A DNA stretch of 64,000 bases from Zeus faber (lineage: Eukaryota > Chordata > Actinopteri > Zeiformes > Zeidae), in assembly GCA_960531495.1 (NCBI GenBank), contig OY482866.1, positions 11,555,189-11,619,188 on the forward strand, in the 5' to 3' direction. The notes beneath the pieces are model-generated. The model saw only the letters and a list, made by a program, of their open reading frames with translations, did not search any database and was not told where the DNA came from. Made by a program: the position numbers and the translations under genes. Every line of letters begins with the position of its first letter. Position 1 is the first letter of the stretch. Positions 1-64,000 of this stretch are shown here, in pieces.

Positions 1-870
1 ATAGCAATGGACAAACCAGCTACAGCTAGGGGTGGGGGCCCAGGGCCACAGGAAAGGCTGGCGTATACAGAGACATACCCCCCCCCACACACACACACAC
101 ACGCACACATAATAATTGAGAAATAATTGTGAAATAATTGAGAGAAAGAGAGGGAGGATTGGAAAAAAAAATACATAGATTAAAATGTATTATTAAATCG
201 GATTTAATATTAAAAATACAGTAAACAATACACGACACAGTAAACTGCGAGAACTTGTGTGGAGTGCGCCCTCCAGTGTCATCTTAGAGTACCGCACCCG
301 CTTGTTAGCTGGTGGTGCGCCCCCTAGGATCTACTTTAGTCATCGCTTATCGGTTTCGTATAATAAATCCGCATTAACAGACGGCTCCTTGAAGCAAGAT
401 AAGAGCATTGCCATTTGAAGAATAGTTGTTAAAAAACAACAACAACAACAACAAAAAGAAACAACCGACAACTGAGACACGTGTTAGCGAGGCGGTGGAT
501 ATTGAGTTGGCCAAAAGTACATTGTTTACCTGTCTCGTTTGTCTTCCAAAACACGTTTTACTTGTCATTTTAATTGGATTGTTACCGGGTTTTTTTCGGT
601 TGGGTTTTGACCCACGGTATTCTGTATATTACATTTCATTATTATGTTTTACAGACAGAAAAAAAAATAATAAAATAATATAAATTGCAATGGGGCAAAG
701 GCAAACAAACAGAAGAAAATGGTCAAAATAAGATCAAATAAACATAAAACAGTTGCTTTCATACGATCAGGAAAGTAGTGATCAACAACTATTAAACATT
801 AAATCATTGAGAAAGAAACGTGTACACGTCGTGATCCGAATGAGAAAAAAACAAGCATATCTTCGATAGG
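1..870. other. AT-rich non-coding stretch upstream of the CpG island
   Basis: No gene is recognisable. The stretch holds a C run followed by a short AC dinucleotide tract near 79-106, a CAA-type A-rich tract near 431-465 and general AT-rich sequence. The short open frames here are low-complexity and match no family I know. Confidence 0.5.
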
Positions 871-875
871 ACTAT

Positions 876-934
876 AGGTAAATACTCAGTAAAATATTAA
901 CATAATATGTTAATATTTTACTGAGTATGTACCT
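876..934. repeat. Near-perfect inverted repeat (hairpin)
   Basis: Bases 882-903 and 907-928 are exact reverse complements (22 bases each) around a 3-base spacer. After one mismatched pair (881/929) the pairing continues for five more bases (876-880 with 930-934). The sequence is AT-rich and lies immediately upstream of the CpG-rich block. It may be a relic of a short inverted-repeat element or a cruciform-forming site; no flanking duplication is obvious. Confidence 0.85.
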
Positions 935-949
935 ACTATTATTACAGAG

Positions 950-2870
950 AAGGGGGGGGGGGCGAGGGAGCGCCTTCTGTTTACATGGGTGAATGGGCGG
1001 GCGGGGCTTGTTAAAGCGCCAAGCCAATAGCCTCGCTGGAAACGTCGAGCGACGCGCGCCACCGCCAATCGGCTGCCAGCGCACGGCCGCACAAACGGGC
1101 CCGCGTGACGGCTGTTTGTTTTCCGCCCCCTCCCTCCCTCCCTCCCTCCCTCCCTCCCCCGCCTCCCTCCCCCGCTGGGCTCGTGGATTCCCCGGTGATG
1201 TGTCGCCTGTAGCGGACGGAGGCGCACGTTGGACCGAGCGCAGAGGAGAACACGCGTCGTTCGGACCCCCCCCCCCCGGTCTGTCTGTCTGTCTGTCTGT
1301 GTGCGTGTGTGTGACGGGACGGAGCGGCTTCCCCAACAGCTGGCGCGCGGGACTCGGTGGCGGACACCCCCCCCCCCACACACACACCTCCCTCCTCCTC
1401 CTCCTCCTCCTCCCGTTTGCGGTTGAACTTGCGTGGCGGAGCGTGTCGCTGTCGGTGAGTAACGGGCTCCGCGGGACACGCCGCTTCGCTCTTGATCCCG
1501 CCGCCGCCGGGTTGTTTGCGGGCGTGCGGGGTGATACACGTCGAAGGGGCAACCTCGTGCTTTTCCACTTCTCGGCGCGGGCCGTGGGAGGAAACACCGC
1601 CGGTCTCCCGTGGCTGCCGCGAATCCGCCGCCCGCCCACGGGTGTCGTTTGTGAATGGTTCGACGCCGCCGTCGTCCCCCTCAGAGCCACGCAAGCGTGT
1701 GTGGCGGCGACGCAAGGCTCGAGAACGATCCGTTCGCCGCGAACGGGAGTGACCCCCCCCTCCCCTCCCCTCCCTCCCCGTAGAAGAGTCGGGTGTTTGG
1801 GGTCACCCCGCTCGACGGGGGCGCGGGGTGAGTGAAAGTGGTTATCGAGGCAAGTCCCACGCACAAACGGCCGGTTTGGTCATAATAACCCGCGGTGAGC
1901 GTGTCTGATTTGCGCGCTCGCGTTCCACCGCCGCGGATACTTGCGACAGAGTAAAACGTACGCGACGGAAGTGAAGCCGTTTTTTTTTTTTTGACCGAGC
2001 GATTCGCCAAGAACCGATCGTGAAAAGGGAATCGAACCGTTCACCGCCGATGTGTGTTTTGAAAGGGACGAGACGGGAGGGGGCGCGCGTCACGGACCAC
2101 GTGACCACGACGCGGCCCAACTCTCCTGAATGCGGCGTTCAAAGTCCGGCGGGGGACGTGGGAACTACGAGTTGTCGTGTCGAGTTGACGTCGGCTCCCA
2201 AGCAAAAGCGAACGAACGCCGCGTACGAAACCAACGCCGTGCTGCCGCCTCCGCGAGTTCTCCCCGCGGACCGTCAGTGGTCCATTTAAAAGCCCCCGTG
2301 TGCTTTGGTGCAGCGCAGAAGGCTGTGACGGATGGCGACACGGGCGTCGTTGCGAGCGGCGTCGACGCCCGCCGCCCGGCACTCCCAATTAGGCTGCGAG
2401 ACGAGTTCACTCGGGGTCGAACGCCGCAATCGCCGGTCGTCGGAGGCCGCGATTCCCAACATAACGTGAACGCAGCATCGGGTTAGCAAGGTGGCTAACG
2501 AGATTTAGCTAACGAGAACTACGTAGCGTCGGAGACGGAGAGAGAGCCGCGTTGGAAGAGCCGCCGACAGCACGCTGATTCGCAGGCGAAACAAGTCCCC
2601 AGCGCGTCGCATTTTGAACCCGCACCGAAGACACGATGCCAGGTAACGTCGAATGGGAACTCGGTCAGGCGCACCCGTCGGCGCCTCCGTGTTGTCGGCG
2701 AATCGGTCGTACCACCTCGGTAATCATCTGCCATGCTGTAGCAGCGGGCTAGGCTAGCGGGTGGCTGCTAGCGCGGGGCAGGCTAGCGGCTAGCTGCTAG
2801 CGCGGGGCAGGCTAGCGGGTAGCTGCTAGCGCGGGGCAGGTTCGGAAGTTCCGTGCTTTGTTATAGCCCC
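950..2870. promoter_or_regulatory. CpG-rich island, probable promoter and 5' exon region of paip2b
   Basis: This block of about 1.9 kb has a high density of CpG and GC, in sharp contrast to the AT-rich flanks. It contains GGAGG/CCTCC tracts, homopurine and homopyrimidine runs, and several donor-like sites: GTGAGT near 1455, CAG-GTAACG near 2644, and GTGAGT just downstream near 2991. The next coding exon downstream on the plus strand is the first paip2b coding exon at 10433. That exon starts with 11 untranslated bases after a splice acceptor, so at least one upstream non-coding exon must exist and this island is its best location. Long open frames on both strands here come from GC bias and are not annotated. 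Activity from the minus strand cannot be excluded. Confidence 0.6.
2753..2839. repeat. 29-bp minisatellite, three units
   Basis: Three head-to-tail units of 29 bases occupy 2753-2781, 2782-2810 and 2811-2839. Each begins GCTAGCGG and ends GCGCGGGGCAG, and they differ at only a few positions. The GCTAGC palindrome recurs within each unit. The array sits at the 3' edge of the CpG island. Confidence 0.9.
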
Positions 2871-5800
2871 GCACGGTGCGGAGGAATGGTCGATTTTTTG
2901 TTTTGTTTGTTTGTTTGTTTGGTTTGTTTTTTTTGTAACTCGCTTCAGCGCGCCCTCATATTCGACCGCGCTCGAAGGGCTCTCGCTCGGGTGAGTTTGT
3001 CAGCCCAAACCAACGACTCCTTCGGGTCTTTGTTGCGGGGTGTAGTTTTTTTTTTTTCTTTTTGTTGTTGTTGTGTCGAGGCCGCAGTGCGTTCTTCGGC
3101 TATTTGGAGACACGGGGAGAGCGGCAGCCTGACAATCCGTTTAGCAGCTTTAAGACAGGCCTGCAGTGCGTGGCCTGCAGCTCACCAACGCACTACACAC
3201 ACACACACACAGCTGGTAGACGTTACATAACTCACTGTTATGTACACACACACACAGAGCGACGTTTTACATTAAGCATTTTCATTAACATCTCCGTTAA
3301 CTTGTACCCGTTTTTTGTTTTTTTTTTCTCCCAGACCAGGTTTTTTTTTTCCGCTAAATCGAGTCGTTCAACCCCCTGTAGCGGCACGGGCTCCCCTTTT
3401 CTTTCTTTCTTTCTTTGATTGTATTGACTCTTGTCGTCGTTTAGAATCCAAACAAAAGTGTGAACTCCGCTCGGACAGTAGAAGGTGAGATGGAGCTGGA
3501 GTCCAAGTATGAGTCCTGACAACCTGTCTGCGGGCTTGACAACCCCCCCCGCCCCCACAAGGTTGTATTTTTAAATGTCCACAGAGCAGGGCAGAGTTAT
3601 GAAGAAACTTGCGAAATGTGCTTTTTGTTTTTGTCTGTTCATCGACGCTTGTGATAAAAAAAATGTCCACACTCCCGCTCTGGCTAAAATGTGGCGTCTC
3701 CAGAGAATTCCTCCCGATCTCCTGAAAATGAAGTACTGAAGACTTTGAAGTTAATTTCTACTTCAGACTTTCAATTCCCACCGGGTCCACTGCATTCGTC
3801 TTTATGTTTGTTTTACATTGCTTGTTAGATTTATGCCTAAAGCGACAGTATTCTGAGTGGATTTGTCGTCCTTTCGGTGGAGTTGTGTATGTGAGTTTCA
3901 TTACAGCTTCCAGCCAATAGCAAATGCGATCGCAAGTTAAAGACAAATTAAAACCGATTGAACGTATTGAGTTGTGGCTCTGAAAAATGTCATGCCGGAG
4001 GTGGGGTCAGAATGAAGCTGTCAAGTAGGCGTATAAGAAATTGATTCTGCGGAGAAGGCGAAATGGGCGGTCTTCAATTGAGATTGTTTTGTAATAAACA
4101 CACTTGGCGACAGCTGGTAAACTGGCCTGCTTCACACCCGAAAGCGCAAGATATTCTCAACTTCTGCCGCCGCGCCGGGAACGTCTGAGATTTAAATTAT
4201 ATCCATCAATTGTGTTTAAATTGGATGTCTTTGCCATTGAGCCCTGGGCCAGGGAAGAGGTTTCACCTGATGCCGTCACAGCATATATATATATTTTTTC
4301 CCCATGATTATTGTCCCGGGTTGCTTGCCAAAACGCAGAGGAGGCTACGTGGCGCTAGCGCACGCCAACTAGAAAATACGCATGGATCAGCACATGCAAT
4401 ATTCAACGCGGCACATCGCATGTGAACCTGCAGGTGTCCTCCCTCCCCTTCCCTGTTTTCTCACCCTTGCCCGCTGGCTCATCCTACCTCGTCCATGCGG
4501 AACTCACGTTTCCCACGGACCTCAGCAACGACTGTGAAATGGTACGTTAGTGTGTGTCGACGCCCTCCCCTCTCCCTCCCATGTGGATCTCTACTCCTTC
4601 AAATTTGGGGACGTAAAGTTCCAAGCGTTTGTCATAACTTGGCGGTGGATTTTGGTGCTGAAAACGTGTTTTTTATTAGCGCAGGTTATTCCCAAACATT
4701 TGCAGTAAAACTGATTACATTTTTACTGTGGCCTATTAACCGGTCTACAAACGCCAGTTGGCATTGCCAGCTTCCAATCTCCTGCCCTGGTTCTGGATCG
4801 TTGTATTCTCTCCCAAAACCCCTTAACGTGTCACTTCTCCTGCTACGCGTCTGCTGGCTGTTACACTGGCGTCTCATTATTGAGGCTTGCTTAGCTGTAC
4901 ATTGCTGAGAATCTCTCACACCCTCATAGTCCTCCAATCCTGACAGACACGGCCTCCTTTGGTCTCGGTGAACTACATAGATAATGCATGTTGACGTCTG
5001 TTCTTCTGGAAAGTATATCAGTGTTTTCCCGTTCGGGGAACTATTTTCTGCTTTTCGTAAATAATATCTGCTTTTGCATTTAATTTGTTCCTGGTGTCTG
5101 TTCCACGTGGACAACATACTCTTCCCCACTATCAACAGTTTTTTATTTTGGTCCATTCTCAATTCAAACGGGCAGCCAAACCCCTTTTTTACTTATTTAT
5201 TAATTTATTAAAGAGTGAGATGAGGTCATTGCCGTGTTTTCCCGCTGTCTGGTGCGTTTGAGAAACTCAAGATGACCACGGTTTGAGTCATGCCGGGGTC
5301 CGCCTGGGAAACAGCCTCGTCATAGGGCTAGGTAATGAGTACCTCACTATCGTATACTTTGACTTCTTTGCCCTCAACACTTCCTAAGGTGACTGTTATC
5401 AATGGTACGACATTGAAACACTTGTAAGATGTTAGCCTCAGAAGGAAGCTTGCCCTCTAGTCCACACTCCTGAGTCTCACAGCACCGATCAGTGTTGCAA
5501 CGCAAAACAATATTCAACATTAATCGTTTTCCAACGTGGTGATGTGAAAGTTCAAACGTGGCCTGAAACACATGCCAGACATTGATGCGGTGATGCGTTG
5601 TGCAGGTGTGTATTAGCAGGACCACGCGATTTGAGTTTTGTGTTTTTATGGTATAGAGTGTAAAGTCTGTGGCGTTTTGATATCAGAGGCCGTTACCGAA
5701 ATAACTGATCTCTTCAGGTTCAGCGAGTCTAAAAGAAAAGTTTTACACAGCAAAAATATCTTATTTGTTAAGGAGGAAATATATATGTGTATATATATAA

Positions 5801-7190
5801 TATATTTTTTTTTTCATAAAATTCAAAATAGTGGAAAAACTATTTGTACATCGCACACAAGTCTCCGTTGGGGGGAAAAAAATGGTGCCGGTCAACGTGT
5901 CCTGGGAGATTTCAATGTCCCGGACAAATGGAAGAGATTCCAGTCAGATAATATCTGTTTATATAGCTTAAAAACAACTGATAGGCAGGCTATATAAAAA
6001 ATGAAGGCATGTAGATTTTTATTTCTTATTGAATATTTCAATAAGTCCCGAAAGGAAACACTATTCTATAAATTAATAAAAATACATATTAGGAATGTTC
6101 CGACTTCAAATCAAATAATCAGTTTGTGATCAGTACGTAACAAGTGCAGCTACTTTAACACTTTACTAAAATAAAATTGATAAAACTCAAAACAAATATG
6201 TCAAGTAGGTCTAAATAATTCAGTTTGTGGTGTTGCACGTCTTGTCAACGTATTTTACACAAGGGATACTTACCGTCTGCTTTGGGTCGAACTTAAATAT
6301 CCAAAAGAAACGCCAAACTATTGATATGTGTCCTTGTTGTCAAGGATACATCATCTTTCTGCTGCTCCTCCGAATTCTGGACGCTGCTGCTCCGTGTGTA
6401 CTGTGTTTACAAGCGCAATCTGTCCATGGGGGAGGGGGCGGGGCTTATTTCTATATCGACAAACGTGATTGGTGAGAGATGCAAGGTCAGGCTAAGATCG
6501 TTAACACTGATTAGCTTTCTGTTGCAACTTGCGAACGTGGAAATGAACAGATCTGCGGAATTGTTTTTCCAAATGATAGTCTTTTCTTTCGGGGGAAATA
6601 TATGGTGATAATTATCGTATTATCGCCCAGCACTTATTCAAATTGTGCTTAGAGGGAATTGTTTTCACTGGTCATTATGATTGGAGAGATTTTAAATATG
6701 TCGGCCTTGAGCAGATTTTCTCAGTCAACACCGGAAATTACCGGAGAACGCAAACTACGCGTACTTACTGGCTATGCAACGCTTTGGCCAAAACATTTAT
6801 CTGTGGCGGCCAATTTGTTTGCACTTTCGGAACTCGTTTAGTAACTTTTAACAAAGATACTAAGAATAAGTAAACCTGGTTTGTTGAAATTGGGAAAAAT
6901 GGCTCAGGAGAGTGTCAAAAGTAGTGCTGGCCTCAAATTGTCAACCATAAGTCTTCGTCGACCAAGTTTTTCATTGGTCAGTTGGTCGCAGGAAATGAAC
7001 TCTATTCAGGAGCTGCCTTTTAGCATTAAAACCTATATGGCTGGACCCCGTGAATAAAATGCTAGAGGGCTTTTAATTTGAAGCAAATTTTAACAGAAAA
7101 ATTAGTCTTCTTGTTGGTTGTTCCAACACATTAAGAGGAATATTACAGTTTGATGAGCAGCATTTGCCCTGTGTCTGTCTGTCCCTGGCT
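2871..7190. other. Presumed paip2b 5' intron or upstream sequence, no gene seen
   Basis: I find no convincing exon in this stretch of about 4.3 kb. It contains T-runs (for example near 3047-3060 and 3318-3352), a CA tract near 3195-3215, and AT-rich sequence with no recognisable protein similarity on either strand. If the CpG island holds the paip2b first exon, this is the first part of its large first intron. Confidence 0.45.
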
Positions 7191-7199
7191 TGACCGCAT

Positions 7200-7990
7200 A
7201 AGGACTTGAGGATCCTCACCGAGATTCTGAATTTCTTCAGCTGCCTGAGTAGGTTAAGACGCTGTCTCGCCTCTTACCAGTGTTTGTATGTCTAGTCCAT
7301 GTTAAGTCCTCCATGATGTGGACTACCAGGTACTTGAGCTGCTCACCCTGTCGTCATTTGTCCCATTAATCATCAACAGCGCGTACGTCCCCGATTGTAA
7401 TCCTCTCCTAAAGTCCATGTGACAAATAATCACTTGAACCTGAAACAATCAGCTCCTTAGTTTTGCTGACGTTCAGGAGGAGGCTGCTGTCCTGGCACCT
7501 GACAGGTCAGCCACCTCCTCGCGGTAGGCCTTCTCATCGTCGTCAGTGATCAGGCCCACCACGACTCTTCGTCAGCAAACTTGATGATGGTGTTGGAGCT
7601 GTACTTGGCCAAACAGTCGTGTGTACAGGAAGTACAGCAGGGGGCTAAGGACGCAGCCATGGGGGGGATCCTGTGTTCAGGGTGAGGGTGCTCGATGTGT
7701 GCCTTCCCACCCGGGCCACTTGGGGCCGGGCTGTGAGGAAGTCCAGGATCCAGGCACACAGCGGAGTGTTTAGTCCTTGCTCCAGCAGCTTGACAGCCAG
7801 TCTGGTGGGGACTATGGTGTTGAAAATGGAATTGGTAGTTAATAACAGCAATCTCACATAGCCCCCCTTTCGGCCATCCAAATGCGTGAGCGCGGTGTGC
7901 AGTACCTGGGAGACCGTGTCGTCAGTATTGTCTGTTTGGCCGGTATGCAAAAAGCCCGGTCAATGGTGCGGGGGAGGGAGGCACAGATGT
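7200..7990 (-). mobile_element. Degraded LINE reverse-transcriptase fragment (L2/Rex-like)
   Basis: Translated on the minus strand, 7645-7950 gives a stretch with THLDGRKGGYVRLLL, FNTIVPTRL, LNTPLCAWILDFLTARPQ and LTLNTGSP. These are standard blocks of the reverse-transcriptase palm and fingers in fish L2-type LINEs. The frame then shifts: 7550-7640 encodes the YSSNTIIKFADE part, next to the catalytic core. Stops and frame changes make it a dead fragment. A piece of the short dispersed repeat (a TGTGACAAATAATCACTTGAA-like tail near 7420-7440) sits within it. Confidence 0.8.
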
Positions 7991-7999
7991 AGTCCTGTC

Positions 8000-8782
8000 T
8001 CTGCAGTGCACGTATTTAAAAAAAAAAAAAAAAAACTGTAAAAAAATAAATAAAAATTCTGAATGAAAAATAATTATAAAGAAATTGATAATAATAAACG
8101 CCGCCATATTAAAGTCTGGCTGAAAATAGTCTTCCCGTTACAGAAGTGCAGGGGTAATTTTTTTACAAGTAGAGTATTTACACAAAACATACAGTTTCTA
8201 CAAAATTAAGTCCTAAAGCAACAGGGGAAACGTTTCCTGACAGTGGGGGAACGTATGTTTTTTTTCTTCAAAAAATTATTTATTTATTTATTTATTTTTT
8301 GAATGGTTCAGTCCCTTAACTCAGTTGTTTAAAAATAAATTAATTAATTAAAAATAGTTTCATACATGTAGGTGCCCACCCGTGCGGTGCACCGCTGTCT
8401 GGAGGAGCAATGGAAAGCAAAGCGGAGACAGTGTGACATGGCTCTGGGCAGTGGGGACTCATGCGGAGACACGTGCATGGGAGTGGTGCCCTTTTAATGT
8501 GTTTTTTTTTTTTTTTTTTTTAAACCATGAATGGGCATCGAGGTAGCGAATTTCCACGATTGGAACGCACACACGATGTAGTGCTTGTCTGCAGGAGAAA
8601 ATTCAAGTCCAATTCTGAGTTGGATGCCGATTTTCTCAATCCCCAAATTTCGGCCCAATTAATTGGTCGACCACTACTTGACACCCTAATAATCAGGGCT
8701 CCAAACTAACTTTTTTTCACCACTGTCCCCGAACCGTCCCTAAGTGAATGAATGTTAACTGTCCCAAAATCAAAATGTTCTT
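8000..8782. other. Low-complexity AT-rich stretch
   Basis: The stretch contains an A run near 8017-8035, a TTTA tandem near 8276-8299, TTAATTAA-type sequence near 8337-8352 and a T run near 8502-8521. No coding sequence is recognisable. Confidence 0.5.
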
Positions 8783-8908
8783 TTGAACTGACTGTTCACT
8801 TGCTGCCTGATATATCCCACCCATTGACAGGTGCCATTGAAACGTGATGATCAATGTTATTCACTTCACCAGTCAGTGGTTTTAATGTTGTGGCTGATCG
8901 GTGTATAG
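8783..8908. mobile_element. Terminal fragment of a Tc1/mariner-like transposon
   Basis: The segment matches, with scattered changes, the right end of the transposon piece at 40890-41010. Both contain CACTTGCTGCCTGATATATC and end in CAGTGGTTTTAATGTTNTGGCTG, a terminal inverted repeat common in fish mariner-like elements. No transposase remains. Confidence 0.7.
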
Positions 8909-10421
8909 GTGTTGGTGGCATAATAGAAACACAATTAGCATGTTGAGAAAATAGATAATTCTATTTATTTTGCTCCATTTAAAATGTGTTTACAATAAAA
9001 TTTTAGATCTTTATTAAAATAATAATACAACTTGACAATGAGGCCCCCTTTCAATGAGGACAATGAGGAGAGGAATAGAGATTTTATTCTTTTTTTCTCA
9101 ATTAAAAAAAAACAACCAATTCCATGTGACTGTTTCAGTTAAACTAGGGGGCTAATGAGGTAGCATTGGTTTTGACATGGGTTTCCTATTGTTCCCCATT
9201 GGCTGGACAGCTAGAACGCCTAGCAGTGGAGCCGGAGAACCAGTTACGGAGCAAGAAAACAACTACCGCGCCACAAACACACACTTTGCTACGACAGCCC
9301 CGCATGTAGCCCTCCGACGCGGGGACAGCGGAGAAACACTGCACTGTGACTGAGAGGAGGTTGGGCTTTGTGGGTGCAGGAGCAGAGTGCGTGTGTGCGT
9401 CAACTCGCTGTCAGAGTAGAGAAAGCAAGGCAAGCGGCTGCTACCGGATAACAAATGGATATTCGGCATAGTTGTTAGTGTTAAAACTCACGTAAAAAAT
9501 GGTGTTAAAAAATCCCGCCAGGGTCAAACCGTTAATGTTAGGTTTAGTAACTATTGTGCATCATCTCCGGGGGCGTTGCAAAGACATTTCACTGCATATG
9601 TAAAGTATGTATGTGACAAATAAACCTCTTGAATCCAAAAAGTTTTTTTTTTTGTTTTTTTTGTTTTTTTTGGCCCGGCGGGCGGATACATACAAAAATC
9701 CCTTTCATTCCGGAGACGGCTCTAACACATTTTCTATCCTCTCCACTAGTCTCGAGCCCTCGTAATAATAAAACGTAGAATAACAATAAGTTATTATAAG
9801 AATATGTGTTTGCGCCTTTGGTTCTGCACCCTAATTAGCAAAATAAGACAGTGAGCCCTCGTGTTTTAGTTTTTAAGGAAGTCTGGATTTAATCTTACAC
9901 TGTTCTGTCACATACTTTTCCACTGCTCTGTTTTGCATTTAAGGCTTAGTCTTCTTGCTGTGTAGTATCCTGGAACCCATTGAAATGAACAAATAGTCCC
10001 CTCTGTAATATTTCCTCCTCCTCCCTGCTGCTACACGGATATTTGACTCTTTCTGCTTGTCCTATTCTTTCCATTTCACTCTGCTCGCCCAGGCTAAATA
10101 GGCCAGCCACATGAGGAAGTTGTCGCAGCGCCGTGCTCTGATTTATTAGCCCAAGCAAATTGTTTTTCCTGCTGGGTGTTAATTTGTACCGCTACTGTGA
10201 CACTCCAAAGTATCTCCTGGTGTCCATCTGGACCAACGAGACTTTTGAGAGTAAAAATTTGAGATTTTCAGGTTAATACTTTTGACCACAGACCTACCAC
10301 AACCCCTATGTCACATTCAATTTACGGCTGTTTACCGGCTTATAACAAGTTACAATCGACTAACTTTTTAAGGATAGGTTCAGAGAAAGTTGTATCTAAA
10401 CTCTTTTCCCTCTGCCCACAG
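8909..10421. other. Intronic sequence before the first paip2b coding exon
   Basis: No exon is recognised apart from the one that follows. The piece at 9571-9632 is a truncated copy of the short dispersed repeat: it has the CATTTCACTGCATAT and TATGTGACAAATAA blocks. T-rich runs lie at about 9642-9670. Confidence 0.45.
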
Positions 10422-10432
10422 AGCCAGCTGAA

Positions 10433-13400
10433 ATGAGCGGTCCGGAGGTGGCCAAGACACCAGGAGGCGGAGCTCCTGGCAAGGAGGGGAAGGAGCCCAT
10501 CGCCAACGGGCACTCGGGAGAGGCCGGTGACGCCAACCCATTCGCCGAGTACATGTGGATGGAGAACGAGGAGGAGTACAACAGACAGGTGTGTGTTGTA
10601 GGTGATAGGGAGCGAGCTGGACGAGTCAAACAACATCCACAACCAGACTATCGGTTTCACTCAAGAAATCTGTCAAAATTCTTCAATCATTCCAATTCCC
10701 AAAGTAGTGTGTAAAGAATATGAAATCTAACTTTGTAACCCAAATCATCAGTCTGTTTATTTCGCCCAGAATGTTTTCACATATGAAGATTTGTCATGGC
10801 AATAATTTGTGCATTTCTGAACGTTTGCATCAAAATACAAAATTAGTAGCAATTTAACAAAAGCCCAAAATAATCGCGGTTATCAGTATTATCGCGGTGT
10901 TGTAAAAGTGTGCTGAAGATTTTCAAAAAGTACTGATACGCCACTAATTTCACTAGGTTATATATTGAAAACTACAAGGAAAATTTGCAACACTATGCAC
11001 TTTTTGTTTGCATTAACATTAAAATAACACAGCCATTAGCCAGTAACTTATGTAAACATATGAAAACCATATCAAATGTGCATTAAAATTAAAGATGTCT
11101 TCGCTAAAAGAATCGGAAAACACGGTAACCGCAGTACCTAGAGACATGGTTGAAGTCTCGTTGGAACCGGTATGTTTCAGACGTCTTGTCGTTCAAGTTT
11201 GATCAATATCAATGTACATTTGGAGCAGGAGCTAGTGGGGAAAAATTGTTTCGATTTTACCGGAAGTAGAAGAAAATTGGTGCGATTTTATTAGTTTCAT
11301 CCCAAGTCACATAAGCCCAAGCTTCGTCTCTTGGAAGTCATTAACATCCAGCGCCCTGTGGACTGCATACTCAACCCGTGGCTCACAAGCCACACATTCC
11401 TCTCTTATGACTAGTTGTGGCTCTTTAAAGTGTTATTTAAAATTAAATCAAAAAAGTTCTTAAAGTGTATTTCAATAAATTGTCAGACAGCATTCAAAAC
11501 GGCATTTACCATGAGACACATCAACCTATGACGGCTTAGAGGCAGAGCGCATCTATAGAGATCTGTTTCCTGGTAGTGATCAATGGCTGATCACCTGGTT
11601 TCCACTGACAAATTATTCATTATTCGTATTAATTACATCGCTACTGTATATAAGTAATAACCTGGAGCGGCAACTTATCACCGGACCAACCATGCTACAA
11701 GAGACCCCCGTGTCCGACCCGTCCATCAGCTTCCAGGCTACAAGCACCACAACAGACTCCATGCAATTAATAAACGGAGAACAACTTTTCTATGAATTCA
11801 TGGGTTTTATTTCAGCCATTTGATTGAATTGAACTGCGATATTCCAGAGAACCAGCATCTACAACTGCTGCGCAAAAAAACAGACACGCGCAGTAGAGTC
11901 GACTCGCTCTGGTGGCTTTCTCTATGTAACTTCCGGTTCGTCGTCTACCGTAATCCTTGTGAATGCAACGCAACCTATTCCAGCGCTGTTTGCACTGTGC
12001 AAGACCGTGGGAAAACAATCTTTGCAAGAAGTTGGTAATCAAAATATGGTAATGTGGATTACCACATTCATCATCATAATAATGAATTGCAATTATTGCA
12101 TACATTGTGCTTTTCATTCCTGAATAAGATATTACTCGTAGCCTTATTTTATAATGCATGATGGTTTGATGGAGGAAGGGGACACTTCAGAAATTTGGCT
12201 CTTGCGAAAATACTTTCTGTTAGTGTTGTTCCTGAGCTGGGCAAGGTTGAGTACCACTGGCGTTGACGGACAACTCGAGCCGATGCGTTTGAAGAGAATT
12301 CGGAGAACTGTAGCTTGTGCTGCATTTCACAAAAAAACCCCAAAACTATCAAACTCTAAGTCACAGATGGCGTTTTCGGAAGGTTCTAAGAACCTTTGGA
12401 ACAGTCCTTTTCTTTTGTCCGCACCCCTTGATCCAGGCCCGATCGTACTTGTTTAAACACCCTTCTTGAGAGATATCAGTGGTGATTGGTCGACTACACG
12501 AGCCAATGAAGCACCGGTAATCAACATACTTAAAAACATGTCTAAAATGTTAACAATGACCAACAAAAATAAGATGCCGGGTACATTTAAAGTAAATGTC
12601 TCTATTTATCCACACATTTGTTTCCAAAACTTTAAATTTACGTTAAAAAAAAGAAAAACGGCGGCGCTCAATCACGACAGGTTTTCCTCAGTGTGATGGA
12701 ACCTCGAAAACCGGTAATATGTCTAACATTACTAAACAGGACCCAATGTATTACTGCTGGCAGCTATTTATTATTATTCGCATTTATGCACACACTCTCA
12801 CACTCTTTATTCTGTGTTGCATTTGAGTATATGCAATGACCCCATGCAAAATTTAGATAAATACAAATGAGTCTAAAGGTAGTGATTGCAAAAAACAAAT
12901 CCAAGTCTTGTATGTGAGTTTGTTTCACCTGTTAGAACACTTTCCCAACCAATTTGACGATTGTCTGATTTTAAATAAAGACAATATATTGGTTGGTTGA
13001 CTAAGCTACGTCACGGGCCATCATGTGCAATGGGCGAATAGTCTGGAGACACACACCGCATACAGCAGCAGAACATGTCGTGTTGTTACAAAAGTAGGTC
13101 ACACTGGAGGCTTGAGTTGACATTATTGACATCCATGACTTTTTCCTCTATTCCGCAGTCCCCACATCATGCATGGAGCTGAAACTTAACTTACCCTGCA
13201 TTCGCTATAAATAAGTGGGTGGTGGTGTGTGTTGCCCCCATTGGCAGTGATTTTCTTTCTGAATGTTCTGCAGACAGGGTGACCATCCATCTTCGATCAA
13301 GTTTCCCCTCCGCACTCTTATTAAAAACCAAAATACAACCACACTTCAGACTTAGTCCTTAGAAGGCTGAAAAATTTCCGAAGCGCTGTCACTGCCTTCC

Positions 13401-14330
13401 GCCGCATTTTCATTGACGAAAAAAAAACTAAACAAACCCACGTTACATGATGTGCAGCATGCAACGTGGGTTTGCGCCAGTGCGACAGTGTTTACCATGA
13501 GGTTTTTTCAAAGCGCTATAATCAAACACTTTTAATTATAACTAGAATGTATAGCATTTTTCTGCAAGCTGCTGCTACAACAGCAATTTTTCAAATCTTT
13601 TAGCAGCACCTACACATGAAATTGTACCAAATGCTATATTTGTTCGCCATCCCCATCTGTACAACTTGGCTGAATTTCGTCACCATGGAATATTACGTTT
13701 AAGAGGTGGCAGCTAGTAATTGGTATGGTGGTGTTTAACTAAGGGCCACAAGGTGGGGCTGTTGGTGCCATGCTGTTCAAACAAAGTTTCTATGACAAAC
13801 GGTACAGAAGTAGGTTACGGTAGAGCTCCCTGTAGGTAGAATTGTACAAACGTTACACTTGTGCAATGTGGCTCTATGTACAACATTCCCAAATTTGGTT
13901 GCAATTGAATTTACCATTGAAGAGTTACGGTCCGTTGAGTGCATGAGTCTATGCCTTCAAAAGTTTGGTAACCAACCGGCAAGTGATATGAAAAGACGAC
14001 TTCATGAGGGGTGATCTAAATATGGTATGTACCATATTTGGTGAAGATTCGATGAAAAATGTGTTAAGCCCAAAAGTGGAAGCATTTTCCAGCCGCAAAT
14101 GGGCGTGGCCTGTATCAGTCGTTTCGGCATCATCCGAGAAACGCACTGTGCAAATATTGTTTTGCTACGCCTCACAGTTCATCAGTTAATAGCCAAAACG
14201 GTGATTCTTTTGGTACCATGTTTTAATATGTTAAGCAGGTGTCCATGAAGTAGGAATACTTTACCACTTGTAGCTGTTGCGATTTTAACTTTCAAAACAT
14301 TTCTCCCATAGACTTCCTTTGTAAATTTTA

Positions 14331-14366
<36 letters not shown>

Positions 14367-15252
14367 GATAAAATCACCGAAACCTGAAGAACGCACACAT
14401 TGTGACATTTCAACGAGGGTTTCTATGACAAATCTAACAAAAACAAATTAAACAATCTAAATACGCTTTGAGGACTTGGCCGTACGAGTTAAATGTTTTA
14501 TCTAATTATCGGTAGCAAAATGTATAGTTTCTCTCCTGGGTCCCCAACGGAAATGCACAAACTTTACCGTCTGGTTATCTCGCTCTATTCCTTGGCATGT
14601 GTTTATTCACGGCAGGTGGAGGAGGAGCTCCTGGAGCAGGAGTTCCTGGAGCGCTGCTTCCAGGAGATGCTGGAGGAGGAGGACCAGGACTGGTTCATCC
14701 CGTCTCGGGACCTCAACAACCAGGGAGTGGGGCAGCTGCAGCACCAGCTCAACGGCCTGTCCGTCAGCGATCACCATGGCAACCTGGAGGAGGTGGCGGT
14801 GAGGCTCGGCCCTCTTAGAGGCGATATAAATAATAGCTGCCGGGTCCGCTCAGACCCGGGGTCTGAACCAGAGACCTCAAACTGACCCCAATAGCAGATG
14901 ATCTATTGTCATTTTAGTGGTAAGATGGAGAGCGTCTTCTGTATCAATGTATGCGGGGGGACTGTAGCTCAGGCGGTAGAGCTGGTGGTCTAGTGATTTA
15001 AAGGTTGCTGGTTCGATCCCAAGCTCCTCCTGCTAGCATGCTGTAGTGTCCTTGAGCAAGACACTTAACCCCTAATTGCTCCTGATGGCTGCGTCCGTCG
15101 GTGTTTGAACAATTGTAAGTCGCTTTGGATAAAAGCGTCTGCTAAATGACTAAATGTAAATGAAAATGTTTCTCCCTCCCTCTCTCACCCCCCAGAGGAA
15201 GAGCGTCCTGAACCCGGAAGCCAAGGAGTTCATCCCAGGGAAGAAATACTAG
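10433..15252 (+). CDS. paip2b: Poly(A)-binding-protein-interacting protein 2B, three coding exons
   Basis: The coding exons are 10433-10588 (52 codons), 14616-14798 (61 codons) and 15196-15252 (18 codons plus TAG). Introns start GT and end AG, and both junctions are phase 0; the total is 131 residues, against about 123 in human PAIP2B from memory. Exon 1 ends in [18 protein letters not shown], the acidic PABP-binding region. Exon 2 carries [20 protein letters not shown] and QLNGLSVS. Exon 3 gives [14 protein letters not shown], the PAM2 motif that binds the MLLE domain of poly(A)-binding protein. The [11 protein letters not shown] text and an ending at KKY without the extra GNI of PAIP2 favour 2B over 2. 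In the family this cytoplasmic protein represses translation by displacing PABP. The chosen ATG is the first in the exon, 11 bases after the acceptor. The N-terminus is glycine-rich and diverges most. Confidence 0.95.
10589..14615 (+). other. paip2b intron between the first two coding exons
   Basis: The intron is about 4 kb and AT-rich. I see no further exon. It contains a poly(A) run near 14332-14363. Around 13580-14150 there is imperfect, repeat-like sequence about allowing for small insertions, which I could not assign to a family. Confidence 0.6.
14955..15163 (+). mobile_element. tRNA-derived SINE with LINE-like tail
   Basis: The 5' part resembles a tRNA and has both internal RNA polymerase III promoter boxes: TAGCTCAGGCGG (A box) and GGTTCGATCCC (B box). 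The 3' part, from GTAAGTCGCTTTGGATAAAA to GCTAAATGAC plus a short TAAATG tail, is the tail shared by many fish SINEs. It lies in the last paip2b intron, in the sense orientation and 33 bases before the last exon. A second copy is at 45969-46160. Confidence 0.92.
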
Positions 15253-17300
15253 GAGTCCCCCTCACCCCTACGGGGCCTTCGCACGGGGCGCGCACACACC
15301 TACAAACCAGTCAGCAAATGTTCTCAGAGACTCTAGCGGCCTTGACCGCACATACACTCGCACGCACACACACACACACACACACACACTCGCACGCACG
15401 CACGCACACACGACAAGCCAATACTGCGCTGGCGGGCCCAGTTGGGGGGTGGGGGGATTTTTTTTTTTTCTGTCTTTGTTTTCTTTAATCTTTTTATTTT
15501 TCCTGTTGTTTCTTGTAAACTAGGGGACATGGGGAACGGGTGTGGGGAGGGGAGGGGGGGGGTGTAATACCAGCAGCATCCTATAGAGGACAGGGGAGGG
15601 GGGGGTGGGGGGGGTGGGGCGCTTGCACTACTTTACATTTCAGATTCTCGCGGACGATGATGTGCAGAGCAACGCGGCCGACGCTGGCGTCCCCTTGGAG
15701 CCGAGGCAGCTACCCTGCGAGTGATGCTGGGGACTCGCCCGCACCACGGGCCAGCCCTCAAATTGTACCCAAACAGTTGTCCTAGTTGTCGTACACAAAA
15801 AAAAACAAACAAACCCTCAATGAGATTTCTATTGCAAGCTAGAGATTTCCCGCGGGACCGCCGCCGCTCTTCCTCTGTCGGATCATCGTCCCGCCCGCGC
15901 AACACCGTTACCGTTGAACACTGACCTCACCGTTCGTGTGCATCAGATACAGGTAGTGATCGGCATCAGGTTGTGGCCTCATTCCAAACCAAATATACGC
16001 CTGCACACCCTACCAACCAGGTTTCTTCGAGAGCAGTCTGTCCACACCTGGACAGGTGCGAACGTGGACAGATGACGATTATTGGTGATTATTTTCCTAA
16101 TTGATGAGGAAAGCCATGTTTTTCATCCCATGTCCGGCCTCTAAAAAGCAAAGGTATATTATTTCACCAGGCCATTGTTTCAGGCGTAGATAAAGACCTA
16201 GTTTCTTGGCAGAACACTTGGAATGTCAAGTCATACTTATTTTCTTTTTTTTCTTTTTTTGGAAGGGTCATTTTAACATTTTTAAGAAAATATTACAGTA
16301 TTTAAAACAAAGCTCTATGCCTCATGAAATGGGAACAGCATATTCCTTAGTTCCATTCGGCTGTGCGGGCTGTAGCGTATTTGGTTTGGAGCACAACCGC
16401 TCTCTGCTGGGCCACGTCGAGCACCAGAGTCAAACAAGGTTCTCATACTATCCTCCGTTAGTTGCTCTTTTTCTTTTGTCTGTCTTCCTTTTTTTTTTTT
16501 TTCCTCCCCAAATATTTTGAGCATGTGGAGATTTGTGTCTACCGGGCTGCCGTAGCCTGTGGTGTCAGTTGTGTCCCGGGGACGGGAGGAGGAGGAGGAG
16601 GCGGCGGCGACATAGCCAAGACCAGTCGGAATAGCGCTAACGCCACACAAAGGCCATCCAATACATTTTCCTTTCTACCACCTAGTCCTTCCTGAGGAAG
16701 TTGGTCAAGTTTCTTTTCTTTTCTTTTTTTTTTAAGCCTTGGATCAGTTTTGTGGACCGGCCTTTCCACTAAGCACCTTGAGGCCATTATCAACCGCGAT
16801 AAATTGTTCTTTTGTAAGATTAACCCTCACCAAAGGTTGTTTGACATGGTTCATTGACATTCTGTGAGATCGGAGGGGTTCTCCTTTCCTTCTTTTCCTC
16901 CATCTCATCCTTCAATTTATCATTGGAAGTGTTGAAATCTGTGAATCGAAATCTGGTCAAGATTATTATTATTATTTTTTTTTTGGCTTCCTTGTACTCA
17001 CCCTGGTGAACCGGTTAAGACGGCGGCGCTCTCGTCGGGAAGGGTAATGCTCAAGCTCCCCGGGCGCTTGCACCACGGCTGTAGAAATGGCACCCTCGTT
17101 ACGCTAATAGGAATGTCTGCCAGGTGGATTTTACAGCATAAAATCATTTTTGGTGATTTTTTTTTTTTTTTTTTTTCCCTTGTCTTTTTTTTTCATTCTG
17201 AGTTTGAGGAAAAAAAAGTCAGTTCAAAAGAGATCCAGAAGACACAAAATAAGAATTTCAGTACAAATTAAAAAATGATGAAAAAAGAGGAATAAAGATG
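15253..17300 (+). other. Probable paip2b 3' untranslated region
   Basis: The region after the paip2b stop contains CA/CGCA dinucleotide tracts (about 15363-15412), G-rich runs (15540-15620) and T runs. The first clear AATAAA after the stop is at 17291, giving a 3' UTR of about 2 kb. An earlier non-canonical signal could shorten it. No other gene is seen. Confidence 0.5.
17291..17296 (+). terminator. Candidate poly(A) signal of paip2b
   Basis: AATAAA on the plus strand, the first clear canonical hexamer downstream of the paip2b stop codon. It is followed about 25-45 bases later by GT-containing sequence. Confidence 0.45.
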
Positions 17301-18096
17301 TTAAAGGCAAAAATCAACTTGTCCAGACTTTTGTGTCGTGATGTACGGACGCATTCACTCACTCCCGGTTTGGTTCGGTTGGACATACATACATGACATT
17401 GTTTTCCCTTCCCGTTCAATCTGTCCTCTGGGTTCTCCGTCAGGAGAAGGTGCTTTAGGTGTTTTGCTGGTAGACTGACTACAGCCGTCTCTAATGCGCC
17501 TTACTGCTGTACTGAGTGCTCAAGGCAAGATAACCGGCACCTTGAACACTTCAGAGTCTGTTGATTTATTTAATTTTACTTTTTCAGCAAACTACGCCGG
17601 TAGATTCTTATCTCTAACTCTTAACCATCGCAGGTCTGTAAGCAACGATGGCGGCTCCACGGGCCTGTCAGGTGGTGGGTTGCAATTGGAGTGGGAATTT
17701 AAATAGTTGGGAATGGCTTGGTAATGACGGCCAAGTGGGTGTACCACAATGAGCCATTGTCTTTCAAGACTCGTGTTCAGATGGTTCAGACTACTTGAGC
17801 ATACAAGCAGGAGGCTTTGGAATATACACCCATCAGTGAACATTAAAACCACTTGTGTAATGGTGTTGTGGCTGGTCTGTGTAAACTATATAAAAAGTGT
17901 CAGGTCAACCTCACACCTAACTGGCTCACTATGACAGTATGTGGTTGTTTTGGCTCTAATATTCAACATTAACTAAGCATGGAACTCAAATATCTGATGC
18001 GGAGTGGAGAAAATAAGGACAGTTGTTTAATGTTTCTGGTTTTGTAGCTGTAGATGACTTTTTTTCTAGGTAAGTTTGAAGACTGAAACACAAGCT

Positions 18097-18102
18097 TTTA
18101 TT
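18097..18102 (-). terminator. Candidate poly(A) signal of the unknown five-exon gene
   Basis: AATAAA read on the minus strand (TTTATT on the plus strand), 112 bases after the TGA at 18214-18216. This spacing suits a short 3' UTR and independently supports the gene model. Confidence 0.6.
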
Positions 18103-18213
18103 TTTCATTTGCTGCTATTTTTTTTTTTTTTCTTCACATTTTGAACCGGGTCCAAAGTCGTTAGTGGGAGAGTCAACGTGTGCCGCTGCGTTGACGAGGG
18201 TGGCGGTGGGCCG

Positions 18214-18279
18214 TCACTGAGCAGGTAGGCAGCTATGCTTCTTCACGCACGGACGCTTCTTGGGCTGAGACCGCTGCAA

Positions 18280-18319
<40 letters not shown>

Positions 18320-21300
18320 GGTCCATAACCGTGACCGAATGAACTACAGCCTCATGCATGTACCAACCCAACCCCCGGTTTACTTTGGTGGTGTAGGAGG
18401 TCTGGTATTCGGAGAGCAGCGTCTTCCCGCTGGGTACACGGTAGTAGAGCTTGGGCTTGCAGTGGGTCTTGTGCAGGTTGCGACCCCGTGGGAAACGGAT
18501 CGGGGTGGACGGGATGCCGAAGTTATCGGTGTATTCGGAATGCCAGGGGAGGCTGTGGCGGTGGGGGGCAAAGGGAAGTTGTCATGGTGTGGTTTACTTG
18601 TAGACTACATGGCAAAAAGTATGTGGACACCCGATGTGCTTGTTGAACATTCAATTTCAAAACTATGGGTATAAATAGAGGTATGTGTCGTGTGTGTGTT
18701 TCGTGTCCACCTGTGAGTGCACGGTACGTCTGGTTTATAAGGTAGGTATTATATCGTAGCACCTCCAAGCAGCTGAAAAGGCCCCGAGAATCCGGAAGCC
18801 CGCGGAGCAACACCCACATCCGACCCCTGAGGAGCATAAACCCAGTCCCAGAGAGCGTGAGGAGACCCTGCACCCCCCCGAAGCGCAACCGCACAATCCA
18901 CCCCCACATGCAGGCACAAGACGCAGACGCAGGACCTGGGCCACAGACGCCAGGTCCCGTAGCAGAGTGCGCTTGGCGCAGGGCACCCGATGCAGACTGT
19001 GACGTCAGTGCAGTCTGCTTTCCAATTCATCCCAAAGGTGTTTAACGGGGTTCAGGTCTGTGCTCTGTGCAGGCCAGTCAGGTTCTTCCACCAGAGTCTG
19101 TAAACCGTTTCCTCATGGACCTCGCTTTGTGCACAGGGGCACTGTCCTGCTGAAACCGAAAAGGTCCCGCCCCACACTTGTCAGAAAGGTGGAAGTGCAC
19201 CATTGTCTTGCATGTCATTGTGTGCTATGTAGGGTTAAAAATTTCCCTTCACTGGAATTGGGGGGCCTAGCCCAAACCATGAAAAACAGCCCCAGACCAT
19301 TATTCCTGCTACACCAAACTTTTACAGTTGGTGCCATGCGTTTTGACCTGTCTCTAAACCCAGACAGGTCCATCAGACGCCCGATGAAGTGTGATTAATC
19401 ACTGCAGAGAACGCGCTTCCGCTGCTCTCTCTCACAAGTACAATAGACAATGAATTATATTAAATAATTATAGAAGCCAGAATCGCGATTGTGGCGCCGC
19501 CCCTTGCGGCCGCCTGCGCGAGCACCGCGTGTCGATTACGCACATTTGAGAATTTTTCGTATTTTTGGAGCTTATAGAGCTTATTGTGCGTAATCACCGG
19601 GTGTCATGACATTTCACTGCATGTATGTACGACCGTATGTGTGTGTATGTGACAAATAATCTCTTGAACTTGAACTTGAACTTGGTGGCGTGATTTACAC
19701 TGCCCCAGCTGATGCTTGGCGTTGTGCATGGTGATCGTAAGGCTGTTATTGTCAGTGCAAGCGGGCCGTGTGGCTCATGGCGCACGCACTACCGAGAACA
19801 AGCATATACACAGATCAGCCACAACATTAAAACCACCACTCATAACCACTCATATTGTGTAGATCCCCCTCGTGCCACCAAAACAGCTTTGTGGCACGTG
19901 ATTCAGAATCACGTTCGCGCTCACTCACTGAATCACCGATTCGTTGGCAGGGGATACATGCAGAAGTGAATGAATGAGCACCTCCGCCCCCCCCCCCTCC
20001 GAAAAAAAATTCGAAATTGTTTGCGGACGACACTATCACGGTAGAAGCCCTTTATTCTAGAATATCGCACTTAAATTGCTAAGATACCGGGGATGGACGT
20101 GAAAGTAATTTTATTATTTATTTATTTATTAATTGCATGGAGGATTTGGACATGGGGTTCCCGCGCGATGCGATGGTGGCGGCTCCACGTTATTTCTTGT
20201 ATAAATTATATATAGTTAGACAGTAAATAATTTAGCTTAATACATTTTATTGCAGATAAATCTGTGAATCCGTTGTGCTTTACTTCCGTGATGTTGCGGC
20301 TTTTGCATTTGCTTTCTGTTAATGTGGTTGTTTTTCCAAATTTGCAATGTGTTTCGTTATGCAGTTCGCGTGACGTGTGGATTTGCAGCGCGTTTTCTAA
20401 ATGCTGCGCATGTGTTTTATAGAATGGTGGAGATGTTTTCTTAATTTGCTTGTGTTTTGACTTTGCACGTCTTGAGCTGCAGTGGGTTGAGCTCTCAGGG
20501 GCCACCGTATCGTATGAAGAAGTCATGAGTTACTACAATATTCCAGATCTTTGGACAGAGGCGGAGGCGGCACCATCTCCTTCCATGAATTCAACGCCAT
20601 CTGGTTATTTTTGTGGTCACGCAGGGATGGACGGTACAGATCGTACCTGCGTACCTCTTCGCAATAAACGACACTCCGGCTGCGGCGACTAAAAACGAGG
20701 CTTTTAAGGCTTGTGTGCAGCTGCTCGGCATAGAAAACCCAGCTCATGAAGCTCACAACCAACAGTTCTTGTGCCGATGTTGCTTCCGGGGACAGACCAT
20801 TTTTTTTTTTTTTTTTTTTTGTCAGCAATCGGCGATCCCGTTCTGTGAGCTCGTGTGACCGCTTGGTGGTTGAGCCGCTGCCGTTCCTAGACGTTTCCGC
20901 TCCACGGTAACAGAACTTAAGAGTTGACCGGTGCAGGCCTAGCAGGGTGGACATCTGACGAACTGACTTATCGGAAACCGCGGCTTCTATGACGGCGCCA
21001 CGTTGAGTGACCGAGCTCTTCAGTACGACCCCTTCGGCTGCAAATGTTTGTCTGAGGAGATTGCATGGCTGTATGCTTGGTCTTACGGACCTGTTAGTCA
21101 TGGGTGTGGCTGAAGTTGCAAAACCCATTCATAAGAAGGGGTGTCCACATACCCTTGGTTATTAATGTATAAGGGAGTGAATAACGTAGACATAGTGTTC
21201 AAGGCCGGAAGAAAACTAAATCAAACATAAGTGTCCCACGAAAGACAAGAGTAGTTTTGTTTTTCTTTACTTTTTGTCATTGCGTGCATGTTTTACCACT

Positions 21301-22525
21301 TGTGCTGCTTGGGTGGAGGCTTGGGGAAGCTTGTGTCTGTCAGTCTGCTGGATGGAGCCGTTCTCTTCTGCAGGAGGGCTGTGTCCTCAAGCTGGCTTTC
21401 TAACACACACACACACACACACACACACACCGCTCCTTTATTACCATGAGAATTCCCTTTTTTTCCCCTCTGGTCATTTAGTCAAGTCTAATAATTGAAC
21501 CTAACCACTTAAAATGTACACGGTTATACTGACAAACGCTGTGTTTCAAGATTCAAGATTCAAGATTTTTATTTGTCACATACATATACATACTTCCATA
21601 CATATATGCAGTGAAATGTAATGCAACGCACCCGGTGATAGCACACAATAAGTCCTAGGAAAAAGTACAAAAATAAAAGAAAAGAAAAAGTAGAAAATTC
21701 CTTTCTAATAGACCGACTAACTGACTCCTAAAACGTAATACAGTAAGTGGAATACTTATAGAATAAGATAAAAATATATATAGAATAAAATACAATAAAA
21801 AATAAATTGAAATAAAATGGAATAGGTTGAAGGAATATGCCTATGATGTACACATATACATATACAGATATGTGCATTTAAAGTGGCATGTGAATTGAAT
21901 TGTGTGATATTGTGTGATACTATAACTGCGCTCCAAACGGACGCCCAGACTCTTGGAAACTTTACCATTTTGATCTTTGACCTTCTGTTCCTTCTTCGCC
22001 TGCTGAGGCGAGGAGGAGGATGGCGGGCGGAGATGCAGCCTGGACGATGGCTGGGAGGGGTTGGCGGAGGAAGGGTATTGTTTGCCACCTGTGGACAGCA
22101 GGGAGACCTAAAACCATATATATGTTTTTTATTTTTAGTAGACTTTTGGCTATCTAAACACGACACAAAACTTATACTGAAGCAAAGTGTGTTGTGTTTC
22201 ACCTGTGGAAAGGTCGACGACCCATAGATATTGTTCGACGTGTTGTAGGTGTATCTAAGAAATCTGCTCGGGTTATTAGCGTCAGTCTTAAACAAAATAA
22301 AAAGAGACAAAATTAAATGTTACTCAAATGTCTCTGCTTTTAAACAGTGTAAATTGTACAGATATGTCGAGTTATCTCTCAGTGCATCTCTTTTACCTTG
22401 GGTGTGGACACGTACGCTGGTGGGGTTTTACTTTTCAGAATGGTATCCCCCTGGCCAGTCAGTAGGGGGCGCACCTCAGCCCGGTAGTGAAACTGGTAGG
22501 TGGTGAGGAAGCGGTCTGGAGCCAT
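18214..22525 (-). CDS. Unrecognised five-exon protein of about 200 residues
   Basis: I assembled this from exons at 22397-22525 (43 codons), 21966-22107, 21297-21399, 18384-18552 and 18214-18273. Every intron starts GT and ends AG, and the phases match (0, 1, 2, 0). The ATG at 22525 has an in-frame TAG 12 bases upstream. The protein opens MAPDRFLTTYQFHYRAEV. It then has a Ser/Pro/Lys-rich middle, a block with LPWHSEYTDNFG, RFPRGRNLHKTHCKPKLYY and SEYQTSYTTK, and a basic tail RSQPKKRPCVKKHSCLPAQ. There is no signal peptide, membrane span or known domain. Short aromatic motifs (TTYQ, SEYTDNF, SEYQTSY) recall small axonemal or sperm microtubule proteins, but that is only a resemblance. Exon 3 could start further in; 21399 was chosen because it keeps the phase. 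A poly(A) signal follows at 18097. It converges tail-to-tail with paip2b. Confidence 0.68.
18280..18317. repeat. AC dinucleotide microsatellite
   Basis: About 19 AC units lie immediately upstream of the last-exon acceptor of the unknown gene. On the minus strand this reads (GT)n next to CTTGCAG. Confidence 0.9.
18690..19010 (-). mobile_element. GC-rich 3'-tail fragment of the L1-type LINE
   Basis: It shares extended wording with the tails at 27940-28060 and 36920-37150: AGCACCTCCAAGCAG, then GGAGCAACACCCAC, and later CATGCAGGCACAAGACGCAG. It lacks any reverse-transcriptase part here. Confidence 0.7.
19430..19690 (+). repeat. Dispersed repeat family, full-length-like copy
   Basis: It starts near ACAAGTACAATAGACAATGAA and has a CpG-rich core near 19489-19540 (CGCCTGCGCGAGCACCGCG). 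It continues through ATTGTGCGTAATCACCGGGT and CATTTCACTGCATGTATGTA and ends in a CTTGAA tandem tail. The tail suggests a non-LTR (LINE or SINE) 3' end. Other copies are at 39055-39215, 42421-42518 (interrupted), 53550-53695 and 58523-58745. Confidence 0.8.
20210..20510. repeat. Unassigned dispersed repeat B
   Basis: It shares ordered blocks with 24416-24590: ATTTTATTGCAGATAAATC, CACTTCNGTGATG / CACTTCTGTAATG, GTTGAGCTCTNNGGNCCACCGTA. Two copies in one window at this similarity indicate a dispersed family. I cannot name it. Confidence 0.6.
21402..21431. repeat. AC microsatellite abutting a splice acceptor
   Basis: About 14 AC units. On the minus strand it is a (GT)n tract ending directly in the TTAG acceptor used for exon 3 of the unknown gene. 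It replaces the normal pyrimidine tract, which makes that acceptor the least certain junction of the model. Confidence 0.85.
21546..21790 (+). repeat. Dispersed repeat family, subfamily 2
   Basis: It starts with TTCAAGATTCAAGATT and shares the TTTGTCACATACATATACAT and ATATATGCAGTGAAATG blocks with the main family. It then has its own 3' half (GCAACGCACCCGGTGATAGCA, GACCGACTAACTGACTCCTA). The copy at 62539-62765 has the same second half. It lies in an intron of the unknown gene. Confidence 0.8.
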
Positions 22526-24115
22526 GGGGCCAGACGCCTACAGAGAAGATAAGGCAGTCGGGTGGGGTCACTCATGGGGAGGTGGGGCCAGTCGATGATT
22601 TGAAGTCAATAAGCAAGACAATTCGCAGCGCAATATCCAACAACTCAACACATACTGGTGAAGTTGTAAAAGAGTGCGAGCCCTGTGTGCATGTGTGTTA
22701 ATGTATGTGCAGGGCTATGCGGGGAATTCCCCTGGTTTCCATGACTAATGGAAACACAAAGTGGAATATTTAGTAAGCTCCTGGTTGAGACGTTTAATGT
22801 TATAAGTGATCGCACATCCGTCTGTATTGAGCCAGTTGATTTGATATATTTGGTGATAACGTGGCTTAAATTTCACTGCGCTACTTCTCCAAGAATTTGG
22901 CAATCATAATGATACGATTTGCAAAAGGTGTGTGGTGATGCAGGATACTTTACTACAATTTCACAATTCCTGGTGAAATTGTGCAGTACGCTGGCCGTGC
23001 ATGTGTATGACAATGTATGTTGTAGATATGTGCCTTCATCTTGTTGGCCGTACACTGACGGCGCCACCTCCAAACGCTCAGCTGCACGGGACTGGATCAG
23101 GGCTGGTTCCAGCAAAGCTCAGCTTTATAGGAAGAGAATTGTGACATCACGATGATGTCACATGCTGATGGCCGCGGGGCTACAGGGGGAATTCCGTGAA
23201 TGTGTTTATCCATGTTTCCATGACGAATGGGCTTGCGCTGACCCCTAGATTCTCAGTCTCACTCTTATTTTGTCATAGGAAAAGGGACTGACCCCACCCA
23301 ATTGCGGAGTGGCAGAGACCAGAGGCCACAGGCTTCTGCCCCCTCATTACCTGAGGCGGCAGAGGCCCGCGGAGCTGGAGCCGGAACATCAAGACCACGC
23401 CGCTGCCATTGAAGGCAGGTCCTGAACCCTTGGAAAGGAAAAAAAAACAAAAAAAACAGGAGTGGGGACAGCTAAATGGCTGTCCTGTCTCTTCAAAGTA
23501 TTCCTTTCTCCTCATGTTTACGGCCGAAAAGCGCACGTTTACAGTGGAAGAACATAGGTAAACTCACCCATGCACGATGAATCTGTGGATCCTCTAGACT
23601 GTGACCAGTGGCTACGTCATCCAATTCACCCGTCTTCCACCCATTTACAGGGGAAAAGGTGAGTCCGTAGTCGTGGACAATCATATGGAGGTTCTCGCTA
23701 AATTTCAGACGTTGACCACACGTCAATTGGCGAGATTTTTTCGCCCAAACGACTAATTTGTGAAGCTATATCTGAAGGATGCCTATTTCCACAACTACTG
23801 TTCATCCACCTCTGTTAGCAAATATCAAATATCTGTGCTTTGTCTTCCAGGGGAAAGCCTCACACTCCCTTTCGGGACTGCCTGCTCTGTCCCAGTCAGG
23901 CGGCCAGTTTAACCCTTTCCCACCTGAAAAGTCTTGGCTCTGCTATCAACATGGAGAAAAGTGTATTAACCCCGAGCCACCGCAACCCCTTTTTAGGCAT
24001 CGGGCGTGACTCTGTTATGAAGATACCCCGTCTCTCTTCAGCCAGAGTTCGGGCCATCAAGTTATGCGTCAGGATAGGAGCCCTGTCATGGCATGTTCCA
24101 TCTGCTCCTGACTAA
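22526..24115. other. Non-coding stretch upstream of the unknown gene
   Basis: No exon is recognised. An acceptor-like CTTCTCTGTAG ends 12 bases before the start codon of the unknown gene, so a 5' untranslated exon may lie in this region. Two loosely similar segments (about 22660-22770 and 22970-23230) share GTGCATGTGT, AATGTATGT and GGGGAATTCC wording and may be an old duplication. Confidence 0.4.
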
Positions 24116-24117
24116 TT

Positions 24118-24260
24118 CCACATAGCCTCCTCTCTACAATAAACTGGTGTCTACAACCAACTGTCTTCTGTGTCTCTGTGCCGGAGGGCCCTGGAAAGGC
24201 CACTTGCTGTGACAGGCAGAACAACCACAGTGTCACCTGAGCAGGGACTCTCCGGCAGGG
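24118..24260 (+). mobile_element. LTR-like fragment
   Basis: TCTACAATAAACTGGTGTC followed by TGTCTCTGTGCCGGAGG and CCTGGAAAGGCCAC matches 58370-58480 in order. A reverse-orientation piece lies at about 54165-54215. The layout of an AATAAA signal followed by a conserved stretch fits the R/U5 part of a retroelement terminal repeat. No internal coding region is attached. Confidence 0.5.
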
Positions 24261-24415
24261 GAAAGGGACACAGGGGGGCTGTCCGAAGACACCCTGGAGG
24301 CACCTGCGGGTCAACACGGGCCCCAGCCCCAGGGGCCCCAGACTGTTGCAGTTCTGCCTGCCACACGCACTTCAAAGACTGTAGAAGTTTTTTTAAATTG
24401 TATTTATTAAATCCA

Positions 24416-24590
24416 TGGAGGATAATAACAGACACAAAATAATTCAGATCAATATATTTTATTGCAGATAAATCAGTGCATGCGGTGTGGCTCACTTCTG
24501 TAATGTGGTTTTGTGTTTCCTGTAAATGCGGTTGTGTGTGCTGAGCGTTGAGCTCTTGGGACCACCGTACTCTATTCCACAATCTGTCAC
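24416..24590. repeat. Unassigned dispersed repeat B, second copy
   Basis: It matches the copy at 20210-20510 in order and spacing, with internal deletions. It directly precedes the plus-strand LINE fragment. Confidence 0.55.
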
Positions 24591-24599
24591 CGTTTCATT

Positions 24600-25640
24600 A
24601 ATGCTTCCAAACGATTTCAATACCTTGGTATTTTTATTACCCCTCGTCTGAACACGTTAATCACTCTCAATTATGATCCAATTATGTCAAAAGTCAGCAA
24701 ATCTCAGAGGATGGATCTGTCTTCCCCTATCCTTGTTTGGTCACATAAATGTTATTAAGAGGGACACCCCAAATTTCTCTACTTATTTCAATCCATCCCA
24801 CTCGCACCCCCTTCAATGATTTTCCCAAATATGAAGAAGCTTTTCGCCAATTGTATCTGGAACAATAGAAGCCCAAGGCTTCGCCTCAGCTTATTATATC
24901 TTCCATACGACAGAGGGGGCTTAAAAGTACCGAACCTATCATGATACTATTGGTCAGCCCAATTAAGAGCAGCCCCGTTGTGGTTTTCATCGCAACTACA
25001 TTTGTCCTGGGTAAACATCGAAGCATTGTCCACTAAAAGGCTACGTTTAGATGCATACTTATATTCCTATTCTTGTAACAACTTGAAGAAAATCACTCTT
25101 AATGGGTTTGTTCAAAATACTCTTGGTATGGCGTGAGGCGCAGAATGCTTGAGGCGAAGTTCCACCGCTATCTCGTTTCTCCCCTATTTGGGGAAACTCA
25201 AGACTTCAGACCTGGGGAAAAATGATCTAGGATTCAGGCAGTGGTCACAAAAAAACATTAGCAGGATCATGGATCAGGCTTTATCAGCTCAAGCAAAATC
25301 ACTCATTAAACTCTCCCCCTATAACAGTATTAGAGCGGTTAACAACCCAGCTCCAACATAGTAGAGGCCATATCGCTCTACAATACATTCACATCTAATT
25401 CTAAAGAAAAGAGCAGCATGGAGTGAAGATTTGCAGGAGGATGTTCTGGATCATGAATGGCGCCAGATATGCACTAAGGCCTGAAGCCTTTCAATAAATT
25501 CTAGACTTAAACTGTTTAAATGACATTGGATAACGAGTAAGTACATTACCCCTATAAAGACTAATACATTTAAAAGTCAAACTCATAAAGGAACCTCACT
25601 CCACTGCCTTTGGGAATGTGAGAAGGTGCAAACAGGCAGG
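24600..25640 (+). mobile_element. L1-type LINE, C-terminal fragment
   Basis: Plus-strand translation with several stops and frame changes gives the C-terminal region of an L1/Tx1-type ORF2: FQSIPLAPPSMIFPNMKKLF, ANCIWNNRSPRLRLSLLYLP and YDRGGLKVPNLSYYWSAQLR around 24780-24970, then degraded sequence. There is no catalytic core. It is a dead 5'-truncated copy in the opposite orientation to the larger L1 copies. Confidence 0.8.
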
Positions 25641-25836
25641 CCGGCAATCACCTACAGTGTATGTTAACTTTAACATTGTATCCTGACTTCAAAAATCACA
25701 ATAAATAAATGCGTTTAAAACAAAAAGAAAGATGAGGCCCACCGTCATATACCAAGGAAGATAAGATGTTTTTGCTGGGTCATTTCAATGCCAGAGTGTG
25801 GAAAGACAACAATATTATAATAATAATAATATAATA

Positions 25837-25901
25837 CAAAGTTGCCCACAACAGTCCTGTATTTGATGAGAGTGAATACGGGACTGTTGTGGGAAACTTT
25901 G
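25837..25901. repeat. Inverted repeat at the 5' end of the L2 copy
   Basis: Bases 25837-25863 and 25875-25901 are reverse complements at 25 of 27 positions around an 11-base spacer. The right arm is part of the LINE reading frame (NFVTW region). The left arm is an inverted copy of the same sequence, as expected from twin-primed 5' inversion or a fold-back event. Confidence 0.85.
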
Positions 25902-26773
25902 TCACCTGGAGTGAGCTGAACCATCTGCAGCTCAATGTGACTAAGACAAAGGCGCTCATAGTGGATCTGAGGAGGGCAAAAACATCCGTGACCCCTGTTT
26001 CCATCCAAGGGGTCCCTGTGGACACTGTGGAGGAGTACAAGTACCTGGGGGTGTACTTCAATAACAAGTGGGACTGGACCAGAAACACCGAGGCAGTCTA
26101 CAAAAAATGCCAAAGCCGACTATTTCCTATGGAGGCTGAGGTCCTTTAACATCCGCCGGACGATGCTGAGGATGTTCTATGAGTCTGTTGTGGCCGGTAC
26201 GATCTTCTTCGCTGTCACATGCTGGGGCAGTGGGCTGAGGGTCGCAGACAACAACAGACGAAACAAACTAATCAGGAGGGCCGGTGATGTCGTAGGAGAG
26301 GAGCTGGACACCCTGACGACTGTGGCAGAGAGGAGGATGCGGTCTGGGCTTCAGTCCATCTTGGACAATGTCTCACACCCTCTCTATGCCACATTGGCCC
26401 AGCAGAGGAGCACCTTCAGCAGAAGACTCCTCTTACACCACAGTGCGCCACAGGAAATCATTCCTGCCTGTGGTCATCAATCTCTACAACACCTCCCTCA
26501 GAGAGTCAGACACCCCCTCTCTGTAATCTGGCTCAAAACACGGTTATCCACTTCTGTACTTTCTTCTTCTTGCACATTTTTAACTGTACATTTTACCTTT
26601 ACCATGTGTATATAGTTTTGTTTATATATTTATTTATATATAAATATGTTTCTTAATAATTATTATATGTTGTATGTTAATATGTTGTATGTAAATATGT
26701 TGTATGTAGATTGGAGTTGTAACGAAAGTAATTTCCCCCTGGAATTATTAAAGTATTTCTGATTCTGATTCTC
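25864..26773 (+). mobile_element. L2-type LINE, 3' portion of ORF2 and 3' UTR
   Basis: Two adjoining frames (25889-26149, then 26163-26615) give the end of the reverse transcriptase and its C-terminal part: LNHLQLNVTKTKALIVDLRR, VDTVEEYKYLGVYFNNKWDW, MLRMFYESVVAGTIFFAVTCWGSG, then a basic tail. This is the usual C-terminus of fish L2-type elements. The 3' end (TTCCCCCTGGAATTATTAAAGT, then a TTCTGA tandem) is the standard L2 terminus. A single shift near 26150 breaks the frame. The copy is 5'-truncated and inactive but fairly young. Confidence 0.9.
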
Positions 26774-27375
26774 ATATATGTGAAGTTGTGTTATTGGTGG
26801 TCATGGCATTGGGCAAGTCTACACAAGTGGTCCGTGGCTGCTAAGCCTCTGTGCTGAGCATGGCTTGACCACCCTCTTCCAACTAAAAAACAAACACAAA
26901 ACATCCTGAATGCACCCATGCTCCAAAGGTTGGTCAGACTACATAATTGTGAGACCCTCTGATATAAAAGACATTTACTCACTTGTGCAATGAGAGGTTT
27001 TGAATGCTGGACAGACCACCGGCTCATCATGACCAGGCTCCGGGTGAAAGTATGCCCTGCCATCTGTCTCCAGAAGTGTGGGGGGGGGGCAGCATTTTCT
27101 CCATCGCTGTTCCACCACCCACACACACACACACACACACACCCCCACCCCCTGTTGACAGTTTTCCTGGAGCGGCAAAATGGCTAGAGCCCGGTTTGGC
27201 TAAGCCTTTTAAGTCTTTGCATCCTAGCAACGCCCCTGGTCTGGAACAATCTCAGACGCTCTGGCTGGAAACCTGGACACCATTGAGCCTCTCCTGAGCA
27301 CAGATAATTCCATTGATGAAAAATGATCGTCTTTTCATTACTTTATTCCTATTGATTTATTTTTTTAATCTGTGC
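26774..27375. other. Non-coding gap with CA tract
   Basis: No gene is seen. There is a G run near 27078-27087 and a CA microsatellite near 27118-27142. The many overlapping frames come from these simple repeats. Confidence 0.5.
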
Positions 27376-30300
27376 TGTCAGCATGCTTGGCATACAACAC
27401 AGTATCTGTATGACATTGAATTTAGGACAGAGTTAGTCTGCAAGTGGAGTTCAAGTTCTCAACCTGCAATGCAACTCTTGATTAATTCTTTAATCATCAA
27501 GAACTGCTGCAATAACTCTGTCCTTTGGACCACCTGTGGGATGACAAGAGCACAGTTTTTTGTTATACAGAACCGCCACAAATCCCTCTCTTTGTTGAAC
27601 TTTTTTACCAAGTTTGGGTCTATAAACAACTGATCACTACTCCATGAGGGGGAGAATCACTACGGGGAGAACAAATAAACAGAACCAAACAATATGTACA
27701 TGGAAAAAAACATAAAAATGTACTGTACAAAATATGTACATGGAAAAAACATAAACATAGAAATAAACAACAACATGTACATGGAAAAACAAACATCAGA
27801 CGACATGTATCGAAAAATCTGACTTAATTAAACCCAGGAAAACTCGAACAGCAATTCGGCACGTGGCCTCATCCTGTCATAGTTATGGCAGTAAATGAGG
27901 GAGAAACGGAGAGGGATGTAACCAGGAGGGTGCACCCACCCCTGCGGCCACAGAAGACCCTCCAGCCCCCAGAGAAGCTGGAAGCCCGCGGAGCAACACC
28001 CACGCTCGGCCCCGAGGAGCTTAACCCAGTCCTGGAGTGCGCGAGGAAACCCTGCACCCTTGAGGTGCAAACATACAACCCACCCCCATGTGCAGGCATA
28101 AGACGTAGCCGCAGGCGTAGTACCCGGGAACCAGGCACAGACTGCAGACCTGGAGCCAGGTCCCGCGCTGCCTGACTGACACCACGCCCGACCGACTGCC
28201 CCAAAGGCAAGCTGGCGAGCCAGCGAGCCCACGGCCACAATGGCGAGGGCCGCCCCACCACAACCGACCAGAGGCCCCATCCAGCCGTGGGTCCTGAGCG
28301 CCCACCCACTTAACAGAGTGTGCTCAGCGCGGGGCCCACCCCCCCACCAACGACTGCAGGCTGCCAGATATGTGGGCCTTCCAGCACCCCCGGCACCTGA
28401 GGCCCTCGCCACAGAGAAGCCGTGCAGCGGGAGCAAAGGCCGACAGCCGAGCCAATCCTCACCCACTACAGCAAGCGGCCTCCCAGGGGCCTTGGAAGGC
28501 ACCCGCGGTGCTCGGCACAGCCCTTCCAGGTCTCAGAATGCCAGAAACCACCAGGCACAAGCCGCCAGGATTCGGACCCAGCCGGCAGGGGGCCCACCCG
28601 GCACGCCACTACACCAACCTACTAGCGCCCCGCCACCCCGTAAAGAACCCCAGTGCTCAATGTGTGCTGTTGGAAATTGCAGTTAAAATTGCGGGGTGTG
28701 GGTGTGTGAGTCCTCCAAGCAAGTCGAGACCTGAATCACTTGCACCCCTACCCTATTCTGGTGGAGTGCTGTTCGGAATAAGATTTGTGTCTGAGTGTGT
28801 GTTCTAAGCTAATATGAGTGGTATTAAAAGAAAAGGATGGACGAGAAGCACGTTGGGACAGGAAGGTTAAGATCGCAGCTGCCTGCAACATCCCCACCCA
28901 CATAGCTTGCGCCCACCCACCCTGCACACCCTAGGCCTATTGTGTGGTGTATGTACTGAGTATGAGTTTTGGCACTGATAGAGATAGGCGAAGCACAACC
29001 AGATCAACGCAGGGATGCAGCGGCTACGGGGTCGCCCGGTGCCCCAAAACACCACAACATTGCCCCAACTTAGGAAGACTGTCGTATTAATGGAGTTATG
29101 TCAGTGATATAAGTAGCCCATGTTTCATTAAATTAATCAGTCTTGTTTTTGGATATTGCCAGTAATTTTTCCATTGAGATGTACTGATTAATAAATGTCA
29201 CCATTGGGATGTGAGTTAGGGTTAAATTATTTTCTTGGCAATTGTTCGGGCGATAAAAATGGGTTGCTGATGTTTAGGTGGTGAGTCAACTGAGGAGAGG
29301 TCACCGAGGAGAGATACAGACGGGAAGACTGGAATGCCGTCTTGGCATGAAAGTGGTCTTCTCTGGTATTAAGGGAACAGTGAGAGCAAATTTCTTTATC
29401 CAGAAAACCCATTTTGAACATTTTGTGTTCCGTGATATGAGCTCTGTGCAGAATCTTATATAGGATGAGTTGCATTTTGGAGTTGCGGGTCATAGAAAAG
29501 GTGTTGTTGCAAATAATCTTCCACTGGTTGATATTGGTGGGAACAGCAAGGTCTCTTTCCCATCCCACGGTAGGTAAATATAAAGTGTCATCTGTTTTTA
29601 ATCAAAGTCTGATAAAAGTATAAGCAAATTGTTTTCAAAAATGTGTTCCAGATGAGTAATTCCTTGTCTTTTCCAAGACCTGAAGATTATTGGTCTGTTT
29701 TTAACCAGAAAATCCGGGTTGTGCCAGAATGGAGGGAATTTGTTTGGTGATGTGAGTGTGACCACTGAGTTTGAGAGTCGTTGCGATGGATGGGTTTTTA
29801 AAGCAGTTTTGTTTCCTCCTTGATTCAGTTAGAAATGGGAGATCAGATACTGATAAATGCTGACATTCTGTTTGTTCAATATCTGGCCATCCATGGCCCA
29901 ATTGTTGCTCTGGTTGTAACCATTAAATTATGAATTGAAGATGGTTTGCTAGATAGTAGTATCTGAATTTTGGGGCCGCTGGGCCTCCACAGTCCTTTTT
30001 CAGTTTAATTTTCGGTTTCTTGTAATTCCAATAGAATGTATTGATTATTGAGTCTACAGCATTAAACCAATGTACTGTTGGTTGCACTGGGGTCATTGAA
30101 AATATATTGTTTATTTTTGGTAGTATATTAATTTTCACTGCTGCTATCCTACCAGTTAGTGAGATGGGTAGGTTGTTCCATCGACTGAGGTCATCTTCAA
30201 TGGATTTGAGCAATGGAGTAAAGCTAATGGTAAACAAATCTGACATTGGTGGAGATATCGATACCAAGGTACGTAATGTTGCCCGTTCTGATGGTTAAGT

Positions 30301-30790
30301 GAAGTTTCTGGGTTACAGCATTACAGTCCTCAACACTAAGTGGTAAGGCCGTGGTTTATTATTTATTTATCAAAATACATTTATTATTTATTAAATTGTC
30401 TTGAGATGGCGAAAATTTTAGATATAAGATTGAACACTTCCTGTAGGGATTATATTGGGTTCTTTTAATGCAACAAAATATCGTCTGCATACAAACTGAT
30501 TTTGTGAACAGAGTTTCCTGTTTATATGCCAGTGATTTTACGTTTTGATGGATGGCCACCACGAGGGGTTCAACAAAGATGTGAAGTGTAACCATTGGTG
30601 ATGACAGAAGCAGATGGTGTGTTGTACAGAATTCTGATCCATTGAATGAGTGACGTTCTAAAGCCAAATTTGTTGAGGGTTGAAAAGAGATTTGTCCAAT
30701 TAATTCTGTCAAATGCTTTTTGAGGTTTTTTTTTAAAAGAGTGGTACACATTGAAAGCTAATGAAATACAATCCCATGCCAATAAAAACT
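27376..30790 (-). mobile_element. L1-type LINE copy A with GC-rich 3' tail
   Basis: On the minus strand the order is reverse-transcriptase core (30570-30780: KAFDRINWTNLFSTLNKFGF, SLIQWIRILYNTPSASVITN), then a linker and C-terminal domain (29923-30267: LSRWNNLPISLTGRIAAVKI, NILPKINNIFSM; 29227-29568), then a long tail. That tail is strikingly GC-rich (about 27940-28650) and continues to a segment at 27376-27640 that is repeated at 36340-36600. Frameshifts and stops are frequent, so it is inactive. Its 5' half is lost or replaced at about 30790. It is the same family as 36340-40325 and 54135-56660. Confidence 0.8.
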
Positions 30791-30799
30791 ATATGCACA

Positions 30800-31165
30800 A
30801 CTTCAATGATGCAGTGAAAACAATCTATGGACCAAGAAACTGCTTTGTCTCCCCCCCTGAAGACTGATGACAGTGCAACCCACATAACATATACATTTAT
30901 TAATTTAGCAGAACCTTTTGTCCAAAGTGACTTACATGAGGCATTATGTTATGATCATAAATGCACCAGAAGAAAGGAAGGACAGGAGGAAATCTGTTTA
31001 ACATCCAAAGGCTTCAAGCAGTCACAAAAGTAACATCTGAGCATGCCAATGAGCTACAGTATAAAGATGACAGTGCAGTTGTGGCCCAAACACCAGAGGC
31101 ACTGCAAGCTACCCTTGCAGCTGCTGCAAGGGTATATTGGCAGACTCAGGAGAAGGGTCCTTCAA
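30800..31165 (+). mobile_element. Fragment of another LINE plus reversed SINE tail
   Basis: Plus-strand residues near 31045-31145 read LQYKDDSAVVAQTPEALQAT, close to the YADD box and following region of a fish LINE reverse transcriptase, with A replaced by K at the catalytic motif. An upstream piece near 30820-30870 fits the same family. At about 30889-30945 lies the reverse complement of the SINE tail (TTAGCAGAACCTTTTGTCCA). Confidence 0.55.
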
Positions 31166-31939
31166 TAATAAAGATCTCAACCAACACCAAAATATCTGTT
31201 TACTTGGCAGTTTTCTTCACAACTCTCCTCTACAGCTGTGGGGCGTTGCCTTCCGGTATTACTCCCAGTAGTGCCCCCTTTGGATCTTTTGTGAAATTTT
31301 TGTGGAATACTCATCATGTACATCTTTAAGGGCCTCAAAAACCTTTTCCCAAAATGTTATTAATTTAGGCCATGTCCAAATTTGGTGGGTATGTATCCAA
31401 TTTGTGTACCACAATTTTTACAACATTTATTTAAAGGGTTGGGCCCATTTAAGCCACTCTGGGGGTCCGAAAGAATCTCTTGATTACCTTCCAGTTGAAG
31501 TATTTGAATTGGTAACTAGATGTGCTTCACTTCATATTTCTTTCCATGTATCCTGTCTGTATAATCTCTATTCAATTCAGTTTCCGATTTTTCTTTTATC
31601 TGTAGTCAGTGTATTATTCAAATTCATACCTAGACATACTCCATAAAAATGACATAACTTCCTTATCCACGTTCTTTGTTTGTAATTTTATCAAGAATTC
31701 TTCAATTGGAGTGGGCTCCAAGACTTGATCCCATTCTTTATGTTTTCTTTAGAAATTCCTTAATTGTAAACATCTGAAAAAGTCGGTGGTAGGAAGCTTA
31801 AATTCCCTTCTTAACTGTTAAAATTAGGCTGCCATCCTTATGGGGTTGGTGTCGATTAGTGAGTCCATGTTCTGACCATTTTCTTAATTTTGAATCTTGA
31901 ATCTATATGGGATGCAGGAATGCCATATAGAAGGATCCA

Positions 31940-31969
31940 AATATTGGATTTATATATAAATCCAATATT
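31940..31969. repeat. Perfect 30-base palindrome
   Basis: The 30 bases equal their own reverse complement: AATATTGGATTTATA followed by its exact complement. It lies inside the degraded LINE region. Confidence 0.9.
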
Positions 31970-32339
31970 GGTCGGTGCTGGAATTGCTTGAGCCAATCTA
32001 AACGATAGTTTTATTTTCCTCTAAATGTTTAGTGTGACTCCAGTCCATTCACCCATTTGAGTTTCCCTAAAGGGGGAGTCAGAGAAGGGCAAGGTCTGTA
32101 GGGACCTCACACATGAGCTTTTTTCGATGTTGAGCCAGCATGTACGCGAAAAATCCTGAATCCATATTGTTAAAGGCTTTAACTGTGCAGCCCCAAAAAA
32201 TATATCGTTGATTTGGGGGTTTAAGTCCTCCATGTGGTTGAGAGAGCTGCAGTGTTTTCAGTCTAATTATTGGGCCCTTTCCTTACCATACACATTTTGA
32301 ACTGAGCCTGTCCAATTTATCAAATGTAGCAAGACGTGT

Positions 32340-32760
32340 CAATAAAATGATCACAACAATTATTCATCCTGATCAGACTCGGCTTATTACGGGAAGATAT
32401 TACGGGAACAATGTCTGAAGATCACAAAATGTTATGACTCTTCCAAAAGTCAAGGAGGAGGACGCAATCATATTATCGTAAGACGCCCAAGGCATTCGAT
32501 CAAGCGTCCTGGCAATACTTATTTCAAACATTGAAGCCATTCCAATTTGGCCCCAATTTCGTAGAGTGAATACAAGCACCGCACTGAAATCCACAATCTC
32601 TGTTGAAGTGAACCTTGTTTTATCACCGCGATTTGCACTAGAACGTGGCTGCAGACGGGGTGGCTCTCCGTCGCCCTGCTATTTGATATCAGTATTGAAC
32701 CACTAGCACAGCTTATACGAGACAGTAGCATTAAGGGACTGACAATAAATGAAGAACAAA
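32340..32760 (+). mobile_element. Plus-strand L1 reverse-transcriptase fragment nested in the minus-strand LINE
   Basis: Plus-strand translation with frameshifts gives GRYYGNNVRR, a degraded DAQGI stretch, SVEVNLVLSPRFALERGC, and then RRGGSPSPCYLISVLNH. These correspond to the GRYSGNNVRR, DAEKAFD, FALERGCRQGCPLSPLLF blocks of L1-type reverse transcriptase. It runs opposite to the surrounding LINE sequence. Confidence 0.65.
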
Positions 32761-34290
32761 CCGGGTCTGATCAGGATGAATCATTTTTTGTGATCATTTT
32801 ATTGAAGCGTCTCACTAGAATGGCTGTTAATATAAAGTACGTAGGTATGCATTCAGCAGTGATATGGGTCTATATAATTGGTGGAGTCCTTGTCTTCCTT
32901 ATGTATAACAACTATTGTCAACTCCCTTCAGGAAGGGGCTGCGTGGTTCCAGATTGTAATGCATGGTGATAAGCTCTTAACAGTAAAGAGGATACTGTCT
33001 CTTTAAACTTTTTATATAATTCATTAGTATACATGTCAGGTCCAGGGCTTTTATTGTTTTTCAGTGTAGAGATGACCTGTTGTATTTCCTATTCCTCGGT
33101 TGGTCCTTCCAACTCATTTGCCTCAGGCTCATAACTCTTTTAATTAGATGTCTTTCAAAAATTGTGCCAGTTCTTTATCCTCTGTTCAAGTGTGCGTGTT
33201 TTGGGATAGGGATTTTATAAATTCTGCAAAAGAGGTTTTGTGAGTGTCGAATTATCAGACTTCAATTTCTGTACTATATTAGATGATAACTGTTTTTGGA
33301 GTCTTAATGCTAACAATCTACTTGCCCTGTTACCATTTTCATGGTACTTTTGATTGGTAAACCATAAACGGCCTCGGTGATTAGGCTGTTTATATCTCTA
33401 CGTGCTTGTTTGAGAGCTTAAGAAGATTGCCATTTGATTGGCTCTAATATATGCCTTAGTGCAGTTCCATAGAACGAGAGGTGATATTTTGGGTCAGACA
33501 TTTTAACAAGGTAATTGCCTAATTCAGTTCCTTATCGTTTAAAGCGATGCATTTAATCTCCATTGTTTGGTTGTTGGCCTGTGACCTATGTTCCATAATA
33601 ATACAAAAGGTGCATGATCAGAAATAGTAATTAGTAAAATTATTATGTCTTCTATCCTATATTACTCTGCTTTGGGGGTAAAAAAAAATAAAAAAAGATT
33701 CTAGGATTAGATGATTGTCTATGTGAATAAAATGTCAATTGACTTCTCCAAACGTCCACTAGACCTGACTATCTAATGGTTTTTAAGCATTTTACTCATT
33801 CTAGTAGGAGAAGTAGGAGTTTTTGAGGGAGGTTGTCTATCCATAAGCTGAGACATAACAAAGTTGAAGTCCCCTCCCCAGCAATAGACTACCAGAGCTG
33901 TGCTGTAGTATTGTGTTAAAGATTGTACTAATGAAGCCAGGCGCATACTCATTTGGAGCATATAACATATGTTCATGAAAGAGACTTGTATTCCATCAAC
34001 AGATCCATTGACCAGAATAAATCTCCCCTCAGAGTCTTTTTGGTCTGCTGTTGGTGTAAAATTAACCTGTCTATGTATCGAAACAAACACTAATCTCTTT
34101 CTACCTGATTAATGTGATGAGTAAAATACTTGGTCTGCCCAAAAATGTTGTAGTTATTCATGTAGTATTTACGAAAGGTGGGCCTCCTGCAAAAAAGCTA
34201 TCTAAATCAGTTCAACTGATTAAGGATTATCTGTCTCACATACAATAAATAATAATAAACAACAACAATAAATGTGTCCTGAGGTTGTCA

Positions 34291-35420
34291 CACCGCAGAA
34301 AAATTGGTTATTTACCACCCAGCCAAATTTGAATGATCAAACAAATAAAAAAAAAAAAACGGCAAATATATAAAATTGGGTTTCAAAATCGTGAAAAAAG
34401 AAGAAGGTATTTCTCTCCGCTCTGAGACGCTGGGGCGTGTCCGCAAACCTAGCCAAATCATGGGAGGGGTGCAGCCTCTCTCAGGTGTCAAATACAGCAA
34501 ATTCAATACATGTGACAAATAATCACTTGATACATACATATACAAATCCAAAATCAGAAAACCAATAACGGGCTGTTTTTCGTTGTTTAAATTTTTTCTG
34601 AAGTTAAAAATAGAAAAACGAGAAAACAGGATATCCGCGATGCGGGTTGCTGGGACAACAACCCGCCGTCCAGGAGAGCACGGCAGCGTAAAGAGATGGA
34701 GCTGTTATGTACATTCTGGTGGACTCTTCGGCCTTCATCTTTTTTGGGGAATTTGAAGTTTTCACTGTATAGGCAGTGGCCCTCTGCTTACTAGATCACT
34801 CCTTTCTGAGTCAGGCAGGACAGATGACCAGGAGAGATGACCACTCAGCTGGGTCAATTGGAGGAGCTGCTGATCCATGGTGTAGGCCGGAGGTTGCTGA
34901 GGGAGTAGATGTGACATTGGTGGGAAGGAGAGAGACCTAGAGGGAATTGAAATGAATACTTATAATTAGAAATATCTATCTCAGCGTATTCTAGTCAGTA
35001 AAAAGTCTGCTGTGCTGTGAACTTACCAGCCACATCAGCTGAATTTGAAACAGACACGGAAGGGACAGTAGGATCAGTGGATGCAGGTGCGGGCAAGTGC
35101 TCCTCGCCTGCAGAGAAGGATGGACGAAAAGATGACAAAAAAGAAATAATAAAAGCTACCCATGTTAAATGCCATATTAAAAGGTAATATAACGCTTGTC
35201 AACAACAAAAAATTGATCTCACAAAAGGCATGGTTGATCCATATGCCGTGAATGTATTGATCTGGGAAAATGACCCTTTGTTGGAAACTCATCTGCTGTA
35301 TTATCATCAGCTCATGTGGATTGCAGCGCTGTATGTACAGTGGCAAGATCAACGCTAACACTGGGGGAAGTGTCAGGAGCAGGCGGCGTTGCCTGTGCTC
35401 CAGCTCCAAAATACTGAAGA
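34291..35420. other. Non-TE stretch with two candidate minus-strand exons
   Basis: Most of it shows nothing recognisable, and the piece near 34500-34540 is a remnant of the short dispersed repeat. The two splice-bounded segments at 34854-34936 and 35027-35107 are described separately. Confidence 0.4.
34854..35107 (-). CDS. Possible 3'-terminal exon pair of an unknown gene or domesticated element
   Basis: On the minus strand 35027-35107 is flanked by TTCTCTGCAG and GTAAGT and is open in one frame (ending SVSVSNSADVA). It leaves one base over. The next segment, 34854-34936, follows TTCCCTCTAG, takes that one base, reads GLSPSHQCHIYSLSNLRPTP and ends in TGA. The matching phase and strong splice sites are suggestive, but the peptide matches nothing I know and no upstream exon was found. 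It could be a chance pair or the remnant of a transposon gene. Confidence 0.25.
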
Positions 35421-35816
35421 GGTGCAGTGTGTAGAATTTAGCGGCATGTGGTGAGATTGCAGATTGCAACGAACGGAATCCCCCACCCCACAACTCCACT
35501 CCCCTCACCCCTCCCTTTCCAAAAACATAGGAGAAAGCTACGGCGGCCTTCGGGCGCAAGAAACGAGGAAGACCCACTCTAGAGCCAGTGTTAGGTTTGT
35601 CCGTTCCGGGCTACTGTAGATAAACATGGTGGCGCAACATGGCAGCCTCTGTGACGCGTACCGACCCCCTTCTATGTAGATATAAACAGCTCATTCGAAG
35701 GTAACTACAACACAAAGAGTCTTATTTTCATGGGATTATACACTGATTATAACATACTTATGATTATTATATTTCATTTCTGCCAAGTCTGTTTCGTAAA
35801 TTGTACACACTGCACC
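35421..35816. mobile_element. MITE of about 400 bp
   Basis: The ends are perfect 13-base inverted repeats: GGTGCAGTGTGTA at 35421 and its complement ending at 35816. It has no coding capacity. Internal wording (GTTAGGTTTGTCCGTTC, AACATGGTGGCGCAACATGG) recurs widely in fish genomes as I remember them. No clear target duplication is visible. Confidence 0.75.
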
Positions 35817-36086
35817 AATAGTGCTCCTGGGGAAGTTTCATATGGTACATAGTTGATGGAACAGAATGGGTTTATTTTACCAACATAAATTATTTTACTC
35901 AACAGCAAGCAATTTGTACACATAAAACAACAACTCTTCATCTATAACTAATTTGCTAATTTGGCAAAATGACATTGGAATATAATAGCAAAGGGTCAAA
36001 ATTTGTAATGTAAAGAATGTGAGGCCAATAAGGCAATCAGTACCAAGCTTATGGAAGAGAAGCTTATTTTCATTGCAGAAATATAC

Positions 36087-36310
36087 ACAGATCAGCCATA
36101 ACATTAAAACCACCACTAATAACCACTTATATTGTGTAGCTCCCCCTCGTGCCACCAAAACAGCTGTGACCCGTGGAGGCATGGACTCCACAAGAACTCT
36201 GAAGGTGTCTTGTGGTATCTGGCACCAAGACGTTGGCAGCAGATCCTTTAAGTCCTGGAAGTTTGAAGGTGGGGCCCCCATGGATCTGGCTTGTTGTTCC
36301 AGCACATCCC
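36087..36310. mobile_element. Tc1/mariner-like end fragment
   Basis: The segment starts CAGATCAGCCATAACATTAA and continues CCACCACTAATAACCACTTA and CCCCCTCGTGCCACCAAAAC. It matches 19811-19890 closely. This is the other terminus of the mariner-like family whose opposite end is at 40979-41010. Confidence 0.7.
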
Positions 36311-37496
36311 ACAGATGTTTTTTTTTTGGAACTCGTGCTGTCAGCATGCTGGCCATACAACACAGAGTATTTGTATGCCATTGCATTCAGGACAAAGTTA
36401 GTCTGCAAGTGGAGTTCAAGTTCTCAACCTGCAATGCAACTCTTTATTAATTCTTAAATCATCCAGAACTGTTGCAATAACTCTGTCCTGTGGACGACCT
36501 GTGGGATGACAAGAGCACAGTTTTTGGTTATGGAGAGCCACCACCAACCCCCCTCTTTGGAGAACTATTTATCATGTTTGGGTCCATAAACAACTGATCA
36601 CTACTCCAAGAGGGGGAGAATCACCACGGTGAGACAAACAAACATAGAAACAAACAACATTTACACAAAAACATGAACACTGGATGACAACATGAAACAT
36701 AACAGTGAATTAGGTCCAGGAAAACTGGAACTGCACCTGGTCACGTGGCCTCTTCCTGTCATAATTATGGCAGCAAATGAGGGAGGAAAGAAGAGGAATG
36801 CAACCAGGAGGGTGCTGGGGTGTACTTGGAGCAGGTGTGTGTGTGTGTATGTGTAAGATGTCCACCAGTGAGTGTACATGACTTATCCCCATTGGTACTG
36901 GTGTAGAAGGTCGGTATTATGTCGCGGCACGTCCAAGCAGAGGAAGGGCCTCTGAAGCCCCCCCGAACTCCACAGCCCCGTTGACACCCCTTGGCTGCAG
37001 GAAATCCCCGGGTACCCTGCCCTGCGGCCACAGAAGACCCCCGGGCCCCCAGAGAAGCTCGGGCCCCCAGAGAAGCCAGAGGGCCGTGGAGCAACCCCCA
37101 CACCCAGCCCCAAGGAGCATGACCCAGTCCCAGGGAGCATGAGGAGACCCCGCACCCCAGGGGCGCCAACCAACCCCCGGGTTCAGGCACAAGACGCAGC
37201 TGCACAGAACCCAGGCCATGGACGCAAGGCACAGACTGCGGGCCCGGATCACGGCCCCACATCGACAGGCTGACACCCTGCCTGAGCCGCCCGCCCCAGG
37301 GGCAAGCCGGCAGGACCCCCAGGCCCACCCACGCTCCGCACAAGGGGGAGGCCCGCCACACTGCAGCCGACCAGACGCCCCGCCCGGCATGAGTGCCAAG
37401 TGAGAGAAGCCCGCTGCAGAAGCAAAAGGCCAACAGGTGCCCCCCACACCCCAACCCACACCCACAATGGCAAGCAGTCCCCCCAGGGGCCCCGAG

Positions 37497-37525
37497 TTAG
37501 GGTTAGGATTAGGGTTAGGGTTAGG
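37497..37525 (+). repeat. Interstitial telomere-type repeat
   Basis: Almost five TTAGGG units in tandem, one of them TTAGGA. The tract lies within the GC-rich tail of LINE copy B. The corresponding part of copy A (about 28490-28530) lacks it, so it was gained in this copy. Confidence 0.85.
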
Positions 37526-39054
37526 TCGCAGCACATCCCAAGCTACCAGGTGTAAGCCGTCAGGACTTCAGCCAGGCCGGGAGAGGGGGCCCACCCGACC
37601 GCCCCCTGGCCAACCACGCCCCCACGCCAACCCGCCAGCACCCGGCCACCCCGGAAAAAAACCCCCAGTGCTCAATGTGTGCTGTTGGTAATTGCAGTTA
37701 AAATTGCGGGGTTGGGGGTGCGCGTCCTTCAGGCAAGTCGAACCCGAATCACTCGCACCCCTTCTGTCCCGCAGACCCTGGTCTGATGGAGTGTTTTTCG
37801 GAGTAGGATTGGTGTGCCAGTGTATGTGTTCTAAGCTAATGTGACTGGGATTACAATTTTGGGACGGACGAGAAGCACGCTTGAGCAGGAGTGTGACAGG
37901 CCAGATGGCAGCTGCCCGCCACTGCCCCACCCACATAGCCTGCACCCCGCCCATCCTGCAAGCCCTCGGTCTATTAACACAGGCCCACGCCCAGGCATCC
38001 ATCCAACCGCGGAGCCCGGCAGACCAGGAGGACCCCGACAAGCCCCAAAGCACAACGACATTGCACTGACATAGGAGGAGTTATGTTGAAAGTAGTCGAA
38101 TTATGATGAAAGTAGACAATATTTCATGAAATTAATCAACATTGTTTTGGGATATTGCCAATAGTTTTTCCATTGAGATCTATTAATAACTGCAATCATT
38201 GGGATGTGGTGAGATTATCTCTTTTTCCAATTGAGTAATATTGTTTTATGGCCATTGTTAAGGCGATCAAACTGGGTTGGTGGTGTTTCAGTGGTGGCTC
38301 GACTGAAGAGAGGTCACCGAGAAGACATATAGACGGGGAGAATGGAAGACTTCTTCTTGGTGATGTTGGTCCAGAATGCTAGGATAGATGGGCAGAGCCA
38401 GATGGCATGAAAGTAGTCATCTCTGGTACTAAGGGAACAGTGAGAGCAAATGTCTTCATCCACAAAACCCATTTTGAACATTTTGTGTTCCGTGATATGG
38501 GCTCTGTGCAAAATCTTATATTGGATGAGTTGCATTTTGGAGTTGCGGGTCATAGAAAAGGTGTTGTTGCAAATAAGCTTCCACAGGTTGATATCTGTGG
38601 GAACAGTGAGGTCTCTTTCCCATTTCATTGTAGGTAAAGATAAGGTGTCGTCTGTTTTTAATATAAGTTTGTATATTCTGGAAAGGGATTTTTCAAGTGA
38701 CCGATATGAGTGAGATGTTCACTCATTTCAGGTGGTTGTAGGATGTTGTTCGTCAATTTGATTTTAACTTTTAGAGACTGCTGTAATTGAAGGAATTGAA
38801 GGAAGCCGTGGCCACCGATATTATACCTTTGGGTTAAGGGTAGGAGGGATATAAGCAAATTGTTTCAAAAATTTGTTCCAGATGAGTAATTCCTTCTCTT
38901 TTCCAAGACCTAAAGATTATTGCTCTGTTTTTAACCAAGAAATCTGGGCTGTGCCAGATTGGGGTGAATTTGTTTGAAGATATAGTGTGACCACTGAGGT
39001 TGAGGAATCTCTATCAGGCTGACAGAGTTGTTGCGATAAATGGGTTTTTAAAGC

Positions 39055-39215
39055 AAGTTCAAGTTCAAGTTCAAGTTCAAGAGATTATTTGTCACATACA
39101 TATACATACGTTCATACATATATGCAGTGAAATGTCATGACACCCGGTGATTACGCACAATAAGCTCTATAAATACTAAAAAATACCAAAATGTGCGTAA
39201 TTGACACAAGGTGCT
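39055..39215 (-). repeat. Dispersed repeat inserted in LINE copy B
   Basis: It begins with a CAAGTT/TTCAAG tandem, then TTATTTGTCACATACATATA, TGCAGTGAAATGTCATGACA and CACCCGGTGATTACGCACAA. It is the reverse complement of the copy at 19430-19690. It splits the LINE frame, so it arrived later than the LINE. Confidence 0.85.
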
Positions 39216-40324
39216 CGCGTTTCCTTATAGATTCAGTAAGGAAATAATAACGGATAATATTCGGATTGGATTTCCAATAACATTTGTTGACTATTGAGTC
39301 GAGAGTATTAAACCAATGTACTGTTGGTTGCACTGGGGTCATTGAAAATATATACTTTATTTTTGGAAGTATATTCATTTTCACTGCTGCTATCCTACCA
39401 ATTAGTGAGATGGGTAGATTGTTTTCTTCAATGGATTTGAGCAATGGAGTGAAGTTAAGGGTAAACAAATCTGAAAGATTGGGGGAGATATCAATACCAA
39501 GGTATCTAATATTTCCCGTTGTGATGGTTAAGTGAAGTTTCTGGGTTGCAGCATTACAGTCCCCTCCAATGAGTGGTAAGACTGTGATTTTAGTCCAATT
39601 TCATAAATGGTCTGAGATAGTGGAGAATTTAGATCTAAGGTTGAACACCTCCGGTAGGGATGATATTGGGTTTTGTATGTACAACAGGATATCATCTGCA
39701 TACAAACTGATTTTGTGAACAGAGTTTCCTGTTTGTATGCCTACAATATTACTGTTTTGACGGATAGCCACCGCGAGGGGTTCAATAAAGATGCCGAATA
39801 GTAAAGGGGAGAGCGGACATCCTTGTCTTGTGCTGCGTTGTAGAGTGAAACGCTGTGAAGTGTAACCATTGGTGATGACAGAAGCAGATGGAGAGTTGTA
39901 GAGGATTCTAATCCATTGAATGAGGGACTCTCCAAAACCTAAATTTGTTGAGGATTGAAAAGAGGTATGTCCAATTAACTCTATCAGATGCTTTTTCGGC
40001 ATCCAAAGAGGCAATGATAGTATTAAAGTTGTTCCTTTTAGATATGCTCATTAGACTGAATAAACGACGCATATTGCTGGATGAGTGTCTGCCTTTGACA
40101 AAGGCTGTTTGGTCTGGGAGAATTATAAATGGAATTACTTTTTCAATTCTGTTGGTTAGTGTTTTACTTATAATCTTAAGGTTGCAATTAATAAGGATTA
40201 TGGGTATGTAACTGGAGGTGAGGGTTGGGTCTTTATTGGATTTGAGCAAAACCGAAATGAGAGCAGTATTCATGTGCGGAGGCATGGAGGAGGTTGACTT
40301 GACCTCTGTAACCATTCTGATCAA

Positions 40325-41010
40325 TAATGGGGAGATAAGTGGCCGAAGTGTTTATAAAATTCCACCGGGTAGCCATCTGTAGAAAACGTGATTCATCAGA
40401 CCAGGCCACCTTCTTCCATTGCTCCATGGTCCAGCTCTGACGCTCACATGTCCATTGAAGGAGCTTTCGGTGGTGGACAGGGGTCAGCATGGACACTCTG
40501 ACTGGTCTGCAGCTACACAGCCCCATACACAGCAAGCTGTGATGCACTGTGTGTTCTGACACCTTTCTATCATAGCAGCATTAACTTTTTCAGTGATTTA
40601 TGCTACAGTAGCTCTTCTGTGGGATAGGACCAGACGGTCTAGCCTTCACTCCCCACGTGGATCAATGAGCACATGGGCGCACATGACCATGACACAGGTT
40701 CACTGGTTGTCCTTCCTTGGACAACCTTTGGTAGGCACTCACCACTGCATACCGGGAACACCCCACAAGACCTGTCGTTTTGGAGATGCTCTGACCCAAT
40801 CGTCTAGCCATCACAATTTGTTCCTTGTCAAAATCGCTCAGGTCCTTATGCTTGCCCATTTTTCCTGCTTTCAACACATCAACTTCAATAACTGATTGTT
40901 CACTTGCTGCCTGATATATCCCACCCCTTGAACGTGGCATGGCTTTGGAACGAGATGAGCGGTTATTCAATTAACCTGACAGTGGTTTTAATGTTTTGGC
41001 TGGTGTGTAC
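40325..41010 (-). mobile_element. Tc1/mariner-like transposon fragment with transposase remnants
   Basis: Minus-strand reading 40662-40970 contains [20 protein letters not shown] and [20 protein letters not shown], a helix-turn-helix region of a Tc1-like transposase. Reading 40233-40562 contains MEQWKKVAWSDESRF, around the first catalytic aspartate. The right terminal repeat is near 40979-41010. The left half is missing where it meets the LINE at about 40325. Confidence 0.8.
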
Positions 41011-42420
41011 CCAGCAACAAGTTGTTTTTACACAGAAGAAAAAAACTATCTATAACGAGCTAGGCTTTTTTTTTTGACGCATCTACTGTAGCCAGTGAAA
41101 TGTTTATGGTAAAATACTGTAATTAGTCATGCAAACATTTCCACCTGAAATTGATGCAGAGAAGGAACAAATTGATGCATAAAAATTCAGCAGAATGAAG
41201 GAAATTAAGTGTTTGAGGCTCAAAATTTCCTGGGGGAGGACCCCCAGGCCACCTGCTCCATGTGCTGTCCCCCCCAACATTCAACGCCACTGCCTGCAGA
41301 CATACGTACCTTTATCTTTCTGTTTTTCATCTTCTTTCATTTCTCTTCTCCAGAAGGATGTCCTTTTTTGCAACATTACTCGCTTGCCGTGTTTTCCATC
41401 GACGCAGAGACGACTGTAAACCTGTTGCGTTAGTGCACATGAAAGTCACGTGCTACCAACTCTGATAGGCAGCAGGAATTGATTAAGCCAGGAGTATTAA
41501 CATAGTATTGTGTTTTTGTATTATGAGCATTGACCAAATAAAAAAACAAACAAACAAACAAAAAAAAACCTTTCAAGTGCCCTTGGGGACCCCTCTGGTG
41601 GCCACAGGGGCCCTAAGCAGCTGCTTAGTCTGCTTATGCGTCTTCATCCTCTTCTTTCATCCTCTTCTTGTATCCATGATGTTGCATCACTGCCATCCGC
41701 TTATGCATCGTGCGGCCCAGACTCTTATGTAGTGTTAGGGGAGGGGCCATGCCAAGTATGACCGCTCTACGACATCGAGTCATGTTTTAGGCCCGCCCAA
41801 AAAATCTAGAACACAAAAAGTGAGAAACCGTTTGTTTTTAGAAACAAATCTCAGAATTGACTAAACAGGGACTGTAAGTGATCCCGTGACTCAAAAGTGG
41901 AATAAGGAAGAATATGACTTTCTCCCTTGAGTTAGGTGATGGAAAGGAAAGGCAAATGTAGAGAAGTTTGAAAGTGGAGCATAGTATACAGTGTGTGTGA
42001 TTGTAAGAGTGTGAGTGAGTGGGAGTATGAAGGTAAGTATTTGGAGTAGGAATGGGTGGATAATATGGGGGAAATGGCTTATCCAAGCGAAGAAAAAAGA
42101 TTAAAAAAAAAGTAAAATACAAATACAGTATAAATAGATGTACAAATACGATTAAAACATTGTGAAATAATTTGTAATTGTAAGTCCGTATCATCTGCGT
42201 AATATCTTTTGATAGGATCCCTGGAGAGCAGTGGGATCTGCACCGATAGGATTGAACAAAGAATTAGATAAACCATGAACTCAGCCAACATTAGTGTCCG
42301 GTCAGCCCCTTGGGACAAGGTCCAAGGCTGCAGGTCAGAACAGAAAACATAGGGTTAGAAAACATAGAAAGGATAACACCTCAACCTTGATGTTTCAATT
42401 ATCAAAGTAATTATAGATTA
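41011..42420. other. Non-coding stretch, no gene recognised
   Basis: It contains AAAC-type A-rich sequence near 41540-41570 and TTCTTTCATCCTCTTC-type repeats near 41640-41675. A piece near 41575-41640 (GGCCACAGGGGCCCTAAGCAG) looks repeat-derived, but I cannot name it. Confidence 0.4.
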
Positions 42421-42518
42421 TACGCACATTTTAGTATTTGTAGTATTTTTAGAGCTTATTGTGCGTAATCACCGGGTGTCATAACATTTCACTGCATGTA
42501 TGTATGACAATATGTATA
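42421..42518 (+). repeat. Dispersed repeat split by the Tc1 element (left part)
   Basis: TTATTGTGCGTAATCACCGG and CATTTCACTGCATGTATGTA match the copy at 53575-53640. The sequence stops at TATGTA exactly at the Tc1 target site and resumes after 44088 as TGTGACAAATAACTTCTTGAA. Confidence 0.85.
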
Positions 42519-44086
42519 CAGTGGCGCAAAAAAGTATTTAGTCAGCCACCAATTGTGCAAGTTCTCCCACTTAAAAAGATGAGAGAGGCCTGTAATTTTC
42601 ATCATAGGTACACTTCGACTATGAGAGACAGAATGGGGGGAAAGAATCCAGGAAATCACATTGTAGGATTTTTAATGAATTAATTGGTAAATTCCTCGGT
42701 AAAATAAGTATTTGGTCACCTACAAAGAAGCAAGATTTCTGGCTTTCACAGACCTGGAACTTTTTCTTTAAGAGGCTCCTCTGTCCTCCACTCGTTACCT
42801 GTATTAATGGCACCTGTTTGAACTCGTTATCAGTATAAAAGACACCTGTCCACAACCTCAAACAGTCACACGCCAAACTCCACTATGGCCAAAGAGCTGT
42901 CAAAGGACACCAGAAACAAAATTGTAGACCTGCACCAGGCTGGGAAGACTGAATCTGCAATAGGTAAGCAGCTTGTTGTGAAGAAATCAACTGTTGGGAA
43001 CAATTATTAGAAAATGTAAGACATACAAGACCACTGATAATCTCCCTCGATCTGGGGCTCCACGCAAGATCTCACCCCGTGAGGTCAAAATGATCACAAG
43101 AACGGTGAGCAAACATCCCAGAACCACACGGGGGGACCTAGTGAATGACCTGCAGAGAGCTGGGACCAAAGTAACAAAGGCTACCATCAGTAACACATTA
43201 CGCCGCCAGGGACTCAAATCCTGCAGTGCCAGACGTGTCCCCCTGCTTAAGCCAGTACATGTCCAGGCCCGTCTGAAGTTTGCTAGAGAGCATTTGGATG
43301 ATCCAGAAGAGGATTGGGAGAATGTCAGATGAAACCAAAATATAACTTTTTGGTAAAAACTCAACTTGTCGTGTTTGGAGGAGAAAGAAAGCTGAGTTGC
43401 ATCCAAAGAACACCATACCTACTGTGAAGCATGGGGGTGGAAACATCATGCTTTGGGGCTGTTTTTCTGCAAAGGGACCAGGACGACTGATCCGTGTAAA
43501 GGAAAGAATGAATGGGGCCATGTATCGTGAGATTTTGAGTGAAAACCTACCATCAGCAAGGGCATTGAAGATGAAACGTGGCTGGGTCTTTCAGCATGAC
43601 AATGATCCCAAACACATCGCCCGGGCAACGAAGGAGTGGCTTTGTAAGAAGCATTTCAAGGTCCTGGAGTGGCCTAGCCAGTCTCCAGATCTCAACCCCA
43701 TAGAAAATCTTTGGAGGGAGTTGAAAGTCTGTGTTGCCCAGCGACAACCCCAAAACATCACTGCTCTAGAGGAGATCTGCATGGAGGAATGGGCCAAAAT
43801 ACCAGCAACAGAATGTGAAAACCTTGTGAAGACTTACAGAAAACGTTTGGCCTCTATCATTGCAAACAAAGGGTATATAACAAAGTATTGAGATTAACTT
43901 TTGTTATTGACCAAATACTTATTTTCCACCATAATTTGCAAATAAATTCTTTAAAATCAGACTGATTTTCTGGATTTTGTCTCATAGTTGAAGTATACCT
44001 ATGATGAAAATAACAGGCCTCTCATCTTTTTAAGTGGGAGAACTTGCACAATTGGTGGCTGACTAAATACTTTTTTGCCCCACTAG
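42519..44086 (+). mobile_element. Tc1-like DNA transposon, nearly complete, transposase frameshifted
   Basis: Long terminal inverted repeats (about 130-145 bases) are almost identical at both ends (CAAAAAAGTATTTAGTCAGC and its complement). TA lies on each side (42517-42518 and 44087-44088). The transposase starts at 42885 (MAKELSKDTRNKIVDLHQAG) and stops near 43009 after a shift. It continues in another frame at 42994-43332 and again at 43397-43891 ([44 protein letters not shown]). The first catalytic region (WSDET in relatives) is damaged near 43330, probably by an 8-base loss between GTCA repeats. It is not self-mobile, but its ends look usable in trans. A close relative is known from many fish and from lampreys. 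Confidence 0.95.
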
Positions 44087-44088
44087 TA

Positions 44089-44112
44089 TGTGACAAATAA
44101 CTTCTTGAATCA
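44089..44112 (+). repeat. Dispersed repeat split by the Tc1 element (right part)
   Basis: TGTGACAAATAACTTCTTGAA is the tail of the repeat whose left part ends at 42518. Confidence 0.8.
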
Positions 44113-45968
44113 TAAAGCTTATTTTAAAGGTGGGCAATAGTCATAACCAAAGTAAAGGGAAAAATGTAACCTATAGGACTATGCTACTAGTTCTACTAAT
44201 AGCATAGGCTACTAGTTCATTACAACATGTATGCATACAGACATCTAGATCAAATCCACACGGACACACAGCACAGAGTCTTATCACCATACAAATAGGC
44301 AACCACAGGTTATTTGCACATTATGCGTAGCCTACTTTTCAGATGAAAAAGAGAAATGAAAATATTCGGCTTGTTTTCATATTCATGTCACTTTCTGTGT
44401 AAGATGAGGAAACTTTTTGATAAATACTCCGTCTAAGTTGTTGGGGATGACCTTTTTCTTTACATAGGCCACCATGGCTTTTGTAGAATCCACAAACTCG
44501 TCTCCATCGTGTAATTTTTTAATGATTACGTGCGGCTTGTCTCCTGGTCTTCTGAGTCGCTTGATCTGTCGATCTGTACATCTTTGTTCATCTGCTAAGA
44601 GAGAGCTTGATCGTGGCTGCACAGCAACCTCACCTCATCCCCGCCTCCCAGTCCTCACCCTCTTTTATAGCTTCTACTTGCTTCTTGAGGTCTGTAACAG
44701 TGGTTTGTGCCGATACTGCTTCGTCCGCTCATGGTGTTAGTCCTTCCTCAGCTGCTTTTAAATTAGCTTTTACGTCATCAATTTCTGTGCGAGTTGCTGT
44801 TCGCGCAGAAATAGATTTTGTATGATTTAGTTGGTTCTTTCAATGGGCCATTAAATGGAAGCGTCTGTCGTAGTGATTGTTAAATCGTATCTTTCAATTT
44901 GATGACAGCGGCCATTTTATTTGGACCAAATTGGTAGGAGTTACAAAAAAACATTTAGACAAAATTCAAAATGGCGCAAAAATCATGATGCAAATAGGCA
45001 CAGAACGATATCACCATTGAAAGTTATACGATTGCCATAGTGCCACCTATTGACCAAAGTAAACCAGATTTTTCACAGTGCCTCAGTCGTACCCTGAAAA
45101 TTTGATGATGAAAAAAATAATGCGTTGCTGAGTTATGGCAGATTATATAAAATAGACACCACCCATACAGGTTTTGTAAACTTTAAAAATTTCGGCCAAA
45201 CTATGGGGAGTTAGGAAAAAACATTTTGGACAAAATTAAATATGGCAAAAAACCTGCAACGATGCAAACGGGTGGCGCTATGCGTAATAGACTCGGCATG
45301 ACCAAAGGAATCCGAGCATGCAAGAATTTTGTCTCTACGACCAGCGGATCAGAAGTTCGTCACCATCTGATGACCCTTTTTTTGTGTTTCCTAGTTTCAG
45401 AACAGATCGACCCTATTAACAAAATTTTGTGTCTGTGGGTTTCACAGTTTTTGAGCGTCAGGCACCTTCAGTGGAGAATGGATAGAATAATAAATATCTG
45501 CACAAAAACAATGGAGTTCCCGCACTTTGTACTCGACCCTAATAATGACGACAATAATGTTTATTTGTAAAGCACCTTTAACACAACATACAATTCCAAT
45601 TGCTTTATATGAATCATTAAAGGGCAATCAAATTGTAACAATAAATAAGCAAATGCATTTAATAAAAATAGATACATACTGTGGGTATGTCGGAAAATAT
45701 TATGCTCAGTTTTGGGTTATCAACCTAGACCTTGAAGGATCACAACCATTCCTCAGTGAACGTAGTGGTGCTTGAAAAAAATATGTGCTCATTATTATTC
45801 CGTTTAGCTCAATCCTTCAATTATCTAAGTTAAAACATGATTATATGCTCGTAAAACATAATCTACACATTGCTTTTGATGAATAATCAATTTGACACAG
45901 CTAGAAGTAGAAAAAAGACTAATTGAAAGTTGAGATGAAAATATGTGTTTTCAGCATTCGCTTGAATC
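44113..45968. other. Non-coding stretch, degraded repeats
   Basis: No gene is recognised. Segments near 44930-45060 and 45210-45300 share wording (ATGGCGCAAAAATCATGATGC, GGCAAAAAACCTGCAACGATGC) and CACCTATTGACCAAAGT / GGTGGCGCTATGC phrases typical of old repeats. At 45540-45620 is an AATGTTTATTTGTAAAGCACC block that resembles a LINE 3' end read backwards. Confidence 0.4.
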
Positions 45969-46160
45969 GGGGATGGTAGCTCAGGCGGTAGAGCTGGTGG
46001 TCTAGTAATCGAAAGGTTGCTGGTTTGATCTCAGGCTCCTCCTGCTAGCATGCTGTAGTGTCCGTGAGCAAGACACTTCACCCCTAATTGCTCCTGATGG
46101 CTGCGTCCGTCGGTGTTTGAATAATTCTAAGTCGCTTTGGATAAAAGCGTCTGCTAAATG
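45969..46160 (+). mobile_element. tRNA-derived SINE, second copy
   Basis: Same structure as 14955-15163, with A box TAGCTCAGGCGG, B box GGTTTGATCTC (two changes from the other copy) and the GTCGCTTTGGATAAAAGCGT tail. The degraded B box suggests it is not transcribed by polymerase III. Confidence 0.9.
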
Positions 46161-46179
46161 GAAGATAGATAGAAAACGC

Positions 46180-46830
46180 TTACAGAACCTGCCTCTCTAT
46201 TCTTTGGCAGCTTGTTTCATAATTGGGAGCACAGTTAAAAGACTGCACCTCCAATCTTCCTCCCAGTGGGGTGTTCTAACGGGCCAGCGGTGGAAGACCT
46301 GAGCGCTCTTAATGTAACGTAGAAGATTAGTGAGCCTAACTCTAAAGACATTTACAGCATTGTATGCAAGAAGACTTTTAAACCAAGGATACTAGAGGCC
46401 AATTCAATGTAGCTAACACTGGTGTGATAGGCTCTGCAGTAAGGCATTGCAGTTATCCAATTAAATTGCAATAAATGCGAAAGTTAGGCTTTCGGCGTCT
46501 TTTTAGACTAGGAAGGGCTGTACTAGGGCAATGTTTTTAGGGTAAAAGAATGCTGTTATCGTCCCCTTAATATAGGAGTTAAAACTTAAATCAACATCGA
46601 GAATAACACCCAGGCTTGTTACTTCTGATTTCATCCAGAGATTCAGCTTTCCACGGCTTGCAGAGAGAGACCCCTCCTGGAATCTTAACCCTGAAGAGGC
46701 TTTCATGTAGGACACGCAGTATAGTGTGCATCAGTTGTACTGCAAAATATATACTTGATTGGTATGAAAATAGGACTGCTGTCATTACTTCTGCAACAGG
46801 AACAGTTTTCAAGTCATTATTATAAGTTTG
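46180..46830 (-). mobile_element. Degraded LINE fragment
   Basis: The minus-strand reading 46503-46715 contains KSEVTSLGVILDVDLSFNSY. This is the C-terminal reverse-transcriptase block (SSLGVIFDPDLSFNSHI in relatives) of an L2/Rex-type LINE. The part at 46180-46440 (TTGGCAGCTTGTTTCATAAT) looks like a further repeat fragment. Confidence 0.7.
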
Positions 46831-48111
46831 GCATCCTAATATTATAATAAATTACATATATATAAATAATATTACTACAGCAAAACATTTCATTAAATGT
46901 CCTCACACAGCCATATATTATTTTAATGATAGTGACACAGGGAATAGTCATGATCATATCCTGTAGGTTATGTTTACTGGCCATTGGTCATATATTGCGC
47001 ATCTCCACTGCATTCAAACACCCCTGGTCTAGCCACTTAGTAGGAAACCTACTTCCATGACAGGCATTTCCTTCCAAGGTCCAGATTAATCCGCAAGGAG
47101 AGTTTTAGAGCTTGGGGATTTCGCACATTCACACATATTGCACACTTCCTGTCTACTTCACTTCTTGTTTCTATTGGCCCAGCCGGGATTTTGTCACAGA
47201 ACACCACGCAAAAGTTCAACCAAGTTGGACTTTGAGCGCAAGGGCCCGGAGCTCTGCTCAGTGCTAAGCTGCGCAACAAATACACAATAATGGAGTTTAG
47301 AGTGCAGCGCACACCAAGTTCTATGTGAAAGGCCCCTTAACATGGTGGAGGGGTTTGTGTGCCCCAGTGAATCTGGGGGCTATGCTGTCTGGCACCTCAG
47401 TGGCTGGTAGAACCCATGGCCAATTGAACTTAGGTGAGGTGACTAAGGAGACTGAGCCCCAATCCTGGGGCCCACTCCTGGAGCTATGCCGAGGAGTGGA
47501 TCTGCCTCGTGGGCCCACCACCCACAAGGGAAATCACAAGGGCATGGTGCAATGCCCATTGGGCAACATGCAGAGCCAGAGCATGCCCTGGTGTGCTGGA
47601 CCTAGTAGGGGTTGGTGTTGTTTGTTGCTTGTTTGGTGAACACACACCTGGTGACTCCATAATTCTAAAGGGGGACTTTATGGAGTAACTTGGAGGGGTG
47701 TATTTGGAATCTGAACCCGAGGGGTGCTTTGCCATTGGACTTCTGTGCTCGTCATGGACTGCCCATAACAAAAACACACTCATAGGTGTGCTTGGTACAC
47801 CAGCACCTTGGGCAATGAATGACTTGAAACAACTGGGGACAGGAGAGAACAGTCTGCCAGATATTAGATTGGCTGATTCAGTTAGCGTTTAAAAAAAATT
47901 GGCCAGGTTTTAAAAAAAACTATTGAACTATATTATAACTATTAAAAAAAAAAAAGTACAATGTATGCATTTTTCCACCATTGTTGCATTTGGCACAACT
48001 CAGTTTTCAAAGTGATATACAAATAAACTTGGAACTTTTATTTTGATGACAATATTAAGCTTTTCTAGCTTAATGCCTTCAAAATCACTCGTTCTAAGAA
48101 TTTAATCTAAT
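46831..48111. other. Repeat-derived non-coding stretch before the HMG-box gene
   Basis: The 47150-47340 part (AAAGTTCAACCAAGTTGGAC, TCTATGTGAAAGGCCCC) resembles short DNA-transposon repeats. The 47340-47660 part (CATGGTGGAGGGGTTTGTGT, CAATGCCCATTGGGC) looks like retroelement sequence. I cannot assign either to a family. A-runs occur near 47887-47956. No exon is seen. Confidence 0.4.
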
Positions 48112-48936
48112 CTACTTCCAGCGAATCTGTGTATTCGCTGGTGACGCGGGATCCAGCGTGCCGGTCCCGCCTTGCTGCACCGAACCAGCAGCCTGGCTGG
48201 TGGAGGGCATGGGGGCCCAAGCTCGCTGGCCCTCCCGCTGGACAAACTCCAACGGGAGGGCTGCCAGAGCAGCCTCGTGCATCTGGAGCAGATTCTCATA
48301 GCAGCTTATCACACCGGCCTCCTGGTTTCTGGCTGTGGGAAACGATTGGCTCCTCACAGGAGCGAACACAGGCATGGCGGAGGCCCGTGCCAGAGTGCCG
48401 CGAACTGTGCAAGGCGCCTCGTGGGTTGCGGTAGCGGCGGCATCACGAGAACCAGTCAACTGCTGCTGGTGCATTGTGTTCAGCTTCCGAGCCTCCTCGA
48501 AGTAGGGCCTCTTCTGCTGCTCGCTCAATCCGCTCCACATGACGCCGAGCCGGACGCTGATCTCCCTGATCGTGGCCTGGGGGTCGGCTCTGGAAAGGAG
48601 CCCTCTGTGGACGCGGGCCCACAGCATGAAGGCATTCATCGGCTTCTTAATCTTACCCTTCGTGTTGCGTGGCGCCTCTGCCGAGGGGGAGAGGCCAAGC
48701 TCCGCAGCGTGACCTGGGGCTTCCGGGGTGGGGGGCCATGGGACTGGTTGTGTGACAGGACCGGCATGCTGGGCCACTGGTCTCTGGAACACTGTGACTC
48801 TCGTCCTCTTTTTGGGCGGACTCTGCTCTCCAGCTTCCAGCAAACTGCGCTCCGGTGAACCGCACAAATCGCCGGTTCTCCGGTTTTCGCTCCTTGAATG
48901 CGCACTGTGAGACCTGGATGCGCGGTGCCCCTCCAT
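48112..48936 (-). CDS. sox30: Intronless Sox-type HMG-box protein, SOX30-like
   Basis: One open frame of 274 codons, ATG at 48936 and TAG at 48112-48114. Residues about 96-164 form an HMG box: IKKPMNAFMLWARVHR, EISVRLGVMWSGLSEQQKRP, YFEEARKL. WAR[IV]HR and ISV[QR]LG are features I associate with SOX30; other Sox proteins usually have ISKRLG at the second site. The N-terminus (1-90) is Arg/Ser-rich with a basic PPKKRTR stretch that could be a nuclear signal. The C-terminus is Ala/Gln/Pro-rich with no domain I know. Mammalian SOX30 is over 700 residues and multi-exon, so this is short. The frame is intact and GC-richer than its surroundings. No poly(A) tail or flanking repeat of a retrocopy is visible. 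In the family the protein is a nuclear DNA-binding regulator active in testis. SOX30 orthology is moderately sure; expression is unknown. Confidence 0.78.
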   Translation of the reverse strand: MEGHRASRSHSAHSRSENRRTGDLCGSPERSLLEAGEQSPPKKRTRVTVFQRPVAQHAGPVTQPVPWPPTPEAPGHAAELGLSPSAEAPRNTKGKIKKPMNAFMLWARVHRGLLSRADPQATIREISVRLGVMWSGLSEQQKRPYFEEARKLNTMHQQQLTGSRDAAATATHEAPCTVRGTLARASAMPVFAPVRSQSFPTARNQEAGVISCYENLLQMHEAALAALPLEFVQREGQRAWAPMPSTSQAAGSVQQGGTGTLDPASPANTQIRWK

Positions 48937-49239
48937 GTGCTGGGTTTTCTAGGCCTGGTTAGGTTTCAGAACAGCGTCCTGTGACAGTACAAAGCAGACA
49001 TCACAAAACTGAAACAAGTTTTCTGTCCTAAAATTCCGTCTCTGTACTCTAAACCTCTTAACAATCAAAGCATTTATTTGAGATTATAGTACAGATTGTC
49101 GGCTTGGATTTGAGGCTGTTGACATGAACATTGGTTTCCATAACTGTGAAATAAATTGTCCCCTTTTCCAGATAACCAAAAGTATTTGGATGGATCATGA
49201 TTATTTTGAAATTGGGCACTCTTTTTTATATTTGGCTGG
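48937..49239. other. 5' flank of the HMG-box gene
   Basis: This is sequence immediately upstream of the SOX30-like start. No TATA box or CpG island is evident, and no further exon of the gene is seen. Confidence 0.4.
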
Positions 49240-50170
49240 CGAGCTCACCAAGACAGGTGTATCTGCTTAAACCAGACCATCCCCACACCACAAGGATTTA
49301 AAAGACTCTGATGATGTAGCCTGTCTGATGTCAATAGGCAGAGTGTTCCACAGTCCCGGGGCTCTGACGGCAAACGACCGTCACCTTTGGTCACAAGCCG
49401 GGATCTAGGAATAACCAGCAAAGCTACATCCACCGATCTCAGAAAATGTCCAGGCACATAGGGAGTCAATAAATCCTTTGTACAATTTGTGGCAAGGCCA
49501 TTTAAAGCTTTGAAAGTGATTTAATACGATTAAAAAAAAATCTATGTGGAATAGAACTGGTAGCCAGTGGCTACCACATATTTCTTGCTCCCTGCTTAAA
49601 TTCGGGCAGTAGTGTTCCGCACTAGTTGGAGTCTGTGAAGGGAGCTCTGACTGATACAGGCATAAAGTGCATACAGTAGTCCAGGCGGGAGAAAGTAAAA
49701 GCATGAATAACTGTGTGCAAATTAGTAGGAGACAAGAATGATCTGATTTTGGAAATTCTCTGTAGCTGAAAGATGAAAGACTGGACAACATTCTTCACAT
49801 AACCTCGAAACAGGGATCAGGGATGCCAGGAAACAGGAAGATTTCTGGCAGTGTGACTAATATTTTCGGTCAGTGAGCCAAGCTTACTGTGAAGCTGGCT
49901 GGTGGAATGTGTTTCATCAAGGACTATAACAAATTCATCATCATTCAGTTGTGACATCTGAGACTGAATGCTGTCTATCTTCCCAATAAAATGAGCAGCA
50001 AATTTCTCTGTCCAGTGCTTTCCAGGTTCCAGATATGTACTGGCTGGTCTATTGAGTACAGAACTGATGACATTGAATACAATTTTGGGGCTATGATGGT
50101 TTTTAGATTTCATGTCAGAAAAATATGCTGATCTTGCATCTCTTACTGCTTTCTGGTAGTTTGCCATGAA
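49240..50170 (-). mobile_element. Degraded LINE ORF2, linker and C-terminal parts
   Basis: The minus-strand reading 49817-50167 contains YQKAVRDARSAYFSDMKSKN and HHSPKIVFNVISSVLNRPAS. This is the region between the endonuclease and reverse-transcriptase domains of L2-type LINEs. The part at 49240-49790 has the C-terminal pieces ISKIRSFLSPTNLHTVIHAF and SRLDYCMHF, with stops. The reverse-transcriptase core between them is deleted. Confidence 0.78.
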
Positions 50171-51060
50171 TTCTTTGGGATTTAGGGGTCGGGTGTGATC
50201 ATTAAGCCGGGGGAGGCTATTTCATTTTGACTTTCTGGTTCTCAATGGCATAATGAGGTCCAGAATGGAAAGACATTTACATAAAAAAAAAAAAAAAGTT
50301 AATTCCTCTGAAAATTGCCGGCTGCAGAGACAGAAGTTAAAATGCGAGATCCTATGATGGGTTGAGATTTTACGGACGAAAGAGAAGAGGATAAAGGAGC
50401 TTTTAAAAAGAACAGCTTTGTGGTCTAATACAAAGACGTCGAGTAAATGTTCATTCATTCTTGGCTGGGCGCCACAAAACTCTTACGGGCGCATGCCACC
50501 GTGCACACTGCATACCTCACTATAACTCCACCCAACTTGCCCTCCGATGCTGCCCCCAAGAGTTTCAGAGACCTTTATACCTGCAGTCTGGTGAATTTTT
50601 ATGCAAGCAAATGCAAGTAAATATGGAATCTGGCAAGTAGGTGATCCTCTCACCTAAGCCCTTGAGTAAGACAAATGTATTATAGTGTGCATGTAAACAT
50701 ACAAGCCTAGTGGCTGTACACACCATGTTTTGAGTTTATATTTTGATAGATTGAGGCAATCAATTCTGGACCCACCCACTCAACCAATGGTTGGGAGACA
50801 CATGCGTGGTACGGGCGCACCACCCATCTGTCTCCAACCTATCGTAAATTCCTGACCACCAAACAAAGTTGGATGCTTAGCAACCTTTAACGCAGAAGGT
50901 CGATGTTTAAAGTGACGATTGTAAACTTCATTTCTGGCGTACATGTTACTGTGGTGGTGGGAAGTGGTTTCAATGCCATCTGCAGGGGGGAGCCAGCACT
51001 GGCAACCGGAAGGGGACGCAGCTGCAGGAGATGGAGGTGATTGGGACTTGAAAAGCTGCT
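50171..51060. other. Non-coding stretch, no gene recognised
   Basis: It contains an A run near 50281-50298 and otherwise ordinary sequence. No coding similarity is seen on either strand. Confidence 0.4.
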
Positions 51061-51068
51061 GTGGTCTG

Positions 51069-51220
51069 TCTCTCTCTCTCTCTCTCTCTCACTCTCGCAC
51101 TCTCTCGCTCTCACTCTCTCGACAGCGAGGCGGTGCTTCCATTCTAGAGCCAGAACTTTGTTTGTTTGAAAAGACATTAAATAAAATCCCAGCAAAGTCT
51201 GGTTTTCGTTCATTTGTTCG

Positions 51221-51273
<53 letters not shown>

Positions 51274-51374
51274 GCCTCTCTCCACACCTGCCTCTCTCTC
51301 TCTCAACCCCGTTTCCCCTGCTTGTCAATGCACCCGCCACATTGTTCTGGTGTCTCTATTCTTATTTCTCCAAC

Positions 51375-51463
<89 letters not shown>
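51069..51463. repeat. Cluster of dinucleotide microsatellites
   Basis: There are CT-rich tracts at about 51067-51120, a CA tract of about 24 units at 51223-51272, and a CT tract of about 42 units at 51379-51463. The reading frames across them are artefacts of the repeats. The CT tract is a long homopurine/homopyrimidine mirror repeat able to form triplex DNA. Confidence 0.95.
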
Positions 51464-52105
51464 AGGAGGTAAACTGTACAATGGAGGAAGTCGGGGCTAC
51501 AAAGGGAGCTGTCCTGCAGGGCGGAGCGGGATGGGATTTCGTCTTGTAAGAACTGGATTTTCTCGGCGTGAATACGCTTCACTTCTAAATGATAAAATCC
51601 TAAACACCGCACTTCGCCATCCTAAATAACTGCGAAACTTACTGACTGACCCGCCGGCTGGCTAAGCCCAAAATTCTTCATCCGTATCTGCTGCATCTCT
51701 GGCTTGATTCATCGGTGACATTTATGATACTTCCGAACGGCACTTCAAACAAAACATATCCGACCAAATAATAAGAATAGACCCTAATTTGAACATTAAA
51801 TGTGATCCATCTAAATACTTTTGGTTTGTCTGACAAAAGTACTAACCCTAACCCTAAAAAGGGGTATTATGAAACAAACATTCATGTGCTCCCAAATCAA
51901 AGCAGGCAGTCTTTACGTTGAACTCGTGAGGTTTGACTGTTAAATGAAACATTTCGAATGCAGAGCCATAGCTACGGGACGAACGTCGTGACGTCCCGTC
52001 ATCGACTCATCATTGTCGCATCACAAGCTGACATTTCCTTAACCCTTTCTTTCCCTCATCATTTTCTATGACTATTGATTCTTTCTATGAATCTATTTAT
52101 ATTAT
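51464..52105. other. Non-coding stretch
   Basis: No gene is recognised. A short CCCTAA tandem (ACCCTAACCCTAA) lies near 51845-51857, too short to call a telomere-type repeat with confidence. Confidence 0.4.
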
Positions 52106-52535
52106 TATATGAAGAAGAATCTTTAATCATCACAGCACACCGCAACAAGACATGCATTCATGCAAACACACACATGCTTTGGATGGTGGCTGGTGTGAAA
52201 TGGCTCCTCTGCATTTGACCCATCCTGGCTTGTCCTTCCTCCGGGGGGAGGGCAGCCAGGAGCAGCGGGCAGCATTCAAGGACGCGCCCGGGGACATGGT
52301 TACATATGTCCATCGCTGGTCAGACCATGATGTGCATGGTGCCTTTTTGGTGGGGGTCCTTACTGATGTTACATGGCGGAAACCCCATGTGAGCATGGAG
52401 AGAACAAGCAAACTCCGCGCAGAAAGGCCCCCTTATTGGGAGATAGCACGGTGCCGACAGCGCCCCAGGTGGGAATCGAACCTTCTTGCTGTGAGGCAGC
52501 AGTGCAATGCACTGTGCCACCGTGCCACAGCTCTA
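52106..52535. repeat. Dispersed vertebrate repeat with conserved 3' end
   Basis: It starts near GAAGAATCTTTAATCATCAC and includes TCCTCTGCATTTGACCCATC. It ends with the motif string AGAAAGGCCCC, GGGAATCGAACCTTCTTGCT, GTGAGGCAGCAGTGCAATGC, ACTGTGCCACCGTGCCAC. That end is shared by a common fish repeat. I do not assign its class. Confidence 0.7.
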
Positions 52536-53549
52536 TCTATTAACTTCATTTTTATCACTCTTATTAACTCTATATCAATTCGACAACAATGTACATACCT
52601 TGCATTCAGGTTCTCCTCCTCCTTCTTGCTTTAATACCAGCCAGCATCCAAGTGGACCCAGCATCCAATTGAAGTGTTGCACGAGACTATTCTTGGAGAA
52701 AATCGTAAACGTGAGGCGGTTTGTGCGCGCCGTTGATCGTGCACGTTGGCCCTCTGCACGCAGGTTTATTTGAAGCGGATCTGGGGAACGACCTGCTTCC
52801 TATGTTTTCTCAGAATTGCTCATTTTGCCATGGCAACCCTGATGACTGTGATGCCATAAAGAACAGAGATGCCACAAAGAACTGTCTTCGTCTTTTTGCG
52901 TCCAATTGTACGGTTGCATTAGCGCCCTCCTCTGTCCCATTACTAACAGATAGGCTGTCCACATACTTTTGGCTATGTAGCGTACGTATTGTGTCGTTAA
53001 AAAACATATACATTTAGATACACAGTTAATGAACGTTTCTGATGCAGTATATCCTAATTTATCCTGCATAATACAAATGTTTAAAATATAAAAAATGTTT
53101 TCCTGGTAACAGTGGTGACATTGAGGTAACAGGGGTGAGGGATACAGGCGGATTTGTACTTAGTTTTGTTCATTTACAATGGTTTTTTTTATTTTTTAAT
53201 GTGGAGTAGACCGTATTCACATATTGCGTTGCATCGGCTGGTTTAAAGATGTTTAAGTAACGCAAATGAGCAACCTGTACAACCTACCTATTTTATTATC
53301 ATTATTTATTTTAAGCATTTGATGTATTAAAAATGTAATTTATATTATTGAGAGTTCATGCTCTGCAAATCTTACGATACATAAAAAGTGTAAATACTTA
53401 TGGTACGGTTGTATATTTGCACTATATATACTACATGGTGTCTTATTATATTATTATACTTATACTATTAAACTTATTATGATCAATTATTGTACTTCGG
53501 TGTTGTTGACAGTCATCTCCTGGGGATGCCAAATGTTTTGTTCTATTTA
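52536..53549. other. Non-coding stretch with a Tc1 terminal fragment
   Basis: At about 52955-52980, GTCCACATACTTTTGGCTATGTAG is the inverted end of the Tc1-like family seen at 18605. The preceding bases (52840-52950) are probably its remnant. The rest is AT-rich with no gene seen. Confidence 0.5.
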
Positions 53550-53695
53550 ATTTCTATGAAATATTTTTCGTATTTTTGGAGCTTATAGAGCTTATTGTGC
53601 GTAATCACCGGGTGTCATGACATTTCACTGCATATATGTACGACCGTATGTGTGTGTATGTGACAAATAATCTCTTGAACTTGAACTTGAACATT
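53550..53695 (+). repeat. Dispersed repeat copy
   Basis: It runs from TTTTCGTATTTTTGGAGCTT through ATTGTGCGTAATCACCGGGT to the CTTGAACTTGAACTTGAA tail, nearly identical to 19545-19685. The small divergence suggests recent activity of the family. Confidence 0.88.
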
Positions 53696-54134
53696 TATAT
53701 CAAATGAAATACAGGCGTGGGTATCACCGCATTGTGACGTCAAGTGACATCAAAGTGGTGAAAGTTCACTATCGTTCATAGAATGTGGTTCCATCCGTGA
53801 CCCCACGTTCCATTTCATTTCAGTGAGCCAACCACCGCAAATTTGGTATTAGTATCGCAAATCAGTCAAGAGGGCACGTGTTGTTGTTGGGAAACGACCA
53901 ATTTTGTGAAATTATCAGCAATGACGATCGGAGGAGATTGAAACCTCTAACCGTCACAACTATTGGCGTAGCTTTCTGATGACTTTTTCGAATAGAAATA
54001 TTTAATCATAACTATTGTATGGTAATTTCAAAAACGAATACCAAATTACAACAAACAATAATGACAAATGACTTAATTACAAATTTGAAAATCAAAAACC
54101 TTTTTGAGTCCCATCGTTTTATATATTTTTGATT
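53696..54134. other. Non-coding stretch
   Basis: No gene or recognisable repeat was seen. Confidence 0.4.
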
Positions 54135-54407
54135 TTATCTAGACCTGTGCTGTCAGCAGGCTTGGCATGTATGTGACAGTTTCACCCCAAGTGGCGTTTT
54201 CAGGGACCTCCAACAACAACATGTACTTGGAAACGTCAGACGACAACATGTATTTGACCAAACATGATTTATTAAGTTGACAAAAATTGGAACAACAGCA
54301 ATTATGGCACGTAGCCTCTTTCTGTAATAGCTATGGCTGTAAAGTAGAGAAAGGCGGAAGGATGTAATCAGGAGGGTGGTAGGTGCCATGTTCAAGTATG
54401 ATGCTGG

Positions 54408-54444
<37 letters not shown>

Positions 54445-56660
54445 GGGGGTCAGAACTATATTCGCAGCGCCTCCAAGCAGTGGAAGAGGCCTCGCAGCCA
54501 CCCGTGAGTCCCGCGGCCGTATAGAACGGACAGCCCACGACCTCAAGAAAGCCAGATATGTTGCCTCTCCACGACCACCGGCACACAGGGAGCCCGCCGC
54601 AGAAAAGCCACGCGGTCGGGAGTGAGGCCTCCCGCCGCCTCCCGCACCGTAAACCTTCGGTTGATGTTGGTCCAGAATGGATCGGTGGGCATAGCCAGAT
54701 GGTTTATAAGTAGTCATCTCTGGTATTAAGGGAACAGCTGAGGAGAACATATGTTGGGTGATATGAGCTCTGTGTAGAACCTTATATTGGATGAGTTGCA
54801 TTTTGGAGTTGCGGGTCATAGAAAAGATGTTGTTGCAAATAAGCTTCCGCAGGTTGATATCTGTGGGAACAGCGAGGTCTCTTTCCCATTCCATGGTAGG
54901 TAAAGATAAGGTGTCGTCTGTTTTTAATATAAGTTTGTATATTCTGGAAAAGGGATTTTTTAAATGATTGATATGAGTGAGATGTTCAATCATCAGAGGT
55001 GGTTGTAGGATGTTGTTGGTCAGTTTGATTTTAATTTTTAGAGACTGCTGTAGTTGAAGGAATCGAAGGAAGACGTGCCCACCGATATTATACCTCTGGG
55101 TTAAAGTGGGGAAGGATATAAGAGAATTGTTTTCAAAAGTGTGTTCCAGATGAGTCACTCCTATTGCTCTGTTTTTAAACAGAAAATCTGTGCTGTGCCA
55201 GATTGGGGTGAATCTGTTTGGAGATATAGTGTGACCAGTGAGGTTGAGGAATCTCCATCAGGCTGACAGAGTTGTTGCGATGATGGGTTTTCAAAGTGAT
55301 TATGTTTCCTGATTGATTCAGTAAGAAATGGGAGATCAGATAATGATCACTCCTGACATTCTGTTTGTTCAAATACTCGCCATCCATCGCCAAATTGTTT
55401 CGGTTGTAGCCATTTAATTATAAATTGAAGATGGTTTGCTAGTTAGTAGTACCTGAAGTTTGGGGCTGCTAGGCCTCCAGTCTTTGTTTTTCTGTAGTGT
55501 TGTTGGTTCAATTCTCTGTTTCTTCCATTTCCAATAGAATTTATTGACTATTGAGTATTAAAACAATGTACTGTTGCTTGAACTGGGGTCTTTGAAATTA
55601 TTTAGTTTATTTTGGGTAGTATATTCATTTTCACTGCTGCTATCCTACCAAATAGTGGGATGGGTAGGTTGCTCCACCGAGTGAGGTCTTCTTCAATGGA
55701 TTTGAGCAATGGAGTAAAGTTAAGGCTAAACAAATCTGACAGATTGGTGGAGATATCAATACCAAGAATCGAATGTTGCCCGTTGTGGTGGTTCAGGGAA
55801 GTTTCTGGGTTACAGCAGTCCAGTCTTCCCCACTTGGTTAATGTTTGACATATTTGATTAATTATCTGAGTGAAGTTGCTTATTATAAAAGTCTCTTAAA
55901 TATGTTACTGATGTCTTATGTCTCATGTTATCCTACCCTGTGGATCTTTAATACCTGGAAGTGTTTTTTCTCTCACGTTTCGGTTGATTGGCAAGAAATG
56001 TACCTGTTTTGTCATTGAATTCAAAATAATTCGCCAGATTCCATTCAATGAATGAAGTCCATTCTCTGGAAAATAAATGGTTAAATTCATTATCTGTCAA
56101 AAGTGTTAAACCGCGCCACCTGCCAGGAGTGTTCAGGTTGGTTTCATTTATGAGGTTGAAACTAATCGGCCTGTGATCGGAGATTACAATAGGGTGGATT
56201 TCAGGATTTGTGATTTTGGACATTCGAGTTACTTGTCGATAAAAAGTAGATTCTAAACAGGCTTTGGTGGGGGGGTGAATAACATGTGTATTCTCTATTA
56301 TGTGGATTATTTGATCGCCGACAATCGCCAAGAGCAAGATCACTCATATATTGTTTTACGGTGTCCAACGAACGCCAGGGCTTATGATTATTTCTTGTTT
56401 GTGAATGGTCTAAACTTGAAGCAGGTACTGTGTTGAAGTCCCCTCCCAGTATAATAATTGAGTCTTGAGAATTTTAAGAGTTTTGAAAATATGTTGTGAA
56501 AGAAATTTGGGTCGTCGTCATTGGGACAATACATATTAGCTGTGGTTAATTTGATGTTTCGTATAAATCCGTTTATCGTGATGTATCTCCTTTCTGTATC
56601 TGAAATTGTGGTTTCATTCTGATATGGGATACTTTTATTGATCAGTATAGAAAAGCCCTT
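54135..56660 (-). mobile_element. L1-type LINE copy C, internally deleted
   Basis: On the minus strand, 55948-56343 is the end of the endonuclease domain (ISDHRPISFNL motif). The next recognisable part (about 55600-55800) is already the region after the reverse-transcriptase core, so the core is deleted. The C-terminal region (54690-55160) has LISFPTLTQRYNIGGHVFLR and MEWERDLAVPTDINLRKLIC, close to copies A and B. The 3' part (54135-54660) is short and less GC-rich than in the others and includes a GT microsatellite at 54411-54442. A reverse LTR-like piece lies at about 54165-54215. Confidence 0.8.
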
Positions 56661-57679
56661 TCTTTTTATTATATGATGCAGAAAACATCTGACGGCCCGA
56701 ATGTATATGAGCCGATACCAGCTCCGTTGCAGCGATGGGGCACCATGGAAACAGAAACAGGGGACTGTCAGCCAAATCTCTAATATCCTTCAAATTTTTT
56801 AACTTACTTTCTTGTTACTGATAGAATCAAAATACAACATAACAAATTAAAAATTAAAACAATACACCTTTTATACAAAACTGAAGGATGATTTTTTATT
56901 ACAAAACCCAGCAGACAGAAAATCCCAAATTCACCATTACAAAATACGTTATAAAGAAGGGTAAAACATTTGTAAACATTTTGTCTACTAGATGTGGCTA
57001 CATCGTTTGGCATATTGTGTGGATGTGTGTGAGAAACCATCTTTTGTTCTTACAGAATACAGTACGGTGATACAGGTCGTTTTGTCCTGGTTCCAGTAAA
57101 TCTGGCGACAAGAGCACTGGAATTATGCTCACACCAAACTGAAAATGGTCCCCGATCCCCGAGGTAAACACGAGAGACAAATATAGGCCGCAGCTTTCAT
57201 TTGTAGATCTTGGAAAAGCACTGGGAATCTGGTTCTTCCTCATGATTAGCAAATCGTCGCGTTCAAATCAAATCACTCTCAAGCAAATAAAAAAGTTAAA
57301 AAAAAAAAAAAAAAAAAAAAGTTTGCATTTACAGATGTAAGAACTGTTAACTTTGGGGCAGAAACCCAATGCTACCGTCCACTATCTGTTTGCTTTGGAC
57401 AATTTAAATTTGGATTAAGCTAAATTCAGCTCAATTCAAGTCCACAGCAACCAGCGATTGCACTTAGAAAATTGCACTCAAACTATCATCATTTAACGAT
57501 ATTATGATATGTCATGAAATCACATATTGACAAATGAAAATTATTATTGAAATGGGCTCAGTTACAGGGAATTCAGCCTGGACATACATCTTAATGCTTA
57601 ACTTTGAATCAATTGCCACGGGCGCAAGCGGGAACTTCATTGGATACTGTTCTGTTACTGCTGGATACGTGCCAGATTC
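56661..57679. other. 3' flank of nagk
   Basis: No gene is seen. There is a poly(A) run at about 57297-57320. TTTATT at 56893-56898 reads AATAAA on the minus strand and could be a distant nagk poly(A) signal, about 780 bases beyond the stop. Nearer canonical signals were not noticed. Confidence 0.4.
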
Positions 57680-61695
<4,016 letters not shown>

Positions 61696-63289
61696 GTCTC
61701 TTCCTGTTTTGCCGGAGCGCGGCGCGCAGGTCAAGTGGAGCCGCTTGCGCTGCGTTCCCCTGGAAGTCCGAACTCGGTCGTCTCACCACTGTCGTCCAAG
61801 CCGCTCCGAGCGTAACACCCGGCACCTTTGCCACAGTCTGTTTGTCACATGCGGAAAACCAACGCGGCAGACTGATGTTTTGCGCATTTAAACTGCCCGT
61901 GTCGAACGAGCCAGTTCATCATGATCAGTTCAGTTCAGTTCATCATGATCTGAAAAACATGTTTTCAAAGAAAAGCAGCCCGTTCTTTTTTTTTTTTTTT
62001 TTTTTTTTTCCCCGAGTTCCAGCTTTAATCGAACGCAGCTCAGGGGTTTCCAAGTTGCAGTGTTGGCCAGCGGCCACACGATGGCAGTGTTTCGTTAAAA
62101 AAAAACAAAAAACAAAACAACAACCCAAAAAACAAAACAAAAACGAAAGAAGGGTTGAAAACGAGTGATCGAACTGGTGATTTGAGGTGAAAGAATAATA
62201 AATACAACACTAGACGGAGAATAAAAGAAACAATCGGAACGCCAAGGCGACCCCAACGCTTTGTTAAAACGCCCGAGCACCCGTAGCGCAACGTGCACTT
62301 TATTCAAATATATATATATATATTTTTCAGGCGCGGTTCTCGACGAAGTCACTCAAGTGAAAAAACAAAACACACACACAAAAAAAAAGAGTCGTTCAAC
62401 TTTCCGACGCTCGGTTCGCTTTGTCACCTTGGAGCCCGGTTCCCTCGAACGCGTTTGCTTGGGGAGAGAAATGCGAAGTGTCGATCACGAAATGAACGCC
62501 CTGGGTCTTTTTTTTGTCGCCTAGTGATCGGAAGATGATTCAAGATTTTTATTCGTCACATACATAAACATACTTTCATACATATATGCAGTGAAATGTC
62601 AATGCAACGCACCCGGTGATAGCACACAATATGTCCTCGGAAGAGAAAAAGAAATAAAAGTAAAGAATCCCTTTCTAATAGACCGACTAACTGACTCCTA
62701 AAACGTAATACAGTAAGTTGAACACTTAGAGAATCAGATAAAAATATATGGAATAAAATACAATCAAAAATGGCCGGTTTGATCCCGCTTGAATCAGCCC
62801 ACCGCTCCGAGATACGTCGGCCACCGGGGTGGCCGCGCTGCTCGGTGCTTTGCGCAGCGACAGCCAGTTTGAAGCCGGGCTGGGGGCTCCCGAGTCATTC
62901 GAAAAGACTTCGTTCGCCGCGGACGAGTCGTTCGGGAGTCCGGCGCCGCCGCCGAGAGGGAGCGGCGACCCCGACGACGACGACACCGGAGCGCGCCCCC
63001 CCCCCCCCCCCCCCCCCCGCACCCCCACCCTCCCCCGGCCCCCGGGAGCGCCAGCACCGACGACCCCCCCCCCCCCCCCCCGGGTTCCCCGCTCCGGAGT
63101 CGGAGGGGTCCGATGCGTTTTAACGGCCCGCGCGCGGAAGCAACACGGGAGGAAGTTCGAAAGAAGAAGAAGAAGAAGAAGAAGAAGAAAAAAAAAAAAA
63201 AAAAAGGGGGCAAAGCCAAAACAAGAGGAGCAGGCAGCGCGTCCCCCCCGCCGGGTTCCCAGTCGGAGCCTCGCCGCTCGGAGCACCCG
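61696..63289. promoter_or_regulatory. Head-to-head interval between nagk and dok1, GC-rich at its right end
   Basis: The interval holds a T run (61987-62010), a TA tract (62310-62323), a dispersed repeat of subfamily 2 (62539-62765) and, from about 62770 to 63290, a CpG-rich block with C-runs (about 62998-63018 and 63066-63080) and a GAA tract (63163-63205). The first ATG of nagk lies at 61695 and that of dok1 at 63290, so the two promoters face away from each other. Reading frames across the GC block have no recognisable protein. Confidence 0.6.
62539..62765 (+). repeat. Dispersed repeat family, subfamily 2, second copy
   Basis: It matches 21546-21790 along its whole length, including GCAACGCACCCGGTGATAGCA and GACCGACTAACTGACTCCTA. 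Confidence 0.85.
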
Positions 63290-63346
63290 ATGGACGCCCA
63301 CGTCAAAGACGGACAGCTCTACGTGCAGCACCAGAAGTTCGGCAAG
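63290..63346 (+). CDS. dok1: First coding exon of a DOK1-like adaptor (partial)
   Basis: Nineteen codons, MDAHVKDGQLYVQHQKFGK, end directly at a donor (AAG-GTGAGG), phase 0. This is the start of the N-terminal PH domain of the DOK docking proteins (human DOK1 begins in the same pattern, with a LQ.Q.FG.KRW stretch). DOK1 and DOK2 share this start; DOK1 is preferred because human DOK1 lies in the same chromosomal region as PAIP2B and NAGK. The protein binds the membrane and active tyrosine kinases and dampens Ras signalling. The rest of the gene, including the PTB domain, lies beyond the window end. Upstream in-frame sequence is low-complexity; the ATG fits the family start. Confidence 0.72.
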
Positions 63347-63469
63347 GTGAGGCCCGGGCGCCGGAGGTGTCGCGGCGCGAACATTACGACTCTGGACGCT
63401 TCTCTCCGCCACGCGAGGCCGGGATTGGGAAGGATAACGCGTCCGCCGCGCGGCATTTCAACGCCGTTA

Positions 63470-63503
<34 letters not shown>

Positions 63504-63543
63504 TATTTATTTATGGCTTTTCAGCCGCTGTATTAGTTTGTTG

Positions 63544-63575
<32 letters not shown>

Positions 63576-64000
63576 CAACACACACACGCACACACGCACG
63601 CACGCACGCACTGCAGCAATTACAGACAAGTCCTTGTCTCCTAATCCCCGCAGAGATAGGGGGCCTGGTGCACGCCGAGGCCGTCGTTTGCGACGGTGCG
63701 TCTCGTTTCTGGTGGAGGTACAACCGTCGAGCCCCAGGGCAGGGGCTCCCCGTGCGGGGCTGCGTGGCTGGGCGGGTGGACTTGGGCTGACGAACCCCAC
63801 ATGCAAACGTTTCATTTCTGGGTCGAAAGTGGGACCGCTCGCACTCCACCCCGCATCAGTTTTTTGGGGTTTTTTTTTTTGTTTTTATTTTTTATTTTTT
63901 TGCAGCTCTCTCGCCTCTGATAAAGGTGGCCACACACAACTTTGTTGTGGCGGTGAAAGAGCAGGATGTACTCTTAAAGGATATCTTATGTGGAGGGATT
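63347..64000 (+). other. Start of dok1 intron 1
   Basis: It contains a TTA tandem (about 63472-63513), a run of 20 G (about 63555-63575), a CA/CGCA tract (63578-63612) and T-rich sequence. An acceptor-like TTTTTTGCAG near 63895-63905 is followed by sequence with an early stop in the needed frame, so I do not call it an exon. Confidence 0.5.

Follow-up and report, generated by a model that had tools for sequence, protein, structure and literature searches.

Proteins that carry Mn motifs bind inside microtubules and stabilise them, as described in PMC9564825 and PMC12228683. SAXO1 and SAXO2 have ten or more such units (PMC9564825), and MDM1/SAXO6 is described in PMC13087473 as disordered outside its motifs; the same paper gives about 40 residues per 8 nm for SAXO proteins and a distance of 43 residues between the second and third MDM1 units. 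MAP6D1 is, according to PMC12228683, a small, brain-specific protein with a conserved N-terminal domain and two Mn motifs through which it works, and TEX26 and C2ORF73 appear among the Mn-repeat proteins in PMC10973386.

Here, we compare with these proteins a minus-strand gene at positions 18214..22525 of the window (the whole 64,000-nucleotide stretch analysed), in which six GT-AG exons join phase-compatibly (phases 0, 0, 1, 2 and 0) into a spliced coding sequence of 687 nt that encodes 228 amino acids. Its parts are as follows (splice boundaries marked by a slash):

22397..22525, minus strand: coding part of exon 1, residues 1-43; ATG at 22525, open frame, donor AAG/GTAAAA at the 96.9th percentile
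22203..22286, minus strand: exon 2, 84 nt, phase 0/0; spliced frame open, donor at the 97.9th and acceptor at the 91.9th percentile
21966..22107, minus strand: exon 3, S/P/Q-rich; spliced frame is the best coding frame, all three frames open
21297..21399, minus strand: exon 4; spliced frame is the best coding frame
18384..18552, minus strand: exon 5, carrying SEYTDNF, KTHCKPKLYY and SEYQTSY; spliced frame best, 10.9 nats
18214..18273, minus strand: exon 6, basic C-terminus and TGA stop
18097..18102, minus strand: poly(A) signal AATAAA, 112 bases beyond the TGA

The strand, the ATG, the TGA ending at 18214 and the position of the AATAAA agree with a preliminary description of this DNA. That description counted five exons, having overlooked the 84-base segment at 22286-22203, and its length of about 200 residues applies if this segment is skipped (200 aa) but not if it is included. 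Exon 2 is the weakest of the six (GC 0.452, coding score -1.1 nats, acceptor TTTAAG). Since it is symmetrical, with phase 0 on both sides, its omission preserves the frame, and it may be a constitutive exon, a cassette exon or no exon. The stop said to lie upstream of the start is present as a TAG in frame, 15 bases ahead of the ATG, but it sits in an acceptor-like tract (ttctctgTAG/gcgtctggccccATGG) and may be intronic, so that the ATG at 22525 is a likely rather than a proven start codon.

Base composition and frame statistics favour a coding sequence. GC at the first, second and third codon positions of the spliced frame was 0.498, 0.502 and 0.707, compared with 0.291-0.527 in the introns and 0.445 in the window. 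The spliced frame had the best coding log-odds in five of the six exons (41.4 nats in total), and at least one other frame contained a stop in five of six, exon 3 being the one open throughout. Splice scores were moderate: the donors ranked between the 86th and 98th percentiles of all GT and the acceptors between the 76th and 96th of all AG. With a simple gene-finder, the region outscored every one of 100 dinucleotide-shuffled versions, whichever of three intron penalties was used, and its best chains there had 5, 3 or 1 exons. Of 52 tiles of equal size across the window, at least 14 scored higher than this region under the middle penalty. The score is above shuffles but not specific. A first version of the gene-finder, which chained 44 and 48 segments across whole strands, was not counted as support for the gene; on the minus strand, its chain reproduced exons 3 and 4 precisely, shared its acceptor with exon 5 and its donor with exon 1 (whose start it placed 12 bases further upstream, at the TAG acceptor), and lacked exons 2 and 6. 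Transposon-like debris, under Pfam's cut-off, lies in intron 4. That debris, the moderate splice sites, the weak exon 2 and the higher-scoring tiles would fit segments left open by chance, or a pseudogene in decay, with no functional gene. We consider this very improbable, as the segments form a single open chain with a stop and a poly(A) signal, third-position GC is raised, the spliced frame is the best one in all exons but one, and no shuffle did as well at any penalty. In our view this is very probably a genuine but so far uncharacterised fish gene with five or six exons.

Pfam returned no family for the whole protein (E up to 10, within HMMER's filters) or for its exon pieces, whereas a human SAXO1 sequence, used as a positive control, scored 1094.8 bits and a human MDM1 sequence was recognised by PF15501 with 498.3 bits. 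No credible relative was found among sequences of solved structures. Together with the coding statistics, these results support the view of this locus as an unrecognised coding gene, already put forward in the preliminary description. Two scans of IMG/VR and one of GTDB contigs, which looked for a fish contig present there as contamination, gave pattern matches in 17, 20 and 94 stretches, but no relative was among them; as viral and prokaryotic collections, they are uninformative on conservation in fish. Among the scored candidates of a search of the organism's own 803-Mb genome, there was no credible second copy, and we hold with high confidence that the gene is real, protein-coding and, as far as searched, single-copy. 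AlphaFold models predicted from the single sequences of exon 5 (mean pLDDT 59.4) and exon 1 (66.2) are uninformative, with no secondary structure assigned in either.

The protein contains three Mn-like units and one further short match:

22484..22504, minus strand: Mn-like unit 1, TTYQFHY, residues 8-14; fits [TS][TS]x4[YF], top-scoring segment with the SAXO1 matrix
22221..22238, minus strand: SNYG-like hexamer SNNIYG, residues 60-65, within the weak exon 2; matches [ST]Nxx[ILVY]G, P 0.013 by shuffling
18519..18539, minus strand: Mn-like unit 2, SEYTDNF, residues 158-164; MDM1-type [ST]EYxxx[FY]
18393..18413, minus strand: Mn-like unit 3, SEYQTSY, residues 200-206; MDM1-type [ST]EYxxx[FY]

Units 2 and 3 are spaced 42 residues apart, close to the figure of about 40 given for SAXO proteins, and unit 1 lies 150 residues ahead of unit 2. 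The protein carries [ST]EYxxx[FY] twice, and the window's six-frame ORFs, 63,223 residues in all, contain no further copy; none of 50,000 shuffles carried two copies and 255 carried one, a statistic that is flattering because the MDM1 form was picked for comparison after the motifs had been seen. Human MDM1 has four Mn motifs, all of this form, at positions 9, 189, 232 and 306 of the sequence used here, in agreement with PMC13087473. The layouts are also alike: the N-terminal unit is at position 9 in MDM1 and at 8 here (in TTY form), and the paired units are 43 and 42 residues apart, respectively. In contrast, PF15501 matched neither the whole protein nor its exon pieces, BLASTP against the MDM1 sequence was not significant (best E 0.18), the profile spans 553 positions compared with a far shorter protein, and MDM1 has four motifs rather than three Mn-like units.

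The remaining comparisons gave a similar picture. CMIP6 (PF15667), which we take to be C2orf73, had no profile match to the protein. TEX26 was rejected as its identity, as BLASTP against an unverified TEX26 sequence was not significant (best E 0.38); by eye, RGxxxHK[ST]H is seen in both, in a different order relative to CLPW. Genome searches gave sub-threshold matches only, all elsewhere, for MDM1 (on C21), CMIP6 (on C10) and human TEX26 (the same unverified sequence), which leaves the orthologues of these three unaccounted for in the genome. No further MDM1 exons were recognised in the inspected parts of the 20 kb flanking the C21 match; one minus-strand frame there resembles, by eye, an MDM1 exon (GTHF...H...L..E). 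Together with the MDM1-like layout of one N-terminal unit and a pair, these unaccounted-for orthologues would suit a strongly diverged orthologue of a mammalian Mn-type protein (e.g. MDM1/SAXO6, TEX26 or CIMIP6/C2orf73) beyond profile recognition. Such an origin seems rather improbable to us, given the silent MDM1 and CMIP6 profiles, the insignificant BLASTP results and the linkage of MDM1, which PMC5033493 places with GRIP1-CAND1-DYRK2, its other ohnologs being lost, and not with paip2b/nagk. A diverged orthologue would overlap in mechanism with the explanation we prefer and differ from it in ancestry.

SAXO1 and SAXO2 (PF05217), which have ten or more units against three here, share with the protein a TTYxxxY unit and a KP-containing linker ahead of the last unit of exon 5. 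With a matrix of the bovine SAXO1 Mn motif, TTYQFHY was the highest 16-residue segment of all six-frame ORFs in the window; the single best score of the protein was reached by 121 of 5,000 shuffles and the sum of its three best segments by 17 of 5,000, the third being low-complexity sequence with no motif. The matrix did not pick up SEYTDNF, and three unrelated ORFs (10.91, 9.9 and 9.5) scored above SEYQTSY (9.39). A SAXO repeat profile, which gave 471.9 and 450.1 bits for the bovine and fish SAXO sequences it was built from, scored exon 5 alone at 8.8 bits when bias correction was left off, a value that 17 of 5,000 shuffles reached, and aligned the KP linker and the last unit; its score for exons 1-2 was reached by 91 of 5,000 shuffles. 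However, the full protein is rejected as a SAXO member, with no match to PF05217 and -13.2 bits on the repeat profile after bias correction (1,906 of 2,000 shuffles equal or better). The SAXO1-2 genes of this genome sit elsewhere (C15, C22 at 9.43 Mb and C3). In the protein, the minimal Mn consensus from the literature, [TS][TS]x4[YF], was not enriched, with 2 matches where 0.88 were expected (P 0.22); one of these, STGGKQY, falls in a low-complexity part. The earlier hint at a ciliary or sperm microtubule protein gains some support from the motifs (SAXO1 matrix, exon 5 and [ST]EYxxx[FY]) but none from Pfam, the full-protein SAXO profile or the consensus. With no enriched consensus, no full-length SAXO score and no family match, it is quite plausible, if short of an even chance, that this is a real coding gene with coincidental Mn-like motifs and a function unrelated to microtubules; what speaks against coincidence is the presence of two MDM1-type units roughly one tubulin step apart, unmatched in the shuffles, and the alignment of exon 5 with a SAXO linker and unit.

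We give about even chances to the explanation that we prefer, a small, basic and probably disordered protein acting like the Mn-motif microtubule inner proteins. Each of the three aromatic units would fold as a short helix and sit on an alpha/beta-tubulin dimer at its luminal face, units 2 and 3 would reach neighbouring dimers of one protofilament, one 8-nm step apart, and linkers would be provided by the S/P-rich middle and the basic tail. The motifs suggest a luminal, microtubule-binding protein that would act as a staple and stabilise the microtubule wall in cilia or sperm tails. MAP6D1, by its published description, is likewise a small protein with few Mn motifs. More tentatively, and with rather low probability, the gene could encode an undescribed fish Mn-motif protein distinct from SAXO1/2, MDM1, CIMIP6 and TEX26, an extra luminal staple in sperm tails or cilia with no recognisable mammalian counterpart. 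If an Mn-type role is correct, a gene with no known family would join the proteins lining ciliary microtubules and would illustrate how disordered, motif-only members evade profile-based annotation, and a lineage-restricted member would open a way to test, in a fish sperm model, what accessory Mn proteins do. If this is merely an uncharacterised coding gene, the gain is one of ordinary annotation.

Around the gene, no X-box was found in the window with a strict pattern, nor a relaxed RFX site near the start. The kilobase upstream has short repeats in common with 24 other listed places, and we therefore make no promoter claim. The window also contains an HMG-box gene, and C5orf52, a neighbour of human SOX30, was for this reason considered as a possible identity. 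In the translated frames of the window that were read by eye, GRIP1, CAND1 and DYRK2 were not noticed. The partial joined protein of the tail-to-tail neighbour, presumably paip2b, had no Pfam match.

One open frame (phases 0, 0, 1, 2, 0) results from joining six minus-strand segments that have AG and GT at their boundaries:

22525-22397, minus strand: exon 1, segment of the joined open frame
22286-22203, minus strand: exon 2, 84 bases, phase 0/0
22107-21966, minus strand: exon 3, segment of the joined open frame
21399-21297, minus strand: exon 4, segment of the joined open frame
18552-18384, minus strand: exon 5, segment of the joined open frame
18273-18214, minus strand: exon 6, segment of the joined open frame

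The spliced product (687 nt) encodes 228 residues. The preliminary description had proposed a chain of five exons; its continuous open frame held, but not its count, as the segment 22286-22203 had been overlooked, and leaving it out yields 200 residues, the length first reported. The AATAAA 112 bases beyond the TGA was found as described. As for the claimed start codon with an upstream stop, there is an in-frame TAG 15 bases 5' of the ATG, but it is located within an apparent acceptor tract, so that the ATG at 22525 is a likely rather than a proven start. About 620 bases 5' of this ATG lies a palindrome (23142-23160) with two CRE/ATF-like sites, TGACATCA...TGATGTCA, followed by a TATA-like CTATAAA recognised by eye; together these may form a testis-type promoter.

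GC content by codon position in the spliced gene was 0.498, 0.502 and 0.707, compared with 0.291-0.527 in the introns and 0.445 in the window. Under a codon model, the spliced frame scored 41.4 nats and was the best of three in five of the six exons, the exception being exon 2 (-1.1 nats). At least one alternative frame contains a stop in five of the six exons, exon 3 being open in all three, and the splice sites are of moderate strength. A simple gene-finder, run with three intron penalties, gave the gene region scores of 16.9, 9.8 and 7.2, its best chains having 5, 3 and 1 exons; the highest of 100 shuffles at each setting reached 4.5, 1.0 and 1.2. This tool is not specific, since at least 14 of 52 window tiles outscored the region when the middle penalty was used. 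All six exons recovered their own locus in the 803-Mb genome; among the best candidates scored, the next match had E 0.028 and three internal stops, the remaining 13 listed had E 1.68 or worse, and no sign of a repeat family was found. The family is unrecognised, as had been stated, with no Pfam match within HMMER's filters for the whole protein, exon 5 or exons 1-2. No solved-structure sequence matched the whole protein or exons 5-6, and exons 1-2 gave two chance-level matches (adiponectin, E 0.22; MCPv4, E 0.51). We are highly confident that the gene is real and uncharacterised. Within intron 4, a minus-strand frame (20526-21128) that weakly resembles a helix-turn-helix domain (HTH_28, 14.6 bits, under the cut-off of 25) is probably DNA transposon debris.

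According to PMC9564825 and PMC12228683, Mn motifs are short helices at the tubulin intradimer interface inside microtubules, which Mn proteins stabilise. The minimal unit, [TS][TS]x4[YF], touches the lumen as a short helix, and SNYG is a divergent unit, [ST]Nxx[ILVY]G (PMC10973386). TTYQFHY at residue 8 fits the former and SNNIYG at residue 60 is of SNYG type (shuffle P 0.013); the [TS][TS]x4[YF] consensus alone showed no enrichment (2 matches versus 0.88 expected, P 0.22). In MDM1, renamed SAXO6, Mn motifs are placed at 9-21, 189-201, 232-244 and 306-318 by PMC13087473, and in the MDM1 sequence used here, confirmed by Pfam at 498.3 bits, [ST]EYxxx[FY] starts at 9, 189, 232 and 306. Two such units occur in the 228-residue protein, SEYTDNF at 158 and SEYQTSY at 200, compared with 0 of 50,000 shuffles having two and 255 having one, and the wider pattern [ST][ET]Yxxx[FY], which also takes in TTYQFHY, reached at least three units in 1 of 50,000; these figures overstate the surprise because the MDM1 comparison was picked after the motifs had been seen. 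The window's six-frame ORFs, amounting to 63,223 residues, contain no further [ST]EYxxx[FY] match, and the wider pattern has two unrelated matches in intron 3 (STYCITF and STYSILF). The two units are 42 residues apart, close to the approximately 40 aa per 8 nm stated for SAXO proteins (PMC13087473).

We also scored the protein with a 16-residue matrix derived from bovine SAXO1 (PDB 8ou0_D) and its 12 Mn units. TTYQFHY (12.67) was the top among all six-frame windows and SEYQTSY reached 9.82, with unrelated ORFs at 10.91, 9.9 and 9.5; the third-best window is low-complexity sequence. Out of 5,000 shuffles, 121 were as high for the best, 26 for the second, 79 for the third and 17 for the three-best sum. 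SEYTDNF was missed by the matrix, which is blind to this form, since bovine SAXO1's own SEYTENY unit, left out of it, scores just 2.47. A repeat-unit profile built from bovine and fish SAXO rejected the full protein: the bias-corrected score was -13.2 bits, a level that 1,906 of 2,000 shuffles attained, and the best stretch reached 3.3 bits (69 of 2,000). Without bias correction, exon 5 alone scored 8.8 bits, attained by 17 of 5,000 shuffles, through an alignment of its KP linker and final unit, and its best stretch had 5.4 bits (60 of 5,000); the uncorrected score for exons 1-2 was 5.6 bits (91 of 5,000). On these profile and matrix results, the protein may work like an Mn protein, although it does not belong to SAXO1-2. 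Elsewhere in the genome, SAXO1-2 was above cut-off on assembly sequences C15, C22 (at 9.43 Mb) and C3.

Alternatively, the protein may be a strongly diverged orthologue of MDM1, TEX26 or C2orf73, because searches of this genome for MDM1, CMIP6 and TEX26 returned only sub-threshold matches; however, the MDM1 and CMIP6 profiles did not match the protein, and its BLASTP comparisons with TEX26 and MDM1 sequences were not significant. The sole MDM1-profile trace found in the genome (C21:852062-852172) was sub-threshold, with E 0.997, and MDM1 here may have diverged, been missed by the search or been lost. In PMC5033493, MDM1 is called 'duplication-resistant', its other ohnologs having been lost, and is placed in linkage with GRIP1, CAND1 and DYRK2.

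That the product is an Mn-like microtubule-lumen protein we consider an evenly balanced proposition. Such a chain of 228 residues would lie along a protofilament, its first unit at the N-terminus and the other two spaced by one tubulin step, and the linkers between units would be disordered; single-sequence AlphaFold models were of no help for this arrangement.

Other features of the window, whose gene content was read as that of a fish, were as follows:

42982-43885, plus strand: Tc1-like transposase spread over two frames, HTH_Tnp_Tc3_2 (83.2 bits) being followed by DDE_3 (49.9 bits)
48115-48948, minus strand, like the six-exon gene: ORF encoding an HMG box of SOX type (63.2 bits to Pfam HMG_box), presumably most like sox30, a gonadal gene
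59726-60407, minus strand: exons matching Pfam BcrAD_BadFG (E 2.1e-5; 24.6 bits, below the cut-off of 31.5), which we take to be nagk-like
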